Shown piece by piece: positions 1 to 64,000 of a stretch of DNA of 64,000 nucleotides. The DNA lies in assembly GCF_001905465.1 (NCBI RefSeq), contig NZ_LISX01000008.1:288280-352279 (forward strand). The letters are read 5' to 3'. The stretch is from Kitasatospora sp. CB01950 (lineage in GTDB: Bacteria; Actinomycetota; Actinomycetes; Streptomycetales; Streptomycetaceae). Every line of letters starts with the position of its first letter. The stretch's first letter is position 1. The notes under the pieces were generated by a model. The model did no database searches. It was not told where the DNA came from and worked only from the letters and a program-made list of their open reading frames with translations. A program made the position numbers and the translations under genes.

Positions 1-732
1 CTGGCCGGCCTGCGGGTCGCCGACCCCGCCGAGCTCCAGCAGCACCTGCACGCCCACCTGCGCGCCGACCTGGCCCGCCGCTCCGACCCCCGGCACAGCG
101 CCGACCTGGGCGCCTTCCACGCCCTGCTCTCGCTGTACGGCCAACTCGTCCGGCTGCTGCCCCGGCACCCGCTCACCGCCCGCTCCACCGCCGCCGACCT
201 CGACGGCTGGTGGAACGGCTTCTTCTCCTTCTACGCCTCCGGCCCGCCCGGCTTCCGGCTCGACCAGCTGCTCGCCCTCGCCGACGCCGGGCTGCTCCAC
301 TTCCTCGGCCCCGACCTGCACGTGCACCTCGACGAGCGGCACGGAAGCTTCCGCGCCTCCTCCCCCGCACTGCCCGGCCACCACGTCCACGGCACCGCCA
401 TGGTCGACGCCTTCCTGCCCCGGCACGCCCTGGAACGCACCGCCGACCCGCTGCTGCGCCGCCTGCTGCACGAGGGCCGGATCGCCGAGGAGCACCTCGG
501 CGACCCGGACGGCCACACCTACCGCTCCGGCCTGATCCGCACCGACGCCGACGCCCGGCTGTTCGACCCCGCCCTCGACGGCCACCCGCACCCGCGCCGC
601 ACCGCCCTCGGCGCACCCACCACCACCCGCGCCCCCGCCGCCTTCGCCCGCCCCCGCACGGACGCGCCGACCTTCCGCCAGAACGACGCCGTCGCCCGGC
701 GACTGCTCGCCGAACTGCAGAAGGACGCCTGA
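1..732 (+). CDS. FAD/NAD(P)-binding protein, C-terminal part (5' end outside window)
   Basis: The reading frame is open from the first base and ends at the TGA at 730-732, so only the last 243 residues are present. The tail contains DAFLPRHALE, RRLLHEGRIAEEHLGD, a G-x-HPRR-xALG-like stretch (HPHPRRTALG) and TDAPTFRQNDAVARRLL. I recall this pattern from the C-termini of large actinobacterial FAD/NAD(P)-binding proteins of about 600-700 residues. The dinucleotide-binding Rossmann part would lie upstream and cannot be seen, so the call rests on the tail only. The next gene starts 71 bases downstream on the same strand; a redox pairing with that oxidoreductase is possible but is inference. Confidence 0.6.
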   Translation: MAGLRVADPAELQQHLHAHLRADLARRSDPRHSADLGAFHALLSLYGQLVRLLPRHPLTARSTAADLDGWWNGFFSFYASGPPGFRLDQLLALADAGLLHFLGPDLHVHLDERHGSFRASSPALPGHHVHGTAMVDAFLPRHALERTADPLLRRLLHEGRIAEEHLGDPDGHTYRSGLIRTDADARLFDPALDGHPHPRRTALGAPTTTRAPAAFARPRTDAPTFRQNDAVARRLLAELQKDA

Positions 733-803
733 CCGCCACCCCACGACACCCGCCGCCGCACCGGATACGCTCCAAGCACCCCGAGCCCTCCGGAGAGTCC
801 GCC

Positions 804-3078
<2,275 letters not shown>

Positions 3079-3080
<2 letters not shown>

Positions 3081-3127
3081 ACGACGGAACGGACGACGGT
3101 CGTCGACCGTCGTCCGTTCCGTCGTTC
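3079..3127. terminator. bidirectional terminator between convergent genes
   Basis: A perfect inverted repeat with 24-base arms (3079-3102 and 3104-3127) around a single central base; the loop must open a few pairs. It overlaps the oxidoreductase stop codon and ends 20 bases before the stop of the convergent NlpC/P60 gene, so it can end transcription from both sides. Confidence 0.9.
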
Positions 3128-3146
3128 CCAAACCTGCCGGTGAGGC

Positions 3147-4568
3147 CTACTCGGAGCTCTTGGCGCTCGCCGACGCCGACCCGGACACCGAGGCCGAGGC
3201 CGAGCCGCTCGGCGTACCGGAGGCCGAGCCGCTGGGCGTCCCGCTGGGGTCGGTGCTCGGCGAGCCGCTGCCGCCGGGCTGCGACGGAACGGGCTTGTCG
3301 GGCTTCGGGGCCGGCGAGCCGGCACCGCCGGGCGCCGGCGTGCTCGGGGCCGGCGAGGGCGGCAGGTTGGACGGCTTGGTGGGCTGGATCTTCGACCCGC
3401 CGACCTTCACGTCCGGCACCTTCCACTCGCCGCCCGCGTCGTCCGCGTTGTCCTCCGGGTCGGGCCGGACGGCGCCCAGGATCGGCATCGCGCCGACCTG
3501 CGAGATCTTCACCACGTCACCGGTACGCGGAGCCTGCACGACCAGCCCGCCGCCGATGTACATCCCGATGTGGGTGGCGCCGCCGTAGTAGACCACCAGG
3601 TCACCGGGGCGCATCTGGTTCAGCGGCACGTGCTTGAGCTGCGCCCACTGCTCCTGGCTGGTGCGCGGAATGGCCTTGCCGGCGTGCAGCCAGGCCTGCG
3701 AGGTGAGGCCGGAGCAGTCGAACACGTCCGGCCCGGCGCCGCCCCACACGTAGTCCTTGCCGAGCTGCTTCAGCGCCCAGGTCACCGCCTTGCGGCCCAT
3801 CGCGGACGGCGTGCGCTCGCCCTTGCCGAGCGCGCCGGAGGCCAGGAAGGCCAGCTGCGCCTCGTTGGCCTGCTGCCGCTCCAGTTCCTCCAGCTCGCTG
3901 CGCTGGGCGCCGGTGAGCGAACCGACCAGGGTCTCCACGTCGGCCAGCTTCTTGGCCACGTCGTTCTTCTGCTGCTCCTGCTGGGTGGCCAGCGCCTGCG
4001 CGTCGGCCAGCGCCTGCTGGGCGGACAGCTGCGCGGCGGTCAGGGTGTCCCGGTCGGCCTTCAGCCGCTCCAGGAACGCCTTCTGCGAGCGCCCGGCGGA
4101 GTCGAGCAGTTCGGCGATCACCACCGCCTCGTACGGGTCCTTGGCGAGCAGCAGCTCGGCGTACCCGGATATCTGGCTGTTGCGGTACTGCGCACCCGCC
4201 AGCTGCGCGGCCAGGTCGTTGCCGGTGTCCACGGCCTCCTGCTGCCGCGTCACCCGGAGGTTCAGGTCCTGGACGGTGGCCTGCTGCTCGGTGAGCCGGG
4301 CGGCGGTGCCGTTGTACTGCTCGGTGGCGGCCTCGGCCTCCTGGTACAGGGTGTGCAGCTGCTCCAGCAGCGGGCCCAGGGTGGCCTTGGCCTCGGCCAG
4401 CGGGTCGCCCGCGGGGGCGGAGCTCGGCGTGTTCGGGCTGGGCGCGGCGTACGCGGCGGAGGCGAACGGCAGGGCCAGTGCGGCGACGGCGATCACCGCC
4501 CCGCAGCGCAGCGCGGCACGTACCCACGGCCGCAGTCCGGTCGATTCCGCGCGCTGCCCTGCCCCCAT
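3147..4568 (-). CDS. secreted NlpC/P60 peptidoglycan hydrolase with coiled coil
   Basis: A 473-residue protein. An N-terminal signal (VRAALRCGAVIAVAALALPF, then AYA) exports it. Residues of roughly 50-240 form a long Gln/Ala/Glu-rich coiled coil as in RipA-like cell-wall hydrolases. The NlpC/P60 domain follows: catalytic Cys in VFDCSGLTSQAW and His in THIGMYIGGG, a Cys-His endopeptidase that cuts peptidoglycan stem peptides. The last ~90 residues are a Pro/Ser/Gly-rich tail. I chose ATG 4568 because GGGGAGGG precedes it by 7 bases; the in-frame ATG at 4670 has no such site and would add a non-secretory extension. Convergent with the oxidoreductase. Confidence 0.9.
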   Translation of the reverse strand: MGAGQRAESTGLRPWVRAALRCGAVIAVAALALPFASAAYAAPSPNTPSSAPAGDPLAEAKATLGPLLEQLHTLYQEAEAATEQYNGTAARLTEQQATVQDLNLRVTRQQEAVDTGNDLAAQLAGAQYRNSQISGYAELLLAKDPYEAVVIAELLDSAGRSQKAFLERLKADRDTLTAAQLSAQQALADAQALATQQEQQKNDVAKKLADVETLVGSLTGAQRSELEELERQQANEAQLAFLASGALGKGERTPSAMGRKAVTWALKQLGKDYVWGGAGPDVFDCSGLTSQAWLHAGKAIPRTSQEQWAQLKHVPLNQMRPGDLVVYYGGATHIGMYIGGGLVVQAPRTGDVVKISQVGAMPILGAVRPDPEDNADDAGGEWKVPDVKVGGSKIQPTKPSNLPPSPAPSTPAPGGAGSPAPKPDKPVPSQPGGSGSPSTDPSGTPSGSASGTPSGSASASVSGSASASAKSSE

Positions 4569-4775
4569 CGGCCGGCCCTCCCCTGGTTCTCCGTCGGCGA
4601 TCGGACCGATCCTGCCATGCGGAGGGGGGTTCCCGGCAGATGCCCTGGGGGGCGTGAAGTGAATTCTCACCTTCGCCGAAGTGTGACAACCCTCTCATCG
4701 GCTGCCGTGATCTCCACGGAAATCAGACGACACGGCAACTCCCGCGCCACTAACGGAACCACGACTCCGCGCCGA

Positions 4776-4797
4776 GTTAACCTCCCGTTCACCAAGG
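4776..4797 (+). promoter_or_regulatory. PHO box (PhoP site) upstream of the phosphate transporter
   Basis: Two head-to-tail 11-base units, GTTAACCTCCC (4776-4786) and GTTCACCAAGG (4787-4797). They match the Streptomyces PHO-box unit, whose core is GTTCACC repeated every 11 bases. The site lies 60 bases before the transporter ATG, which fits phosphate-starvation control by PhoRP. S. coelicolor has a PhoP-dependent Pit transporter (pitH2, from memory). Confidence 0.75.
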
Positions 4798-4856
4798 CTT
4801 CCTACGGTCGCGACGGACAGCAACGTCAGTCCGACCACTTCGACGATTGTTTGGGT

Positions 4857-6017
4857 ATGGAACACATCACGTTCCTGGTGGCCGTTGTGATCATCACGGC
4901 GCTCGCCTTCGACTTCACGAACGGCTTCCACGACACCGCCAACGCGATGGCCACCTCCATCGCCACCGGCGCCCTCAAGCCCAAGGTCGCGGTCGCCATC
5001 GCCGCGGTGCTGAACTTCGCCGGTGCCTTCCTCTCCGTGAAGGTCGCCACCACCATCTCGGGCGGCATCGTCAACGAGAAGGCCGGACTGCAACCCTCGA
5101 TCATCTTCGCCGCCCTGGTCGGCGCGATCCTGTGGAACCTGCTGACCTGGCTGAAGGGTCTGCCCTCGTCCTCCTCGCACGCCCTGTACGGCGGCCTGAT
5201 CGGCGCGACCGTGGTCGGCGCGGGCATCGGCGGGGTCAACTTCACCACCGTGGTCTCCAAGATCCTGATCCCGGCGGTGGCCTCCCCGATCATCGCGGGC
5301 GTGGCGTCCTGGGGCGCCACCAAGATCGCCTACCTGATCACCGGCGGCACCCCGAAGAAGAGCACCGAGAAGGGCTTCCGTCGAGGCCAGATCTTCTCCT
5401 CCTCGCTGATCTCGCTGGCGCACGGCACCAACGACGCGCAGAAGACCATGGGCATCATCACGCTGACCCTGATCTCGGCCGGTCAGCTGCACAAGGGCGA
5501 CGGCCCGCCGACCTGGGTGATCGTCAGCGCCGGGATGGCGATCGCGCTGGGTACCTACATGGGCGGCTGGCGGATCATCCGCTCGATGGGCTCCGGTCTG
5601 GCCGACATCCGGCCGCCGCAGGGCTTCGCCTCGGAGACCGCCGCCGCGACCGTCATCCTGACCTCCTCGCACATGGGCTACGGCCTGTCCACCACCCAGG
5701 TCTGCTCCGGCGGCATCATGGGCGCGGGCCTGGGCGGCCCGTCGGGCAAGCTGCGCTGGGGCATGGTCCGCCGCATGGCCTACACCTGGGGCCTGACTCT
5801 GCCGGCCGCCGCCGCGGTGTCCGGCCTGGCCGCCCTGATCGCCGACCAGGGCGACTGGGGCGTGGCCGTGGTCGGCGTGGCGCTGGTGCTCGGCGCCGGC
5901 TCGATGTGGCTGATCTCCCGGCGCCAGCCGGTGCACGCCGACAACGTGAACGACAGCGAGACGGTGGACCTGCCGGTCACCGGCGGCCCCACCGGCCAGA
6001 CCACCATCGCGGCCTGA
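4857..6017 (+). CDS. pit: low-affinity inorganic phosphate transporter (Pit family)
   Basis: A 386-residue polytopic membrane protein that imports phosphate with protons or cations. Both internal Pit repeats are visible: N-terminal FDFTNGFHDTANAMATSIAT and the matching SLAHGTNDAQKTMGIITL near residue 190. LPSSSSHALYGGLIGA and the C-terminal SSHMGYGLSTTQVCSGGIMG are further Pit signatures. There are about 10 hydrophobic segments. The ATG at 4857 has only a weak Shine-Dalgarno, but translation from it begins exactly at the conserved N-terminus. A PHO box lies upstream. A small membrane protein follows after 14 bases, probably co-transcribed. Confidence 0.93.
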   Translation: MEHITFLVAVVIITALAFDFTNGFHDTANAMATSIATGALKPKVAVAIAAVLNFAGAFLSVKVATTISGGIVNEKAGLQPSIIFAALVGAILWNLLTWLKGLPSSSSHALYGGLIGATVVGAGIGGVNFTTVVSKILIPAVASPIIAGVASWGATKIAYLITGGTPKKSTEKGFRRGQIFSSSLISLAHGTNDAQKTMGIITLTLISAGQLHKGDGPPTWVIVSAGMAIALGTYMGGWRIIRSMGSGLADIRPPQGFASETAAATVILTSSHMGYGLSTTQVCSGGIMGAGLGGPSGKLRWGMVRRMAYTWGLTLPAAAAVSGLAALIADQGDWGVAVVGVALVLGAGSMWLISRRQPVHADNVNDSETVDLPVTGGPTGQTTIAA

Positions 6018-6031
6018 GAGGACTCCGAACC

Positions 6032-6259
6032 ATGCACATCAAGTGGGCCGCTCTGGCCGAGACCGCGGGCGTCAGCCTGGCCATCACCCTCGCCGTCGTC
6101 ACCGTCTTCGCGCTGGGCAACCTGGCGCTGTCCCGCCGGGAGGCCGCCGTCGAGGCCGGCACCGGCAAGGGCACCCCGGCACTGGTCGCCGCAGGCCTGT
6201 GCTTCGCCGCCTGCGCGGCGGCGGTGGCGTACGGCATCTCACTGATCGCCGCCAAGTAA
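6032..6259 (+). CDS. small two-helix membrane protein, partner of Pit
   Basis: A 75-residue protein with two hydrophobic helices (about residues 8-32 and 48-72) separated by a short basic/acidic loop (SRREAAVEAGTGKG). GAGAGGA precedes the ATG at 6032 by about 10 bases, and the pit stop is 14 bases upstream. I recall similarly sized membrane proteins directly after pit in other streptomycetes, suggesting an accessory or stabilising role. No catalytic motif is visible; function unknown. Confidence 0.8.
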   Translation: MHIKWAALAETAGVSLAITLAVVTVFALGNLALSRREAAVEAGTGKGTPALVAAGLCFAACAAAVAYGISLIAAK

Positions 6260-6285
6260 CGCACCTCCGAGCCACCAGACACGAC

Positions 6286-6316
6286 GAAGGGCCCCGCCAC
6301 CCCGGCAGGGCCCTTC
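6286..6316. terminator. terminator after the pit operon
   Basis: A 13-base stem (6286-6298 with 6304-6316) with one mismatch and a 5-base loop, starting 26 bases after the small membrane gene. Its right arm is also the first part of the adjoining tandem repeat unit. Confidence 0.8.
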
Positions 6317-6710
6317 CCGCACGCCGGCAGCCCCACGCAGCCGTCAGCGACAGCGCAACACCGATCGCCACCGCACGCCCCACTCGGCAACGCCCCTGCC
6401 GCTCGCCACCGCCATCGGCAGCGCCACCCGGCAGGACCCCTTCTCGCACGCCGGCAGCCCCGCGTCGGCGCAGCCGTCAGCGACAGCGCGACGCCGATCG
6501 CCACCGCACGCCCCACTCGGCAACGCCCCTGCCGGCTACAGCCCTCGACCCCGGCGCCCCGCCCCGCCACCCGGCAGGGCCCTTCCCGCACGTCGGCAGC
6601 CCCGCGTCTGCGCAGCCGTCAGCGACAGCGCAACACCGATCGCCACCGCACGGCCCACTCGGCAACGCCCCTGCCGGCTACAGCCCTCGACCCCGGCGCC
6701 CCGCCCCGCC
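6302..6710. repeat. degenerate tandem repeat, three units of about 126-143 bases
   Basis: Three consecutive copies begin at 6302, 6428 and 6571. Units 2 and 3 (143 and 140 bases) differ at only a handful of positions; unit 1 lacks part of the 3' segment. Each unit opens with a sequence like the right arm of the terminator at 6286-6316. It fills the gap between two convergent transcription units and carries no plausible gene on either strand. It probably arose by duplication of terminator-adjacent DNA. Confidence 0.85.
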
Positions 6711-6726
6711 GTTCGCCGAGGTCCCA

Positions 6727-6776
6727 ATGCGACGAAGGGCCCCCGCCGTCCATCCCGCCGGGGGCCCTTCTCGCAT
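6727..6776. terminator. terminator after the MFS exporter gene
   Basis: A perfect 12-base stem (6734-6745 with 6759-6770) extended by six more pairs (6727-6732 with 6771-6776) across a one-base bulge. It lies 13 bases beyond the exporter stop codon on the minus strand. Confidence 0.88.
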
Positions 6777-6789
6777 GTCGACAGGCAGG

Positions 6790-8361
6790 TCAGTCGGCGA
6801 CCAGTTCCACCGGCTTGGCCGGAGCCGGGGTCTCGTCCGCGCCGGTGCGCAGCGGCACCTCGCGGATGAACAGCACCAGCAGGAAGCCGACCGCGGCGAA
6901 CGGAGCGGCGACCAGGAAGACGGTGCCGACGCCGTGCCCGAACGCGTCGGTGATCAGCGGGACGATCGGTGCGGGCAGCTTGTGCAGGTCGGGGATGCCG
7001 TCGCCGCCGCCCAGCGGGGCGGGGATGCCGGCCTTGGCGAAGTTCTCCGCCGTGTAGGAGGCGACCTTGTGGCCGAGCAGCGCGCCGAGCGCGGAGACGC
7101 CCATCGCACCGCCCATGGTGCGGAAGAAGGTGACCACCGAGCTGGCCGCGCCGAGCTCGTTGCGCGGGACGGTGTTCTGCACCGCGAGCACCAGGTTCTG
7201 GCTGGTCAGGCCGAGGCCGATGCCGGCGATCAGCATGTAGAGCGAGAGCAGCGCGTACGAGGTGTCGGCCCGGGAGGTGCCCATCAGGCCGAGGCCGACG
7301 GCCAGCATGACGGTGCCGCCGACCAGGTAGCCCTTCCACTTGCCGTACTTGGTGATGAGCTTGCCGGCCACGGTCGAGGAGACCGCGAGGCCGAGGATCA
7401 TCGGCAGGGTGAGCAGGCCGGCCTGGGTGGGGGTCTTCTCCTTGGCGAGCTGGAAGTACTGGCCGAGGAAGGTGGTGGTGCCGTACATGCCGACGCCGAC
7501 GAACGCGGAGGCCACCGAGGCGAGCGCGACGGTGCGGTGCCGGAACAGGCCGAGCGGGATCAGCGGTTCGGCGGCGCGCTTCTCGACGGCGACGAACAGC
7601 CCGGCCAGCGCCAGGCCGCCGATCACCATCACCGCGGTCTGCCAGGACAGCCAGTCGTAGTTCTTGCCGGCCAGCGAGATCCAGATCATCAGCAGGCTGA
7701 CGGCGGCGGTGATCAGCACCGCGCCCAGGTAGTCGATCTTCGGCTTGCGGCTGGGGTGCTCGGGGAGCTTGAGGGTGCGCTGCAGTACGAAGATGGCGAG
7801 CAGGGCGAACGGGACGCCGACGTAGAAGCACCAGCGCCAGCCGAGCCAGGAGGTGTCCACGATGACGCCGCCGATCAGCGGGCCGCCGATGGTGGCGAGC
7901 GCGAAGACCGCGCCGAAGTAGCCGCTGTAGCGACCGCGCTCGCGCGGCGGGACCATCGCAGCCAGGCAGATCTGGCCGAGCGCGATCACACCGCCGGCGC
8001 CGATGCCCTGCAGCACGCGGCAGAAGATCAGCATGCCGATGCTCTGCGAGAGGCCGGCCAGCGCCGACGAGAGCACATAGATCACCATGGCGATCTGGAC
8101 CAGCAGCTTCTTGCTGACCAGGTCGGAGAGCTTGCCCCAGAGCGGGGTGGCGGCGGTGATCGACAGCAGGGCGGCGGTGACCACCCAGGTGTAGGCGGAC
8201 TCGCCGCCGTGCAGATCGTTGAGGATCCGCGGCAGCGCGTTGGAGACGACCGTGGAGGACAGCACGGCCACGAACAGGCCGAGGAGCAGGCCCGAGAGGG
8301 CTTCGAGCACTTGACGGTGCGACATCTGGGCTTGCGGGGCGGTCGGGTGGGTCGTCGACAT
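6790..8361 (-). CDS. DHA2-family MFS multidrug exporter, 14 transmembrane segments
   Basis: A 523-residue drug:proton antiporter. Motif A is seen in TPLWGKLSDLVSKKLL, motif C in ATIGGPLIGGVIVD, and the DHA2-type N-terminus in LFVAVLSSTVVSNALPRI. About 14 hydrophobic segments fit the EmrB/QacA type. The start is the ATG at 8361, preceded by AAGGAAG; an in-frame upstream start at 8394 would run into the operator region. The gene lies 105 bases downstream of a MarR-family regulator on the same strand, with two palindromes between them. It is therefore probably induced when the regulator binds a small toxic compound. Substrate unknown. Confidence 0.92.
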   Translation of the reverse strand: MSTTHPTAPQAQMSHRQVLEALSGLLLGLFVAVLSSTVVSNALPRILNDLHGGESAYTWVVTAALLSITAATPLWGKLSDLVSKKLLVQIAMVIYVLSSALAGLSQSIGMLIFCRVLQGIGAGGVIALGQICLAAMVPPRERGRYSGYFGAVFALATIGGPLIGGVIVDTSWLGWRWCFYVGVPFALLAIFVLQRTLKLPEHPSRKPKIDYLGAVLITAAVSLLMIWISLAGKNYDWLSWQTAVMVIGGLALAGLFVAVEKRAAEPLIPLGLFRHRTVALASVASAFVGVGMYGTTTFLGQYFQLAKEKTPTQAGLLTLPMILGLAVSSTVAGKLITKYGKWKGYLVGGTVMLAVGLGLMGTSRADTSYALLSLYMLIAGIGLGLTSQNLVLAVQNTVPRNELGAASSVVTFFRTMGGAMGVSALGALLGHKVASYTAENFAKAGIPAPLGGGDGIPDLHKLPAPIVPLITDAFGHGVGTVFLVAAPFAAVGFLLVLFIREVPLRTGADETPAPAKPVELVAD

Positions 8362-8384
8362 GCGCTTCCTTCGACTGAAAATTC

Positions 8385-8427
8385 GTTGCCTCAAGCAACT
8401 ATACGCAGATAGTTGACTAGGGCAACT
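8385..8427 (-). promoter_or_regulatory. two MarR-type operator palindromes
   Basis: Site 1 (8385-8399) is GTTGC-CTCAA-GCAAC, a perfect 5-base palindrome. Site 2 (8411-8427) is AGTTGACTAGGGCAACT, palindromic with one mismatch. Centres are 27 bases apart and both sites share AGTTGC/GCAACT half-sites. They lie 24-66 bases before the exporter ATG, where a MarR dimer would block transcription. Confidence 0.7.
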
Positions 8428-8466
8428 TTCTTCAAGCCCAGGTAAAGGAACCGTCGAAATCCCTGG

Positions 8467-8931
8467 TCAGACCCCTTCGGTCAGCTCGTTGAAGCGCTCC
8501 AGCAGCCGCGCGAAGTGTTCGAGCTCACCCAGCTCCCACCCCGCCAGCGAGGCCCGGAACCGCGCCATCCGCGCCACCCGGGCCGCCGCGAACCGCCGCT
8601 CGCCCTCCTCGGTCAGCGACACCAGCGAGGCCCGCCGGTCCAGCGGGTCGGTCTCCCGGCAGAGCAGCCCGAGCTCCTCGATCGCCCGGATCTGTCGGCT
8701 GACGGTGGCCTTGCCCACCCCGAAGTGCAGCCCGATGTCGGTCACCCGGGCCTGCCCGGACTCCCGGATGAAGGAGAGCAGCACGTACGCCCCGGCCTCC
8801 AGCTCGGGGTGCACCAGCCGGGAGACCTCGGCCGCCCGCGCCCGGCTGCGCCGGAACAGCGTCGCCACCTCGCGCTCGACCGCGAGAAATGCCAGTTCGG
8901 CGGCGTCCGGGTCCGCCACGGGGTCGTTCAT
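8467..8931 (-). CDS. MarR-family transcriptional regulator
   Basis: A 154-residue winged-helix regulator. The recognition region is VTDIGLHFGVGKATVSRQIRAIEEL, followed by the wing LLCRETDPLDRRASLVSLTEEG with the family's D-x-R-DRR-like signature. The start ATG at 8931 gives the usual MarR length; upstream in-frame starts would add an unlikely 35 residues. It sits upstream of the exporter gene on the same strand and divergent from a DUF3533 membrane gene, so it may control both. The palindromes at 8385-8427 are the likely binding sites. Confidence 0.9.
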   Translation of the reverse strand: MNDPVADPDAAELAFLAVEREVATLFRRSRARAAEVSRLVHPELEAGAYVLLSFIRESGQARVTDIGLHFGVGKATVSRQIRAIEELGLLCRETDPLDRRASLVSLTEEGERRFAAARVARMARFRASLAGWELGELEHFARLLERFNELTEGV

Positions 8932-9038
8932 GGCGCTCAGTATCGCGCAGGCCGCGCCTCCCTCGGCGCGCAACTGTTTCATGATATGAAGTATCCGTTT
9001 TGCGTACTGGCACCGGATTGATAGGGAGATGCCCACCC

Positions 9039-10073
9039 ATGGCAGAGCCTGCGAAGGGCTTCGTCGGCGAGCTCAAGGACGCGGTGACCCCCCGCGCGTT
9101 CTTCCTGGTGGTGGCCGTCCTGCTGCTCCAGCTCGGCTTCATCACCTCGTACGTGGGCGCGCTCCACCAGCCGAAGCCGCACGAGCTGTCGATCGCCGTG
9201 GTCGCACCGCCCGAGATCGCCCCGAAGCTGACCGCTGCCCTGGAGTCCGTCCCGGACAACGCGGTGCGCGCCTCCGTCGAACCCGACGTGGCCACCGCGC
9301 AGGCCCGGATCAAGGACCAGAAGATCTACGCCGCCTGGGTGTTCGACCCGGCCGGCACCCAGGACACCCTGCTGGTCGCCGAGGCCCGCGGCCCGGCCGC
9401 GTCCGGTGCCGCCGAGCTGATCGTCACCAAGGTGGCGGCGGCCCAGCACCGCACCGTCGAGGTGCAGGACACCATTCCGCTGGCCTCCGGCGACGGCAAG
9501 GGCCTGTCCAGCTTCTACCTGGTGGTCGGCTGGTGCGTCGGCGGCTACCTGGTCGCCTCGATCCTCGGCGTCAGCGCCGGCGCCCGTCCCGCCAACGTCC
9601 ACCGGGCCGGGCTGCGGCTCGGCACCCTGGCGCTCTACTCGGTCGCGGCGGGCCTCGGCGGCACGCTGATCACCGGGCCGATCCTGAACGCGCTGCCCGG
9701 CTCGATCCTGGCGCTGAGCGCCGTCGGAGCGCTGGTGGTGTTCTCGGTCGGCGCGTTCACCATGGCGCTGCAGTGCCTGTTCGACATCATCGGCATCGGC
9801 CTGGCCGTGCTGGTGTTCGTGGTGCTGGGCAACCCGAGTGCGGGCGGCGTCTACCCGCCGCCGCTGCTGCCGACGTTCTGGCGGGCCATCGGCGAGTGGA
9901 TCCCGAACGGTGCCGGCACCTCGGCCACCCGCTCGGTCGCCTACCTGGGCTCCTCCGCGATGGCGATGCCGCTGACGGTGCTGGCGGTCTGGGCCGCCAT
10001 CGGCGTCGCGGTCACCTTCGTCGCCGCGTCCCGCCGACCGTTCCTCGGCCGCCCCGCCCCGACGGAGGCGTGA
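9039..10073 (+). CDS. DUF3533 / ABC-2-like membrane protein
   Basis: A 344-residue protein. One transmembrane segment near residues 20-42 (FFLVVAVLLLQLGFITSYVG) is followed by an extracytoplasmic domain to about residue 160, then about five further segments. This is the layout of YhgE/Pip-like and DUF3533 proteins. AGGGAGA precedes the ATG at 9039. It is divergent from marR, so it may belong to the same stress-export response. No ATP-binding partner is adjacent. Biochemical function of the family is not established. Confidence 0.75.
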   Translation: MAEPAKGFVGELKDAVTPRAFFLVVAVLLLQLGFITSYVGALHQPKPHELSIAVVAPPEIAPKLTAALESVPDNAVRASVEPDVATAQARIKDQKIYAAWVFDPAGTQDTLLVAEARGPAASGAAELIVTKVAAAQHRTVEVQDTIPLASGDGKGLSSFYLVVGWCVGGYLVASILGVSAGARPANVHRAGLRLGTLALYSVAAGLGGTLITGPILNALPGSILALSAVGALVVFSVGAFTMALQCLFDIIGIGLAVLVFVVLGNPSAGGVYPPPLLPTFWRAIGEWIPNGAGTSATRSVAYLGSSAMAMPLTVLAVWAAIGVAVTFVAASRRPFLGRPAPTEA

Positions 10074-10098
10074 GCGGCCGGCACGCGCAGGGCGGGGG

Positions 10099-10680
10099 TC
10101 AGACCCGCTCCGGCTCCCGCCCCTGCTCGTCCGAGATCACCCGGTCCGACAGGTGGGTGAACACGAACCGGTTCATCGCCCAGTAACGGAACACCATCGC
10201 CACCAGCGTGCCGACGATCATGCCGCTGACGAAGTCGGCGACCTCCTGGGTGAAGTGGCTGACGTCCGGCTCGCGCAGGTCGAACACGTAGCGCGAGGCA
10301 GCCAGCGGAAGGTCGTTCACACCCACCGCGAGGGCGCTGACCACCACGAACAGGATCGCCTCACGCTGCTTGCCGGCGGCCCGGAACGACCACTGCCGGT
10401 TCAGCACGTACGACACACCGGTCGCGATCACGGTCGCGACGGTCAGGGCGACGATCGGCTTGGCCTCGAACACGGTCATCTTCAGGGCGAAGTTGATCAC
10501 CATGGTGAGCAGGAAGCACGTTCCTCCGACCACGAGGAACTTCACCAACTTGCGGTGCTTGACCAGGAACGGACGGAACGACTCCGGCACTGCGGTCAGC
10601 GCGCGCTGCGTAGGGGACGGCATGCCGGAAGTCTGCCACGGGCCCGGATCGGCAACCACCGAGGGCCGCGGAGTGGACAC
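10099..10680 (-). CDS. GtrA-family membrane protein
   Basis: A 193-residue protein with four hydrophobic helices typical of GtrA/DPMS-associated proteins: KFLVVGGTCFLLTMVINF, the motif SYVLNRQWSF, and a closing VFRYWAMNRFVF. Such proteins are thought to help flip or position polyprenyl-linked sugars. The GTG at 10680 follows GGAGGG by 7 bases and lies 21 bases after the lon stop, so it is probably the second gene of a lon operon. The ATG at 10623 is a possible shorter start but lacks a ribosome-binding site. Confidence 0.85.
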   Translation of the reverse strand: MSTPRPSVVADPGPWQTSGMPSPTQRALTAVPESFRPFLVKHRKLVKFLVVGGTCFLLTMVINFALKMTVFEAKPIVALTVATVIATGVSYVLNRQWSFRAAGKQREAILFVVVSALAVGVNDLPLAASRYVFDLREPDVSHFTQEVADFVSGMIVGTLVAMVFRYWAMNRFVFTHLSDRVISDEQGREPERV

Positions 10681-10701
10681 CCCGCGGCCCTCCGGCCACC
10701 G

Positions 10702-13095
10702 TCAGGCGGCCGCGACCAGCACTTCCGCCGGTTCCAGCGCCAGCCGCAGCACCTCCCGGACGTCGGCCACGGCGTGCACCGTGAGCCGCTCCAGCACCTC
10801 CGCCGGGACGTCGTCCAGGTCGGCCTCGTTGCGCTTCGGGATGATCACCGTGGTGACCCCGGCCCGGTCCGCGGCCAGCAGCTTCTGCTTGACCCCGCCG
10901 ATCGGCAGCACCCGGCCGGTCAGCGACACCTCGCCGGTCATCGCCACATCGGTGCGCACCTTGCGCCCCGACAGCAGCGAGGCCAGCGCCGTGGTCATCG
11001 TGATGCCCGCGCTCGGGCCGTCCTTCGGCACCGCGCCGGCCGGCACGTGCAGGTGGATGCCCCGCTCGCGCAGGCCCGTCACCGGCAGCTCCAGCTCGGC
11101 GCCGCGCGACCGCAGGTAGGAGAGCGCGATGTGCGCCGACTCCTTCATCACGTCGCCCAGCTGCCCGGTCAGCGTCAGCCCGGTCGAACCGGTCTCCGCG
11201 TCCGCCAGCGACGCCTCGATGTAGAGGACGTCGCCGCCGGCCCCGGTCACCGCCAGCCCGGTCACCACACCCGGCACCGCGGTGCGCCGCTCGGCCGGCT
11301 CCTGCGCCGACTCCGGCACGTGGTGCGGCCGCCCCAGCAGCGCCCGCAGGTCGTCCGGGCCGATCGCGGCCGGCAGCTCCCGCTCGCCCAGTTCGGTCTG
11401 CGCCGCGATCTTGCGCAGGATCCGCGCGATCGCCCGCTCCAGGTTCCGGACGCCCGCCTCCCGGGTGTACTCGGCGGCGAGCCGGCGCAGTGTCTCCTCG
11501 TCCACCGTCAGCTCCGGCGTGCCCAGGCCCGCCTTGGCGAGCTGGCGCGGCAGCAGGTGGTCGCGGGCGATGGCGACCTTCTCGTCCTCGGTGTAGCCGT
11601 CCAGCCGGACCACGTCCATCCGGTCCAGCAGCGGTTCCGGGATCGCCTCCAGCACGTTGGCGGTGGCCAGGAACACCACGTCCGACAGGTCGAGCTCGAC
11701 CTCCAAGTAGTGGTCCCGGAAGGTGTGGTTCTGCGCCGGGTCCAGCACCTCCAGCAGCGCCGCCGCCGGGTCGCCCCGGTAGTCCGAGCCGACCTTGTCG
11801 ATCTCGTCCAGCAGCACCACCGGGTTCATCGTCCCGGCCTCCTTGATCGCCCGGACGATCCGCCCGGGGATCGACCCCACGTACGTCCGCCGGTGGCCGC
11901 GGATCTCCGCTTCGTCCCGCACGCCGCCGAGCGCCACCCGGACGAACGACCGGCCCATCGCCCGGGCCACCGATTCGGCCACCGAGGTCTTGCCGACGCC
12001 GGGCGGCCCGACCAGCGCCAGCACCGCACCTCCGCGCCGACCGCCGATCAGCCCGAGCCCCTGCTCGGACCGGCGCTTGCGCACCGCCAGGTACTCGACG
12101 ATCCGGTCCTTCACGTCGACCAGCCCGGTGTGGTCGGCGTCCAGCACCGCCCGCGCGGCCGCGATGTCGTACGCGTCCTCGGAGCGCTCGTTCCACGGCA
12201 GCTCCAGCACCGTGTCCAGCCACGTCCGGATCCACGAGCCCTCGGGCGACTGGTCACTGGACCGCTCCAGCTTGTCGACCTCCTTGAGCGCCGCCTCCCG
12301 CACCTTCTCCGGCAGCGACGCGGCCTCCACCCGGGCCCGGTAGTCGTCCTCCTCGGTGCCCGACTCGCCGTTCAGCTCGGCCAGCTCCTTGCGGACCGCC
12401 TCCAGCTGGCGCCGCAGCAGGAACTCCTTCTGCTGCTTGGCGACACCCTCCTCGACGTCCTTGCGGATGGTGTCGCCGACCTCTTCCTCCGCGAGGTGCT
12501 CGCGCAGCAGGCCCAGCGCGTACTCCAGCCGGGCCGGACGGTCCGCCTCCAGCAGCACCTTCAGCTTCTGCTCGGCGGTGGCGAACGGCGCGTACCCGAT
12601 GTTGTCCGCCAGCTCGCCGATGTCCTCGATCGCGGCCACCCGGTCGACGATCTGCCAGGCCCCGCGCTTGCGCAGCCACTTCGTGGACAGCGCCTTGTAC
12701 TCCTTGACCAGCTCGGCCGGCCGACCCGCCACCGGCAGGCCCTGGTCCGACTCCTTGAACGGGGTGGTCTCCACCCACAGCGCCGCCCCCGGCCCTGTCG
12801 TCCCCTTGCCGATCCGTACCCGGCGCACGGCCCGCACCAGCGCGGCCGGATCGCCGTCCGCCAGCCGCCCCACCTGCTCGACCGTCGCCAGCGCTCCCAC
12901 CGCCGCGTACGACCCGTCCAGCCGGGGCACCAGCAGCACCTGCGGCTTTCCCCCGCTGTTCCCCGCCCTGGCCGCCTCCACGGCGGCCCTCACCTCCGGA
13001 TCCGAGAGCTCCAACGGAACCACCATGCCGGGGAGCACCACCTCGTCGTCGAGCGGCAGCACAGGCAGAGTGAGCGGAACGGACGTCGATGCCAT
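10702..13095 (-). CDS. lon: ATP-dependent protease La (Lon)
   Basis: A 797-residue cytosolic serine protease with fused AAA+ motor. The N-terminal substrate-binding domain runs to about residue 300. The ATPase has Walker A GPPGVGKTS and Walker B VVLLDEIDKV. The C-terminal protease has the Ser-Lys dyad region KDGPSAGITM (catalytic Ser) with Lys in TGEVSLTGRVLPIGGVKQK. Length matches bacterial LonA. The ATG at 13095 follows GGGGAGA. It degrades damaged and regulatory proteins. A HAIR-like palindrome upstream suggests HspR repression, as reported for lon in S. coelicolor. Confidence 0.97.
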   Translation of the reverse strand: MASTSVPLTLPVLPLDDEVVLPGMVVPLELSDPEVRAAVEAARAGNSGGKPQVLLVPRLDGSYAAVGALATVEQVGRLADGDPAALVRAVRRVRIGKGTTGPGAALWVETTPFKESDQGLPVAGRPAELVKEYKALSTKWLRKRGAWQIVDRVAAIEDIGELADNIGYAPFATAEQKLKVLLEADRPARLEYALGLLREHLAEEEVGDTIRKDVEEGVAKQQKEFLLRRQLEAVRKELAELNGESGTEEDDYRARVEAASLPEKVREAALKEVDKLERSSDQSPEGSWIRTWLDTVLELPWNERSEDAYDIAAARAVLDADHTGLVDVKDRIVEYLAVRKRRSEQGLGLIGGRRGGAVLALVGPPGVGKTSVAESVARAMGRSFVRVALGGVRDEAEIRGHRRTYVGSIPGRIVRAIKEAGTMNPVVLLDEIDKVGSDYRGDPAAALLEVLDPAQNHTFRDHYLEVELDLSDVVFLATANVLEAIPEPLLDRMDVVRLDGYTEDEKVAIARDHLLPRQLAKAGLGTPELTVDEETLRRLAAEYTREAGVRNLERAIARILRKIAAQTELGERELPAAIGPDDLRALLGRPHHVPESAQEPAERRTAVPGVVTGLAVTGAGGDVLYIEASLADAETGSTGLTLTGQLGDVMKESAHIALSYLRSRGAELELPVTGLRERGIHLHVPAGAVPKDGPSAGITMTTALASLLSGRKVRTDVAMTGEVSLTGRVLPIGGVKQKLLAADRAGVTTVIIPKRNEADLDDVPAEVLERLTVHAVADVREVLRLALEPAEVLVAAA

Positions 13096-13116
13096 GATCT
13101 CTCCCCAGTCAGTGAA

Positions 13117-13137
13117 GTTGAGTCGACCTGACTAAGG
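13117..13137 (-). promoter_or_regulatory. HAIR-like HspR operator upstream of lon
   Basis: GTTGAGT, seven bases, then ACTAAGG. The HspR inverted repeat (HAIR) is CTTGAGT-N7-ACTCAAG. The left arm matches in 6 of 7 positions; the right arm keeps ACT and then appears shifted by one base. It lies 22 bases before the lon start, where a repressor would act. HspR control of lon is established in S. coelicolor. Confidence 0.65.
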
Positions 13138-13205
13138 CTTGGGCGGCGTCGGTTGTTCCCCTCCGGGTGTTCACCCTGAGCGAAGAGGGTTCAGGTGGGC
13201 GCGAA

Positions 13206-13892
13206 TCAGCCCTCCACGACCGCCGCAGCCTTCCAGGCCCGCGCCCGCCGACGCCGCCGAGGACCCTTCCGCAGCCAGGGCCACATCGCGATGCCCAGCG
13301 CCAACGCCGCCGGGTGCCCGACCGCCGTCACCAGGTCCGGCCCGCTCACGAACTGGTGCCCGATGAGCGCCAGCCCGGCCCCCAGCGCGACCACCCGCCC
13401 CACCGGCCGCAGCAGCCCGGCCAGTCCGCCCAGCGACGCGAGGACCCCGTAGCTGACGCCGATGTCCATCGCGTCCAGCACGTCCGCCCCGGTCGCGCCC
13501 CCCGCCACCGAGGCGACCACCACTCCCTGCGAGAGCAGCGTCGCGCCCACGTGCCCGGCCCCGAAGACGGCCAGCGCCCGCAGCCCGCCCACCCGGCGTT
13601 CCAGCGGCGCGACCGTGAACCCGAACGCCCAGAAGTAGGGCATCCACACCGATCCGGCGACCCACATCCCGCTGCCGATCAGCGAGAGCACGGGATGCGC
13701 CATCAGGTTGTGCGCGTCCGTGGAGGACACCGCCTGGAGCCGCTCCACGGTGTCCGGGTCGCCGAAGCGCGCGTACAGCGTCGTGCCGAGCAGCACCGCG
13801 AGGTAACCCAGCGCGAAGGGGTTGGTCCGCGGCGTGGGAACGGCCCGCAGGCCGGGCCGGATCAGTCGTCGTCGCAGTTCCGCGCTGGTCAT
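13206..13892 (-). CDS. rhomboid-like membrane protein
   Basis: A 228-residue protein with about six hydrophobic helices. GVSYG (in DIGVSYGVLASLGG) matches the GxSxG serine motif of rhomboid proteases, with GHVGATLLSQ before it and GHPAALALG after it as candidate His-containing helices. I cannot confirm a complete catalytic dyad from sequence alone, so proteolytic activity is uncertain. GGAGGG precedes the ATG at 13892. Divergent from the two-component system; downstream of lon on the same strand but separated by lon's promoter. Confidence 0.8.
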   Translation of the reverse strand: MTSAELRRRLIRPGLRAVPTPRTNPFALGYLAVLLGTTLYARFGDPDTVERLQAVSSTDAHNLMAHPVLSLIGSGMWVAGSVWMPYFWAFGFTVAPLERRVGGLRALAVFGAGHVGATLLSQGVVVASVAGGATGADVLDAMDIGVSYGVLASLGGLAGLLRPVGRVVALGAGLALIGHQFVSGPDLVTAVGHPAALALGIAMWPWLRKGPRRRRRARAWKAAAVVEG

Positions 13893-14246
13893 GGTGCCCT
13901 CCGAAGGCCTCCGTCGGGCCCACGATACGGGTGGCAGGTGAGAGGTGTCTGCGGAAGTCCTGTGAAGACCACTGTCCGTGCATATGCCGCTCGCACACGT
14001 ACCGTTACAGGTCGCAAGTGCTGCGGGTAAGGTACAGGCCCGTGCCCGTCCGAACGGGGACCTGCCAAACACGAACGGTCCGCGGCCGGAATCCTCCGGT
14101 CCGCCCTCGCGGGCGGGGACGGCGTCCGTACGCTGCCAGGAGCAGCACCGACGGGCGGGGCACAGCCCACGACGGAACAAGACGACTACAGAAGCGGAGC
14201 CCGCCGTCCCCACAGGCGGCCGGCCCGCAGCCCTGGGGGCGGTGGC
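13893..14246. other. 354-base divergent intergenic region with a candidate promoter
   Basis: No gene is seen. On the plus strand TTACAG (14005-14010) and TAAGGT (14028-14033) are 17 bases apart, close to the vegetative sigma consensus; this would give a leader of about 200 bases before the response-regulator GTG. The leader contains GC-rich hairpins but no recognised riboswitch. Confidence 0.45.
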
Positions 14247-14987
14247 GTGACCGTGACAGAGATCCAGCAAGAGACGATCAGCAGTGGCCCGGTGGGCACC
14301 CAGCGACGGGTGCTCGTCGTGGAGGACGAGCCGACCATCGCGGAGTCGATCGCGGCCCGGCTGGGGGCCGAGGGCTTCAAGGTGGCGGTGGCCCACGACG
14401 GGCCGGGCGCGGTGGACGGGTTCCACACCTGGCAGCCCGACCTGGTGGTGCTCGACATCATGCTGCCGGGCTTCGACGGCCTTGAGGTGTGCCGCCGGAT
14501 CCAGGCCCAGCGCCCGGTGCCGGTGCTGATGCTGACCGCACGGGACGACGAGACGGACCTGCTGGTCGGCCTGGGCGTCGGCGCGGACGACTACATGACC
14601 AAGCCATTCTCGATGCGTGAACTGGCCGCCCGGGTGAACGTGCTGCTGCGCCGGGTGGAGCGCGCCCAGCAGGCGGCCCGCACGCCGGCCCTGGGCAGCC
14701 TGCGCTTCGGCGAACTGGAGATCGACCACGTGCAGCGCCGGGTCCGGCTGGGCTCGGGCGACGTGCACCTGACGCCGACCGAGTTCGACCTGCTGGCCTG
14801 CCTGGCCGCCCAGCCGCGCGCGGTGCTGACCCGCGAGCAGCTGCTGGCCGAGGTGTGGGACTGGACCGACGCGTCCGGCACCCGCACGGTCGACAGCCAC
14901 GTGAAGGCGCTGCGCCGGAAGATCGGTGCGAGCTGGATCCGCACGGTGCACGGCGTGGGGTACGCGCTGGAGGCTCCGCTGTCCTGA
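14247..14987 (+). CDS. OmpR-family response regulator
   Basis: A 246-residue two-domain regulator. The receiver domain has the acidic pair in VVEDEP, phosphoacceptor Asp in VVLDIMLPGFDG, Thr in MLTARDDE and Lys in YMTKPFS. The winged-helix C-terminal domain ends in DSHVKALRRKIGASWIRTVHGVGYAL. Start is GTG 14247. The sensor kinase gene follows after 82 bases, so the two form a pair. S. coelicolor has a two-component pair at the equivalent place between kgd and lon; its signal is unknown to me. Confidence 0.95.
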   Translation: MTVTEIQQETISSGPVGTQRRVLVVEDEPTIAESIAARLGAEGFKVAVAHDGPGAVDGFHTWQPDLVVLDIMLPGFDGLEVCRRIQAQRPVPVLMLTARDDETDLLVGLGVGADDYMTKPFSMRELAARVNVLLRRVERAQQAARTPALGSLRFGELEIDHVQRRVRLGSGDVHLTPTEFDLLACLAAQPRAVLTREQLLAEVWDWTDASGTRTVDSHVKALRRKIGASWIRTVHGVGYALEAPLS

Positions 14988-15069
14988 TCGGGCGCCGCCG
15001 GTCCGGGCCTCCGGGGGGCCCGCGCGGCGGCCCGGTCGTGCACGGGGGACGACGAGTCCGAGGGACACC

Positions 15070-16209
15070 ATGACCTTTCCGCAGCAACGCAACGGGGAAG
15101 CCGAGCCGACCCCGCGGCCCCCGCTCGCGGTGCGCGCCGCGCGCCGGGTGTGGGCCGACATCCGCCCGTTCGACCCGGTGCGCTCGGTGAAGGGCAAGCT
15201 GGCGATGCTGGTGGTCGTCTCGGTGGTGCTCGCCACCGGCATGGTGGTGGTGGCGATCCGGTCGGAGACCCAGATCCGGATCATCATGATCTTCTCGCTG
15301 ATCGCCTCGCTGCTGTTCATGCAGTTCCTGGCGAACGGCCTGACCGCGCCGCTCAGGGACATGACGGCGGCCGCCCGGTCGATGGCCGAGGGCGACTACA
15401 GCGCCCGGGTGCACGTCTCCTCGCGGGACGAGATCGGCGAGCTGGCCGACACCTTCAACCGGATGGCGGGCGACCTGGAGGCCGCCGACCGGCACCGCCG
15501 CGAGCTGATCGCCAACGTCTCGCACGAGCTGCGCACGCCGATCGCGGCGCTGCGCGGCCTGCTGGAGAACGTGGTCGACGGCGTGGTGAAGCCGGACCCG
15601 AAGAACCTGGGCACCGCACTGGAGCAGACCGAACGCCTGGGCCGGCTGGTCACCCACCTGCTGGACCTGTCGAAGCTGGACGACGGCGTGGTCCCGCTGG
15701 ACTCCCGCCCGTTCCGGGTACGGGAGTTCCTGGACGGCGTGCTGCGGGGCGTGACGGTGGACGGCGCGACGGCGGGCGGCGCGTACGCCCGGCGCGAGGA
15801 CGTGCGACTGGCGCTCGACGTGCAGCCGGCCGACCTGTCGGCGGTGGCGGACGCGGAGCGGCTGCACCAGGTGGTGGCCAACCTGGTGGACAACGCCTGC
15901 AAGCACTCGCCGGCCGGCGGCACCGTGACGGTGCGGGCCCGGACGGCGGAGGGCGGCGGGCTGCTGCTGGAGGTGGACGACCAGGGTCCGGGCATTCCGG
16001 TCGCCGACCGGGAGCGGGTGTTCGAGCGGTTCGGCCGCAGCGGTTCGCCGACCGCGCTCGGCCCGGGCAGCGACGGCGGCACCGGCCTCGGGCTGGCGAT
16101 CGCCCGCTGGGCGGTGGACCTGCACGGCGGCCGGATCCGGGTCGCGGAGGCCGGCGAGGGCTGCCGGATCGAGGTCACCCTGCCGGGCGGGAAGAGCGTC
16201 GCCGCCTAG
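15070..16209 (+). CDS. sensor histidine kinase of the adjacent regulator
   Basis: A 379-residue membrane kinase. Two transmembrane segments (about residues 43-62 and 70-88) enclose almost no extracytoplasmic loop, so sensing is probably within the membrane or from inside. A HAMP domain follows, then the H-box NVSHELRTPIAALRG with the phospho-acceptor His, the N-box LVDNACKHSP, G1 box DDQGPGIP and G2 box GTGLGLAIARW. ATG at 15070. Paired with the OmpR-type regulator just upstream. Confidence 0.94.
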   Translation: MTFPQQRNGEAEPTPRPPLAVRAARRVWADIRPFDPVRSVKGKLAMLVVVSVVLATGMVVVAIRSETQIRIIMIFSLIASLLFMQFLANGLTAPLRDMTAAARSMAEGDYSARVHVSSRDEIGELADTFNRMAGDLEAADRHRRELIANVSHELRTPIAALRGLLENVVDGVVKPDPKNLGTALEQTERLGRLVTHLLDLSKLDDGVVPLDSRPFRVREFLDGVLRGVTVDGATAGGAYARREDVRLALDVQPADLSAVADAERLHQVVANLVDNACKHSPAGGTVTVRARTAEGGGLLLEVDDQGPGIPVADRERVFERFGRSGSPTALGPGSDGGTGLGLAIARWAVDLHGGRIRVAEAGEGCRIEVTLPGGKSVAA

Positions 16210-16232
16210 TTTGTGGCGGAACCGGTACAAAT

Positions 16233-16264
16233 CCGGGTTCGGGGCCGATCGGTCCCGAACCCGG
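16233..16264. terminator. terminator after the two-component operon
   Basis: A perfect 11-base stem (16233-16243 with 16254-16264) around a 10-base loop that is itself palindromic, starting 24 bases after the kinase stop codon. Confidence 0.88.
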
Positions 16265-16508
16265 GCCGTCCCGCACCGCCTCTGACCACCTGTTCGTCCG
16301 ATTTTCACTCGGTTTGGCAGCGATCGACCGACCCGGCAGTTCCCTGCTTTCCGACATCTCTAACGCACAGTTCCGGCCAAAATCCGGTCCGACGATGTGA
16401 TCTGGGCGACGCCTGCCCACCGGGGACTGCGCGATCACTGATCGGAGGCGTAGCCTTAATCCCCGCTGTCCACCATCCCAAAAGGAAGCGGAAGAGGGCG
16501 GTTGCCCC

Positions 16509-19500
16509 GTGTCGCCACACCAAGAAACCCCCAGCTCGGCAAGCTCCACTGGCTTCGGCCCCAATGAGTGGCTCGTCGACGAGATCTACCAGCAGTACCT
16601 CCAGGACCCGGCCTCGGTCGATCGCGCCTGGTGGGACTTTTTCGCCGACTACAAGCCCGGTACCGAGGTGACTCCAGTGACCCAGGCCGCAACTCCGGTC
16701 GGCGCCCAGCCGACCCCCGTTGCCGCTCCCGTTGCCGCTGCTCCGGCTGCGACGCAGGCTCCGGCCCCGGCCGCAGCCGCTCCGGCCGCCGCTGCCCCGG
16801 CGCCCGCGCAGCCGCTGGCCGCCGCTCCCGCCGCCCCGCCCGCGCCGAAGGCCGCCGCTCCGGCCGCCCCGGCGAAGGCGCCCGCGGCGGGTCCGGAGCT
16901 GGTGCAGTTGCGCGGCCCGTCCAAGGCCGTGGCGTCGAACATGGATGCTTCGCTGGAGGTTCCGACCGCCACTTCGGTGCGCGCGGTGCCCGCCAAGCTG
17001 CTGATCGACAACCGCATCGTCATCAACAACCACCTGCAGCGCGCCCGCGGTGGCAAGGTGTCCTTCACCCACCTGATCGGCTACGCGCTGGTTCAGGCCG
17101 TGAAGGCCAACCCGGGCATGAACTACAGCTACAAGGTGGAGGACGGCAAGTCCTACCTGGTGAAGCCCGAGCACGTGAACCTGGGCCTCGCCATCGACCT
17201 GGTCAAGCCGAACGGCGACCGCCAGCTGGTCGTCGCAGCCATCAAGAAGGCCGAGACGCTCGACTTCTTCGGCTTCTGGCAGGCCTACGAGGACATCGTC
17301 CGCCGGGCCCGCGCCAACAAGCTGACCATGGACGACTTCACCGGCGTCACGGTCTCGCTGACCAACCCGGGCGGCATCGGCACCGTGCACTCCGTGCCGC
17401 GTCTGATGCAGAACCAGGGCACCATCGTCGGCGTCGGCGCGATGGAGTACCCGGCCGAGTTCCAGGGCTCCTCCCCGGAGACCCTGGCCCGCCTGGGCGT
17501 CTCCAAGATCATGACGCTCACCTCGACCTACGACCACCGGGTCATCCAGGGCGCGGCCTCGGGCGAGTTCCTGCGCTCGATCCACCAGCTGCTGCTGGGC
17601 GCGAACAACTTCTACGACGAGGTGTTCGAGTCCCTGCGGATCCCGTACGAGCCGGTGCGCTGGGCCACCGACGTGGCCACCACGCACGACGACGAGGTCA
17701 ACAAGACCGCGCGCGTCATGGAGCTCATCCACTCCTACCGGGTCCGCGGCCACCTGATGGCCGACACCGACCCGCTGGAGTACATGCAGCGCAAGCACCC
17801 CGACCTGGACGTCACCACGCACGGCCTCACCCTGTGGGACCTGGAGCGCGAGTTCGCGGTCGGCGGCTTCGGCGGCCAGAAGATGATGAAGCTCCGCGAC
17901 ATCCTCGGCCTGCTGCGCAACACGTACTGCCGCACCGTCGGCATCGAGTACATGCACATCCAGGACCCGGCCCAGCGCAGCTGGCTGCAGGAGCGCCTGG
18001 AGAAGCCGTACACGAAGCCGGAGCGCGAGGAGCAGCTGCGCGTCCTGCGCCGGCTGAACTCGGCCGAGGCGTTCGAGACCTTCCTGCAGACCAAGTACGT
18101 CGGGCAGAAGCGTTTCTCGCTGGAGGGCGGCGAGTCGCTCATCCCGCTGCTGGACGCCACCATCGACGCCGCCGCCGAGCACCGCCTCGACGAGGCCGTC
18201 ATCGGCATGGCGCACCGCGGCCGTCTGAACGTGCTGGCGAACATCGTCGGCAAGCCGTTCGGCAAGATCTTCGGCGAGTTCGAGGGCAACCTCGACCCGA
18301 AGTCGATGCACGGCTCCGGCGACGTGAAGTACCACCTGGGCTCCGAGGGCACCTTCACCGGCCTGGACGGCGAGACCATCAAGGTGTCGCTGGCCGCGAA
18401 CCCGTCCCACCTGGAGACGGTCGACCCGGTCGTCGAGGGCATCGCCCGCGCCAAGCAGGACATCCTGGACTTCGGCGGCACGACCTTCCCGGTGCTGCCG
18501 ATCCAGATCCACGGCGACGCGGCCTTCGCGGGCCAGGGCGTGGTCGCGGAGACCCTGAACATGTCGCAGCTGCGCGGCTACCGCACCGGCGGCACCGTGC
18601 ACATCGTGGTCAACAACCAGGTCGGCTTCACCGCCGCCCCGACCTCCTCGCGCTCGTCGATGTACTGCACCGACGTCGCCCGGATGATCGAGGCGCCGAT
18701 CTTCCACGTGAACGGTGACGACCCGGAGGCCGTGGTCCGCGTCGCGCGGCTGGCCTTCGAGTTCCGCCAGGCGTTCCACAAGGACGTCGTCATCGACCTC
18801 ATCTGCTACCGCCGCCGCGGTCACAACGAGGCCGACAACCCGTCGTTCACCCAGCCGCTGATGTACGACCTGATCGACAAGAAGCGTTCGGTGCGCAAGC
18901 TGTACACCGAGGCGCTGATCGGTCGCGGCGACATCACCATGGAAGAGGCGGAGCAGGCGCTCCAGGACTTCCAGGGCCAGCTGGAGAAGGTGTTCGCGGA
19001 GGTCCGCGAGGCCACCACCGCCCCGGCGCCGGCCGAGATCGGCCGTCCGGTCTCGGACTTCCCGGTGGCCATCCAGACCGGCATCTCCGCCGAGATGGTC
19101 AAGCGGATCGCCGCCTCGCAGGTCAACCTGCCGGACTGGCTGACCGTGCACCCGCGTCTGCTGCCGCAGCTGCAGCGCCGTGCCGCCTCGATCGAGGACA
19201 ACACCATCGACTGGGCCACCGGCGAGGCGCTCGCCATCGGTTCGCTGCTGATGGAGGGCCACCCGGTCCGGCTGGCCGGCCAGGACTCCCGCCGCGGCAC
19301 CTTCGGTCAACGCCACGCGGTGCTGATCGACCGGAACACCGGCGAGGACTACACCCCGCTGATGTACCTGACCGAGGACCAGGCCCGCTTCACCGTCTAC
19401 GACTCGCTGCTCAGCGAGTACGCGGCGATGGGCTTCGAGTACGGCTACTCGCTGACCCGCCCGAACGCGCTGGTCATGTGGGAGGCGCAGTTCGGCGACT

Positions 19501-20255
19501 TCGTCAACGGCGCGCAGACCATGGTCGACGAGTACATCGCGTCCGCCGAGCAGAAGTGGGGCCAGCACTCCGGCGTCACCCTGCTGCTGCCGCACGGCAT
19601 GGAGGGCCAGGGCCCGGACCACTCGTCCGCCCGCCCGGAGCGCTTCCTGCAGCTGTGCGCGCAGGACAACATGACGGTCGCGATGCCGACCTCGCCGTCG
19701 AACTACTTCCACCTGCTGCGCTGGCAGGCGCACAACCCGCACCACAAGCCGCTGGTCGTCTTCACCCCGAAGTCGATGCTGCGTCTGAAGGCTGCGGCGT
19801 CCTCGGCGTCCGAGTTCATGAGCGGCTCGTTCCGCCCGGTGATCGGCGACAGCACGGTGGACCCGGCGCAGGTGCGCAAGGTGGTCATCACCTCCGGCAA
19901 GTTCTACTACGACCTGGAGGCGGCCCGGACCGCGCGCGGCGTCACCGACACCGCGATCGTCCGTGTCGAGCGCCTGTACCCGCTGCCGATCGCGGAGCTC
20001 CAGGAGGAGCTGGCCCGCTACGGCGAGGACGTCCAGTTCGTCTGGGCGCAGGAGGAGCCGGCCAACCAGGGTGCCTGGCCGTTCATCGCGATGAACCTGG
20101 TCGACCACCTGCAGGTCGTCGTCGGCCGCTCCGCCAACAGCGGTGCCCGTCTGCGCCGCGTCGCCCGCACGGCCTCCTCGGCCCCCGCGGTCGGCTCGGC
20201 CAAGCGGCACGCCGCCGAGCAGGAGGCCCTGGTCAACGAGGTGTTCGCGCTCTGA
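16509..20255 (+). CDS. kgd: multifunctional 2-oxoglutarate decarboxylase/dehydrogenase E1 with fused acyltransferase (KGD)
   Basis: A 1248-residue tricarboxylic-acid-cycle enzyme that decarboxylates 2-oxoglutarate with thiamine diphosphate. Order of parts: an E1 N-terminal tail ([16 protein letters not shown]); a Pro/Ala linker of about 80 residues; an E2-like acyltransferase domain (about 130-350) with the [10 protein letters not shown] catalytic region; then the E1 core with [18 protein letters not shown] and [14 protein letters not shown]. The size and fusion match mycobacterial and streptomycete KGD. There is no lipoyl domain, so it must borrow lipoyl-E2 from another complex. GTG start at 16509. 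It lies alone, after the two-component genes. Confidence 0.97.
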
Positions 20256-20280
20256 CGCGCTGACGCCCGCCCGGCCCTGT

Positions 20281-20315
20281 CGGCCCCCGTCCCCGGTCTC
20301 CGGGGGCGGGGGCCG
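20281..20315. terminator. terminator after kgd
   Basis: Nine-base outer stem (20281-20289 with 20307-20315) continued inward by CCCCGG pairing with CCGGGG around TCT. It starts 26 bases after the kgd stop. Confidence 0.85.
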
Positions 20316-20382
20316 CGTCGTTTCCGGGCGACGCACTATTCTGGGCGGCGGCGTAGCAGAACCATCACCGGAGCGAGCAACC

Positions 20383-20565
20383 GTGTACTTCACCGACCGC
20401 GGCATCGAGGAGCTGGAGAGCCGGCGAGGCGAGGAGGAGGTCACCTTCGAGTGGCTGGCCGAGCGCCTGCGGGAGTTCGTGGACCTGAACCCGGACTTCG
20501 AGGTGCCGGTCGAGCGGCTGGCCACCTGGCTGGCCCGGCTGGACGACGAGGACGACGAGGACTGA
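20383..20565 (+). CDS. small conserved acidic protein (DUF6104-type)
   Basis: A 60-residue protein beginning YFTDRGIEELESRRG and ending with an Asp/Glu run (LDDEDDED). I recognise it as a small protein conserved in streptomycetes next to kgd. GTG start at 20383. It appears to be a compact helical, strongly acidic cytoplasmic protein with no catalytic motif. Its function is unknown. It is separated from kgd by a terminator, so it is not simply co-transcribed. Confidence 0.8.
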   Translation: MYFTDRGIEELESRRGEEEVTFEWLAERLREFVDLNPDFEVPVERLATWLARLDDEDDED

Positions 20566-20582
20566 CCCGCAGTCCCGACAGC

Positions 20583-20616
20583 ACGGCCCGGTAGGCGTTT
20601 TCGCCCACCGGGCCGT
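20583..20616. terminator. terminator after the small acidic gene
   Basis: Ten-base perfect stem (20583-20592 with 20607-20616) plus an inner GGCG-TTTT-CGCC hairpin, 18 bases after the stop codon. Confidence 0.88.
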
Positions 20617-20713
20617 CGGCTTTCCCGGGGTCGTTCCTCGGGGTGGGGTCGGGGTCGACCGGGGTGCGCTCCGGGTCCGGATCGGGGTCGGATCTCCTTG
20701 ACTTCCGCCCGAC

Positions 20714-20755
20714 GCGATATATCGTAAACACCAACGACAACGCGATACATCGCGT
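20714..20755 (+). promoter_or_regulatory. paired palindromic operator, probably of the PadR regulator
   Basis: CGATATATCG (20715-20724) is a perfect palindrome, and ACGCGATACATCGCGT (20740-20755) is palindromic except for its central pair. Both share CGATAyATCG and lie about three helical turns apart, 23-64 bases before the DUF4097 start. The stretch is markedly more AT-rich than its surroundings. The PadR-type protein encoded two genes on is the natural candidate ligand. Confidence 0.65.
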
Positions 20756-20777
20756 ATGGGAGGACGGGGAGCCGGAC

Positions 20778-21671
20778 ATGTTCCAGCGGACGGTAGACAG
20801 CACCGAGACCATCACCTTCGACGAGGCCGTGCACATCCTGCACGTCCGGGCCGTCGACGGCACCGTGAACGTGGTCCCCACCGAGGGACCGGCGCGCCTC
20901 GAAGTGGCGGCCCTGGAGGGCGAACCGCTGGAGGTCACCCTGCTCGACGGCGTGCTCACCGTCAGCTACAAGGACCTCAGCTGGGCCGAGTTCGGCGAGG
21001 CCGCGAAGTCCGTGCAGACCGTGAAGTCGTACTTCTCCGGCCTGCGCCGCAAGCGCCGGGTCGAGGTCACGGTGGCCGTTCCGGCCGCCGCCGCGGTCAA
21101 GGTCGGCACGGTCTCCGCGCACGCCACCGTCTCCGGCATCGCCGGCGAGGTCGGCGTGCACGGCGCCAGCGGCGACACCACGCTGGCCGGGCTGACCGGC
21201 CTGGTCTCCGCCAACACCGTCTCGGGCGACGTGGACGCCGAGGGCCTGTCCGGCGAGCTGAAGGTCAACACGGTCTCCGGCGCGGTCACCCTGGTGGCCG
21301 GCAGCGCCACCCGGATCCGCGCCCACTCGGTGTCCGGCGCGGTCACCCTCGACCTGGACGCCGCCACCCCCACCGACATCGGCGTGACCACCGTCTCCGG
21401 CGCGGTCGGCGTCCGACTGCCCTCGTTCGCCGACGCCAAGGTCCAGGCCGGCACCACCAGCGGCACCCTCTCCAGCGCCTTCGCCGAGCTCCAGGTCGGC
21501 GGCGGCTGGGGTTCCAAGAAGCTCTCCGGCCAGCTCGGCTCGGGCGCCGGCCGCCTCCAGGTGACCACCGTCACCGGTGCGGTCACCGTCCAGCGCCGTC
21601 CCGACGCCGAGGAGGACCGGCCGGCCAAGGAACTGCCCGCCGGCCCGCTCGACCTGACCAAGGAGGTCTGA
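20778..21671 (+). CDS. DUF4097-family beta-helix-like protein
   Basis: A 297-residue protein built of short repeating strands such as NTVSGDVDAEGLSG, NTVSGAVTLVAG, HSVSGAVTLDLD and TTVSGAVGVRLP. This is the hallmark of DUF4097 (putative adhesin) proteins, which likely fold into a right-handed beta-helix. No signal peptide or membrane segment is seen. The ATG at 20778 follows GGGGA. The padR gene starts 2 bases after its stop, with the ribosome-binding site AAGGAGG inside the end of this gene, so the two are one translationally close operon. Exact role unknown; the family is often linked to envelope-stress regulators. Confidence 0.88.
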   Translation: MFQRTVDSTETITFDEAVHILHVRAVDGTVNVVPTEGPARLEVAALEGEPLEVTLLDGVLTVSYKDLSWAEFGEAAKSVQTVKSYFSGLRRKRRVEVTVAVPAAAAVKVGTVSAHATVSGIAGEVGVHGASGDTTLAGLTGLVSANTVSGDVDAEGLSGELKVNTVSGAVTLVAGSATRIRAHSVSGAVTLDLDAATPTDIGVTTVSGAVGVRLPSFADAKVQAGTTSGTLSSAFAELQVGGGWGSKKLSGQLGSGAGRLQVTTVTGAVTVQRRPDAEEDRPAKELPAGPLDLTKEV

Positions 21672-21672
21672 G

Positions 21673-22668
21673 ATGACCCCGGTGTTCGGCCACGGCCGGC
21701 TCCGTCTGTACCTGTTGAAGCTGCTCGACGAGAGCCCCCGCCACGGGTACGAGGTGATCCGCCTGCTGGAGGAGCGCTTCCACGGCCTGTACGCGCCCTC
21801 CGCGGGCACCGTCTACCCCCGGCTCGCCAAGCTGGAGGCCGAGGGCCTGGTCAGCCACACCACCGAGGGCGGCCGCAAGGTCTACCGGCTGACCGACGCC
21901 GGGCGCGCCGAACTCGCCTCCCGGCAGGCCGAACTGACGGCCCTGGAGGTGGAGATCCACGACTCGGTGGGCCAGCTCGCCGGTGCCATCCGGCAGGACG
22001 TCCGGGACAGCGCCAAGGACCTGCGCGCCGAGCTGTGGCAGCAGGCCGAGCAGACCCCGGCCGCCGGCGGCGACCCGTTCGCCACCCCCTGGCAGAGCAA
22101 GGAGTCCTGGCAGCGCGCCAAGGACGAGTTCTCCCGCCTCAAGGCCGAGGCCAAGGAGCAGGCCCGCCGCGCCAAGGAGCAGGAGAAGGCGGCCCGGCAG
22201 CAGGCCAAGGCCGCCGAGGCCGAGGCCAAGCGGCTGCGCGAGCAGTCCAAGGCCGCCCGCACCGCCGCCCAGCAGGAGGCGCTGCGGCTCAAGCGCCGGA
22301 TCGAGGAGCAGGTCCGCGAGCACACCTCGCACGGCGACTGGTCCACCGGCCTCGCCGAGGGCCTGGCCGAACTGACCCGCGGCCTCGGCTCGCTGGCCGA
22401 CGCCGCCCGCTGGGGCTCCACCGACACCCCGGCCGCCGAGGAACCCGTCCGGATCGACCTCGACAAGGACGCCGCCCCCGGCGACCTGCCGGACTGGGCC
22501 CGCACCGATCCGTCCGGCGACCCGGCCCGCGAACTGGAACGCCTGCTCGACCGCTTCCGCGACCACGTCCGGGACACCGCCCGTGACCGCGGCGTCAACG
22601 CCGCCGACCTGGCCCGCGCCCAGCAGGCCCTGGCCGCAGCCGCCCACGCCCTGCACGGGCGCCGCTGA
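21673..22668 (+). CDS. PadR-family regulator with a long C-terminal coiled coil
   Basis: A 331-residue protein, about three times a minimal PadR. Residues 1-85 form the PadR winged helix (LYLLKLLDESPRHGYEVIRL; GTVYPRLAKLEAEGLV; GRKVYRLTDAG). Residues of about 140-225 are an uninterrupted Lys/Ala/Glu/Gln coiled coil, followed by an acidic C-terminal region with HVRDTARDRGVNAADLARAQ. It is co-transcribed with DUF4097, and the palindromes before that gene suggest autoregulation. The long coil could mediate oligomerisation or membrane/partner contact; its purpose is not known. Confidence 0.88.
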   Translation: MTPVFGHGRLRLYLLKLLDESPRHGYEVIRLLEERFHGLYAPSAGTVYPRLAKLEAEGLVSHTTEGGRKVYRLTDAGRAELASRQAELTALEVEIHDSVGQLAGAIRQDVRDSAKDLRAELWQQAEQTPAAGGDPFATPWQSKESWQRAKDEFSRLKAEAKEQARRAKEQEKAARQQAKAAEAEAKRLREQSKAARTAAQQEALRLKRRIEEQVREHTSHGDWSTGLAEGLAELTRGLGSLADAARWGSTDTPAAEEPVRIDLDKDAAPGDLPDWARTDPSGDPARELERLLDRFRDHVRDTARDRGVNAADLARAQQALAAAAHALHGRR

Positions 22669-22673
22669 GACCC

Positions 22674-22707
22674 GGAGGGCCCCTGACTGGACGGACAGGG
22701 GCCCTCC
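22674..22707. terminator. bidirectional terminator
   Basis: Perfect 12-base stem (22674-22685 with 22696-22707) and 10-base loop between the convergent padR and dehydrogenase genes. Confidence 0.9.
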
Positions 22708-22710
22708 GAC

Positions 22711-23673
22711 TCAGGGCGTCAGCACCAGCTTGCCGAACACCTGCCCCCGCTCCAGCTGCTCGAACGCCGACCGGGCCTCCGCCAGCGGCCGCACCGAGTC
22801 GATCACCGGGCGCACCCCGGAGTTCGCGCACAGCGCCAGCAGGCCGGCCAGCTCCTCCTTCGAACCCATGGTCGAACCGACCACCTTCAGCTCCAGGAAG
22901 AAGATCCGGTTCAGCTCGGCGGCCTTCGGGCTCGGCCCGCTGGTCGCCCCCGAGATCACGATCGTGCCGCCCGGACGCAGCGACTTCACCGAGTGCGACC
23001 ACGTCGCCGCACCCACCGTCTCCATCACCGCGTCCACCCGCTCCGGCAGCCGGGCCCCGCTCTCGAACGCGGCGTCCGCGCCCAGCTCCACCGCCCGGGC
23101 CCGCTTGGCCTCGTCCCGGCCGGTCACCCACACCCGCAGGCCCGCCGCCTTCCCCAGCACCACCAGTGCCGTCGACACCCCGCCACCGGCGCCCTGCACC
23201 AGCACCGTGTCGCCCGGCTTCACGCCCGCGTTGGTGAACAGCATCCGGTACGCCGTCAGCCACGCGGTCGGCAGGCACGCCGCCTGCTCGAAGCTCAGCT
23301 CCTTCGGCTTCGGCAGCAGGTTCCACGTCGGCACCGCGACGCGCTGCGCGAACGTCCCCTGGTACCGCTCGGTGAGGATCGACCGCGGCTCGTCCGGTCC
23401 CACCCCGTGGCCGCTCTGCCCGACCACCGAGTGGATCACCACCTCGTTGCCGTCCTCATCGACGCCTGCGGCATCACACCCCAGGACCATCGGCAACCGC
23501 CCCTCCGGCAGCCCCACCCCCCGCAACGACCACAGATCATGGTGGTTCAACGTGGCGGCCTTCACCGTCACCACACTCCACCCAGGCCGCACCGCGGGCT
23601 CGGGCACCTCGCCCAACTCCAGCGCGCTCAACGGATCGTCAGGACTGATACGGGCGGCATAGGCAGCAAACAT
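22711..23673 (-). CDS. zinc-type alcohol dehydrogenase-like (MDR) oxidoreductase
   Basis: A 320-residue medium-chain dehydrogenase/reductase. N-terminal GroES-like fold with LNHHDLWSLRGVG and LGCDAAGV; Rossmann domain with VLVQGAGGGVSTALVVLGKAAG (the NADP-type AxxGxxG pattern) and AVELGADAAFE. It lacks the four-cysteine structural zinc cluster, so it belongs with quinone-oxidoreductase-like reductases despite the family name. The ATG at 23673 has only a weak ribosome-binding site. Substrate unknown. Convergent with padR. Confidence 0.88.
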   Translation of the reverse strand: MFAAYAARISPDDPLSALELGEVPEPAVRPGWSVVTVKAATLNHHDLWSLRGVGLPEGRLPMVLGCDAAGVDEDGNEVVIHSVVGQSGHGVGPDEPRSILTERYQGTFAQRVAVPTWNLLPKPKELSFEQAACLPTAWLTAYRMLFTNAGVKPGDTVLVQGAGGGVSTALVVLGKAAGLRVWVTGRDEAKRARAVELGADAAFESGARLPERVDAVMETVGAATWSHSVKSLRPGGTIVISGATSGPSPKAAELNRIFFLELKVVGSTMGSKEELAGLLALCANSGVRPVIDSVRPLAEARSAFEQLERGQVFGKLVLTP

Positions 23674-23800
23674 GCCCGGACCATAGCCCTGCGGCCGCCC
23701 GGCTGTTAACCACGACTCACTGTGAGACGACGCATATTGCGCACGCGGGCGGGTGCGAACCTGCGCGGACGCGGAGAGCACAACCAGGGAGAGCACAACC

Positions 23801-23926
23801 AGGGGCGCGGGGAACTGCGCGAAGCGGAAGGCCCCCAACCGCAAGGTCGCGACGCGGGCAATGACTTGCCGTTGATCGCGACCTCACGGACGGGTCGGCG
23901 CTTGTCGCGCAGTTCCCCGCGCCCCT
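23801..23926. repeat. dispersed palindromic repeat, copy 1
   Basis: A 126-base element bounded by perfect 22-base inverted arms (23801-23822 and 23905-23926) containing CGCGGGGAACTGCGCGA. Inside is a second hairpin, GGTCGCGA (23845-23852) with TCGCGACC (23875-23882). It ends 6 bases beyond the malic-enzyme stop. Two tandem 15-base GAGAGCACAACCAGG units lead into it. A related copy is at 29689-29814. No coding capacity; could fold as a cruciform and end transcription. Confidence 0.88.
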
Positions 23927-23932
23927 GTGCTC

Positions 23933-25126
23933 CTACAGCCGCGCGAGCCCCTCCGCCTTCGCCGCCGCCGCGACGGCCCGCGTGACCGCCGGGGCGACCC
24001 TCTCGTCGAAGGGGGACGGGATGACCTTCTGTGCGGTCAGCTCGTCCGCGACGACGCCCGCCAGGGCCTTCGCGGCGGCGAGCTTCATGCCCTCGGAGAT
24101 CCGGCTGGCCCGGACCGACAGCGCGCCGGCGAAGATGCCCGGGAAGGCCAGCACGTTGTTGATCTGGTTCGGGAAGTCGGAGCGCCCGGTGGCCACGACG
24201 GCCGCGTAGCGGTGGGCGACCTCGGGGTGGATCTCCGGCGTGGGGTTGGCCATCGCGAAGATGAAGCAGCCGGGCGCCATGGTGGCGACGGCCTCCTCGG
24301 GGACGGTGCCGCCGGAGACGCCGATGAAGACGTCCGCGCCGTTCAGGGCGTCCGCGAGGCTGCCCTTCCGGCCGGTCCGGTTGGTGAGCGCGGCGATCTC
24401 CGCCTTGACGTCGGTGAGGTCGCCGCGGCCCTCGTGCACCACGCCGCGGCGGTCGCAGACGGCGACGTCGCCGATGCCGGCGGCGACCAGCATCTTGGCG
24501 ATGGCGATGCCGGCCGCGCCGGCGCCGGAGATGACGGCGCGGAGGTCGCCGATCTCGCGGCCGGTCACCTTGGCGGCGTTCCAGAGCGCGGCGGTGGTGA
24601 CGATCGCGGTGCCGTGCTGGTCGTCGTGGAAGACGGGGATGTCGAGGCGCTCCTGGAGCTGCTTCTCGATCTCGAAGCAGCGCGGGGCGGCGATGTCCTC
24701 CAGGTTGACGCCGCCGAAGGACGGGGCCATCCGAACCACGGTCTCGACGATCTCGTCGACCTCGGTGCAGGCCAGCGCGATCGGCACCGCGTCCACGCCG
24801 CCGAACTGCTTGAACAGGATGGCCTTGCCCTCCATGACGGGCAGCGAGGCTTCGGGGCCGATGTCGCCGAGGCCGAGCACCGCGGTGCCGTCGGTGACGA
24901 CGGCGACGGTGTTGGCCTTCCAGGTGTAGTCGTTGACCAGCGCGGGCTGTTCGGCGATGGCGGTGCAGACCCGGGCCACGCCGGGGGTGTACGCGAGGGA
25001 CAGGTCGTCCGCGTCGCGCACGGGGACGGTCGCCCGGATCTCCATCTTGCCGCCGCGGTGCAGCGCGAAGACGGCGTCGACCGGGTCGTCCGTGCTCTGG
25101 GTTTCGGTGATGATCTCCGCTGCCAC
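23933..25126 (-). CDS. NAD(P)-dependent malic enzyme
   Basis: A 397-residue malate oxidoreductase that decarboxylates malate to pyruvate. It has the malic-enzyme signatures [44 protein letters not shown] and [11 protein letters not shown] (metal-binding acidic residues), and a Rossmann motif [15 protein letters not shown]. The short bacterial type, with no phosphotransacetylase fusion. Start GTG 25126, with GAAGAGG 5 bases upstream. S. coelicolor carries a malic enzyme at the equivalent place. Coenzyme preference cannot be read with certainty. Confidence 0.95.
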
Positions 25127-25706
25127 AATGACCTCTTCGTCATATCGGCGAAGGCGCTTCCGACGGACTTCGACCCGTTCGCGCGCCGGTGCGCGAAGGA
25201 CGGGCACGCCGTGGTCGGCGTACCCGTGGCCGGGTCGGGGCGCTGCCGTCGGGCGGGCGCCCTCGAATGAGGGTTTAGGTGTTCTGCGCTGTTTCGTCGG
25301 GACGCCGGCATCGCACCTTGCACCGGGTCCGTCTTGTTCCGCGTGGCCCCCGAAGCGAGGGGTCCGCAGGCACTCGCAGGAGTGAACGCAGACACGTGTG
25401 GGAGCTGGTGCCTCGGATACGGAGCCGGTGACGGCTTCCGTTCCTGCGCACCTCCGGCCCTGTGGCGAACCGGCGGTCTGAGTTCTGCGTCGGGGGTCAC
25501 CCGTTACCAGATTCTGACACACCCGCCACCGGGGTCGTCCGGGAGGGATGGCAGTATCCGGGGTTCGACCACCGTTGTCCGGACGTTCCCCCGCCCTTTC
25601 GGCGCTGTCCGGCATCTCCCGCCGCCGTCGTGCGGTCGCGCACACCCTGGTGCGCCCGTGCCCGGCGGAGGAGGACCGCACCACCTCTCCCACAGGAGCA
25701 CGTGTC
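25127..25706. other. 580-base divergent intergenic region
   Basis: No gene of credible codon use is seen on either strand. It must carry promoters for malic enzyme (minus) and for the first binding protein (plus), but I find no hexamer pair or palindrome good enough to name. Confidence 0.5.
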
Positions 25707-26636
25707 ATGTCGTTCGCCTCCCTCTCCTCCGGTTCCGCTGCAAGACAGCGCCTCGGCATCGCTGCGGCGGCCGGGTCCCTTCTGCTGACCGCGTGCGGCA
25801 GCTCTTCCTCGGGCGGCCCGGCCGCCCCCGACCTGCACGGGCAGCTGCCCGAGCAGGTGCGCAGCACGGGGGTGCTGCGGATCGGCACGGACCTGGGGTA
25901 CGCCCCGATCGGGTTCAAGAACGCCGCGGGCAAGCCGGACGGCCTGGACGTGGACCTGGCGAACGCGCTGGGCGGGGTGCTGGGGGTGCGGGTGGAGTTC
26001 TCCCAGGTGCCGTTCGACAAGCTGTTCATGGGGCTGCAGGCCCACCAGTTCGACGTGGTGATGGCCGGTGTGACGGACAACCTGCAGCGCCGGGACGGCA
26101 CCGACGCCAAGGGCATGAAGATGAACTCCGGCGTCGACTTCGTGGACTACTTCGTCACCGGCACCTCGATCGTGGTGGCCAAGGGCAACCCGCAGAAGAT
26201 CACCACGCTGGACGACCTGTGCGGGCGGACGGTGGCGCTGCAGCGCGGCACCGTTCAGGCGACGCTGGCGGAGCGTCAGGCGGGGGTGTGCGAGAAGTCC
26301 TCGCACAAGAAGCTGACGGTGCAGGAGACCGACACCGACGACCAGGCGTTGGCGCTGGTGGCGCAGGGCAAGGCGGCCGCGGACCTGAGTGACACGCCCG
26401 CCGCGGCGTACGCGGCGCAGCAGGGGCGCGGTGGGGCGCAGTTCCAGGTGACGGGCGAGCAGATGCAGGCGGGGCCGTACGGCATCGTGCTGTCCAAGGA
26501 GGACACGGTGCTGCGGGACACCCTGGTGAAGGCGCTCGACCGGGTGATCCGCAGCGGTGAGTACGACAAGATCCTTTCGAAGTGGGGCCTGTCCGCAGGT
26601 GCGGCGCAGAACGCGGTGGTGAACGGCGGCTTCTGA
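25707..26636 (+). CDS. lipoprotein substrate-binding protein (SBP_bac_3), first of two
   Basis: A 309-residue periplasmic-type binding protein tethered by a lipid: the signal peptide ends in the lipobox LLTAC, Cys at about residue 30. The family-3 polar amino-acid binding fold shows in GVLRIGTDLGYAPIGFKNAAG and LDVDLANALG. It starts an apparent amino-acid uptake cluster. A second, clearly paralogous binding protein follows after 302 bases with its own promoter region. AGGAG precedes the ATG at 25707. Ligand unknown; it may share the permease and ATPase encoded downstream. Confidence 0.92.
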   Translation: MSFASLSSGSAARQRLGIAAAAGSLLLTACGSSSSGGPAAPDLHGQLPEQVRSTGVLRIGTDLGYAPIGFKNAAGKPDGLDVDLANALGGVLGVRVEFSQVPFDKLFMGLQAHQFDVVMAGVTDNLQRRDGTDAKGMKMNSGVDFVDYFVTGTSIVVAKGNPQKITTLDDLCGRTVALQRGTVQATLAERQAGVCEKSSHKKLTVQETDTDDQALALVAQGKAAADLSDTPAAAYAAQQGRGGAQFQVTGEQMQAGPYGIVLSKEDTVLRDTLVKALDRVIRSGEYDKILSKWGLSAGAAQNAVVNGGF

Positions 26637-26938
26637 CCGGGCCGCGTGGGGACGGGCCCGGACCGGTGGCGGTTCCGGGCCCCGACACGCCCAAGGTGCA
26701 TACTTATGCGCAATGTGACATGGCTAGGATAATGGTCCGAATAGCGGACACATGGTGGTCCTGTTATCCGATTTTGATCTGATCCGAGGTCCGATCGGCC
26801 GTGCACGGTGGCAGGATTCCCCACACATCGGATCCACCTGTCACCTCGGCGGAGGGTGGCGAGAGCACCGACCCCGCTGTACCGCACCGCTCCCCCCGCG
26901 GCGCAGACCCGTCCGACCCCCAGGAGGAGATCCCCCTC
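26637..26938. other. 302-base gap between the two binding-protein genes
   Basis: No gene is seen. The middle (about 26695-26790) is unusually AT-rich for this window and contains TAGGAT (26725-26730) as a possible -10 element, so the second binding protein probably has its own promoter. No convincing -35 partner was found. Confidence 0.4.
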
Positions 26939-27883
26939 ATGACTGCTCGCACCCAGCGCACCCGGCTCATCGCCGCTGCCGCCGTCCTCGCCACCGGCTC
27001 CCTGCTCCTCACCGCGTGCGGCAGCAACACCGCCTCGTCCGGCTCGGCCGGTGCCGCGGGCCCCGCGGCCATACCGACCCAGGCCGTCCCGGCCGCGTCC
27101 GCCGACCCCGCGCTGGCCGCCCTGCTCCCGGCCGACGTGAAGTCCTCCGGCAAGCTCGTGGTCGCCGCCGACGCGTCGTACGCGCCCAACGAGTTCAAGG
27201 ACGAGAGCGGCAAGATCGTCGGCATGGACATCGACCTAGCGGTCGCCATCGCCCAGAAGCTCGGCCTGACCGCGGACGTCCAGAACGCCGACTTCACCTC
27301 GATCATCCCGGGCATCACGTCGAACAAGTACCAGCTCGGCATGAGCTCCTTCACCGACACGAAGGAGCGGGAGGCCACCGTCGACATGATCACCTACTTC
27401 ACCGCGGGCTCCGCCGCCGCCGTGAAGAAGGGCAACCCGGCCAAGATCGACCCCAAGGACCTGTGCGGCAAGAAGGTCGCGGTGCAGACCGGCACCACCC
27501 AGGCCGACGAGATCAAGGACGTCCGCAACCCGGACTGCGTCAAGGCCGGCAAGCCGACCATCCCGAACGACGGCGACAAGTTCACCCTCCAGACGGACGT
27601 CACCCAGTCCCTGATGGCCGGCCGCGAGCAGGTGATGCTCGCCGACTCCCCGGTCATCGACTACGCGCTGAAGCAGACCGGCGGCCAGCTGGAGAAGCTC
27701 GGCGACACCTACGACTCCGCCCCCTACGGCGCGATCGTCAACAAGGGCAGCGAGCTGACCAAGGCCGTCCAGGGCGCGATCACCGCGCTGATCGCCGACG
27801 GCACCTACAAGACGATCCTCGACAAGTGGGGCGTCTCCGCGGGCGCCGTCACCACCTCCGAGATCAACGCCGCCAAGAGCTGA
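26939..27883 (+). CDS. lipoprotein substrate-binding protein (SBP_bac_3), second of two
   Basis: A 314-residue binding lipoprotein with lipobox LLTAC, then the amino-acid-binding fold: GKLVVAADASYAPNEFKDE, MDIDLAVAIAQKLG, DLCGKKVAVQTGTTQ. It resembles its upstream neighbour throughout, so the two arose by duplication and may differ in ligand. AGGAGGAGA precedes the ATG at 26939. Followed by permease and ATPase genes in the same direction with short gaps, so this is the core operon of a polar amino-acid ABC importer. Confidence 0.93.
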   Translation: MTARTQRTRLIAAAAVLATGSLLLTACGSNTASSGSAGAAGPAAIPTQAVPAASADPALAALLPADVKSSGKLVVAADASYAPNEFKDESGKIVGMDIDLAVAIAQKLGLTADVQNADFTSIIPGITSNKYQLGMSSFTDTKEREATVDMITYFTAGSAAAVKKGNPAKIDPKDLCGKKVAVQTGTTQADEIKDVRNPDCVKAGKPTIPNDGDKFTLQTDVTQSLMAGREQVMLADSPVIDYALKQTGGQLEKLGDTYDSAPYGAIVNKGSELTKAVQGAITALIADGTYKTILDKWGVSAGAVTTSEINAAKS

Positions 27884-27918
27884 CCCCCTGCCGCCCGAAC
27901 CCCTGCCGAGGTAATCAC

Positions 27919-28881
27919 GTGAACAAGACCGACCAGGGGTCGGTGACATCGGGACGGCCTGAGGCCATCAAGGCCGTCCCGGTCCGCCACCCCGGACGTT
28001 GGGCCGGAGTGGCGGTCATCGCCGTCCTCGCGGCGATGCTGTTGCACACCCTCATCTACAACCCCGCCTTCATGTGGGACGTGGTCTGGCAGACCATGCA
28101 GGACCGGACCGTGCTGCACGGCATCTGGGTGACCATCGAGCTGACCGTGCTGTCGATGGTGATCGGCGTGGTCGGCGGCGTGCTGCTGGCCGTCATGCGG
28201 CTGTCCGGCAACGCGGTGCTGTCCGGCACCGCCTGGTTCTACATCTGGATCTTCCGCGGCACCCCGCTGCTGGTGCAGTTGGTGTTCTGGAACAACATCG
28301 GCTACCTGTGGCCGAAGCTGTCGATCGGCATCCCGTTCGGCCCGTCCTTCTTCTCCGAGGACGCCAACACCCTCGTCCCGGTGTTCACCGCCGCCCTGCT
28401 CGGCCTCGCGCTGAACGAGGCCGCGTACATGGCGGAGATCGTCCGGGCCGGCGTCCAGTCGGTGGACGAGGGCCAGACCGAGGCCGCCCACGCGCTCGGC
28501 ATGTCGAAGGCCGCCACCATGCGCCGGATCGTGCTGCCGCAGGCGATGCGGGTGATCATCCCGCCGACCGGCAACGAGACCATCTCGATGCTGAAGAACT
28601 CCTCGCTGGTCCAGGTGATCGCGCTGGTCGAGCTGTTCACCGCCGGCCACGACATCTACGCCCGCACCTTCCAGACCGTGCCGGTGCTGATCGCGGTCTC
28701 CATCTACTACCTGCTGATGACCTCGGTCATGACGGTCGGCCAGTACTACATCGAGCGGCACTACGCCCGGGGCGCCAACCGGACGCTGCCACCCACCCCG
28801 ATCCAGCGGTTGCGGGCCCTGCTCGGCGGCTCCTCCGCCCGCAAGCCCGCCGCGGTGACGGACGAAGGGAGCCAGGCATGA
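27919..28881 (+). CDS. polar amino-acid ABC transporter permease
   Basis: A 320-residue HisM/GlnP-type membrane permease with about five segments. The ATPase-contact EAA loop is [20 protein letters not shown], and [14 protein letters not shown] is typical of the family. GTG start at 27919, with GAGG upstream. It overlaps the ATPase gene by four bases (ATGA), showing translational coupling. Only one permease gene is present, so it probably acts as a homodimer. Confidence 0.94.
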
Positions 28882-29675
28882 CCGACCTGACCAAGGCGCC
28901 GGTGGCGGTCGACGACCGCCCGATGGTCAAGGCCGAGGGCGTGCACAAGTCGTACGGCCAGGTCGAGGTGCTCAAGGGCATCGACCTGGAGGTCAAGCAG
29001 AGCGAGGTGTTCTGCCTGGTCGGCCCGTCCGGCTCCGGCAAGTCCACCTTCCTGCGGTGCATCAACCACCTGGAGAAGATCAACGCCGGCCGGCTGTACG
29101 TCGACGGCGAGCTGGTCGGCTACCAGCAGCGCGGCGACCGGCTGTACGAGCTGAAGGACCGCGAGGTCGCGCTGAAGCGCCGGGACATCGGCATGGTGTT
29201 CCAGCGGTTCAACCTGTTCCCGCACATGACGGCACTGGAGAACGTCATCGAGGCGCCGGTGCAGGTCAAGAAGGAGAACCGGGCCGCCGCCAAGGAACGG
29301 GCGATGGCCCTGCTGGAGCGGGTCGGACTGTCCGACAAGGCCCGCAACTACCCCACCCAGCTCTCCGGCGGCCAGCAGCAGCGGGTGGCGATCGCCCGGG
29401 CGCTGGCCATGCAGCCCAAGCTGATGCTGTTCGACGAGCCCACCTCGGCGCTCGACCCCGAACTGGTCGGCGAGGTGCTGGACGTCATGCGCGGCCTGGC
29501 CGAGGAGGGCATGACGATGATCGTGGTCACCCACGAGATGGGCTTCGCCCGCGAGGTCGGCGACGCCCTGGTGTTCATGGACGGCGGCGTGGTCGTCGAG
29601 TCCGGCCACCCGCGCGAGGTGCTCACCAACCCGCAGCACGAGCGCACCAGGGCATTCCTCTCCAAGGTGCTCTGA
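28878..29675 (+). CDS. polar amino-acid ABC transporter ATP-binding protein
   Basis: A 265-residue GlnQ/HisP-type ATPase: Walker [11 protein letters not shown]-loop in [12 protein letters not shown], signature LSGGQQQR, Walker [13 protein letters not shown], and switch His in VVTHEMGFA. It powers the importer formed with the upstream permease and binding proteins. The ATG at 28878 overlaps the permease stop. The gene ends 13 bases before a dispersed palindromic repeat, which may serve as terminator. Confidence 0.96.
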
Positions 29676-29688
29676 CAACGCACAACCA

Positions 29689-29814
29689 GGGGCGCGGGGA
29701 ACTGCGCGAGGGGGAACGCGCCACGTCCGCAAGATCGCGACGCAGGACAATGACCTGCACGTGATCGCGACCTTGCGGACGTGACTTGCGCTTGTCGCTC
29801 AGTTCCCCGCGCCC
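29689..29814. repeat. dispersed palindromic repeat, copy 2
   Basis: The second copy of the element at 23801-23926, about the same length. The outer arms begin with GGGGCGCGGGGAACTG (29689 on) and close with CAGTTCCCCGCGCCC (to 29814), with one mismatch. The inner stem is longer here: GTCCGCAAG-x-TCGCGA pairs with TCGCGA-x-CTTGCGGAC, and CAGG pairs with CCTG at the tip. It follows the ABC operon and precedes the CGNR gene. Confidence 0.87.
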
Positions 29815-29901
29815 GCCCGCTTTCGCGCCCGCAGGGCTCTCGTGCCCGCTGTAATACCCTGGAGTCCTTCAGCCCGTTACACCCCCCCTGGAAGGACCCC
29901 C

Positions 29902-30501
29902 GTGGATCTCGCCTCGTACGCCGACTTCGCCGTCCGGCTGGTCAACAGCGAGGAGCCGGCCCGCGGCACCGACGACCTCACCTCGGTGGACGCCGTCCGG
30001 GCCCTGTTCGGCACCACCTCGGCCCGGGCCTCCGCGCTCGCCGACGAGTCGGACCTGCCCAGGCTGCGCGGCGTCCGCACCCGGCTGCGCGGCGTCTTCG
30101 AGGCCGCCGCCGAGAGCGAGGACGTCCGCGCCGTCAACCTGCTGAACAGCCTGATGGTGGAGTACCCCGTCAGCCCGCTGGTCTCCGGCCACGACGACCT
30201 GGACGACACCGGCCGGCCCAACTGGCACCTGCACCTGGCCGACAACGCGCCCACCGCCGCCGCCAATTACGCCGCGGTCGCCTGCATGGGGCTGGCCATC
30301 CACCTCACCGAGCTCGGCGTCGACCGGCTCGGCATCTGCCAGGCCTCGCCCTGCCGCAACGCCTACCTGGACACCTCCACCAACCGCTCCCGCCGCTACT
30401 GCTCGGACCGCTGCGCCACCCGCGCCAACGTGGCCGCCTACCGGGCCCGCAAGCGCCAGGAGGCGCTGCGCGCCTCGGCCGCCGCGACCGCACAGGACTG
30501 A
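29902..30501 (+). CDS. CGNR zinc-finger / ABATE-domain regulator
   Basis: A 199-residue putative DNA-binding regulator. The N-terminal ABATE-type domain ([30 protein letters not shown]) is followed by a C-terminal zinc finger: [14 protein letters not shown], then [20 protein letters not shown]. The four Cys are intact, but the eponymous C-G-N-R tetrapeptide reads C-A-T-R here. GTG start at 29902 with GGAAGGA upstream. Convergent with sodX, stops only 8 bases apart. Target genes unknown. Confidence 0.85.
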
Positions 30502-30508
30502 GCGGCCG

Positions 30509-30916
30509 TCAGAGCTCCGTCTCCACCGGCGCGCTGACGCCCAGCCGTTCGGCCAGCCACGCCGGGCGGCCGCGCAGGGCGCGCTCCAGCCGGCGTCCGG
30601 GGGCCAGCCAGGCCGGCCGGGGCGCCAGCCGCAGCAGCACCCGGCCGAGCACCAACTCGTCCGGCACCGCGCCGTATTCGCGGCTGTCGGTGCGCACCAG
30701 CGGGTTGTCGGAGAGCATCCACCAGCCGCCCGGACGGCGGCCCACCGCCCGCTTCACCACCAGCAGGTCCTGTTGCAGCGGATGCCGGAACAGCGCGATC
30801 GCACCCGGCCGCAGTGGCGCGCCGTAGCGCACCAGCACCCGGTCGCCGTCGGCCAGCAGCCGGCGCATCGACGGTCCGGCGATGTCGGCCACGCCGAGCG
30901 GTGTCCCATATCGCAC
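30509..30916 (-). CDS. sodX: Ni-superoxide dismutase maturation protease (S26 signal-peptidase type)
   Basis: A 135-residue serine peptidase that trims the Ni-SOD precursor so that the nickel hook can form. The catalytic Ser lies in GPSMRRLLADGDRVLV and the Lys in LLVVKRAVGR, as in S26 peptidases. No membrane anchor is obvious. The start is GTG 30916, 8 bases after AAGGAG; the GTG at 30925 overlaps that site and is rejected. Divergent from sodN, its substrate gene, with about 100 bases between them, matching the sodX-sodN pair of streptomycetes. Confidence 0.9.
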   Translation of the reverse strand: MRYGTPLGVADIAGPSMRRLLADGDRVLVRYGAPLRPGAIALFRHPLQQDLLVVKRAVGRRPGGWWMLSDNPLVRTDSREYGAVPDELVLGRVLLRLAPRPAWLAPGRRLERALRGRPAWLAERLGVSAPVETEL

Positions 30917-31020
30917 GATTCCCACTCCTTCTTTTGCCCTAGGCCCCCGGGGCGACGGCGAATTCGGCCCGCCGTGAGGGTAATGTCGGGCCCGGGAAGA
31001 CGATCTAAGGAAGGACCCCC

Positions 31021-31416
31021 ATGTTCTCTCGTCTGTTTGCTCCGCGGGTCACCGCCCACGCGCACTGCGACCTGCCCTGCGGCGTGTACGACCCGGCTCA
31101 GGCCCGCATCGAGGCCGAGTCCGTGAAGGCCACTCAGGAGAAGTACCAGGCCAACGAGGACGCCGAGTTCCGCGCTCGCGCGATCGTCATCAAGGAGGAG
31201 CGCGCCGAGCTGGTCAAGCACCACCTCTCGGTGCTGCACACCGACTACTTCAAGGCCCCGCACTTCGAGGCCTACCCGGGCCTGCACGACCTGTTCAACC
31301 GTGCGGGCAAGGCCGCTTCGGCCGCCAAGGCGTCCACCGACCCGGCGACCGGCCAGGCCCTGCTGGACCTGATCGCCGAGATCGACGGCATCTTCTGGGA
31401 GACCAAGAAGGCCTGA
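31021..31416 (+). CDS. sodN: nickel superoxide dismutase
   Basis: A 131-residue precursor. The first 14 residues are a propeptide; cleavage before His15 gives the nickel hook HCDLPCGVYDPAQAR, in which His1, Cys2 and Cys6 of the mature form bind nickel. The mature length of 117 residues is that of the Streptomyces enzyme, a hexameric four-helix-bundle protein that disproportionates superoxide. AAGGAAGG lies before the ATG at 31021. In S. coelicolor expression needs nickel, and a small RNA from the sodN 3' end represses sodF; whether that applies here cannot be judged from this window. Confidence 0.97.
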   Translation: MFSRLFAPRVTAHAHCDLPCGVYDPAQARIEAESVKATQEKYQANEDAEFRARAIVIKEERAELVKHHLSVLHTDYFKAPHFEAYPGLHDLFNRAGKAASAAKASTDPATGQALLDLIAEIDGIFWETKKA

Positions 31417-31439
31417 CGCCGCGCCAGTTCAGCGTGCCG

Positions 31440-31486
31440 GAGCCCGGCCGCCACCGCCCCGCCCGGGGGCGCCGGCGGCCGGGCTC
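31440..31486. terminator. terminator after sodN
   Basis: A 13-base stem (31440-31452 with 31474-31486) enclosing a second C-run/G-run hairpin, 23 bases after the sodN stop. In S. coelicolor this 3' region yields a regulatory RNA, so the hairpin may also protect such a product. Confidence 0.82.
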
Positions 31487-31638
31487 CGCGTTTCCCCGCC
31501 GCCGCACCGAACGCCCGCACCCGCCGCCCGCACCCGCCGCCCGCACCGGGCGCGCCCGCCGGGTCGGGGTTTTCCGGGGTTCGTCCCGGGCATACAGCAA
31601 TTTCCCGGGCGACGGACCTTTCCGGAAGGAGGGGGGAG

Positions 31639-32136
31639 ATGAGTACGCTCGATCGTATGATCCGCAATGCGACTCCCGCCGACGTCCCCGTCATCCACGC
31701 CATGATCCGCGAGCTCGCCGACTACGAGAAGGCCCTGCACGAGGCCCGGGCCACCGAGGAGCAGCTGCACGACGCGCTGTTCGGCGAGCACCCGGCGCTG
31801 TTCGGCCTGATCGCCGAGGACGAGTCGGGCGTGCCGGCCGGTTTCGCGCTGTGGTTCCGCAACTTCTCGACCTGGCGCGGCACTCATGGCATCTACCTGG
31901 AAGACCTGTACGTCTCCCCCGACAAGCGCGGCGGCGGCCACGGCAAGGCGCTGCTCACCGAACTGGCCCGGATCTGCGTGGAGCGCGGCTACCACCGGAT
32001 GGAGTGGTCGGTGCTGGACTGGAACGAGCCGTCGATCGGCTTCTACAAGTCCCTGGGCGCGGTCCCGATGGACGAGTGGACGGTCTTCCGGCTCACCGAC
32101 GACGCGCTCGTCGAGCTGGGCTCCACGCCCCGCTGA
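31639..32136 (+). CDS. GNAT-family N-acetyltransferase
   Basis: A 165-residue acetyltransferase resembling the diamine/spermidine-acetyltransferase-like branch: IRNATPADVPVIHAMIRELA at the start, LEDLYVSPDKRGGGHGKALL as the acetyl-CoA P-loop (R-x-x-G-x-G/A), and VLDWNEPSIGFYKSLGA near the end. AAGGAGG is 5 bases before the ATG at 31639; the ATG at 31657 is a possible shorter start. The substrate could be a polyamine or a thialysine-like amine, by family resemblance only. Confidence 0.88.
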   Translation: MSTLDRMIRNATPADVPVIHAMIRELADYEKALHEARATEEQLHDALFGEHPALFGLIAEDESGVPAGFALWFRNFSTWRGTHGIYLEDLYVSPDKRGGGHGKALLTELARICVERGYHRMEWSVLDWNEPSIGFYKSLGAVPMDEWTVFRLTDDALVELGSTPR

Positions 32137-32307
32137 GCGCAGTCCCGTTCGAACTCTGATCCCTCGTTCCCGTGACGGTGGACGGAGATCACGACAGACC
32201 GACCCCGAGCGCGGTAACGTCTCGGGGCACAAGGCAGTTGAACCAATGCCAGTGGTGGCGCCGGGGCCTCCGGGCCCCGAGCACCGAGCTTCATCCAGGA
32301 GGTGAGG

Positions 32308-32721
32308 GTGTCCCAGATCGACGGCGAGCCCGGAGTGAAGGACTTCGTTGAGGTCCGCCTGCCCGCGGCGGGCGCCTACCTCTCGGTGCTGCGGACGGCT
32401 ACGGCCGGCCTCGCGGCCCGCTTGGACTTCACCCTGGACGAGATCGAGGATCTCCGCATCGCAGTGGACGAGGCCTGCGCGATCCTGCTCCAACAGGCCG
32501 TTCCGGGCTCGATCCTGAGCTGCGAGTTCCGCCTGGTGGGCGACGCGCTGCGGGTCACCGTGTCCGCGCCGACCACCGACGGACGCGCCCCGGAGCGGGA
32601 CACCTTCGCGTGGACGGTCCTCTCCGCGCTGGCCGGGGAGGTGGAGTCCGCGGTGGCCGCGGACAACACCGTCTCCATCAGCCTGAACAAGAAGCGCGGC
32701 GGGTCCTCGGCCCAGCCTTAA
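32308..32721 (+). CDS. RsbW-like anti-sigma factor / serine kinase fold
   Basis: A 137-residue GHKL-fold protein: EVRLPAAGAYLSVLRTATAG, then DEIEDLRIAVDEACAILLQQ. In typical RsbW/SpoIIAB kinases this N-box carries an Asn that binds magnesium; here the sequence after DEAC lacks it, so kinase activity is doubtful though sigma binding may remain. Start GTG 32308, 5 bases after AGGAGG; the GTG at 32302 overlaps that site. It directly precedes a SigB/SigF-type sigma gene, as in the S. coelicolor anti-sigma (UshX/PrsH) and sigH pair. Confidence 0.88.
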   Translation: MSQIDGEPGVKDFVEVRLPAAGAYLSVLRTATAGLAARLDFTLDEIEDLRIAVDEACAILLQQAVPGSILSCEFRLVGDALRVTVSAPTTDGRAPERDTFAWTVLSALAGEVESAVAADNTVSISLNKKRGGSSAQP

Positions 32722-32856
32722 CCAGTGTCGTTTCTCGGAACGGAACGGGTGATCGCCGTGAGTGATCTGGACCGCACAGTTGCCGTCGTACCGCCGCAGG
32801 CGAGCGTTGCCCGCACCGCCACCCCTGACGAAGCCCTCCCGAAGGACCCCAGCCGG

Positions 32857-33738
32857 ATGAGCCAGCCGACCGACCCGAAGCCCGAGCGGCCCGCGGCCGA
32901 GCCCGAGGAGGGGAACGCCGCCCCGGCGTCCGCCGCCGAGGCCGTCCGCTCGACCGTGCCGGCGCAGGGGCACCGCAGCGGCGCGCCGGACCGCGAGGCG
33001 GCCCGGGCCCTGTTCGTGCGGCTGTCCGAGCTGCCGGAGGGCTCGCCGGAGCGGGTGGAGATCCGCAACCAGCTGGTCCGGATGCACATCCCGCTGGTCG
33101 AGCACCTGGCCCGCCGCTTCCGCAACCGCGGCGAGCCGCTGGACGACCTGACCCAGGTCGCCACCATCGGCCTGATCAAGTCGGTGGACCGCTTCGACCA
33201 CGAGCGGGGCGTGGAGTTCTCCACCTACGCGACGCCCACCATCGTCGGCGAGATCAAGCGCCACTTCCGCGACAAGGGCTGGGCGGTGCGGGTGCCGCGC
33301 CGCCTGCAGGAGTTGCGGCTGTCGCTGACCACGGCGACCAGCGAGCTCTCCCAGCGGCACGGCCGCTCCCCCACGGTGCACGAGCTGGCGGAGCACCTGG
33401 GGATCTCCGAGGAGGACGTGCTGGAGGGCCTGGAGTCCGCCAACGCGTACTCCACGCTGTCGCTGGACGTCCCGGACAGCGACGACGAGTCGCCTGCCGT
33501 GGCGGACACCCTGGGCGCCACCGACGAGGCGCTGGAGGGCGTCGAGTACCGCGAGTCGTTGAAGCCGCTGCTGGCCCAACTCCCGCCCCGGGAGCAGAAG
33601 ATCCTGGTGCTGCGGTTCTTCCGGAACATGACGCAGTCGCAGATCGCGGCCGAGGTCGGCATCTCCCAGATGCACGTCTCCCGGCTGCTGGCCCGCACCC
33701 TGGCGCAGCTGCGCGAGAAGCTGCTGGTCGAGGAGTAG
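32857..33738 (+). CDS. sigH: SigB/SigF-family stress sigma factor (SigH-like)
   Basis: A 293-residue group 3 sigma factor. Region 2 contains LVRMHIPLVEHLARRF, DLTQVATIGLIKSVDRFD and FSTYATPTIVGEIKRHFRDK; region 3 begins VPRRLQELRLSL; region 4 is LPPREQKILVLRFFRNMTQS with helix-turn-helix EVGISQMHVSRLLART. I prefer ATG 32857, with GAAGGA upstream, because the preceding codons are less GC-rich at third positions; in-frame GTGs at 32725 or 32758 could give a longer form. S. coelicolor sigH makes several N-terminal variants. Named from its neighbours (sodN, wblE). Confidence 0.88.
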   Translation: MSQPTDPKPERPAAEPEEGNAAPASAAEAVRSTVPAQGHRSGAPDREAARALFVRLSELPEGSPERVEIRNQLVRMHIPLVEHLARRFRNRGEPLDDLTQVATIGLIKSVDRFDHERGVEFSTYATPTIVGEIKRHFRDKGWAVRVPRRLQELRLSLTTATSELSQRHGRSPTVHELAEHLGISEEDVLEGLESANAYSTLSLDVPDSDDESPAVADTLGATDEALEGVEYRESLKPLLAQLPPREQKILVLRFFRNMTQSQIAAEVGISQMHVSRLLARTLAQLREKLLVEE

Positions 33739-33755
33739 CCGACCCGTGCGAACGC

Positions 33756-33793
33756 CGCAGGGCCCGCCCCCGAACCCGGGGGCGGGCCCTGCG
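33756..33793. terminator. bidirectional terminator after sigH
   Basis: Perfect 17-base stem (33756-33772 with 33777-33793) and four-base loop AACC between the convergent sigma and membrane-protein genes. Confidence 0.93.
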
Positions 33794-33806
33794 TGTCGTC
33801 GTGGGT

Positions 33807-34226
33807 CTACCGGTCGCCGTACAGCACCGCGGTGACCCGCGGGTTGAGCAGCGAGACGATGCCGATCAGGCCGACGACGCCGATCGCGGCGCCGACGGCG
33901 ACCATGCCGCCGCCGGACTGCCACATGTAGTACGCGACCGGCAGGCAGATGGAGTTGGTGAGCACGGCGGGGCTGCGGCCCCACTTCTGCCCGCGCAGCA
34001 GGGCGCGGCCGGCCATCAGCGGCAGCAGGCCCATCAGCAGCAGCACGATGCCGCCCATCTCGGTGCGGCCGAAGTCGGTGCCCGAGCCGACGAAGCCGGA
34101 GATCAGGTCGTAGATCCCCCAGCCCGCCATCGCCGCGCCTTCGAGCGCGGTGATACCCGCGCCCACGAGCAGCGGGACGGGCCGGTCGGGTGCGGTGGCG
34201 GTGGCGGTAGCGGATTCAGCGGTCAC
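33807..34226 (-). CDS. conserved four-helix membrane protein
   Basis: A 139-residue integral membrane protein: hydrophobic segments near residues 18-38, 60-78, 88-105 and 112-130, with a Thr/Ala-rich N-terminal tail. No catalytic motif. It keeps its place between sigH and the lipid kinase gene as in S. coelicolor. GTG start at 34226 with a weak ribosome-binding site; 51 bases separate it from the divergent kinase gene. Function unknown. Confidence 0.8.
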   Translation of the reverse strand: MTAESATATATAPDRPVPLLVGAGITALEGAAMAGWGIYDLISGFVGSGTDFGRTEMGGIVLLLMGLLPLMAGRALLRGQKWGRSPAVLTNSICLPVAYYMWQSGGGMVAVGAAIGVVGLIGIVSLLNPRVTAVLYGDR

Positions 34227-34277
34227 CGGGCCAGGGTAACGGTCGTCTTATGTCGGACGGGTCGTAGGCTGATCGCC

Positions 34278-35249
34278 ATGCGCGCTCTCCTGGTCGTGAA
34301 CCCGAAGGCGACCACCACCAGTGGCCGGACCCGGGACGTCCTGATCCATGCCCTGCGCAGCGACCTGAAGCTGGACGTCGCGGAGACCCAGTACCGGGGC
34401 CACGCGGGCGATCTGGCCCGTCAGGCGGCCGAGGACGGCACGGTGGACCTGGTGGTGGCGCTGGGCGGCGACGGCACCGTGAACGAGACCGTGAACGGCC
34501 TGCTGGCGCACGGGCCGGGCGAGCGGGTGCCGCGGCTGGCGGTGGTGCCGGGTGGTTCGACCAATGTGTTCGCGCGTGCGCTGGGGCTCCCGAACGACCC
34601 GGTGGAGGCGACCGGCGCACTCCTGGACGCGTTGGAGCACCACAGGGAGCGCGCGATCGGTCTGGGCAAGGCGCTGACCGCCGGCGAGCCGGACCGCTGG
34701 TTCACCTTCACTGCCGGACTGGGGTTCGACGCGGGTGTCGTCGGCCGGGTGGAGCGTCAGCGCCGGGCGGGGCGCAAATCCACTCACGCGCTCTATGTCA
34801 TGGAGGCGCTGCGGCACTACGTCACCGAGCGTGAACACCGCCGTTCGGGTCCGATCACGCTGGAGATCAACGGCCGCGAGCCGGTTCCGGGCATGGTGAT
34901 GGCCATAGTCTCCAACACCTCTCCCTGGACTTTTCTGGGCTCCCGTCCGGTCCTTCCGTCCCCCTCGGCGTCCTTCGAAACCGACCTGGACATCTTCGGC
35001 ATCACTCGAATGACGGCGTTCCGCACAGCCCGGACGGTCCGTCAGATCCTGCGCCCACAGGCCCCCGCAGAGGGTGACGCGAACCCCGCAGGCCCGGCCG
35101 GGAAGCATCTCGTCTCCTATCACGACGTCAGGCACTTCACCTTGGTTTCACAGGAACCTGTGCCGTTTCAGGTCGACGGGGACCACCTTGGAGACAGGAG
35201 TCGCGTCAGTTTCACAGGCGTACGGCGGGCACTGCGTGTGATTGTGTGA
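34278..35249 (+). CDS. diacylglycerol kinase-like lipid kinase
   Basis: A 323-residue kinase of the DgkB/YegS family, which phosphorylates membrane diacylglycerol (or a related lipid). The signature VVALGGDGTVNETVNGL binds ATP; VVPGGSTNVFARALGLP and a C-terminal FQVDGDHLG complete the family pattern. ATG at 34278. The last 150 bases have noticeably lower GC than the rest. It lies just upstream of wblE, as in S. coelicolor. Confidence 0.92.
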   Translation: MRALLVVNPKATTTSGRTRDVLIHALRSDLKLDVAETQYRGHAGDLARQAAEDGTVDLVVALGGDGTVNETVNGLLAHGPGERVPRLAVVPGGSTNVFARALGLPNDPVEATGALLDALEHHRERAIGLGKALTAGEPDRWFTFTAGLGFDAGVVGRVERQRRAGRKSTHALYVMEALRHYVTEREHRRSGPITLEINGREPVPGMVMAIVSNTSPWTFLGSRPVLPSPSASFETDLDIFGITRMTAFRTARTVRQILRPQAPAEGDANPAGPAGKHLVSYHDVRHFTLVSQEPVPFQVDGDHLGDRSRVSFTGVRRALRVIV

Positions 35250-35591
35250 CCAGAAGGGGGTCTTCACCTTGCACTCGAACGTGCGAGCCCCTTCACTCCA
35301 TAGAAGTACCGCCTGTGAGGTAGGCGACACCGAAGAATCAAAAATTTCTTGCCGAAGGGGGTTGTATCCGGCTTCGAGGTTTGCGAACCTCTACATGGCG
35401 ATCGGGACACACCGCAGACGACATCGCGGCAGAGTCCCTCGAATCGCCGAACCCCTCTCAGCAAAGACCTCCCGGGCCCGGTGGGCCTTTGGTCCCTTTT
35501 GCTGTTGCGGGATTCGTGAAAGCGTTCACATTCACAAGCCGTACGAGTGAGTCGCGGGCTACCGCCTGTCGACCGGAGGAGTTGGACGACC
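35250..35591 (+). promoter_or_regulatory. 342-base leader and promoter region of wblE
   Basis: No gene is seen. Base composition falls well below the window average. It holds two small perfect hairpins, GAGGTT-TGCG-AACCTC (35376-35391) and GTGAA-AGCG-TTCAC (35516-35529), and ends with GGAGGAG before the wblE ATG. The length suggests several promoters, as reported for stress-controlled wbl genes, but I could not fix their hexamers. Confidence 0.5.
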
Positions 35592-35843
35592 ATGGACTGG
35601 CGCCACCGCGCTGTCTGCCGCGAAGAGGACCCGGAGCTGTTCTTCCCGATCGGGAACACCGGTCCTGCTCTGCTGCAGATCGAGGAAGCCAAGGCCGTGT
35701 GCCGCCGTTGCCCCGTGATGGAGCAGTGCCTGCAGTGGGCGCTCGAGACCGGCCAGGACGCCGGCGTCTGGGGCGGCATGAGCGAGGACGAGCGTCGTGC
35801 GATGAAGCGCCGCGCCGCCCGCAACCGCGCCCGCACCGCCTGA
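35592..35843 (+). CDS. wblE: WhiB-like iron-sulfur regulator WblE
   Basis: An 83-residue WhiB-family protein. Four Cys bind a [4Fe-4S] cluster: Cys in HRAVCREEDPELFFP, then VCRRCPVMEQC (Cys-x2-Cys-x5-Cys). GVWGGMSEDER is the family G[VI]WGG turn, and the basic tail KRRAARNRARTA contacts DNA. It begins MDWRHRAVC exactly as WblE of S. coelicolor. Wbl proteins bind the principal sigma factor and respond to redox or nitric oxide. GGAGGAG lies about 10 bases before the ATG. Confidence 0.96.
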   Translation: MDWRHRAVCREEDPELFFPIGNTGPALLQIEEAKAVCRRCPVMEQCLQWALETGQDAGVWGGMSEDERRAMKRRAARNRARTA

Positions 35844-35920
35844 CACACCGTCAGAAGCCTTACAGATCAACCCATGATCAAGGGTTCGGCCGCATTTGGC
35901 CGGCCGAGCCTTCCCGAACG

Positions 35921-35943
35921 GGCCCCGCTCCAGTTGCGGGGCC
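35921..35943. terminator. terminator after wblE
   Basis: Perfect 8-base G+C stem (35921-35928 with 35936-35943), 7-base loop, 77 bases beyond the wblE stop. The rest of the 314 bases up to the next gene holds only the second hairpin below. Confidence 0.7.
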
Positions 35944-36097
35944 GACGACGCGAGCCGCCCAGGCACTTGATACTGTTCACTTAGAGCAATATTGTGGACC
36001 TGTGGCGCTCACCGTGTGCAACACACACGAGGCGGGCGTCGCGCCACACCAGAGCCCCCGTTCCGGCCGACTCCCCCCGACGGCCGGACCGGGTTGA

Positions 36098-36136
36098 GAG
36101 GCCCTGCCGACCCACCCCCCCGGTCGGCAGGGCCTC
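36098..36136. terminator. terminator after the PAS histidine kinase
   Basis: Perfect 15-base stem (36098-36112 with 36122-36136) with a 9-base loop, 21 bases beyond the kinase stop on the minus strand. The plus-strand 3' side is T-rich, so it may also catch read-through from wblE. Confidence 0.9.
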
Positions 36137-36157
36137 GTTTCTCTTCCCGACCTGCCG

Positions 36158-37678
36158 TCAGCGGACGGGGATCTCCAGCACCACCTTGGTGCCGCCGCCG
36201 GGCGCGGCCACCATGTCGAAGCTGCCGCCGAGTTCACCGGTGGCCAGGGTGCGGACGATCTGCAGGCCCAGGTTGCCGGCCTGCTGCGGGTCGAAGCCTT
36301 CCGGCATGCCCCCGCCGTCGTCCTGCACGGTGATCAGCAGGTACTCCTCCGGCCGCGCCCCGCTGTTCCAGCTGTCCGACCAGCCCTTGCCGCCGACCGG
36401 CGCACGCCCGCGCAGCGCGCTCACCTCCAGGTTGCCGGAGGCGGACGGACCGAACGCGTGCTCCAGCGCGTTCTGGGTCAGCTCGGTGAGGATCATCGCC
36501 AGCGGGGTGGCCACCTCGGCGGACAGGATGCCGAACGAGCCGCTGCGGCGGGCCGACACCCGGCCGTCCTGGGACAGCTCCATCACCATCGCCAGCACCC
36601 GGTCGGCGATCTCGTCGAACGTCACCTGCTCGTCCAGCGCCTGCGACAGCGTCTCGTGCACGATGGCGATCGAACCGACCCGGCGCACCGCCTCGTCCAG
36701 CGCGGCCCGGCCGGCGTCGGAGTCCATCCGGCGGGACTGCAGCCGCAGCAGTGCCGCGACCGTCTGGAGGTTGTTCTTCACCCGGTGGTGGATCTCCCGG
36801 ATGGTGGCGTCCTTGGTCATCAACTCGCGGTCCCGACGCCGGAGTTCGGTGACGTCGCGGCAGAGCACCAGCGAACCGGTGGGCGTCCCCTTGGGCTTCA
36901 GCGGGATGGTCCGCAGGGTCACCACGCCGCCCTGCGCCTCCACCTCGGTCTGTCGGGGCGCCCAGCCGCTGGCCATCTTCACCATCGACTCGTGCACCTT
37001 GCCGCGGCTCGGCGGCACCAACTCGGCGGTGGCCTGGCCGAGATGACTGCCCACCAGGTCGGTGGTCAGCCCGAGCCGGTGGTACGCCGACAGCGCGTTC
37101 GGGCTGGCGTACGTCACCACGCCCTCCGCGTCCAGCCGGATCAGGCCGTCGCCGACCCGCGGCGCGGCGTCCATGTCGGTCTGCTCGGCGCCCGGGAACG
37201 GGAAGGTGCCGGCGGCGATCATCTGCGCCAGGTCGGACGCGCTCTGCAGGTAGGTCAGCTCCAGCCGGCTCGGGGTGCGCACCGTCAGCAGGTTGGTGTT
37301 CCGGGCGATCACGCCCAGCACCTTGCCCTCCCGTCGCACCGGGATGGACTCCACCCGCACCGGCACCTCCTCCCGCCACTCCGGGTCGCCCTCCCGGACG
37401 ATCCGCCCCTCGTCGTACGCGGCGTCCAGCAACGGCCGCCGCCCCCGGGGCACCAGGTGGCCGACCATGTCGTCCTGGTACGAGGTCGGGCCGGTGTTGG
37501 GCCGCATCTGGGCCACCGAGACGTAGCGGATGCCGTCCCAGGTGGGGATCCACAGCACCAGGTCGGCGAAGGACAGGTCGGAGAGCAACTGCCACTCCGA
37601 GACCAGCAGATGCAGCCACTCCACGTCGGCACCGGTGAGGGTGGTGTGGCGGCGGACGAGTTCGTTCAGCGAGGGCAC
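36158..37678 (-). CDS. soluble PAS/HWE-type sensor histidine kinase
   Basis: A 506-residue kinase with no membrane segment. The N-terminal sensor region (SLNELVRRHTTLTGADVEWL to about residue 210) is strongly conserved in streptomycetes; a PAS domain follows (DAEGVVTYASPNALSAYHRL). The phospho-acceptor region is EIHHRVKNNLQTVAALLRLQ, the HisKA_2 type, then ATPase boxes NALEHAF, DDGGGMP and LGLQIVRTLA. GTG start at 37678 gives the usual PSLNEL start. It is an orphan: no response regulator is adjacent. It lies by wblE as in S. coelicolor. Two DasR-box-like palindromes precede it. Confidence 0.93.
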   Translation of the reverse strand: MPSLNELVRRHTTLTGADVEWLHLLVSEWQLLSDLSFADLVLWIPTWDGIRYVSVAQMRPNTGPTSYQDDMVGHLVPRGRRPLLDAAYDEGRIVREGDPEWREEVPVRVESIPVRREGKVLGVIARNTNLLTVRTPSRLELTYLQSASDLAQMIAAGTFPFPGAEQTDMDAAPRVGDGLIRLDAEGVVTYASPNALSAYHRLGLTTDLVGSHLGQATAELVPPSRGKVHESMVKMASGWAPRQTEVEAQGGVVTLRTIPLKPKGTPTGSLVLCRDVTELRRRDRELMTKDATIREIHHRVKNNLQTVAALLRLQSRRMDSDAGRAALDEAVRRVGSIAIVHETLSQALDEQVTFDEIADRVLAMVMELSQDGRVSARRSGSFGILSAEVATPLAMILTELTQNALEHAFGPSASGNLEVSALRGRAPVGGKGWSDSWNSGARPEEYLLITVQDDGGGMPEGFDPQQAGNLGLQIVRTLATGELGGSFDMVAAPGGGTKVVLEIPVR

Positions 37679-37710
37679 ACCGTGAGCGTATCTCCGACCG
37701 CCACGGCCCA

Positions 37711-37767
37711 CGTTGTCCAGACCAATCGGGGGGAGCCCCTGGACAACGCGGATTGGTCTAGTCCACA
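37711..37767 (-). promoter_or_regulatory. two dre-like (DasR-box-like) palindromes upstream of the kinase
   Basis: ATTGGTCTAGTCCACA (37752-37767) matches the 12-base dre core TGGTCTAGACCA at 11 positions. CGTTGTCCAGACCAAT (37711-37726) is weaker but keeps AGACCAAT. They lie 33-89 bases before the kinase GTG. The stretch from 37768 to 38053 holds nothing recognisable. DasR is encoded 9 kb away. Confidence 0.55.
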
Positions 37768-38053
37768 ATGAAAGTGCACCAAGGAGAGGCCCCCCGCGCA
37801 ACTGCCCTGACCGCGCGAGGCCGCTCCGCGGTCGGAGGCGTCGTTCGAGAGTCCCGCACAACTCTCGGCCGAGACCCGCCTCCGACATACAGCTCCGGGC
37901 TGCGGTGCCGCACAGGTTGAGGGTCCTGTGTCGGCGCCGTGGCCCGTAGTGTTTTCCGGAGCACTGCAAGGGCGCGAACCCACGCGCTCGCGCGCGCCTC
38001 CCCGGTCTTCGCACTCCCCCGGTTTCGCACTCCACAGCCCGCCCCCTCCCAAA

Positions 38054-38092
38054 AAAGGCCGCCCCCACCGACTTCTCGTGGGAGCGGCCTTT
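38054..38092. terminator. terminator after the SIS-domain gene
   Basis: A 15-base stem with one mismatch (38054-38068 with 38078-38092), flanked by A- and T-runs, 13 bases beyond the stop of the minus-strand gene. Confidence 0.88.
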
Positions 38093-38105
38093 CGTGCAGC
38101 AGGCG

Positions 38106-39164
38106 TCAGTGCGTCTCGGTGACCTTCGCGAGAGCGCGCGGCGCGTCCGGGTCCTGGCCGCGGGCGATGGTGACCTCGTAGGCGAGGAGCTGGAGCGGGA
38201 GGATCTCCAGGATCGGCTGGACCTCCTCGGGCACGCCGCCGGGCAGGGCGAAGCCGGCGCTCGCGGCGTCGACCTGGTCCTGCTGGCCGACCACGACGAG
38301 GTCCGCGCCCCGGCCGCGCAGGCGGTCGAGGACCGGCTGCAGGGCCTCGCCGCCGCGACCGTCGGGGACGATCGCGATGACCGGGGAGACGTTGTCGACC
38401 ATGGCCAGCGGGCCGTGCAGCAGGTCGGCGCCGGAGAACGGGGAGGCCGGGATGTAGGTGGTCTCCATGAGCTTCAGCGCCGCCTCGCGGGCGGTCGGGT
38501 AGCCGTAGCCGCGCGAGGTGATGACCAGGCGCTGGGCGAAGCGGTAGCGCTCGGCGAGCGCCTTGACCTCGGCCTGGCGGGCCAGGATGCCGGCGGCCAG
38601 CTCCGGCAGGACCTTCGCCGCGGAGCCGTCGTTGCCGCGCAGGCCCTCGACGAAGAGGTACAGCGCGAGCAGCTCGGCGGTGTAGGTCTTGGTGGCGGGC
38701 AGGGCCTTCTCCGGCCCGGCCAGCACGTCGATGTGGAACTCGGAGACCTCGGCGAGCGGCGAGCCGGCGTTGTTGGTGACCGCCAGGGTGATCGCGCCGG
38801 CCTCGCGGGCCGCCTTGGTGGAGGCGACCAGGTCGGGCGAGCCACCGGACTGGCTGACGGTGATGACCAGGCAGTCGGTGAGGTCCGGCTTGGCGCCGTA
38901 GGCGGTGGTGGTGGACATCGAGGTGAGGCCGGCGGGCTTGCCGAGCAGGACCTCGATCAGGTACTTGGCGTACAGCGCGGCGTTGTCGGAGGTGCCGCGG
39001 GCGGTGAGCAGGACGAACCGCGGGTTGCGGGCGGCGATCTGCGTGGCGATCTCACGGATCGCCGGCGCGCCCTCGTCGAGGATGCGCTGCAGGACGGCCG
39101 GCTGCTCGGCCATCTCCGCCGACATGATCCTGCCGGGTACGGAAACAGTCTGCGGGTCGGACAT
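38106..39164 (-). CDS. SIS-domain phosphosugar isomerase/deaminase (GlmS-isomerase-like, NagB-II type)
   Basis: A 352-residue protein with two SIS domains: ARGTSDNAALYAKYLIE and VITVSQSGGSPDL in the first, ITSRGYGYPTAREAALKLME and SGADLLHGPLAMV in the second, which resemble the isomerase half of GlmS. Family members deaminate or isomerise glucosamine-6-phosphate and similar sugars. It lies between the kinase and the das genes, where S. coelicolor carries classical nagB (from memory), so it could supply that step here. ATG 39164. No dre site is evident just upstream. Confidence 0.88.
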   Translation of the reverse strand: MSDPQTVSVPGRIMSAEMAEQPAVLQRILDEGAPAIREIATQIAARNPRFVLLTARGTSDNAALYAKYLIEVLLGKPAGLTSMSTTTAYGAKPDLTDCLVITVSQSGGSPDLVASTKAAREAGAITLAVTNNAGSPLAEVSEFHIDVLAGPEKALPATKTYTAELLALYLFVEGLRGNDGSAAKVLPELAAGILARQAEVKALAERYRFAQRLVITSRGYGYPTAREAALKLMETTYIPASPFSGADLLHGPLAMVDNVSPVIAIVPDGRGGEALQPVLDRLRGRGADLVVVGQQDQVDAASAGFALPGGVPEEVQPILEILPLQLLAYEVTIARGQDPDAPRALAKVTETH

Positions 39165-39285
39165 CGGGGTGTGCCTCCGTGGAGAGATGGATCTACCCCG
39201 TGGGGCGGGACGCCCGACGGGGACCTCTTGAACGGCGGCGAGACCGCACCCTCGCTGCAGTGGAACTGTGCTGTGCCGATCCTAC

Positions 39286-39320
39286 GTGGACCGGGGGCCG
39301 TGCGTCGGCACCCGGTCCAC
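39286..39320. terminator. terminator after the second DasA-like gene
   Basis: Perfect 10-base stem GTGGACCGGG (39286-39295) with CCCGGTCCAC (39311-39320), beginning 10 bases beyond the minus-strand stop. Confidence 0.88.
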
Positions 39321-39330
39321 AGAAATCGGA

Positions 39331-40635
39331 TCAGGACGGGTTGTTGATCAGCTGGTCGATCTGTGCGTCGGCTTCCTTGGTGGCGTCCTCGACGCTCTTG
39401 CCCTTGAAGATCGCGTCGAGCATGTTCACCAGGACGTTCTGCTTCTCGACCGCGCCCCAGCCGGGGGCGGCCGGGGTGAACCAGGCGTCCTGGACGGCGT
39501 TGGCGGCCGCGGCGGTGGCGGGCTTGTTCTTCAGCGGCGCCAGCTGGGTGAGGTTGTTGGGCAGGGTGTCCTTGTCGGCGAGCACCTGCTGGGACTTGGT
39601 GCTGGTGAACATCCGTACCCAGTCGGTGGCGGCCGCGGCGTTCTGCGACTTCGCGGTGACGGCGAGGTCGGAGCCGCCGATGAAGGAGGGCAGCGGCTTG
39701 CCGTTCGGGCCGGGCATGGTGACGATCTTCAGCGAGTCCTTGAGCGCCGGGGTGCCGGTGATCGGCGCGATGGCGTCGCTCAGCTCCCAGCCGTTGGCGT
39801 AGATCAGCGCGGCCTTCTCGTGGCCGAGCACGCCGGCCTGCTTGGCCTCGTTGACCTTCAGATCGCCCTTGTTGTACGTCTTCACCAGGTTGACGAAGTG
39901 CTGGAGGCCGGCCTGCGACTTGGTGTCGTGCAGGGTTCCGTGCCAGATGCCGGCGGAGTCGAACTTGGCGATCGAGCCGCCGTACGCGGTGACGTAGGAC
40001 ATCGCGGCGTACCAGTAGGGGCCGGGCAGGTAGAGCGCGGAGAAGCCGGGGGTGCTCTTGTAGCGCAGGGCGACCTTGTCGAGGGCGGCGGTCAGCTCCT
40101 CCTCGGTCTGCGGCAGGCTCGCGGAACCGGTGGCGTCCTGGAACATCTTCGCGTTGTAGACGCCGACCCGGGCGCCCGCGTAGTAGGGAACGCAGTAGAG
40201 CTTCTGGTTGTACGTGCAGGTGTCGGCGAGACCCTTGATCCAGTTGTCGGAGTTGTCGAAATCGGTCCGGTCGAGTCCTGCCAGCGCCCCGTTGACCATG
40301 TACTTCGTGGTCTCGGTGTTGCCGAGCTCGACCACGTCGGGCACCTGGTTGGCGGCGATCGCGGCGTCCAGCTCGGCGATCTTGTCCTTCCAGGTGTGGT
40401 AGCTGAGCTTCAGCTGGACGTTCGGGTACTTGGCGCCGAACTCGTCGTTGACCTGCTGCACCAGCTCCGGCCAGCTCTTCTGCGCGTCGTCCATGAGCCA
40501 GACCGTGACGGTGCCGGTGACGCTCTTCGGGTCGACAGTGCCGGCGGGGGCGGCCGACTTTCCGCCGGACGAGCAGCCGACGGCGGTGGCCAGCAGGACG
40601 GCAGTGCCGAGCGTGGCCAGTACCTGACGCTTCAC
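39331..40635 (-). CDS. second DasA-like sugar-binding lipoprotein
   Basis: A 434-residue family-1 sugar-binding lipoprotein with lipobox ATAVGC (Cys about residue 21). It parallels DasA along its whole length: VTVWLMDDAQKSWPELV against VWLMEDAQKGWPDVV, DVVELGNTETTKYM against DALELGNTQVAKYI, CVPYYAGARVGVYN against AVPYYAGARVLIYR. It is thus a duplicate that probably binds a chitin-derived or related oligosaccharide. GTG start at 40635, 6 bases after GGAGG. Divergent from dasA across a region with several dre-like sites; no permease of its own. Confidence 0.92.
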   Translation of the reverse strand: MKRQVLATLGTAVLLATAVGCSSGGKSAAPAGTVDPKSVTGTVTVWLMDDAQKSWPELVQQVNDEFGAKYPNVQLKLSYHTWKDKIAELDAAIAANQVPDVVELGNTETTKYMVNGALAGLDRTDFDNSDNWIKGLADTCTYNQKLYCVPYYAGARVGVYNAKMFQDATGSASLPQTEEELTAALDKVALRYKSTPGFSALYLPGPYWYAAMSYVTAYGGSIAKFDSAGIWHGTLHDTKSQAGLQHFVNLVKTYNKGDLKVNEAKQAGVLGHEKAALIYANGWELSDAIAPITGTPALKDSLKIVTMPGPNGKPLPSFIGGSDLAVTAKSQNAAAATDWVRMFTSTKSQQVLADKDTLPNNLTQLAPLKNKPATAAAANAVQDAWFTPAAPGWGAVEKQNVLVNMLDAIFKGKSVEDATKEADAQIDQLINNPS

Positions 40636-40672
40636 GCGAATCCTCCGAATGTGGTGCGGGGAGGTCTGCGCG

Positions 40673-40713
40673 AGTGGTACAGACCAGCGCTTCGGATACT
40701 GGCTTAGACCAAT
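40673..40713 (-). promoter_or_regulatory. two dre-like sites upstream of the second DasA-like gene
   Basis: AGTGGTACAGACCAGC (40673-40688) and ACTGGCTTAGACCAAT (40698-40713). Each keeps both half-sites of the DasR response element (TGG-T...A-CCA around a TAGA-like centre). They lie 38-78 bases before the GTG, overlapping the likely promoter. Confidence 0.75.
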
Positions 40714-40910
40714 TGCACCGTCAACGCACGTGATGATTACAAGTCCCGCTTGTTGTCGATCCGTTGCTGGTTCTGCCCCGCTCACGTCAATACCGGGCCG
40801 GGTATGCCGCTTAAGGCTCACTTAAGGTGCACTTCAGGCCACGTTGAGCAACCGGAGGCAAAGGTTCCGGGATGGCCGATTCGTCCCGCCATATCCGGAT
40901 CCGCCCCCGA

Positions 40911-41041
40911 CTTGGTCCAGTCCAACACGGCCGAGTCAAGCGTTGATAACGGCTTGTGCATGCACTCTTCGATCCCTTGACGCTCGTCATTGGTCCATGC
41001 CAATCTCCAGGCGTTGGTCTAAACCAATGGTCTACTCCACC
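40911..41041 (+). promoter_or_regulatory. cluster of dre-like sites upstream of dasA
   Basis: Best site: GTTGGTCTAAACCAAT (41013-41028), nearly perfect. Others: CTTGGTCCAGTCCAAC (40911-40926), ATTGGTCCATGCCAAT (40989-41004), and AATGGTCTACTCCACC (41026-41041), which overlaps the best site. Consensus used: ACTGGTCTAGACCAGT. With the pair on the other side, the 543-base region between the two binding-protein genes holds about six such palindromes and no gene. Confidence 0.75.
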
Positions 41042-41178
41042 TCACGGATCGGCCCGCCTGCCCCGGCAGTTCGCGTCCGTGTCATCCGGTGACGTTCCCC
41101 CAAACGGCACGACGCAGCTTCAGGGCCCATGGCCCGGCAGCCCGGTGCCTCACCTTGCTCATCCCTCTGGAGGATGGT

Positions 41179-42501
41179 TTGAACCGCAAGATCGCAGCCG
41201 TGGCCGCTATTGCCACCGTGCTGGTCGCCTCGGCTTGCTCCTCGTCTTCGTCCAGCTCCGGCGGTGGTGACAGCAAGGGCTTCGCGCTCAGCAAGGACGG
41301 CAAGGGCAAGAAGATCACCGTCTGGCTGATGGAAGACGCCCAGAAGGGCTGGCCGGACGTCGTCGAGGCGGCGAAGAAGGAGTTCACCGCCCAGACCGGC
41401 GCCGAGGTCGACATCCAGTGGCAGACCTGGACCAACTACACCACCAAGCTCGACACCGCCCTGGCCGCTTCCGGTGGCCCGGACGCGCTGGAGCTCGGTA
41501 ACACCCAGGTCGCCAAGTACATCGAGGCCGGCTCCTTCGCCGACCTGACCGGTGTCAAGAGCCAGTTCGACAACTCGGACAAGTGGCTGGACTCGCTGGC
41601 CGCCTCCGGCCAGTCGCCCGACGGCTCCAAGACCTACGCCGTTCCGTACTACGCCGGCGCCCGCGTCCTGATCTACCGCAAGGACCTGTTCGAGGCCGCC
41701 GGTGTCGCCCAGGCCCCGACCACCCTGGCCGAGCTGAAGGACGCCCTGACCAAGGTCAAGGCCGCCAACGCCAACGTCCCGAACTTCTCCGCGCTCTACA
41801 TGCCGGGCCAGAACTGGTACTCGGCGGTCTCCTTCGGCGCCGGCCAGTTCGGTGTCAAGGGTGTCATCGCCAAGAAGGACGGCGAGAAGTGGACCGGCAA
41901 CCTGACCGACCCGAAGTTCGTCGAGGGCGTCAAGACCTGGAACGACCTGCAGAAGGAGTACTCGGTCGGTGGCACCACCACTGACGAGGCCACCCAGGAC
42001 GCGCTGATGGCCAAGGGCAACATCGCCGCCATCATCGGCAACGGCTGGGAGGTCACCTCCGTCGCCGACCCGAAGACCGGTGACCCGGCGCTGAAGGACA
42101 AGCTCGCCACCATCGCCCTCCCGGGCGCTGCGGCCGGCGCGCCGACCCCGGCCTTCCTCGGCGGCTCCGACCTGGCCGTTCCGGCCAAGGCCGCCAACGC
42201 CGGCCTGGGCGCGACCTTCCTGCAGATCTACACCAACACCGCGCAGCAGACCGCGCTCGCCAAGTTCGCCATCCCGAACGCCAAGAACCTGGTCGCCGCC
42301 TACAAGGCCGCCGACCCGACCAACAAGGCGGCCGGTGACGCGGCCGAGGGCGCGACCTGGTTCATCCCGAACTCGCCGCTGTGGTCCGGTGCCGACGAGA
42401 CCGCGCTGAAGACCGCCTTCGGTGCGATCGCCTCCGGCGGAGACGCGGCCGCCGAGCTCAAGAAGGCCCAGGAGACCATCGTCAAGGACCTGAACGGCTG
42501 A
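41179..42501 (+). CDS. dasA: chitobiose/GlcNAc-oligomer-binding lipoprotein DasA
   Basis: A 440-residue binding lipoprotein of the chitobiose ABC importer. The signal peptide ends in lipobox VASAC (Cys at about residue 20), followed by a Ser-rich linker. Sugar-binding features include VWLMEDAQKGWPDVV, PDALELGNTQVAKYI and GGSDLAVPAKAANAG. It is the first of dasABCD. I infer a TTG start at 41179 with GGAGG 5 bases before it; the out-of-frame ATG at 41174 overlaps that site. Gene order dasA-B-C-D and the dasR gene close by support the name. Confidence 0.94.
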   Translation: MNRKIAAVAAIATVLVASACSSSSSSSGGGDSKGFALSKDGKGKKITVWLMEDAQKGWPDVVEAAKKEFTAQTGAEVDIQWQTWTNYTTKLDTALAASGGPDALELGNTQVAKYIEAGSFADLTGVKSQFDNSDKWLDSLAASGQSPDGSKTYAVPYYAGARVLIYRKDLFEAAGVAQAPTTLAELKDALTKVKAANANVPNFSALYMPGQNWYSAVSFGAGQFGVKGVIAKKDGEKWTGNLTDPKFVEGVKTWNDLQKEYSVGGTTTDEATQDALMAKGNIAAIIGNGWEVTSVADPKTGDPALKDKLATIALPGAAAGAPTPAFLGGSDLAVPAKAANAGLGATFLQIYTNTAQQTALAKFAIPNAKNLVAAYKAADPTNKAAGDAAEGATWFIPNSPLWSGADETALKTAFGAIASGGDAAAELKKAQETIVKDLNG

Positions 42502-42520
42502 CCCAGCTGTTCCGCAGTCG

Positions 42521-42606
42521 GCCCGGGAGTCCGCTCCCGGGCGGACCACCGCACTGAGCGCCGATGAAGGGGGTGGGCAGTCCGCGATCGCGCGGACTGC
42601 CCACCC
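42521..42606. terminator. two strong hairpins between dasA and dasB
   Basis: Hairpin 1: nine-base stem 42521-42529 with 42534-42542. Hairpin 2: perfect 16-base stem 42571-42586 with 42591-42606 and loop ATCG. Both lie inside the das operon. They could partly stop transcription or protect the dasA end of the mRNA, so that more binding protein than permease is made. Confidence 0.85.
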
Positions 42607-42650
42607 GTGCGCCAGGACCGATCAGAACCGCGGGCCCGGGAAGGACCCTG

Positions 42651-43640
42651 ATGAGTGTGACTACGAACGAGACCGTGACCCGGTCCGGAAAGTCGGGGCC
42701 TGCCCCGGTGGGGAAGCCGCAGCGCCGCGGATTCTTCGCGGCCGGCCAGTACATCCCCTACGCCCTCCTGCTGCCCGCCATCGTCGTGCTGGTGGGCGTT
42801 CTGGCGTATCCGATGTTCAGACTGTTCGACCTGTCGTTCCAGAACGTCAACCGGTACGCCTACCTGGTCAACCCCTCCCTGGCGAAGTACATCGGGTTCG
42901 ACGGCTACACCAACATCCTCGGCGACCACCAGTTCTGGGAGGTCGTGCTCCGCTCCATCTACTTCACCGCCGAGCTGGTCGTCCTCTCGCTGGTGCTGAG
43001 CATGCTGATCGCGCTGCTCCTGAACCGGGTGTCCAACTGGGCCCGGGTCACCGTCATCACCGTGATGATGTTCGTCTGGGCGATCCCCGCGCTGGTCAAC
43101 GGCCAGGTGTTCCGCTGGCTGTTCTCCTCCAACGGCGGCGTGGTCGACTACCTGGCCTTCCTGGTCACCGGTGACGAGTCCTGGAAGCACTACGACTGGT
43201 TCGCCGACCCGTCGGTCGGCCTGTACGTGGTCGGCGCCTCGGTCATCATCTGGGGCGCACTGCCGTTCCTGGTCCTCGGCCTGTACGCCGCGCTGACCCA
43301 GGTCCCGGTCGAGCTGACCGAGGCCGCCCGCCTGGACGGCGCCTCCGGCTTCCAGGTCTTCCGGCACGTGACCATCCCGGTCATCCGGCCGTTCCTGATG
43401 ATCTCCGCCGCACTGAGCTTCATCTGGGACTTCCAGGTCTTCGCGCAGATCTACGCGCTGCGCAACGCCTCGCCCGAGCCCGGCTACTGGACCATCGGCA
43501 CCTACCTGTACATGAACGGCATCGTCCGCTCGCGCTACAGCGAGAGCTCGGTGATCTCGATCGTCATGATCCTCATGATGCTGGCGGTCCTCGTGTACTA
43601 CATCCGCCAGATGCTGAAGATCGGAGCCAACGAGCGATGA
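42651..43640 (+). CDS. dasB: chitobiose ABC transporter permease DasB
   Basis: A 329-residue MalF-type membrane permease with about six segments. The ATPase-contact EAA loop is ELTEAARLDGASGFQVFRHV. A basic cytoplasmic tail precedes the first segment (PYALLLPAIVVLVGVLAYPM). ATG 42651 with AAGGAC upstream. It overlaps dasC by four bases. No ATPase gene is in this cluster; in streptomycetes the shared ATPase MsiK, encoded elsewhere, energises DasABC. Confidence 0.94.
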   Translation: MSVTTNETVTRSGKSGPAPVGKPQRRGFFAAGQYIPYALLLPAIVVLVGVLAYPMFRLFDLSFQNVNRYAYLVNPSLAKYIGFDGYTNILGDHQFWEVVLRSIYFTAELVVLSLVLSMLIALLLNRVSNWARVTVITVMMFVWAIPALVNGQVFRWLFSSNGGVVDYLAFLVTGDESWKHYDWFADPSVGLYVVGASVIIWGALPFLVLGLYAALTQVPVELTEAARLDGASGFQVFRHVTIPVIRPFLMISAALSFIWDFQVFAQIYALRNASPEPGYWTIGTYLYMNGIVRSRYSESSVISIVMILMMLAVLVYYIRQMLKIGANER

Positions 43641-44563
43641 CCGCGACGACCACGCACCCGTCCGGGCCGCCACTGGCGCCCGAGGCCGCAAAGCCGAAGA
43701 AGCAGAAGAAGGCCAAGGTCCGCACCATCGGCCGCAACCCCGTCATGACGGGGGTCTGGAACACCGTCGCCATGGGCGTGGCCCTGGTGATGGCCTTCCC
43801 GATCTACTGGATGATCCTCACCACGTTCAAGACGAACAAGGACCTGATCTCCCAGGACCCGACCTTCTGGCCGTCGGCCTTCTCGTTCGACAGCTACAAG
43901 ACCATCTTCGATGACAAGGAGTTCCTGCCCTCGCTGCAGAACACCCTGATCATCACGGTCGGCGCCATGCTGCTCGGCCTGGCCGTCGGCTTCCTCGCCG
44001 CCGTGGCGGTGGCCCGGTTCAAGTTCCGCGGCCGCAGCTTCTTCATCGTCACCATGCTGGTGGTCCAGATGGTGCCGCTGCTGGCGATCATCATTCCGCT
44101 GTTCGTGGTGATGAACAAGGCCGGCATGACCGGCTCGCTGTTCGGTGTGATCCTCGCGTACCTGGTCTTCACCGTGCCGTACGTGATCTGGACGCTGCGC
44201 TCCTTCATCGTGAACATTCCGGCGGAGCTGGACGAGGCCGCCATGGTCGACGGCTGTACCCAGTGGGGCGCGTTCTTCCGCGTCATCCTGCCGCTCACCC
44301 TGCCCGGCCTGATCACCACCGGTGTCTACAGCTGGATCCAGGCGTGGAACGAGTTCATCGTCGCCAACACGCTGCTCGCCAGCAGCGGCGCCAAGACCTC
44401 GATGATGTGGCTGACCTTCTACTCCACCACCCCGACCCGGGGTGCGGACTACGGCTCGCAGATGGCCGGCGGTCTGCTGGTCTCGCTGCCCGTGATCATC
44501 CTGTTCGTGTTCTTCCAGAAGAAGGTGTCGGCGGGTCTCACCGCCGGTGCGGTCAAGGGCTGA
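43637..44563 (+). CDS. dasC: chitobiose ABC transporter permease DasC
   Basis: A 308-residue MalG-type permease, six segments, with the EAA loop ELDEAAMVDGCTQWGAFFRV. N-terminal cytoplasmic tail is Lys-rich (PKKQKKAKVRT). Its ATG at 43637 overlaps the dasB stop (ATGA), so the two are translationally coupled and form the membrane channel of the importer. dasD follows after 58 bases. Confidence 0.95.
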   Translation: MTATTTHPSGPPLAPEAAKPKKQKKAKVRTIGRNPVMTGVWNTVAMGVALVMAFPIYWMILTTFKTNKDLISQDPTFWPSAFSFDSYKTIFDDKEFLPSLQNTLIITVGAMLLGLAVGFLAAVAVARFKFRGRSFFIVTMLVVQMVPLLAIIIPLFVVMNKAGMTGSLFGVILAYLVFTVPYVIWTLRSFIVNIPAELDEAAMVDGCTQWGAFFRVILPLTLPGLITTGVYSWIQAWNEFIVANTLLASSGAKTSMMWLTFYSTTPTRGADYGSQMAGGLLVSLPVIILFVFFQKKVSAGLTAGAVKG

Positions 44564-44621
44564 GTCCCCTTCCACACCCCCCGATCGCACCTGAAGCACC
44601 TCCACCCCCAGGGAAGGAACC

Positions 44622-46202
44622 ATGGCGATGCCCGGTACGGAAAGCGCCTCGCTCCTGCGCGACGCCGGAGCGGTCCTGCAGCCCGGCTTCGCCGGTCTGA
44701 CCGCGCCCGAGTGGCTGCGCCGCAGACTGGGCGACGGCGAACTCGGCGGCGTCGCCCTGTTCGGCCGCAACATCCGCACCCCGCAGCAGGTCGCCGCGCT
44801 GAACGCCGAGATGTACGCGCTCAACGGCGAGCTGCTGATCGCCACCGACGAGGAGGGCGGCGACGTCACCCGCCTCGAAGTGACGAGCGGCTCGTCCTAC
44901 CCGGGGAACCTGGCGCTCGGTGAGGTCGACGACACCGACCTCACCGAGCGGGTCGCCCGCTCCATCGGGTTCGACCTGGCCAGCGTCGGCGTGAACCTCA
45001 ACTACGCGCCCGACGCGGACGTCAACTCCAACCCCGACAACCCGGTGATCGGCGTCCGCGCCTTCGGCGGCGACGGCGACCTGGCGGCCCGGCACACCGC
45101 CGCGTACGTCCGCGGCCTGCAGTCCGCGGGCGTCGCGGCCTGCGCCAAGCACTTCCCCGGCCACGGCGACACCGCCGGCGACTCGCACCTCGGGCTGCCC
45201 CGGATCGACCTGGCCGCCGACCAGTTCGGCCAGCACCTGCTGCCCTTCAAGGCCGCCATCGCGGCCGGCGTGAAGAGCATCATGACGGCGCACATCCTGT
45301 TCGACGCCTACGACGCCCAGCTGCCCGCCACCATGTCGCAGCGCATCCTCACCGGCCTGCTCCGCGAGGAGCTCGGCTTCGACGGGCTGATCGTCACCGA
45401 CGGCATCGAGATGGGCGCCATCTCCGGCACCCACGGCGTCGCGGCCGGCTCGGTCCGGGCGATCGCGGCCGGCGCCGACACCATCTGCGTCGGCGGCGGT
45501 CTGCAGGACGAGGACGCCTTCGTGTACCTGCGCGACGCGCTGGTCTGGGCGGTCCGCGAGGGCCGGCTGTCCGCCGAGCGCCTGCACGAGGCCGCCGAGC
45601 GCAACCGGACGGTGGCCCGCTGGTCCGCCGACCTGCGGGCGTCGCTGGTCGGCCGGCAGGGCGAGGTCGGCGTCGGCCTGACCGCCGCCCGCCGGGCGCT
45701 GCGGATCACCGGCGGGCTGCGCCCGCTGGGCGGGATCCCGCACGTGGTCGAGTTCTCCCCCGGCGCGAACATCGCGGCCGGCGACGACACCCCGTGGGGC
45801 GTGGCCGGCCCGCTGGCCGAGCTGGTCCCCGGCACCACCTCCAGCCGGGTCTCCCCGCCGGCCACCGTCACCGAGGGCTCCGGCCTGCTGCACGTGGCCG
45901 TCGCCGCCGAGGACGCCGAGATCGACACCGCTCCGCTGCTCGGCGCCGCGGTGGGCCGTCCGCTGGTGCTGGTGGTGCGCGACGTGCACCGCCACTCCTG
46001 GATGCGCCGGGCCGCGCTCGCCCTGGTGGAGCACCGCCCGGACGCCGTCGTGGTGGAGATCGGCACCGGCCACGGACTGGCCGAACTGTTCGCCCCGTCC
46101 GGCGTCACCACCCTTGCCACGTACGGCGGTTCGCGGGTCTGCGCGATCGCCGCGGCGGAGGCGCTGGCCGGACTCGCGGTGACCGCGGCCACCGCGGGCT
46201 GA
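44622..46202 (+). CDS. dasD: family 3 beta-N-acetylglucosaminidase DasD
   Basis: A 526-residue glycoside hydrolase family 3 enzyme. The NagZ-type signature KHFPGHGDTAGDSHLGLP carries the catalytic His, and the nucleophile Asp is in LIVTDGIEMGAISG. A second alpha/beta domain follows to the C-terminus. No signal peptide, so it acts on imported chitobiose in the cytoplasm and gives GlcNAc. Last gene of dasABCD; AAGGAAC before the ATG at 44622. Confidence 0.93.
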   Translation: MAMPGTESASLLRDAGAVLQPGFAGLTAPEWLRRRLGDGELGGVALFGRNIRTPQQVAALNAEMYALNGELLIATDEEGGDVTRLEVTSGSSYPGNLALGEVDDTDLTERVARSIGFDLASVGVNLNYAPDADVNSNPDNPVIGVRAFGGDGDLAARHTAAYVRGLQSAGVAACAKHFPGHGDTAGDSHLGLPRIDLAADQFGQHLLPFKAAIAAGVKSIMTAHILFDAYDAQLPATMSQRILTGLLREELGFDGLIVTDGIEMGAISGTHGVAAGSVRAIAAGADTICVGGGLQDEDAFVYLRDALVWAVREGRLSAERLHEAAERNRTVARWSADLRASLVGRQGEVGVGLTAARRALRITGGLRPLGGIPHVVEFSPGANIAAGDDTPWGVAGPLAELVPGTTSSRVSPPATVTEGSGLLHVAVAAEDAEIDTAPLLGAAVGRPLVLVVRDVHRHSWMRRAALALVEHRPDAVVVEIGTGHGLAELFAPSGVTTLATYGGSRVCAIAAAEALAGLAVTAATAG

Positions 46203-46213
46203 GACACTCGGGT

Positions 46214-46254
46214 ACGGGCCCGGACGGGCGCCACGCGCTCCGTTCCGGGCCCGT
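46214..46254. terminator. terminator after dasD
   Basis: Perfect 11-base stem (46214-46224 with 46244-46254), 12 bases after the dasD stop, so dasR downstream is separately transcribed. Confidence 0.88.
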
Positions 46255-46372
46255 CGCATGCCGGTTTGACCCCAGGCGCTCCCGCAGGCTTCCCCGCGCG
46301 TGCAAACATGTGCTGTTACATAGGACTTAGGGGTCCGTTAAGGACCACCTCCAACGAGGAGTGAGAGCTGCC

Positions 46373-47155
46373 ATGAGTGGCGACAGGGATTCGGCGCTCG
46401 CCGAGGGCTCCACGGTGCCGACCCAGACCGGCCCTGCCACCACCACGGCCCGGGTGCCGAAGTACTACGGCCTGAAGCGGCACCTGCTGCAACTGACCGA
46501 GACCCAGCCGGCCGGCACCCCGGTGCCGCCGGAGCGGGCGCTCGCCGCCCAGTTCGACACCTCCCGCACCACCGTCCGGCAGGCCCTGCAGGAGCTGGTG
46601 GTCGAGGGCCGGCTGGAGCGCATCCAGGGCAAAGGCACCTTCGTCGCCAAGCCGAAGGTCGCGCAGGCCCTGCAACTGACCTCGTACACCGAGGACATGC
46701 GCGCCCAGGGCATGGAACCGACCTCCCGGCTGGTCGAGGTCGCGTACATCTCCGCCGACGAGCGGCTCGCCCCGCTGCTGGACATCAAGCCCGGCGGGCG
46801 CGTCCTGCGGATCGAGCGCCTGCGGCTCGCGAACGGCGACCCGATGGCCATCGAGGTGGCGCACCTGTCGGCCAAGCGCTTCCCCGCGCTCCGCCGCAAC
46901 CTCGCCAAGCACAACTCGCTCTACACCGCGCTGCGCGAGGTCTACGGCGTGACGGTCGCGGAGGCCGAGGAGACCATCGAGACCACCCTCGCCAACCCGC
47001 GCGAGGCCGGCCTGCTCGGCTCCGACCTGGGCCTGCCGATGCTCCAGCTCTCCCGGCACTCCTTCGACGCGGACGGCGCGCCGGTCGAGTGGGTGCGGTC
47101 GATCTATCGCGGGGACAGGTACAAGTTCACGACGAGGTTGCAGCGGCCCGAGTAG
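46373..47155 (+). CDS. dasR: GntR/HutC-family global regulator DasR
   Basis: A 260-residue regulator nearly identical in pattern to Das[21 protein letters not shown], winged-helix [20 protein letters not shown], then [20 protein letters not shown], and the effector domain from [17 protein letters not shown] to [10 protein letters not shown]. DasR represses GlcNAc and chitin uptake genes through dre sites and is released by glucosamine-6-phosphate. I chose ATG 46373; the GTG at 46361 abuts GAGGA too closely. Position after dasD, not upstream of dasA, differs from S. coelicolor as I remember it. The final 9 codons lie in a tandem repeat. Confidence 0.95.
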
Positions 47156-47274
47156 CCGTCCTTCGCAGCTCCGGGACAAGCACAGCACGACGAGGTTGCA
47201 GCGGCCCGAGTAGCCGTCCTTCGCAGCTCCGGGACAAGCACAGCACGACGAGGTTGCAGCGGCCCGAATAGCCG
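47128..47274. repeat. 58-base tandem repeat at the dasR 3' end
   Basis: Two identical 58-base units (47128-47185 and 47186-47243) and a 31-base partial third (47244-47274, one substitution). The first unit includes the last codons and stop of dasR; since 58 is not a multiple of three, the later copies are not extensions of it. Looks like a recent slippage or unequal-crossover duplication. Confidence 0.93.
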
Positions 47275-47314
47275 GGCGGGTACGACCCGTCGAGTAACGC
47301 GTAGTTGACAGGGT

Positions 47315-47330
47315 AGTGACACAAGTCACT
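47315..47330 (+). promoter_or_regulatory. palindrome near the symporter promoter
   Basis: AGTGAC-ACAA-GTCACT, perfect six-base arms, 5 bases downstream of TTGACA (47305-47310), which resembles a -35 element. It sits about 115 bases before the DUF3311 start and could be a repressor operator. Regulator unknown; DasR-type sites look different. Confidence 0.5.
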
Positions 47331-47445
47331 CCCCTGCCCTACTCTCGCGGAGACCTTTCGATCACCGAAGGTGCTGCTCGGCGGACGCACAGCGATGTGC
47401 GGTGCGGCGCCAGTGAGGTGACTCCTCGTCATCCGGGAGCCGCTC

Positions 47446-47748
47446 GTGTCGTCTCAATCGCCATCCGCGGGCGCGCTGCCCGCGGTCTCTCCCGCCCGGG
47501 TACTGGCGGGCCTGTGCCTGCTGGTGCCGATCGTGGTGGTGCTGTGGGTGCCCTCGTACGCCAAGGCCGAGCCGTCGCTCGGCGGTATGCCGTTCTTCTA
47601 CTGGTACCAGCTGATGTGGGTGCCGGTGTCGGCGGTGTTCACCACCTCCGCGTACCTGCTGCTGCGCCGTGACGAGGCGGCCCGCCGGGCCGCCTCGGCC
47701 GGTTCGGCGCCGGTTCCGGCGCAGCCGGACGGGGGTGAGCAGTCGTGA
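47446..47748 (+). CDS. DUF3311 small membrane protein
   Basis: A 100-residue protein with two hydrophobic segments (residues 18-37 and about 50-72: PFFYWYQLMWVPVSAVFTT). This is the DUF3311 pattern, commonly encoded directly before sodium:solute symporters. Start GTG 47446 with GGGAG upstream; its stop overlaps the symporter start (GTGA). It probably acts as a subunit or assembly factor of the symporter, by association only. Confidence 0.88.
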   Translation: MSSQSPSAGALPAVSPARVLAGLCLLVPIVVVLWVPSYAKAEPSLGGMPFFYWYQLMWVPVSAVFTTSAYLLLRRDEAARRAASAGSAPVPAQPDGGEQS

Positions 47749-49364
47749 AGCACGTGGACTGGACCGCGATGACGGTCTTCCTGCTGTTCTTCGTCGTGGT
47801 CACCGTGATGGGCTTCATGGCCGCGCGCTGGCGCAAGGCGGACGACGCGCAGCACCTGCACGAGTGGGGTCTGGGCGGCCGGAACTTCGGCACCTGGGTC
47901 ACCTGGTTCCTGCTGGGCGGCGACCTGTACACGGCGTACACGTTCATCGCGGTGCCGGCCGCGGTGTACGCGACGGGCGCGGCGGGTTTCTTCGCGGTGC
48001 CGTACACGATCATCGCGTACCCGCTGGTGTTCCTGATCCTGCCCCGGCTGTGGTCGGTGTCGCGGGTGCACGGCTACGTGACTCCGGCGGACTTCGTGCG
48101 CGGCCGGTACGGTTCGCGCGGGCTGTCGGTGGCGGTGGCGCTGACCGGCATCCTGGCGACCATGCCGTACGTGGCGCTGCAGTTGGTGGGCATCCAGGCG
48201 GTGCTGTCGGTGCTGGGCTTGGGCGGCAGCGGCAACTGGTTCCTGCAGGACCTGCCGCTGTTCGTGGCGTTCGGCGTGCTGGCGGCGTACACGTACTCGT
48301 CGGGTCTTCGGGCGCCGGCGCTGATCGCGTTCGTCAAGGACACCCTGGTGTACGTGGTGATCCTGGTGGCGGTGATCTACATCCCGATGCGGCTGGGCGG
48401 CTACGGGCACATCTTCGACGCGGCGGCGCACAAGTTCGCCCCGCCGGCGGACGGCTCGAAGCCGACGGGGTCGCTGATCATCGCGACGGCCTCGCAGTGG
48501 CAGTACGCGACGCTGGCGTTCGGGTCGGCGTTGGCGCTGTTCATGTATCCGCACTCGGTGACGGGCGTGCTGGCGGCGAAGTCCCGCAACACGGTGCGCC
48601 GCAACATGGCGATCCTGCCGACGTACTCGCTGATGCTGGGCCTGCTGGCGCTGCTGGGCTTCATGGCGATCGCCGCCGGGGTGAGCCGGGGCGACAAGAA
48701 GTTCAACGCGCAGCTGGCGGTGCCGCAGCTGTTCGCGGACATGTTCCCGAGCTGGTTCACGGGCGTGGCGTTCGCGGCGATCGGGGTGGGTGCGCTGGTG
48801 CCGGCGGCGATCATGTCGATCGCGGCGGCGAACCTGTTCACCCGCAACGTGTACAAGGAGTTCCTGAAGCCGGAGGCGACGCCGGCCGACGAGACCCGGG
48901 TGGCGAAGATCGCCTCGCTGCTGGTGAAGGTCGGCGCGCTGGCGTTCGTGCTGGTGATGGACAAGCAGGCGGCGATCAACATGCAGCTGCTGGGCGGCGT
49001 GTGGATCCTGCAGACCGCGGTGGCGCTGGTGGCGGGCCTGTTCACCCGGTGGTTCCACCGCTGGGCGCTGCTGGCCGGCTGGGCGGTCGGCATGGCGTAC
49101 GGCACCTGGAAGGCGTACGGGATCTCGTCGGCGGCGACCAAGCACTTCGGCGGGTCGGCCGCGGAGATCCCGGTGCTCGGGCAGGTCGGCTACATCGGCC
49201 TGACCGGGTTCGCGCTGAACCTGGTCGTCGCGGTGGTGCTGACGCTGGTGCTGCGGGCCCTGAAGGCCCCGGAGGGGACCGACGAGACCTCGAAGGCCGA
49301 CTACTCCGCGGAGGCCGGTGACGAGGCCGTGGAGCAGGCCCCGCAGCCCACGCTGGCGCACTGA
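47745..49364 (+). CDS. sodium:solute symporter (SSS) family transporter
   Basis: A 539-residue membrane protein with about 13 segments. Family signs: WGLGGRNFGTWVTWFLLGGDLYTAY near the N-terminus and GVGALVPAAIMSIAAANLFTRN. The pairing with DUF3311 resembles actinobacterial monocarboxylate (acetate, pyruvate, propionate) symporters, so a small organic acid is a plausible substrate, not a proven one. GTG start coupled to the preceding gene by a four-base overlap. Confidence 0.9.
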   Translation: MKHVDWTAMTVFLLFFVVVTVMGFMAARWRKADDAQHLHEWGLGGRNFGTWVTWFLLGGDLYTAYTFIAVPAAVYATGAAGFFAVPYTIIAYPLVFLILPRLWSVSRVHGYVTPADFVRGRYGSRGLSVAVALTGILATMPYVALQLVGIQAVLSVLGLGGSGNWFLQDLPLFVAFGVLAAYTYSSGLRAPALIAFVKDTLVYVVILVAVIYIPMRLGGYGHIFDAAAHKFAPPADGSKPTGSLIIATASQWQYATLAFGSALALFMYPHSVTGVLAAKSRNTVRRNMAILPTYSLMLGLLALLGFMAIAAGVSRGDKKFNAQLAVPQLFADMFPSWFTGVAFAAIGVGALVPAAIMSIAAANLFTRNVYKEFLKPEATPADETRVAKIASLLVKVGALAFVLVMDKQAAINMQLLGGVWILQTAVALVAGLFTRWFHRWALLAGWAVGMAYGTWKAYGISSAATKHFGGSAAEIPVLGQVGYIGLTGFALNLVVAVVLTLVLRALKAPEGTDETSKADYSAEAGDEAVEQAPQPTLAH

Positions 49365-49365
49365 C

Positions 49366-49397
49366 GCGTGCGGGGGCGCAACCAGCCCCCGCATGCG
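49366..49397. terminator. terminator after the symporter gene
   Basis: A 12-base stem with one G-T pair and a 7-base loop, immediately after the symporter stop. Between it and the next gene no further feature is clear. Confidence 0.8.
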
Positions 49398-49531
49398 CCC
49401 TTGGGTCGCGCCGTTGCCTCGATCGACACTGGGGTGACGGCGCGATCATCTGTTATGACAGCGCTTTTCGGGAGAGACCGGGGAGAGACGAGAACCGCCG
49501 ACGCAGCACCGACAACGGGGAGCCACCGCCA

Positions 49532-50278
49532 ATGACCGACCTCACCACGGTACGCAACGGGCACCGCACCCAGGCCGACGGCGGGCGGCGGCTGCCGTCG
49601 GTGCTGATCGCCACCCGGCACGGCGAGTCGACCGCCAACGTGGAGTTCCGGCACGCGGACGCCACGGGCGCGCTGACCGTCCCGATCACCTGCCGGGACG
49701 CCGACATCCCGCTCTCGCTGCGCGGCCAGGCCCAGGCCACCGACCTGGGCCGCTGGTGGGGCGCCCTGCCACCGGCCGACCGGCCCCGCTCGGTGTGGTG
49801 CTCCCCGTACGTGCGCACCGCGGAGACCGCGAGAATCGCCCTGGCCCAGGCGTCGGGGCTGGGCGCCGTCCCGGTGGGCCTGCCGATCCGCTGGGACGAG
49901 CGGCTGCGCGACCGCGAGCTGGGCGTGCTGGAGATGCTCACCAAGGCCGCCATCGAGCGCGACCACCCGGCCGAGGCGGAGCGGCGCCGGCGGATGGGCG
50001 AGCTGTACTACCGGCCGCCCGGCGGCGAGTCCTGGCTGGACGTGGCGCTGCGGGTGCGCGGTGTGCTGCGCGACCTGGGCGAGGAGGAGGCGGGCCGGCC
50101 GGTGCTGCTGGTCGCGCACGACTGCACGGTGCTGATGCTGCGCCACGTGCTGGACCGGCTGGGCGAGGAGGAGCTGCTGGCGCTGCCGCCGGTGGCCAAC
50201 TGCTCGGCCAGCGTGTGGCGGGCGCGCGAGGGCCGGTTGCGGCCGACCGCCTGGAACGAGACCGAGCACCTGTCCTGA
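49532..50278 (+). CDS. histidine phosphatase (phosphoglycerate-mutase-like) family protein
   Basis: A 248-residue protein of the histidine phosphatase superfamily. The RHG motif with the phospho-accepting His is IATRHGESTANVEF; the second catalytic His is in LLVAHDCTVLMLRHVL. Arg in RTAETARIA completes the site. GGGGAG precedes the ATG at 49532. Substrate unknown; sequences of this kind include small-molecule phosphatases as well as mutases. Its stop is 8 bases from that of the convergent AraC-type gene. Confidence 0.9.
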   Translation: MTDLTTVRNGHRTQADGGRRLPSVLIATRHGESTANVEFRHADATGALTVPITCRDADIPLSLRGQAQATDLGRWWGALPPADRPRSVWCSPYVRTAETARIALAQASGLGAVPVGLPIRWDERLRDRELGVLEMLTKAAIERDHPAEAERRRRMGELYYRPPGGESWLDVALRVRGVLRDLGEEEAGRPVLLVAHDCTVLMLRHVLDRLGEEELLALPPVANCSASVWRAREGRLRPTAWNETEHLS

Positions 50279-50285
50279 GCGCCCG

Positions 50286-51260
50286 TCAGACCGCGTGGAG
50301 CGCGGCCGTCCGGCCGGGGCCGCCGAAGGCCCGCCGGTAGGCCTGCGGGGTGGTGCCGAGCCGGCGGCCGAAGTGGTGCCGCAGGGTGGCGGCGTTGCCG
50401 AAGCCGCAGCGGGCGGCGACCGCGTCGACGCTCTCGCCGGTGGACTCCAGCAGGCGCTGCGCGAACAGCACCCGCTGGCCGGTGAGCCAGCGGTGCGGGG
50501 TGGTGCCGGTCTCCTGCTGGAAGCGCCGGGCGAAGGTCCGCGGGGACATGTGGGCGTGCCGGGCGAGGTCGTCCACGCTGGTCTCCCGGTCGAGGTGGCG
50601 GCGCATCCACTCCAGGGTCCCGGCCAGCGAGTCGCCGGCGCCCTCGGGCAGCGGGCGGTTGATGAACTGCGCCTGCCCGCCGTCGCGGTGCGGGGCGACC
50701 ACCATCCGGCGGGCGATCTCCCGGGCCACCTCCGCGCCCTGCACCTTGCGCACCAGGTGCAGGCAGGCGTCGATGCCGGCGGCGGTGCCGGCCGAGGTGA
50801 TCACCGGATGGTCGTCCACGTACAGCACGTCGGGTTCGACGGTGGTCAGCGGGAAGCGCTCGGCCAGCACGTCGACGTACTTCCAGTGCGTGGTGCTGCG
50901 GCGGCCGTCGAGCAGGCCCGCGGCGCCGAGCAGGAAGCTGCCGGAGCAGATCGACAGCAGCTGGGCGCCGCGGTCGTGGGCGGCCCGCAGCGCCTCGCAG
51001 AGCGCCTCGGGGTAGTGCGCGCGGATGCCGGTGGCGGTGGCGATCACCAGGTCGGCCTCGGCGATCCGCTCCGGGCCGTACGGCACGTGGACGTCGTAGC
51101 CGGCGTGGGTGCGCATCGGGCCGGGCCGGTCGCCGACCAGGCCGAACTCGTACGCCGGCAGGCCGCTGTCGCTGCGGTCCAGGCCGAAGATCTCGCTGGC
51201 CACGCCCAGCTCGAAGGGGTGGATCGGCTCCAGCACGATCACCGCGACGTTGCTCAGCAT
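50286..51260 (-). CDS. GlxA-type AraC-family regulator (DJ-1/PfpI fused to HTH)
   Basis: A 324-residue protein. The N-terminal DJ-1/PfpI domain (residues 1-180) has the nucleophile-elbow motif LLSICSGSFLLGAAGLLDG with its Cys; AGTAAGIDACLHLVR is typical of GlxA. The C-terminal AraC domain holds two helix-turn-helices, DLARHAHMSPRTFARRFQQE and AVAARCGFGNAATLRHHF. The ATG at 51260 opens with LSNVAVIVLEPIHPFELG but has a weak ribosome-binding site. Targets unknown. Confidence 0.92.
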   Translation of the reverse strand: MLSNVAVIVLEPIHPFELGVASEIFGLDRSDSGLPAYEFGLVGDRPGPMRTHAGYDVHVPYGPERIAEADLVIATATGIRAHYPEALCEALRAAHDRGAQLLSICSGSFLLGAAGLLDGRRSTTHWKYVDVLAERFPLTTVEPDVLYVDDHPVITSAGTAAGIDACLHLVRKVQGAEVAREIARRMVVAPHRDGGQAQFINRPLPEGAGDSLAGTLEWMRRHLDRETSVDDLARHAHMSPRTFARRFQQETGTTPHRWLTGQRVLFAQRLLESTGESVDAVAARCGFGNAATLRHHFGRRLGTTPQAYRRAFGGPGRTAALHAV

Positions 51261-51377
51261 CCGCCCAGCATGGCACTGGCAGGATTTCGCGGCAAAGGCG
51301 CGTTCCTGCCATCTCGGCGGGCCGTTCGACCCGGACCTGGCCGATCCGCGCCGGGAGCGGTCCGGCACACTGTCCGG

Positions 51378-51890
51378 ATGCACTCCCCGACCGACCGCGT
51401 CACGCTCGTCCGCCGCGCCCTCGACCACGACCTCGCCGGAGCCGCGGAGGTCACCGTCGAAGCCTTCGTCGGCGACGGCCACACCCGCCCCGAGTCCGAC
51501 TACGTCGAGCTCCTGCGGGACGCCGCCCGGCGCAACCGGGAGGCCGAGGTGCTGGTCGCCGTCGACCGCGCCGACGGCTCGGTGCTCGGCAGTGTGACGT
51601 TCGCCGCGGGCGGCAACCCGTGGGCGGACATCGCGCGTCCGGACGAGGGTGAGATCCGGATGCTGGCGGTCGGCGCGGCGGCCCGCGGGCGCGGTGTCGG
51701 CCGGGCGCTGGTGTCCGCGGCGATCGACCGCAGCCGGGAACTCGGACTGGCCGGGATGGCGTTCTCCACCCGGCCGACGATGACCGCCGCGCATCGGATC
51801 TACGATGTTCTGGGCTTCGTCCGGACCCCGGAACGGGACTGGGCTCCGGCCCCCGGGGTGGACCTGATGGTCTACACGATGCGGTTCTGA
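51378..51890 (+). CDS. GNAT-family N-acetyltransferase
   Basis: A 170-residue acetyltransferase with the acetyl-CoA loop IRMLAVGAAARGRGVGRALV and the terminal AAHRIYDVLGFVRTPERDW. ATG at 51378, divergent from the GlxA-type gene by about 117 bases, so that regulator could control it. Substrate unknown. Confidence 0.88.
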   Translation: MHSPTDRVTLVRRALDHDLAGAAEVTVEAFVGDGHTRPESDYVELLRDAARRNREAEVLVAVDRADGSVLGSVTFAAGGNPWADIARPDEGEIRMLAVGAAARGRGVGRALVSAAIDRSRELGLAGMAFSTRPTMTAAHRIYDVLGFVRTPERDWAPAPGVDLMVYTMRF

Positions 51891-51945
51891 GGCGACTCCG
51901 GCGTGGTTCCCGTTGTCTACGCGCGGCACCACGCCGCGACACGCG

Positions 51946-51992
51946 GCTACTACATCTGGTGCCGCCAGCTCCAGCCGCCACAACATGTATGC
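51946..51992 (+). promoter_or_regulatory. two NrdR-box-like sites
   Basis: Two 16-base boxes, GCTACTACATCTGGTG (51946-51961) and GCCACAACATGTATGC (51977-51992), share ACnACATsT and are 31 bases apart centre to centre. Tandem NrdR boxes spaced about three helical turns apart are the known arrangement before ribonucleotide reductase genes in Streptomyces. Lies just upstream of the riboswitch. Confidence 0.55.
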
Positions 51993-51994
51993 TC

Positions 51995-52100
51995 GACTCG
52001 CTGTCGAAGCAGGGGAATCCGGTGCAAGTCCGGGACTGCCCCGCAACGGTGAGCGGGCTGTAGCGACGCCCGCGCAGTCCGAGGACCTGCCGACGGTGTG
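51995..52100 (+). promoter_or_regulatory. cobalamin (adenosylcobalamin) riboswitch
   Basis: The conserved core is plain: AGGGGAATCCGGTGCAAGTC at 52011-52030, followed by CCGGGACTGCCCCGCAACGG at 52031-52049 or so, and later the B12 box CAGTCCGAGGACCTGCC. It precedes nrdA by about 180 bases; the stretch between (52101-52270) is GC-rich and would be the expression platform. In S. coelicolor B12 shuts off class Ia nrdABS through such a riboswitch, leaving the B12-dependent class II enzyme to act. Confidence 0.93.
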
Positions 52101-52280
52101 CGACACGGCATCCCCGCAGACGCCATGCAGCACAGCTTTGCCGTCCGGCCTCGCGGGCGGGCCGGGGGTGGGTCTTTCGCGCGCCGATCGAGCGTTTCGG
52201 CGTGCCGTCCTCCCCTGTCCTCCCGTGTGCCACCGGACACCTCGATCCACGTCCGTCGCCGCCACAGGAGAGAGTGCGCC

Positions 52281-54695
52281 TTGACCGTCGCCGCCTCAGT
52301 CACCCTGCCGTCCCAGGGTTCCGCCGACGCCTTCACCGACCCCGGTGCGGCGCTGCTTCGGCTGCTCACCGACCGCAGCACCGACCTCCCCCAGGTGGAC
52401 CCCGGCCACGTCGCCGCCGCCGCGCTGCGCGGCCGCCACGCCGGTTCGGACTTCGCCGAGCTGCGCGGGCTGGCCGTGGAGGCCGCCGCGTCGATGATCG
52501 CCGAGGACCCGCAGTACTCGAAGCTGGCCGCGCGCCTGCTGGCGATGGAGATCGCCGACGAGGCCGCCACCCAGGGCGTCACCTCGTTCGCCGCCTCGAT
52601 CGCCGTCGGACACGCCGAGGGCCTGATCGGTGACGCCACCGCCGAGTTCGTCGCCGCGCACACCGAGCTGTTCGACTCGCTGATCGACGCCTCCGGCGAC
52701 GACCGCTTCGAGTACTTCGGCCTGCGCACCGTGCAGTCCCGCTACCTGCTGCGCCACCCGATCACCCGCAAGGTGGTCGAGACCCCGCAGCACTTCCTGC
52801 TGCGCGTCGCGGCGGGCCTGGCGGTCGGCACCTCCGAGCAGTCGGTGCTGGAGGTGGCCGAGCTCTACAAGCTGATGAGCCGCCTGGAGTACCTGACCAG
52901 CTCCCCCACGCTGTTCAACTCCGGCACCCGGCACCCGCAGATGTCCTCCTGCTACCTGCTGGACTCGCCGCTGGACAACCTGGACTCGATCTACAACCGG
53001 TACGCGCAGATCGCCCGGCTGTCCAAGCACGCCGGCGGCATCGGCCTGTCCTACTCGCGGATCCGCTCCCGCGGCTCGCTGATCCGCGGCACCAACGGCA
53101 AGTCGAACGGCATCGTCCCGTTCCTGCGCACCCTGGACTCCTCCGTGGCGGCGGTCAACCAGGGCGGCCGGCGCAAGGGCGCGGCCTGCGTGTACCTGGA
53201 GACCTGGCACGCCGACATCGAGGAGTTCCTGGAGCTCCGCGACAACACCGGCGAAGAGGCCCGGCGCACCCACAACCTGAACCTGGCGCACTGGATCCCG
53301 GACGAGTTCATGCGCCGCGTCAACGCCAACGAGGACTGGTCGCTGTTCTCCCCGGCGGACGTGCCCGAGCTGGTCGACCTGTGGGGCGCCGACTTCGACG
53401 AGGCCTACCGCAAGGCCGAGCTGGCCGGCAAGGCCGTGCGCACCATCCCCGCGCAGACCCTGTACGCCCGCATGATGCGCACCCTGGCGCAGACCGGCAA
53501 CGGCTGGATGACCTTCAAGGATGCCTCCAACCGGGCCGCCAACCAGACCGCGCTGCCGGGCCGCACGGTGCACTCCTCGAACCTGTGCACCGAGATCCTG
53601 GAGGTCACCGACGACTCCGAGACCGCGGTCTGCAACCTGGGCTCGGTCAACCTGGGCGCGCACGTCGCCCCGGGCGCCACCGCCGACGACCTGGTCAACG
53701 CCATGGACTGGGACCGCCTGGACGCCACCGTGCGCACCGCGGTGACCTTCCTCGACCGCGTGATCGACATCAACTTCTACCCGACCACCGAGGCCGGGAC
53801 GTCCAACTCCCGCTGGCGCCCGGTGGGCCTCGGCGTGATGGGCCTGCAGGACGTCTTCTTCAAGCTGCGGCTGGACTTCGACTCCGCCGAGGCGAAGGCG
53901 CTCTCCACGCTGATCTCCGAGCGCATCATGCTCACCGCGTACGAGCGCTCCGCGGACCTGGCCGAGCAGTTCGGCCGCCACGAGGCGTACGGCGAGACCC
54001 GCGCGGCCCGCGGCCAGCTTCACATCGACCACTTCGGCGCGGCCACCCCGCAGTGGACCGGCCGTTGGGACGCGCTGCGTGCCCGGATCGCCGAGACCGG
54101 CCTGCGCAACTCGCTGCTGCTGGCCATCGCGCCGACCGCGACCATCGCGTCCATCGCCGGCGTCTACGAGTGCATCGAGCCGCAGGTGTCCAACCTGTTC
54201 AAGCGCGAGACCCTGTCCGGCGAGTTCCTCCAGGTCAACCCGTACCTGGTGCGCGAGCTGAAGGAGCTCGGCGTCTGGGACCAGCAGACCCGGGACTCGC
54301 TGCGCGAGGCCAACGGCTCCGTGCAGGACTTCAAGTGGCTGCCGGAGAGCGTCCGTTCGCTGTACCGCACCGCGTGGGAGCTGCCGCAGCGCGCGCTGAT
54401 CGACCTGGCCGCCGCCCGGCAGCCGTACATCGACCAGAGCCAGTCGCTGAACCTGTTCATGGCCGCGCCGACCATCGGCAAGCTCTCCTCGATGTACGCC
54501 TACGCGTGGAAGGTCGGTCTGAAGACCACCTACTACCTGCGGTCCCGTCCGGCGACCCGGATCGCCCAGGCCGCGTCGGGCACCGCCCGCACCGCCGCCC
54601 CCGTGCCGGTGCAGACCCCGACCCTCAGCCAGGACGAGCAGGACGCCATCGCCTGCTCCCTGGAGAACCCCGAGTCCTGCGAGGCGTGCCAGTAA
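52281..54695 (+). CDS. nrdA: class Ia ribonucleotide reductase, alpha subunit
   Basis: An 804-residue catalytic subunit that reduces ribonucleoside diphosphates. Redox Cys lie in PQMSSCYLLDSPLDN and in SETAVCNLGSVNLG; the radical-site Cys is in HSSNLCTEIL. The flexible C-terminus ends in ESCEACQ, the thioredoxin-reducible pair. The N-terminal region (to about residue 130) is a long form of the ATP-cone area. Start TTG 52281, 8 bases after AGGAGAG. It overlaps nrdB by one base (TAATG). Controlled by the riboswitch and, probably, NrdR. Confidence 0.95.
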   Translation: MTVAASVTLPSQGSADAFTDPGAALLRLLTDRSTDLPQVDPGHVAAAALRGRHAGSDFAELRGLAVEAAASMIAEDPQYSKLAARLLAMEIADEAATQGVTSFAASIAVGHAEGLIGDATAEFVAAHTELFDSLIDASGDDRFEYFGLRTVQSRYLLRHPITRKVVETPQHFLLRVAAGLAVGTSEQSVLEVAELYKLMSRLEYLTSSPTLFNSGTRHPQMSSCYLLDSPLDNLDSIYNRYAQIARLSKHAGGIGLSYSRIRSRGSLIRGTNGKSNGIVPFLRTLDSSVAAVNQGGRRKGAACVYLETWHADIEEFLELRDNTGEEARRTHNLNLAHWIPDEFMRRVNANEDWSLFSPADVPELVDLWGADFDEAYRKAELAGKAVRTIPAQTLYARMMRTLAQTGNGWMTFKDASNRAANQTALPGRTVHSSNLCTEILEVTDDSETAVCNLGSVNLGAHVAPGATADDLVNAMDWDRLDATVRTAVTFLDRVIDINFYPTTEAGTSNSRWRPVGLGVMGLQDVFFKLRLDFDSAEAKALSTLISERIMLTAYERSADLAEQFGRHEAYGETRAARGQLHIDHFGAATPQWTGRWDALRARIAETGLRNSLLLAIAPTATIASIAGVYECIEPQVSNLFKRETLSGEFLQVNPYLVRELKELGVWDQQTRDSLREANGSVQDFKWLPESVRSLYRTAWELPQRALIDLAAARQPYIDQSQSLNLFMAAPTIGKLSSMYAYAWKVGLKTTYYLRSRPATRIAQAASGTARTAAPVPVQTPTLSQDEQDAIACSLENPESCEACQ

Positions 54696-55714
54696 TGAGC
54701 TCCGAAGACCAGAAGAAGATGCTGCTCGACCCGGGCTTCGAGCTGACCCTGCGTCCGATGCGCTACCCGTCGTTCTACGACCGGTACCGGGACGCGATCA
54801 AGAACACCTGGACCGTCGAGGAGGTGGACCTGCACTCCGACGTCGCCGACCTCGCCAAGCTCTCCGAGGGCGAGCGGCACATGATCGGCCGGCTGGTCGC
54901 GTTCTTCGCCACCGGTGACTCGATCGTCTCGAACAACGTGGTGCTGAGCCTCTACAAGCACATCAACTCGCCGGAGGCGCGGCTCTACCTGTCGCGGCAG
55001 CTGTTCGAGGAGGCCGTGCACGTCCAGTTCTACTTGACGCTGCTGGACACCTACCTGCCCGACCCGGAGGACCGCAACGCGGCTTTCGCCGCGGTGGAGA
55101 ACATCCCCTCCATCGCGCAGAAGGCGCAGTTCTGCTTCAAGTACATGAACGCGGTCGACCACATCGACTCGCTGCAGAGCAAGGAGGACCGGCGGGCCTT
55201 CCTGCTGAACCTGATCTGCTTCGCGGCGTGCGTCGAGGGCCTGTTCTTCTACGGCGCGTTCGCCTACGTGTACTGGTTCCGCAGCCGCGGCCTGCTGCAC
55301 GGCCTGGCGACCGGCACCAACTGGGTGTTCCGCGACGAGTCGATGCACATGGACTTCGCGTTCTCGGTGGTCGACACCGTCCGCGAGGAGGAGCCCGACC
55401 TCTTCGACGACAAGATGGCCCAGCAGGTCACCGAGATGCTGGAGGAGGCCGTCGAGGCCGAGCTCCAGTTCGCCCAGGACCTCTGCGGCGACGGCCTGCC
55501 CGGCATGAACACCGAGTCGATGCGCCAGTACCTGGAGGCCGTCGCCGACCAGCGCCTGGCCCGGCTCGGCCTGCCGATCCGCTACGGCTCGACCAACCCG
55601 TTCGGGTTCATGGAGCTGCAGAACGTCCAGGAGCTGACCAACTTCTTCGAGCGCCGGGTCTCCGCGTACCAGGTCGCCGTCGAGGGCTCGGTCTCCTTCG
55701 ACGACGACTTCTAG
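54695..55714 (+). CDS. nrdB: class Ia ribonucleotide reductase, beta (radical) subunit
   Basis: A 339-residue dinuclear-metal protein that holds the tyrosyl radical. Metal ligands are visible in LFEEAVHVQFY (E-x-x-H) and FRDESMHMDFAF (E-x-x-H); the likely radical Tyr lies in the same region as TLLDTYLP. C-terminus SVSFDDDF fits the peptide that docks on the alpha subunit. Coupled to nrdA by a one-base overlap. S. coelicolor has a third gene, nrdS, here; in this window a terminator follows directly and no nrdS is present. Confidence 0.95.
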   Translation: MSSEDQKKMLLDPGFELTLRPMRYPSFYDRYRDAIKNTWTVEEVDLHSDVADLAKLSEGERHMIGRLVAFFATGDSIVSNNVVLSLYKHINSPEARLYLSRQLFEEAVHVQFYLTLLDTYLPDPEDRNAAFAAVENIPSIAQKAQFCFKYMNAVDHIDSLQSKEDRRAFLLNLICFAACVEGLFFYGAFAYVYWFRSRGLLHGLATGTNWVFRDESMHMDFAFSVVDTVREEEPDLFDDKMAQQVTEMLEEAVEAELQFAQDLCGDGLPGMNTESMRQYLEAVADQRLARLGLPIRYGSTNPFGFMELQNVQELTNFFERRVSAYQVAVEGSVSFDDDF

Positions 55715-55744
55715 GCCGGACTCCGGGCCGACGCCGGAACGACC

Positions 55745-55785
55745 CGAGGGCCGCACCCCGCCGCAGAGCGGGGGTGCGGCCCTCG
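55745..55785. terminator. bidirectional terminator after nrdAB
   Basis: Perfect 15-base stem (55745-55759 with 55771-55785), 11-base loop, between convergent nrdB and the lectin-hydrolase gene. Confidence 0.92.
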
Positions 55786-55809
55786 GCCGTGTTCGGGGGC
55801 GGCGGCCGG

Positions 55810-57783
55810 TCAGCCGCGGCCGAAGGTGCCGCTGGCCCAGAGCGAGCCGCCGGTGGACGGGCTGCCGTCCCAGCGGTAGACCACGAAGTTGGCGTCGTCC
55901 TGGAGCAGGGCGTACGCCCCGGTGTTGCCGTAGGTGCCGGTGCTCCACAGGGCGGTGGTGCCGTCGGCCTTGTAGACCACCAGGTTGCCGTCGTCCTGCA
56001 TGGACAGGCGCGCGCCGGAGTTGCCGTAGGTGTTGGTGGACCAGATCGCGGCGCCGTCGCTGCGGCGGTAGATCACCAGGTTGCCGTCGTCCTGCATGAG
56101 CATCCGGACGGACGCCGACTGGATCCACTGGTTGGGGTACAGGGCCTGGCTGCGGCCGATCTTGGACGGGAAGGCCGCGGTGCCGGTGCCCCACAGCCCG
56201 CCGTTGCCCGACCCGCCGCCTCGGCGGTAGACCACCACGTTGCCGTCGTCCTGCACGGCGGTGTACGCGCCGGCGCTGGAGGTGTTGCTCGCCCACAGCG
56301 CGCCGCCGTTGCCGGGGCCGCCGTCCTTGCGGTAGACGACCAGGTTGCCGTCGTCCTGCATGACGGCGTACGCGCCGGGGTTGCCGTAGGTGTTGGTGCT
56401 CGCCAGGGCGCGGCCGCCGCCGACCTTCAGGGAGGTGACCAGGTTGCCGTCGGGCTGCATGGTCAGCTTGACCGAGTCGCTGCTGAGGCTCTGGCCGGAG
56501 GAGAGGCGCCGGCCGGGCTGCAGGGTGTTGCCGGAGCCGGGCCAGGTGACGTCCATGTAGCTGGCGTCGATGGCCATGCCGATGCCGCCGTAGGTCTCGG
56601 TGACATTGCCGGAGTACTGGTGGCCGCGACGGCCGTCCGTCCACTGGCCGGCGCCGACGGGCAGGCCCATGCCGGCGTCGCTCACGTCGTGGTGGGAGTT
56701 CCAGGCGGCGGCCCACAGCACGTCGGGCTGCGTGTAGGAACCGGTGGTCCAGCGGCTGGAGAGGTCCTTCACGCCGCTGGCGGCGCCGGTGTAGACGCCC
56801 GAGCGGTAGCCCTTGTTGTGCAGCTGCGTCGTCCACCCGAAGAAGTATTCGAGGACCCGGTCGCGGTAGAGGGAGGAGTCGTAGCCCTCCATGTCGGTGT
56901 AGAGCACCGAGCCCTGTTGGAAGCCGAGGGCGGCGGCCTTGGCGACCGCGTCGTCGGCGGCGTCGGAGCCCTGCCGGCGGGCGACCGCCGGGTCGGCGTC
57001 GACCAGCAGGTTGCCGATGGAGGCCTGGCGGCCGACGTACAGCGGCATGAAGCCCCAGCCCTCGGCGTTGCGGGCGTCCACCCAGCTCTTCGTGGGCGAG
57101 GCGCAGGCCTGCGCGGGCCCGCCGAGGTACACGCTGGTGCCCCGGTACGGGGAGTTCGCCGCCCAGGCCGCCATGGTGGTGTCCGACGGCGCGGCGCAGC
57201 GGTCGAAGGCGTACCCGGCGATGTCGGTGCGCAGGGCGCCGGTCGCGGCGGCGGCCTTGGGGGCGGCCGGCGCGGTGGCGTGGACCCCGGCGTCGAGGCT
57301 CGCGGTCTCCAGGATCCGCCGGACCTGGTCGGACGAGACGGCGTAGGTCGCCGTCACCTCCAGGCCGCCGGCGCCGAGCCGGGCCTGGATCTGGCGGCCG
57401 GCGGCCGCGTCGTCCAGGACGCTCTTGCCGATCGGCCGGCCGGGGACGACGGTGCCCTGGGTGCGGCCGGCCACCGCGGGCTGGATCAGCAGGCCGTCGG
57501 AGCGGCCGGGCGCGAGGTGCGCCGGGCAGTCCTGGTCCGCGCCGGGGGTGCCCAGGTAGACGGCGTTCACGTCGAACCGGACGCAGGTACGGGGGTTGGC
57601 GGCGAGGTCGACGACCGGCCAGTCCGCGGGTACCCGGGCGTGGAAGCCCTGGTAGTCGACCTGCTTGGCGCCCTGGCCCGCAGACGGCTGCGCCCCCGCG
57701 GCCCAGGCGTCGGGGACGGCCGCGGCCAGTCCCGTGACGGCGAGCGCGATGATCGCGGCCCGCCCTGCTGCACGACGTTGCAT
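55810..57783 (-). CDS. secreted DUF1906 glycoside-hydrolase-like protein with two bulb-lectin domains
   Basis: A 657-residue exported protein. Signal peptide residues 1-28 (cleavage after DAWA). A unique region to about 185, with Cys pairs. Residues of about 188-410 match DUF1906 (GYAFDRCAAPSDTTMAAW; GFMPLYVGRQAS; LYTDMEGYD), a TIM-barrel-like glycosidase fold related to lysozyme-type cell-wall enzymes. Residues 421-535 and 540-657 are two mannose-binding bulb-lectin (MMBL) domains with QDDGNLVVY-type sugar sites at about 475, 510, 565, 597 and 629 and a weaker one at 443. ATG 57783. Could bind and cut foreign or host polysaccharide. Confidence 0.88.
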   Translation of the reverse strand: MQRRAAGRAAIIALAVTGLAAAVPDAWAAGAQPSAGQGAKQVDYQGFHARVPADWPVVDLAANPRTCVRFDVNAVYLGTPGADQDCPAHLAPGRSDGLLIQPAVAGRTQGTVVPGRPIGKSVLDDAAAGRQIQARLGAGGLEVTATYAVSSDQVRRILETASLDAGVHATAPAAPKAAAATGALRTDIAGYAFDRCAAPSDTTMAAWAANSPYRGTSVYLGGPAQACASPTKSWVDARNAEGWGFMPLYVGRQASIGNLLVDADPAVARRQGSDAADDAVAKAAALGFQQGSVLYTDMEGYDSSLYRDRVLEYFFGWTTQLHNKGYRSGVYTGAASGVKDLSSRWTTGSYTQPDVLWAAAWNSHHDVSDAGMGLPVGAGQWTDGRRGHQYSGNVTETYGGIGMAIDASYMDVTWPGSGNTLQPGRRLSSGQSLSSDSVKLTMQPDGNLVTSLKVGGGRALASTNTYGNPGAYAVMQDDGNLVVYRKDGGPGNGGALWASNTSSAGAYTAVQDDGNVVVYRRGGGSGNGGLWGTGTAAFPSKIGRSQALYPNQWIQSASVRMLMQDDGNLVIYRRSDGAAIWSTNTYGNSGARLSMQDDGNLVVYKADGTTALWSTGTYGNTGAYALLQDDANFVVYRWDGSPSTGGSLWASGTFGRG

Positions 57784-57853
57784 GCTGATGCCCCACCCCT
57801 GAAGTCGTGTCCGACCTGACATGTGGACAGGACTGTAGCGGACGGAAACGACG

Positions 57854-57886
57854 AAGGGCCGTACTCGAACTTCGAGTGCGGCCCTT
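57854..57886. terminator. terminator after def
   Basis: A 16-base stem with one G-U pair (57854-57869 with 57871-57886) and T-run on the plus strand; 14 bases beyond the def stop on the minus strand. Confidence 0.88.
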
Positions 57887-57899
57887 TTGTGATCGTCCG

Positions 57900-58532
57900 T
57901 CAGCTGTTGGGCGCCGTGGCGTACTTGGGGGTGCCGTCGGCCATCTGCCGCAGGGCGTCCTTGCGGTCGCGCTTGGAGAGCCGGTCGATGTACAGGTACC
58001 CGTACAGGTGGTCGGTCTCGTGCTGGAGGCAGCGGGCGAAGAAGCCGGTGCCCTCGACCCGGATCGGGTTGCCGTGCTTGTCCTGGCCGTTGACGGCCGC
58101 GTAGCCGGGGCGGGCGAGCTCCTGGTAGGCGGTGGGCACCGACAGGCAGCCCTCCTGGCCGTCGTCCAGGCTGCGGCGGCCCGCGGGGAGCTCCTCCAGC
58201 ACCGGGTTGACGACGTGCCCGACGTGGCGGACGCCCTCGTCGTCGGGGCAGTCGTAGACGAAGACCTTCAGGTCGACGCCGATCTGGTTGGCGGCCAGGC
58301 CGACGCCCTCGGCGGCGTACATCGACTGGAACATGTCGTCGATGAGCGCGGCGAGGTCGTCGTCGAAGGCGGTGACGGTCTGCGTCTCGCGGTGCAGGAC
58401 CGGGTTGCCGACCACGGTGATCGGGCGGGCGGTGCCCTTGCCCGGGTCGGGCAGATCGCCGACCACCTGCTGGACGTCGCCGCCCGGGTGCTCGTGGTCG
58501 TGCTCGTGCTCGTGGTCGTGGTGCTCGGCCAT
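57900..58532 (-). CDS. def: peptide deformylase with His-rich N-terminal tail
   Basis: A 210-residue metalloenzyme that removes the formyl group from nascent proteins. Motif 1 is [10 protein letters not shown], motif 2 EGCLSVP (metal Cys), motif 3 [11 protein letters not shown] (metal His pair and catalytic Glu). The first 17 residues are an unusual run of His, Asp and Glu ([12 protein letters not shown]). ATG at 58532. The tail precedes the usual def start region ([13 protein letters not shown]) and may bind metal; its purpose is unknown. Confidence 0.95.
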
Positions 58533-58637
58533 CGCTTGGTTTCCGCTCCGTCCGCGTCCGGCTGGTGTACCGGTCCAGGGTACGGGGCGTGGCGGCGCGC
58601 GGAAGTACCTCCCGGCCCCCTTGAGCTGGGGGGCGGG

Positions 58638-59621
58638 TCAGCACACCTCTTCGAGGTCCCGGTAGGCGCGGGTGGCCGGGGAGGCGGCGGCCCAGCGGTC
58701 CAGCAGGGTGCGGACCAGGCCGGCGGGCGCGGCGATGCCGCATTCGCGTTCGATCTGCCAGGGGCCCCCGGCCGATCCCTGGCTGAGGTGGCTGAGGTGG
58801 CCGGGGTGCAGCGGGTCGCCGTCGTCGTGCGGGTCGTGGTGCGCGGTGTGGCCGTCGTCGATGGCCATCCGGCTCTCCGAACAGGTGCGGCACAGCAGCC
58901 GCACCGAGGACGTCCAGTCCTCGGCGGCGTACCCGGCGTCGGCGACGGTCTTCTCCAGCGCGTCCCGGTCGGCGGCGGTGGCGGCCTGCAGCAGCACCAC
59001 CCAGGTCGGCACCGGGGAGGGCGCCCACAGTTCGATCTCGTCGAACACCGGGTAGGCGACGCCGTCGGCGACCCGTTCGCCGTGCGGCGCGCCGTCGTGC
59101 AGCACCACTTCGCCCCAGCGGCGGCCGGAGGACGGCAGCGGGATGGACAGCACCTCGATCCGCGCCGGGTCGAGCCGGCGGCCCCACACCACCTCGGACT
59201 CGCCGTCCGGGGACAGCCGCACCGGAGTGGTGCCGAGGTCGAGCTCGATCGGCCCGTCCGTGCCGGGGCCGCCGGGCAGTCGCAGCCCGTACGCCTGCCA
59301 GGCGCGGCGGGCCAGCGGCCAGTCCTGCAGGGCGGTGGCGGTGATGCCGAGGTTCCACCAGTCCGGGGCGCCGTGCTGGCGGTCGAGCAGGGCGACGGCG
59401 CGCAGGCCGGCGCTGCGGGCCTGCTCCCAGTCGCGGCGGAACTTGTGCAGCAGGGCGAGGTTGAACCAGGAGTCGGACAGGCCGGGTTCCAGGTCGGCCG
59501 CCATCACCAGCAGTGCCCCGGCGTCCTCGTACCGGCCGTCGCCGATCAGCGTGAACGCACGGTCGGTGGTCTGCCGCCAGGTCGCCGACGGACGGTGCCG
59601 TGCGCGGTGGAAGATCCTCAC
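58638..59621 (-). CDS. tetratricopeptide-repeat protein
   Basis: A 327-residue protein. Residues of about 15-115 contain two or three TPR-like units (YEDAGALLVMAADLEPG; SDSWFNLALLHKFRRDWEQA; WWNLGITATALQDWPLARRAW). The C-terminal part is a globular domain with Cys in LLCRTCSES and His-rich HTAHHDPHDDGDPLHPG, which could bind metal. GTG start at 59621, 6 bases after AAGGGA. It lies between def and two HD-type membrane genes on the same strand; function unknown. Confidence 0.8.
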   Translation of the reverse strand: MRIFHRARHRPSATWRQTTDRAFTLIGDGRYEDAGALLVMAADLEPGLSDSWFNLALLHKFRRDWEQARSAGLRAVALLDRQHGAPDWWNLGITATALQDWPLARRAWQAYGLRLPGGPGTDGPIELDLGTTPVRLSPDGESEVVWGRRLDPARIEVLSIPLPSSGRRWGEVVLHDGAPHGERVADGVAYPVFDEIELWAPSPVPTWVVLLQAATAADRDALEKTVADAGYAAEDWTSSVRLLCRTCSESRMAIDDGHTAHHDPHDDGDPLHPGHLSHLSQGSAGGPWQIERECGIAAPAGLVRTLLDRWAAASPATRAYRDLEEVC

Positions 59622-59749
59622 GTTGGTCCCTTGCCGTCGGTCGTCACCGGGTCGCCCCGCCTCCGGGTCTTCCCGCCACGACCGCATCCAACCACGCGCG
59701 CCGCGGGCCGCGCGCCCTGCGCGGCCATTCAGTCCGCGGGCCCGGGAAC

Positions 59750-61072
59750 TCATCGGGCCGCGAACCGGCAGCGGGCCGCGCGGTGGCCGCGGCGGCCGAG
59801 TCGGGCGAGCGCGTCCAGCACCACCGGGTCGTAGCCGCGGCCGGCGTCCAGGCGCAGGTGGTCGAGCGGGTCGAGGGCGCCGGCCCTGGGGCGGTCGGCG
59901 GCGGCGGTGCGCAGGTCGTCGTGCGCGTTGGCGACCCGGATGATCCGGGAGGCCAGCGGCAGGGTGGGGTCGTGGCGGCCGTCGTCGAGCCGGCACGGGT
60001 CGGCGAGCCGGGCGACCTGCTGCCAGACCTGCTTGGGCACGCCGGTGCGCCGGATCACCTCGCTGCCGAGCCGGGCGATCTGCTGCTGCTCGTCGTCGGG
60101 CAGCAGCGCGGTCGCCCCGCCGGGGACGGGCTCCACCAGCGACAGCTGGCCGATGTCGTGCATCAGCGCGGCATACTCCAGCAGCGTCAACTCCCGGCTT
60201 CCGAGGCCGAGTTCGCGCCCCAGAGCGCACGCCGTGTCGGCCACCCGGCGGGCATGCCCGGGCGTGGTGTAGCCGGCGATCTCGGTGGCCCGGGCGAGCG
60301 TCTCGATGGTCTGCCCGGTGGTGGCCCGGACTTCGACGGCCCGCCGGAACGAGGCCTGCGTGAGCAGCAGCGGCACGCAGAACACCGGCAGCGCCCACAG
60401 TCCGGCCTCGCCGGCCAGCAGGCTGAGCAGCAGACCGGTGGCGACCTGCGCGGAGCCGATGCCGAGCAGCGCGTGCAGCTGGTCGTCGAGCGCGGCGCTG
60501 TACCGCAGCCCGGTGCGGGCCCGCTGCTGCCCGGCCGCCAGCACCGCGTCGCCGAGCGCGGCCAGCGCGGCGACGGCGGCCAGCAGCGCCCCGTACGCGG
60601 GGCCGGGCAGCCGGTCGGTGGCGCCGGAGTCGTACAGCGGCTGGAACAGCAGTGCCGCGAAGGAGACGGTCACCACCCGGCGGGCGGCGGCGTCCAGCCC
60701 GCCGAGCGGGGTGCGCGGCCGGCGGCGGACGGCGGCCAACGCGGCCAGCCCGACCCACTGCACGGCGAGGCCGACGGCGGTGCCGGCCGCGGTGACGGCG
60801 GTGGCCTGCAGCACGCCGTGCGCGGTGGGCAGGCCGTGCAGCGGCCCGAGCAGCGCGTACGCGAGGGCGACGGCGGTGGCCACCGGTGCGGGTTCGCGGT
60901 CGCCGGGCAGCGCGGGCCCGGCGCACTGGCCGAGCGCGATCAGGGCGGTGAACGCGAGCGCCACCTCGGTCTGGCTGGTGCCGGCGGCGAGCGCGTGCGC
61001 CAGCGCGAAGCCGCCGAGCAGGACGGCGGCCACGTGCGGCAGGTCGGCCGGTCCCGGCCGCCGGAGGGTCAC
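59750..61072 (-). CDS. membrane HD-domain protein (degenerate HD-GYP)
   Basis: A 440-residue protein with about seven hydrophobic helices up to residue 230, then a cytosolic HD domain: GHARRVADTACALGRELGL and EYAALMHDIGQLSLVEPVPG carry the metal His and HD pair. The GYP loop of HD-GYP phosphodiesterases is missing; in its place is DDEQQQIARLGSEVIRRTGV, so c-di-GMP hydrolysis is doubtful. GTG start overlaps the preceding HD-GYP gene by four bases. Possibly a partner or sensor for it. Confidence 0.8.
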   Translation of the reverse strand: MTLRRPGPADLPHVAAVLLGGFALAHALAAGTSQTEVALAFTALIALGQCAGPALPGDREPAPVATAVALAYALLGPLHGLPTAHGVLQATAVTAAGTAVGLAVQWVGLAALAAVRRRPRTPLGGLDAAARRVVTVSFAALLFQPLYDSGATDRLPGPAYGALLAAVAALAALGDAVLAAGQQRARTGLRYSAALDDQLHALLGIGSAQVATGLLLSLLAGEAGLWALPVFCVPLLLTQASFRRAVEVRATTGQTIETLARATEIAGYTTPGHARRVADTACALGRELGLGSRELTLLEYAALMHDIGQLSLVEPVPGGATALLPDDEQQQIARLGSEVIRRTGVPKQVWQQVARLADPCRLDDGRHDPTLPLASRIIRVANAHDDLRTAAADRPRAGALDPLDHLRLDAGRGYDPVVLDALARLGRRGHRAARCRFAAR

Positions 61073-62463
61073 GGCGCCCCGCCGGCCGGCAGGCCCTGCC
61101 CGGACTGCTGCGGCAGCCGGGCCGGTTCGGGCACGCCGAGCGGGATGTCCGGCACCTCGCCGTCCCAGCCGCCGGGCGGCGGCGGCTCGGGCTGCCAGCC
61201 GTGTTCGGCGACGGCCTCGACCAGGGCCCGCACCATCACCGGGTCGAACTGGCTGCCCGCGCACCGCTCCAGTTCGGTGACGGCCTCCTGGACCGGCCGG
61301 CCGCGCCGGTAGGAGCGGGTGGAGGTCATCGAGTCGAAGGCGTCGGCGACCGAGATGATCCGGGCGAACTCGGGGATCCGCTCCCCCGCCAGCCCGTGCG
61401 GGTAGCCGCGGCCGTCCACCCGCTCGTGGTGGTGCAGGATGCCGTCGCGGCCCTCGCCGAGGAAGTCCAGCTGCCGCACCAGCTCGTGCCCGAACACCGG
61501 GTGCACCTCGACGGCGCGCCGCTCCGCGGGCGTCAACGGGCCGTTGCGGCGCAGCAGTTCGGTGGCGACGGCGAGCTTGCCGACGTCGTGCAGGGTGCCG
61601 GCGAAGTGCAGGGTGCGGATCCGGTCCTCGGCGAGGCCGAGCTGGCGGGCGATCAGCACCGAGGCCCGGCCGACGCGTTCGCTGTGGCCGCGGGTGTAGG
61701 CGTCCTTGATCTCCACGGCCTGCACCAGGGCCTGCACGGTGGCGCGGTGCGCGGAGCGTTCGCGGTGGCCCTGCGCGGACAGCCAGGCGGTGATGGTCAG
61801 CGGCAGCAGGCCGAGCACCGCCGCGAACGCCCCGTACGGGCCCTGCCACAGCACCGCGACCATCAACCCGCCCGCGCCGTGCAGCAGCGCGGCGGGCGCC
61901 GCCCGGTGCAGCTTGCGGATCACGCCGTGGCCGGCCGAGCCGCAGGTCAGCCGCACCATGCCGGCCACCAGCACGCCGTTGACCAGGCAGAACGTCAGGA
62001 TCGCGGCGAGCGCGCCGAGGGCCGCGCCGGGAAAGCGGGTGCCGAGCAGCAGCCGGGAGCCGCCGAGCAGTCGGAACACCTCGGCGGAGCACGCCGCGGC
62101 CAGCGCCAGCTGGGCGGCGTTCCACACCCGGCGCAGGGCGCGCGGGCGCTGGGCCGGGCCGAGCAGTGCGCCGGGCAGCGCGACCAGCGCGGCGGCGGCG
62201 GGCGGCAGCATCAGCACGCCGGCGAACAGCACCGGGAAGAAGCCGCTGCCGCGCGGATCGGCCGAGGTCTCCTGCGCGGGCCGGCCGCGCAGCCACCGCC
62301 ACACCCGGGCGCACGGGGTGCGGGCGCCCTGGGCGAGCGATTCCAGACAGAGGTGGAGCAGGGCGAGCAGCCCGATCCGGGGCCAGTCGAGGTCCGGGCC
62401 GGCGCCCGACAGCGGCAGCAGCGCGGCGAGCGCCGCCGTCAGCACGGCGGACAGATAGGCCAC
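61069..62463 (-). CDS. membrane HD-GYP phosphodiesterase
   Basis: A 464-residue protein with several N-terminal membrane helices (to about residue 235) and a C-terminal HD-GYP domain: AYTRGHSERVGRASVLIARQ, TLHDVGKLAVATELL, ILHHHERVDGRGYPHGLAG. All signature residues (HD, HHExxDGxGYP) are present, so it is expected to hydrolyse cyclic di-GMP or a related dinucleotide. GTG start at 62463 with a weak ribosome-binding site; start uncertain. Coupled to the degenerate partner downstream. Confidence 0.9.
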   Translation of the reverse strand: MAYLSAVLTAALAALLPLSGAGPDLDWPRIGLLALLHLCLESLAQGARTPCARVWRWLRGRPAQETSADPRGSGFFPVLFAGVLMLPPAAAALVALPGALLGPAQRPRALRRVWNAAQLALAAACSAEVFRLLGGSRLLLGTRFPGAALGALAAILTFCLVNGVLVAGMVRLTCGSAGHGVIRKLHRAAPAALLHGAGGLMVAVLWQGPYGAFAAVLGLLPLTITAWLSAQGHRERSAHRATVQALVQAVEIKDAYTRGHSERVGRASVLIARQLGLAEDRIRTLHFAGTLHDVGKLAVATELLRRNGPLTPAERRAVEVHPVFGHELVRQLDFLGEGRDGILHHHERVDGRGYPHGLAGERIPEFARIISVADAFDSMTSTRSYRRGRPVQEAVTELERCAGSQFDPVMVRALVEAVAEHGWQPEPPPPGGWDGEVPDIPLGVPEPARLPQQSGQGLPAGGAP

Positions 62464-62620
62464 GGCCCGCCCCGGCAGGGCGATGCGCTCGCATTCGCTG
62501 GCGATCTCGGCCTCCCCAGCCCGTACCGGGCCCTCCGACGTGAGGACTCGTCAGAGAATAGGGCCCGGCCACCCGGACGGGGCGCACGATCGCGGATTGC
62601 CGCAGCCGGAGCAGCGACAG

Positions 62621-62638
62621 CTCACCCGATCGAGTGAG
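62621..62638. terminator. weak terminator after rsrA
   Basis: Palindrome CTCACCCGATCGAGTGAG with one mismatch, 3 bases beyond the rsrA stop on the minus strand. Shorter than the other terminators here. Confidence 0.55.
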
Positions 62639-62641
62639 TAA

Positions 62642-63001
62642 TCACTCCGCGGTGGCGACGGCGGAGCCGTGACCGGCCGCGCCCTCGACCGTCATCTCCA
62701 TGCTGACGGAGGACACCTCGACCGTCGGGCCCTCGCCGGGGCGCTGGCCCGCGCGGATCGAGTCGATCCGGGCCAGCACCTTCGCCCGGAGGTCGGAGGG
62801 CGTGTCGTCGCAGCCGCACGAGCGCTTGATCAGCGCCTTGATGGCCTGCTCCAGGCCGTACTTCTCCAGGCACGGCGAGCACTCGTCGAAGTGCACCCGC
62901 AGCTTGGCGCAGTCGCCCTCGGGCATCTCGTTGTCGAGGAATTCGTAGAGGTGGTCGAGCACCTCTCCACACTCGGTCTCGTGCGGATCGCCGCAGCTCA
63001 T
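62642..63001 (-). CDS. rsrA: zinc-binding redox anti-sigma factor RsrA
   Basis: A 119-residue ZAS-family protein. Cys3, Cys11, Cys31, His37, Cys41 and Cys44 fall where the S. coelicolor protein has them; HFDECSPC is the H-x3-C-x2-C zinc motif. It holds sigma-R inactive until disulfide stress oxidises its thiols and releases zinc. The C-terminal 35 residues are longer and variable. ATG 63001 overlaps the sigR stop (ATGA), so the pair is translationally coupled. Confidence 0.95.
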
Positions 63002-63906
63002 GAGCCCGCGCCCTTCGCTTCGTGCCCTGCACCGGTACCGGCCGGGACCAGCCCCCGCTCGCGGGCGTAGTCCTCCAGCATGCCGCGCAACTGGCGGCGA
63101 CCACGGTGCAGTCGGGACATCACCGTACCGATGGGTGTACCCATGATGTCCGCGATCTCCTTGTACGCAAAGCCCTCGACGTCCGCGAGATAGACCGCGA
63201 TCCGGAACTCCTCCGGAATGGCCTGCAGGGCGTCCTTCACATCGCTGTCCGGCAGGTGGTCGAGCGCCTGCGCCTCGGCGGAGCGGAGCCCCGTCGACAT
63301 GTGCGACTCGGCGCGCGCCAGCTGCCAGTCCTCGATCTCCTCGGCCGCGGTGCGTTGCGGTTCGCGCTGCTTCTTGCGGTACGAGTTGATGAACGTGTTG
63401 GTGAGGATGCGGTACAGCCAGGCCTTGAGGTTGGTGCCCTCACGGAACTGGTGGAACGACGCGTACGCCTTGGCGAACGCCTCCTGGAGCAGGTCCTCCG
63501 CGTCGGCCGGGTTGCGGGTCATCCGCAGCGCCGCCGAGTACATCGGATCCAGGAACCCCAGCGCGTCGCGCTCGAAGCGCTCGCGCCTGGCCTCCTCGCT
63601 CTCGTTCTCGGACACCCTGAAGGTGTCCTCGCCGATCACCTCGGCCAGTTCGTCGCCGGTGAGCTGGTCGCTCTCCGGACGGCCCTGGTCGGTGCCTGAA
63701 GCACCCGACACGGCCGCGTCATCGGTCCCGACGACCGGACCCACCTCCTCGGTCAGCTGCACACGGCCCACTTCGGGCCGACCCGCAAGCGAGGATATCG
63801 GGCTGACCGGCTTCTCGCCCGCGACAACCCACTCCGACCAGTCCGGCACGAGCGACGACTCGGCCGCCCGCTCGTCGGGCCGCTCGGGGCACGCGATCGA
63901 AACCAT
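62998..63906 (-). CDS. sigR: thiol-oxidative-stress sigma factor SigR (long form)
   Basis: A 302-residue ECF sigma factor. Region 2 contains [39 protein letters not shown] and [20 protein letters not shown]; region 4 holds [20 protein letters not shown] with [11 protein letters not shown] start at ATG 63906 gives a long form; GTG 63744 would give a shorter form 54 residues less, matching the roughly 55-residue extension of the unstable long SigR in S. coelicolor. A sigma-R promoter upstream shows autoregulation. Confidence 0.94.
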
Positions 63907-63947
63907 GGGCGCTGCCTTTCCACCGGGGCATGTTCTGACGACTCGTG

Positions 63948-63975
63948 CAACCCCGCTCGTTGCCCGGACATTCCC
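63948..63975 (-). promoter_or_regulatory. sigma-R-dependent promoter of sigR
   Basis: Read on the minus strand: GGGAAT (63975-63970), exactly 18 bases, then GTTG (63951-63948). This is the sigma-R consensus GGGAAT-N18-GTT. It lies about 42 bases before the long-form ATG and would drive the stress-induced transcript that makes the extended protein. Confidence 0.9.
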
Positions 63976-64000
63976 GGCCTCCGCCGAGGGGGTCAGAGCC

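What the first reader, a model, noticed from the sequence alone, without database searches (positions are those of the whole stretch)
55810..57783. Secreted DUF1906 hydrolase fused to two tandem bulb-lectin (MMBL) domains
One exported protein joins a lysozyme-like glycosidase fold to two QDDGNLVVY-type lectin domains. Tandem MMBL domains are the architecture of LlpA lectin-like bacteriocins, while DUF1906 domains are linked to cell-envelope or peptidoglycan attack. The combination suggests a secreted antibacterial or polysaccharide-targeting enzyme in which the lectins aim the hydrolase. At least five intact sugar-site motifs are present, plus one weaker.
Basis: partly seen in the sequence, partly recalled or inferred. 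Interest (0 to 1): 0.6.

Follow-up and report, generated by a model that had tools for sequence, protein, structure and literature searches.

The report
Lectin-tailed putative cell-wall hydrolase
A soil actinomycete (Kitasatospora) secretes a protein that joins a lysozyme-like enzyme fold to two sugar-gripping plant-bulb-type lectin domains, probably to cut cell walls that carry a particular sugar; the parts are known, but this combination occurs only in a few relatives and its target is untested.

Summary
ORF 57783-55810 (-), 657 aa, has a signal peptide, an uncatalogued N-domain (39-160), a PF08924/DUF1906 domain (E 1.3e-40) and two MMBL lectin domains with exactly five intact QxDxNxVxY motifs plus one weaker. 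A confident AlphaFold model (pLDDT 88.9) matches Rv2525c (Z 18) and GH25 lysozymes (Z 13-15). Its lectins match UmbA4, the lectin subunit of Streptomyces umbrella toxins (Z 20.3), and gastrodianin. The acidic cluster D194/D297/E299/D406 is intact.

The gene is a solitary unit in a variable slot between nrdB and peptide deformylase. Of 70 Kitasatospora genomes, 11 hold this family there; at least 24 have an almost empty slot. The full architecture was seen in 1 of 17 Streptomycetaceae genera. Elsewhere the same N-domain + DUF1906 core carries beta-propeller, FG-GAP or ricin-type tails. In the slot one relative lost the lectins, one keeps a single lectin domain, and one lost the acidic residues but kept its lectins.

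Most likely it is a lectin-targeted wall hydrolase used against other bacteria, analogous to albusin B and paralleling UmbA lectin swapping. It is not an LlpA bacteriocin by definition. Enzyme activity, glycan target and killing are untested. New variant of a known kind.

The parts
55810..57783 (-). whole gene, 657 aa secreted DUF1906-tandem MMBL protein
57697..57783 (-). Sec-type signal peptide, residues 1-29 (by eye)
   Evidence: sequence; AF2 residues 1-35 low confidence
57289..57669 (-). N-terminal domain, residues 39-165, conserved across the family, no catalogued family; AF2 pLDDT 91 when folded alone; weak PsbP/Tsi3-like matches only (Z 5 or less)
56542..57228 (-). PF08924 / DUF1906 Rv2525c-like GH25-like barrel, residues 186-414
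57202..57204 (-). D194, conserved acidic residue
   Evidence: 40 of 42 rows of A2
56887..56895 (-). D297-M-E299, the DxE motif; E299 conserved in 41 of 42 rows; aligned (low significance) to the DxE of GH25
56566..56568 (-). D406, conserved acidic residue
   Evidence: 40 of 41 rows
56179..56538 (-). MMBL (B_lectin) domain 1, residues 416-535
55813..56175 (-). MMBL (B_lectin) domain 2, residues 537-657
56431..56457 (-). weak sugar-site motif QPDGNLVTS, residues 443-451
56332..56358 (-). intact sugar-site motif QDDGNLVVY, residues 476-484
56227..56253 (-). intact sugar-site motif QDDGNVVVY, residues 511-519
56068..56094 (-). intact sugar-site motif QDDGNLVIY, residues 564-572
55972..55998 (-). 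intact sugar-site motif QDDGNLVVY, residues 596-604
55876..55902 (-). intact sugar-site motif QDDANFVVY, residues 628-636
57854..57886 (-). hairpin between the deformylase gene and this gene (likely terminator of the upstream gene)
   Evidence: 61-nt region z -3.9
55744..55786 (-). strong hairpin in the convergent gap towards nrdB (likely terminator)
   Evidence: 101-nt region z -3.3
57900..58532 (-). flank of the slot: peptide deformylase
   Evidence: PF01327 E 3.2e-46
54695..55714 (+). flank of the slot: ribonucleotide reductase small subunit (nrdB)
   Evidence: PF00268 E 2.4e-83

Best explanation
A secreted, lectin-targeted GH25-like wall hydrolase. The signal peptide exports it (inferred from sequence). 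The two MMBL domains, with five intact sugar sites, bind a repeated glycan on a cell surface (fold and motifs shown; ligand unknown). Multivalent binding holds the Rv2525c-like barrel, whose acidic cluster D194/D297/E299/D406 is intact, against the wall, where it cuts a glycan, most likely peptidoglycan (inferred). The slot is variable, and relatives carry different lectin-like tails on the same enzyme core, so the tail most likely sets the target. The likeliest use is antagonism of other bacteria, such as related actinomycetes (inferred).
For: PF08924 and B_lectin above curated cut-offs. AF2 pLDDT 88.9, pTM 0.78. Barrel matches: Rv2525c 4pmq Z 18.0, 1sfs Z 19.8, LytC with pneumococcal peptidoglycan fragment 2wwd Z 15.1, phage endolysins 4krt Z 14.1 and Cpl-1 Z about 13; lectin matches: UmbA4 9oee Z 20.3, 36% identity, rmsd 1.2, and gastrodianin Z 18.5. 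Acidic residues near-invariant over 42 rows. Five strict sugar motifs. Variable slot, lectin loss or reduction in place, tail swaps elsewhere. Precedents: albusin B, a B-lectin + peptidase M15 bacteriocin of Ruminococcus albus (PMC6240691), and UmbA lectins that set umbrella-toxin target species and include bulb lectins (PMC13274773).
Against: Activity of Rv2525c has not been established (PMC10480492) and I found no report of activity for the family. Similarity to GH25 is structural; sequence profiles barely align (hhalign probability 7.6%). No killing, binding or expression data. The lectins are not faster-evolving than the other domains among slot relatives, so no point-mutation arms-race signature is seen. 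In UmbA4 the beta-propeller, not the bulb lectin, was seen to contact the receptor. One relative (G080) has replaced the acidic residues, so catalysis is not always needed.
Confidence: 0.45

Rival explanations
1. Own-wall remodelling enzyme: the lectins anchor the hydrolase to the producer's own surface polymer during hyphal growth, branching or sporulation.
For: Chromosomal solitary gene next to housekeeping genes, no immunity-like neighbour; Rv2525c is listed among proposed MtrA-regulated peptidoglycan hydrolases of M. tuberculosis (PMC10480492).
Against: Present in only 11 of 70 Kitasatospora genomes at this slot and absent from many whose slot is nearly closed; lectin lost, reduced or swapped between relatives.
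Confidence: 0.25
2. Antifungal or polysaccharide-foraging enzyme: mannose-type lectins bind fungal mannan or another environmental glycan, and the barrel degrades a non-peptidoglycan polysaccharide.
For: Among the closest single-domain lectin matches is gastrodianin, deposited as antifungal protein GAFP-1; QxDxNxVxY is the mannose-site motif.
Against: The best structural lectin match is an actinomycete toxin lectin; the nearest structural relatives of the barrel are bacterial and phage wall enzymes.
Confidence: 0.12
3. Binding-only agglutinin: activity lies in the tandem lectins, as in LlpA, and the barrel is a scaffold or binds wall glycan without cutting.
For: G080 relative has E299Q, D194E, D406N and W361L, lacks the N-domain, yet keeps five strict lectin motifs; the window's genome holds nine stand-alone secreted-looking tandem MMBL proteins without an enzyme.
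Against: The acidic residues are kept in every other MMBL-bearing slot relative and across nearly all of 42 diverse rows; G061 keeps the barrel but has no lectin.
Confidence: 0.18

Closest known systems
Rv2525c of Mycobacterium tuberculosis (PF08924; PDB 4pmn/4pmo/4pmq/4pmr)
   Same: Barrel fold (Z 18.0, 188 residues, rmsd 2.9), secreted
   Different: 14% identity over the aligned part; deposited as Tat-secreted, whereas this signal peptide shows no clear Tat motif (by eye); no lectin tail reported in the sources seen
UmbA proteins of Streptomyces umbrella toxins (UmbA4, PDB 9oee)
   Same: Secreted Streptomycetaceae protein with C-terminal lectins, including bulb lectins and beta-propellers, that vary between relatives
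   Different: UmbA has a trypsin-like N-terminal domain that binds UmbB; here N-domain + DUF1906 and no such domain
Albusin B of Ruminococcus albus 7
   Same: B-lectin joined to a wall-directed hydrolase domain in a Gram-positive; reported bacteriocin
   Different: One B-lectin first and peptidase M15 second; here glycosidase-like barrel first and two lectins last
LlpA lectin-like bacteriocins (putidacin L1, pyocin L1)
   Same: Two tandem MMBL domains, QxDxNxVxY sites
   Different: LlpA has no other enzyme domain, no signal sequence, a C-terminal hairpin extension and a different domain orientation
GH25 modular lysozymes/endolysins (LytC, Cpl-1)
   Same: Barrel fold, enzyme plus binding-module layout
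   Different: Choline-binding or other modules rather than MMBL; the window protein has no GH25 Pfam match

Membership tests
PF08924 Rv2525c-like (DUF1906) | Profile match above the curated cut-off | tested here: met
   140 bits against 27.2
PF08924 Rv2525c-like (DUF1906) | Fold of Rv2525c | tested here: met
   4pmq Z 18.0 over 188 residues
PF08924 Rv2525c-like (DUF1906) | Glycoside hydrolase activity | not testable with these tools
   Not established for Rv2525c either (PMC10480492)
B_lectin / MMBL (PF01453) | Profile match above the curated cut-off | tested here: met
   53 bits against 32.4
B_lectin / MMBL (PF01453) | QxDxNxVxY sugar motifs | tested here: met
   Five strict of six
B_lectin / MMBL (PF01453) | Sugar binding | not testable with these tools
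   Needs purified protein
LlpA lectin-like bacteriocin (NF033557) | Model score above 275 bits | tested here: not met
   128.4 bits
LlpA lectin-like bacteriocin (NF033557) | Two MMBL domains and no further toxin or enzyme domain | tested here: not met
   DUF1906 plus N-domain present
LlpA lectin-like bacteriocin (NF033557) | C-terminal beta-hairpin extension | tested here: not met
   Last motif ends at residue 636 and the protein at 657, with only the closing strand modelled; LlpA has Pro254-His275, though some LlpA-like sequences (Xanthomonas, Arthrobacter) lack it
LlpA lectin-like bacteriocin (NF033557) | Selective killing of relatives | not testable with these tools
   No assay
UmbA umbrella-toxin lectin subunit | N-terminal trypsin-like domain | tested here: not met
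   No trypsin match in Pfam or PDB searches; relative L039 of G018 does have it
UmbA umbrella-toxin lectin subunit | Variable C-terminal lectin | tested here: met
   Tails differ between relatives
GH25 lysozyme (PF01183) | Profile match above the curated cut-off | tested here: not met
   No match at E 1 for the window protein; relative L005 19.3 bits against 27
GH25 lysozyme (PF01183) | Barrel fold with DxE catalytic motif | tested here: inconclusive
   Z 13-15 to GH25 structures; hhalign aligns DxE to DxE but with probability 7.6%

The most novel reading that the evidence does not exclude
A class of interchangeable-lectin wall hydrolases in actinomycetes: one conserved core (uncatalogued N-domain + Rv2525c barrel) re-aimed at different competitors by swapping the C-terminal lectin (tandem bulb lectin, beta-propeller, FG-GAP, ricin type), parallel to UmbA lectin swapping but carrying the killing enzyme on the same chain and, like LlpA, needing no immunity gene.
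Probability: 0.25. Interest if true: 0.7.

Novelty: new variant of a known kind. Interest (0 to 1): 0.42.

Why it matters
Activity of Rv2525c, and as far as found of its family, has not been shown, although the family is widespread in actinomycetes. A natural set with intact, lectin-less, single-lectin and acid-site-replaced versions, all in the same chromosomal slot, allows the enzyme and the targeting role to be tested separately. If the lectin sets the target, it would be a compact counterpart of umbrella-toxin targeting.

Tried and rejected
LlpA membership: rejected on score and architecture and, from structure, on a different tandem orientation. UmbA membership: rejected, no trypsin-like domain. 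Phage origin: no match in 50,697 phage records, and no IMG/VR relative confirmed. Defence system: no PADLOC match. N-domain identity: no Pfam match, no PDB sequence match; Foldseek gave nothing at E 0.001 or better and VIA only Z 5 or less, to PsbP-like proteins and the Tse3 immunity protein Tsi3 among others, too weak to use. Lectin hypervariability: per-domain identities among slot relatives are about even, so not supported. Recent recruitment from the genome's stand-alone lectins: not supported for domain 1, which groups with other fused domains (91), apart from stand-alone first domains (97*); placement of domain 2 is unresolved. UmbC in the own genome: only two ALF repeats in one 419-aa frame, not followed. 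A minus-strand request to the repeat finder failed.

Full report
What is there. The ORF at 57783-55810 (-) encodes 657 aa. Pfam finds PF08924 (residues 206-409, E 1.3e-40) and B_lectin (53 bits). Five strict QxDxNxVxY motifs and one weaker are present; a shuffled copy gives 0.00045 on average.

Structure. AF2 on a 55-row alignment gave pLDDT 88.9 and pTM 0.78. By VIA-align the barrel matches 1sfs (Z 19.8), Rv2525c 4pmq (Z 18.0), LytC (Z 15.1), the phiSM101 endolysin (Z 14.1) and Cpl-1 (Z about 13). The lectins match UmbA4 of umbrella toxins (9oee, Z 20.3, rmsd 1.2 over 115 residues, 36% identity) and gastrodianin (Z 18.5). LlpA and pyocin L1 align with rmsd about 16 A over the tandem, so the two domains are arranged differently in this model.

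Catalytic site. D194, D297, E299 and D406 are conserved in 40-41 of the 41-42 rows that cover them. Profile comparison with GH25 aligns DxE with DxE but is weak (probability 7.6%). That the domain is an active glycosidase is therefore inferred. The literature found states that Rv2525c activity has not been established (PMC10480492).

Genomic setting. The organism belongs to the genus Kitasatospora: genomes of its genus correspond to records named Kitasatospora and to Streptomyces tateyamensis (compared). The gene lies between nrdB and peptide deformylase, with hairpins on both sides. Of the 70 Kitasatospora genomes, 11 hold this family in that slot; 24 have 70-166 bp between the flanking matches; 24 hold no relative but 1.3-5.7 kb of other sequence; 11 could not be resolved because the deformylase was not found within the stretch fetched. 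The other cargo is diverse. The full architecture was found in one of 17 genera among 395 Streptomycetaceae genomes at E 1e-90.

Modularity. The same N-domain + DUF1906 core occurs in other actinomycetes with FG-GAP repeats, beta-propeller lectins (CV39L-like, below the model cut-off), Golvesin_C, and, judged from sequence, SH3-like and ricin-type tails. Within the slot, K. cheerisanensis (G063) has one MMBL domain, G061 ends after the barrel, and G080 lacks the N-domain and has D194E, E299Q, W361L and D406N while keeping five strict lectin motifs. On a tree of the barrel the slot proteins form one supported group (99*) that also holds a FG-GAP-tailed protein from another locus (L052).

Lectin repertoire. 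The window's genome encodes nine further secreted-looking tandem MMBL proteins of about 280-330 aa, five in one tandem array. Another Kitasatospora (G018) has a trypsin-like + MMBL protein that matches UmbA4 (240 bits).

Mechanism. Export, wall binding by the lectin tandem, and local cleavage by the barrel is the best reading (0.45). Shown: domains, predicted fold, intact motifs, variable slot, tail changes. Inferred: export, ligand, hydrolysis, use against others. Albusin B (B-lectin + peptidase M15; PMC6240691) and UmbA lectin targeting (PMC13274773) are the closest working precedents. In UmbA4 the receptor contacts were seen on the beta-propeller, not on the bulb lectin, so the ligand cannot be carried over.

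Rivals. Own-wall remodelling (0.25), binding-only agglutinin (0.18), antifungal or foraging enzyme (0.12). The patchy presence and tail changes speak against an essential own-wall role; the G080 version speaks for a lectin role without catalysis.

Limits. No predictor of signal peptides was available. Tail types were read from sequences and profile hits. Support values in the trees are SH-aLRT only. The 11 unresolved slots may change the counts.

Noticed in passing
L029 (G000:C9:34000-50000), 6076-10635: Array of five head-to-tail genes, each for a secreted-looking tandem MMBL protein of LlpA size; four more copies elsewhere in the genome.
   Followed up: partly
window 55715-57899 (slot nrdB - deformylase) and L080-L138: Variable insertion slot in Kitasatospora with diverse cargo, nearly closed in 24 of 70 genomes.
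   Followed up: partly
L039 4398-6797 (G018): UmbA-like protein: trypsin-like domain followed by MMBL domains, 240 bits to UmbA4.
   Followed up: partly
L050 / L076 (G080): Slot relative with concerted replacement of the acidic residues (D194E, E299Q, D406N) but intact lectin motifs; a likely natural pseudoenzyme.
   Followed up: partly
L038 5851-11856 (G005): Two neighbouring roughly 1000-aa proteins with several MMBL domains and, by eye, FG-GAP- and ricin-like parts.
   Followed up: no
window 57289-57669: Uncatalogued N-terminal domain with two conserved cysteines, shared by actinomycete DUF1906 proteins; weak PsbP/Tsi3-like fold matches.
   Followed up: partly
window 62642-63906: Sigma factor and zinc-type anti-sigma pair that looks like SigR/RsrA (by eye).
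   Followed up: no
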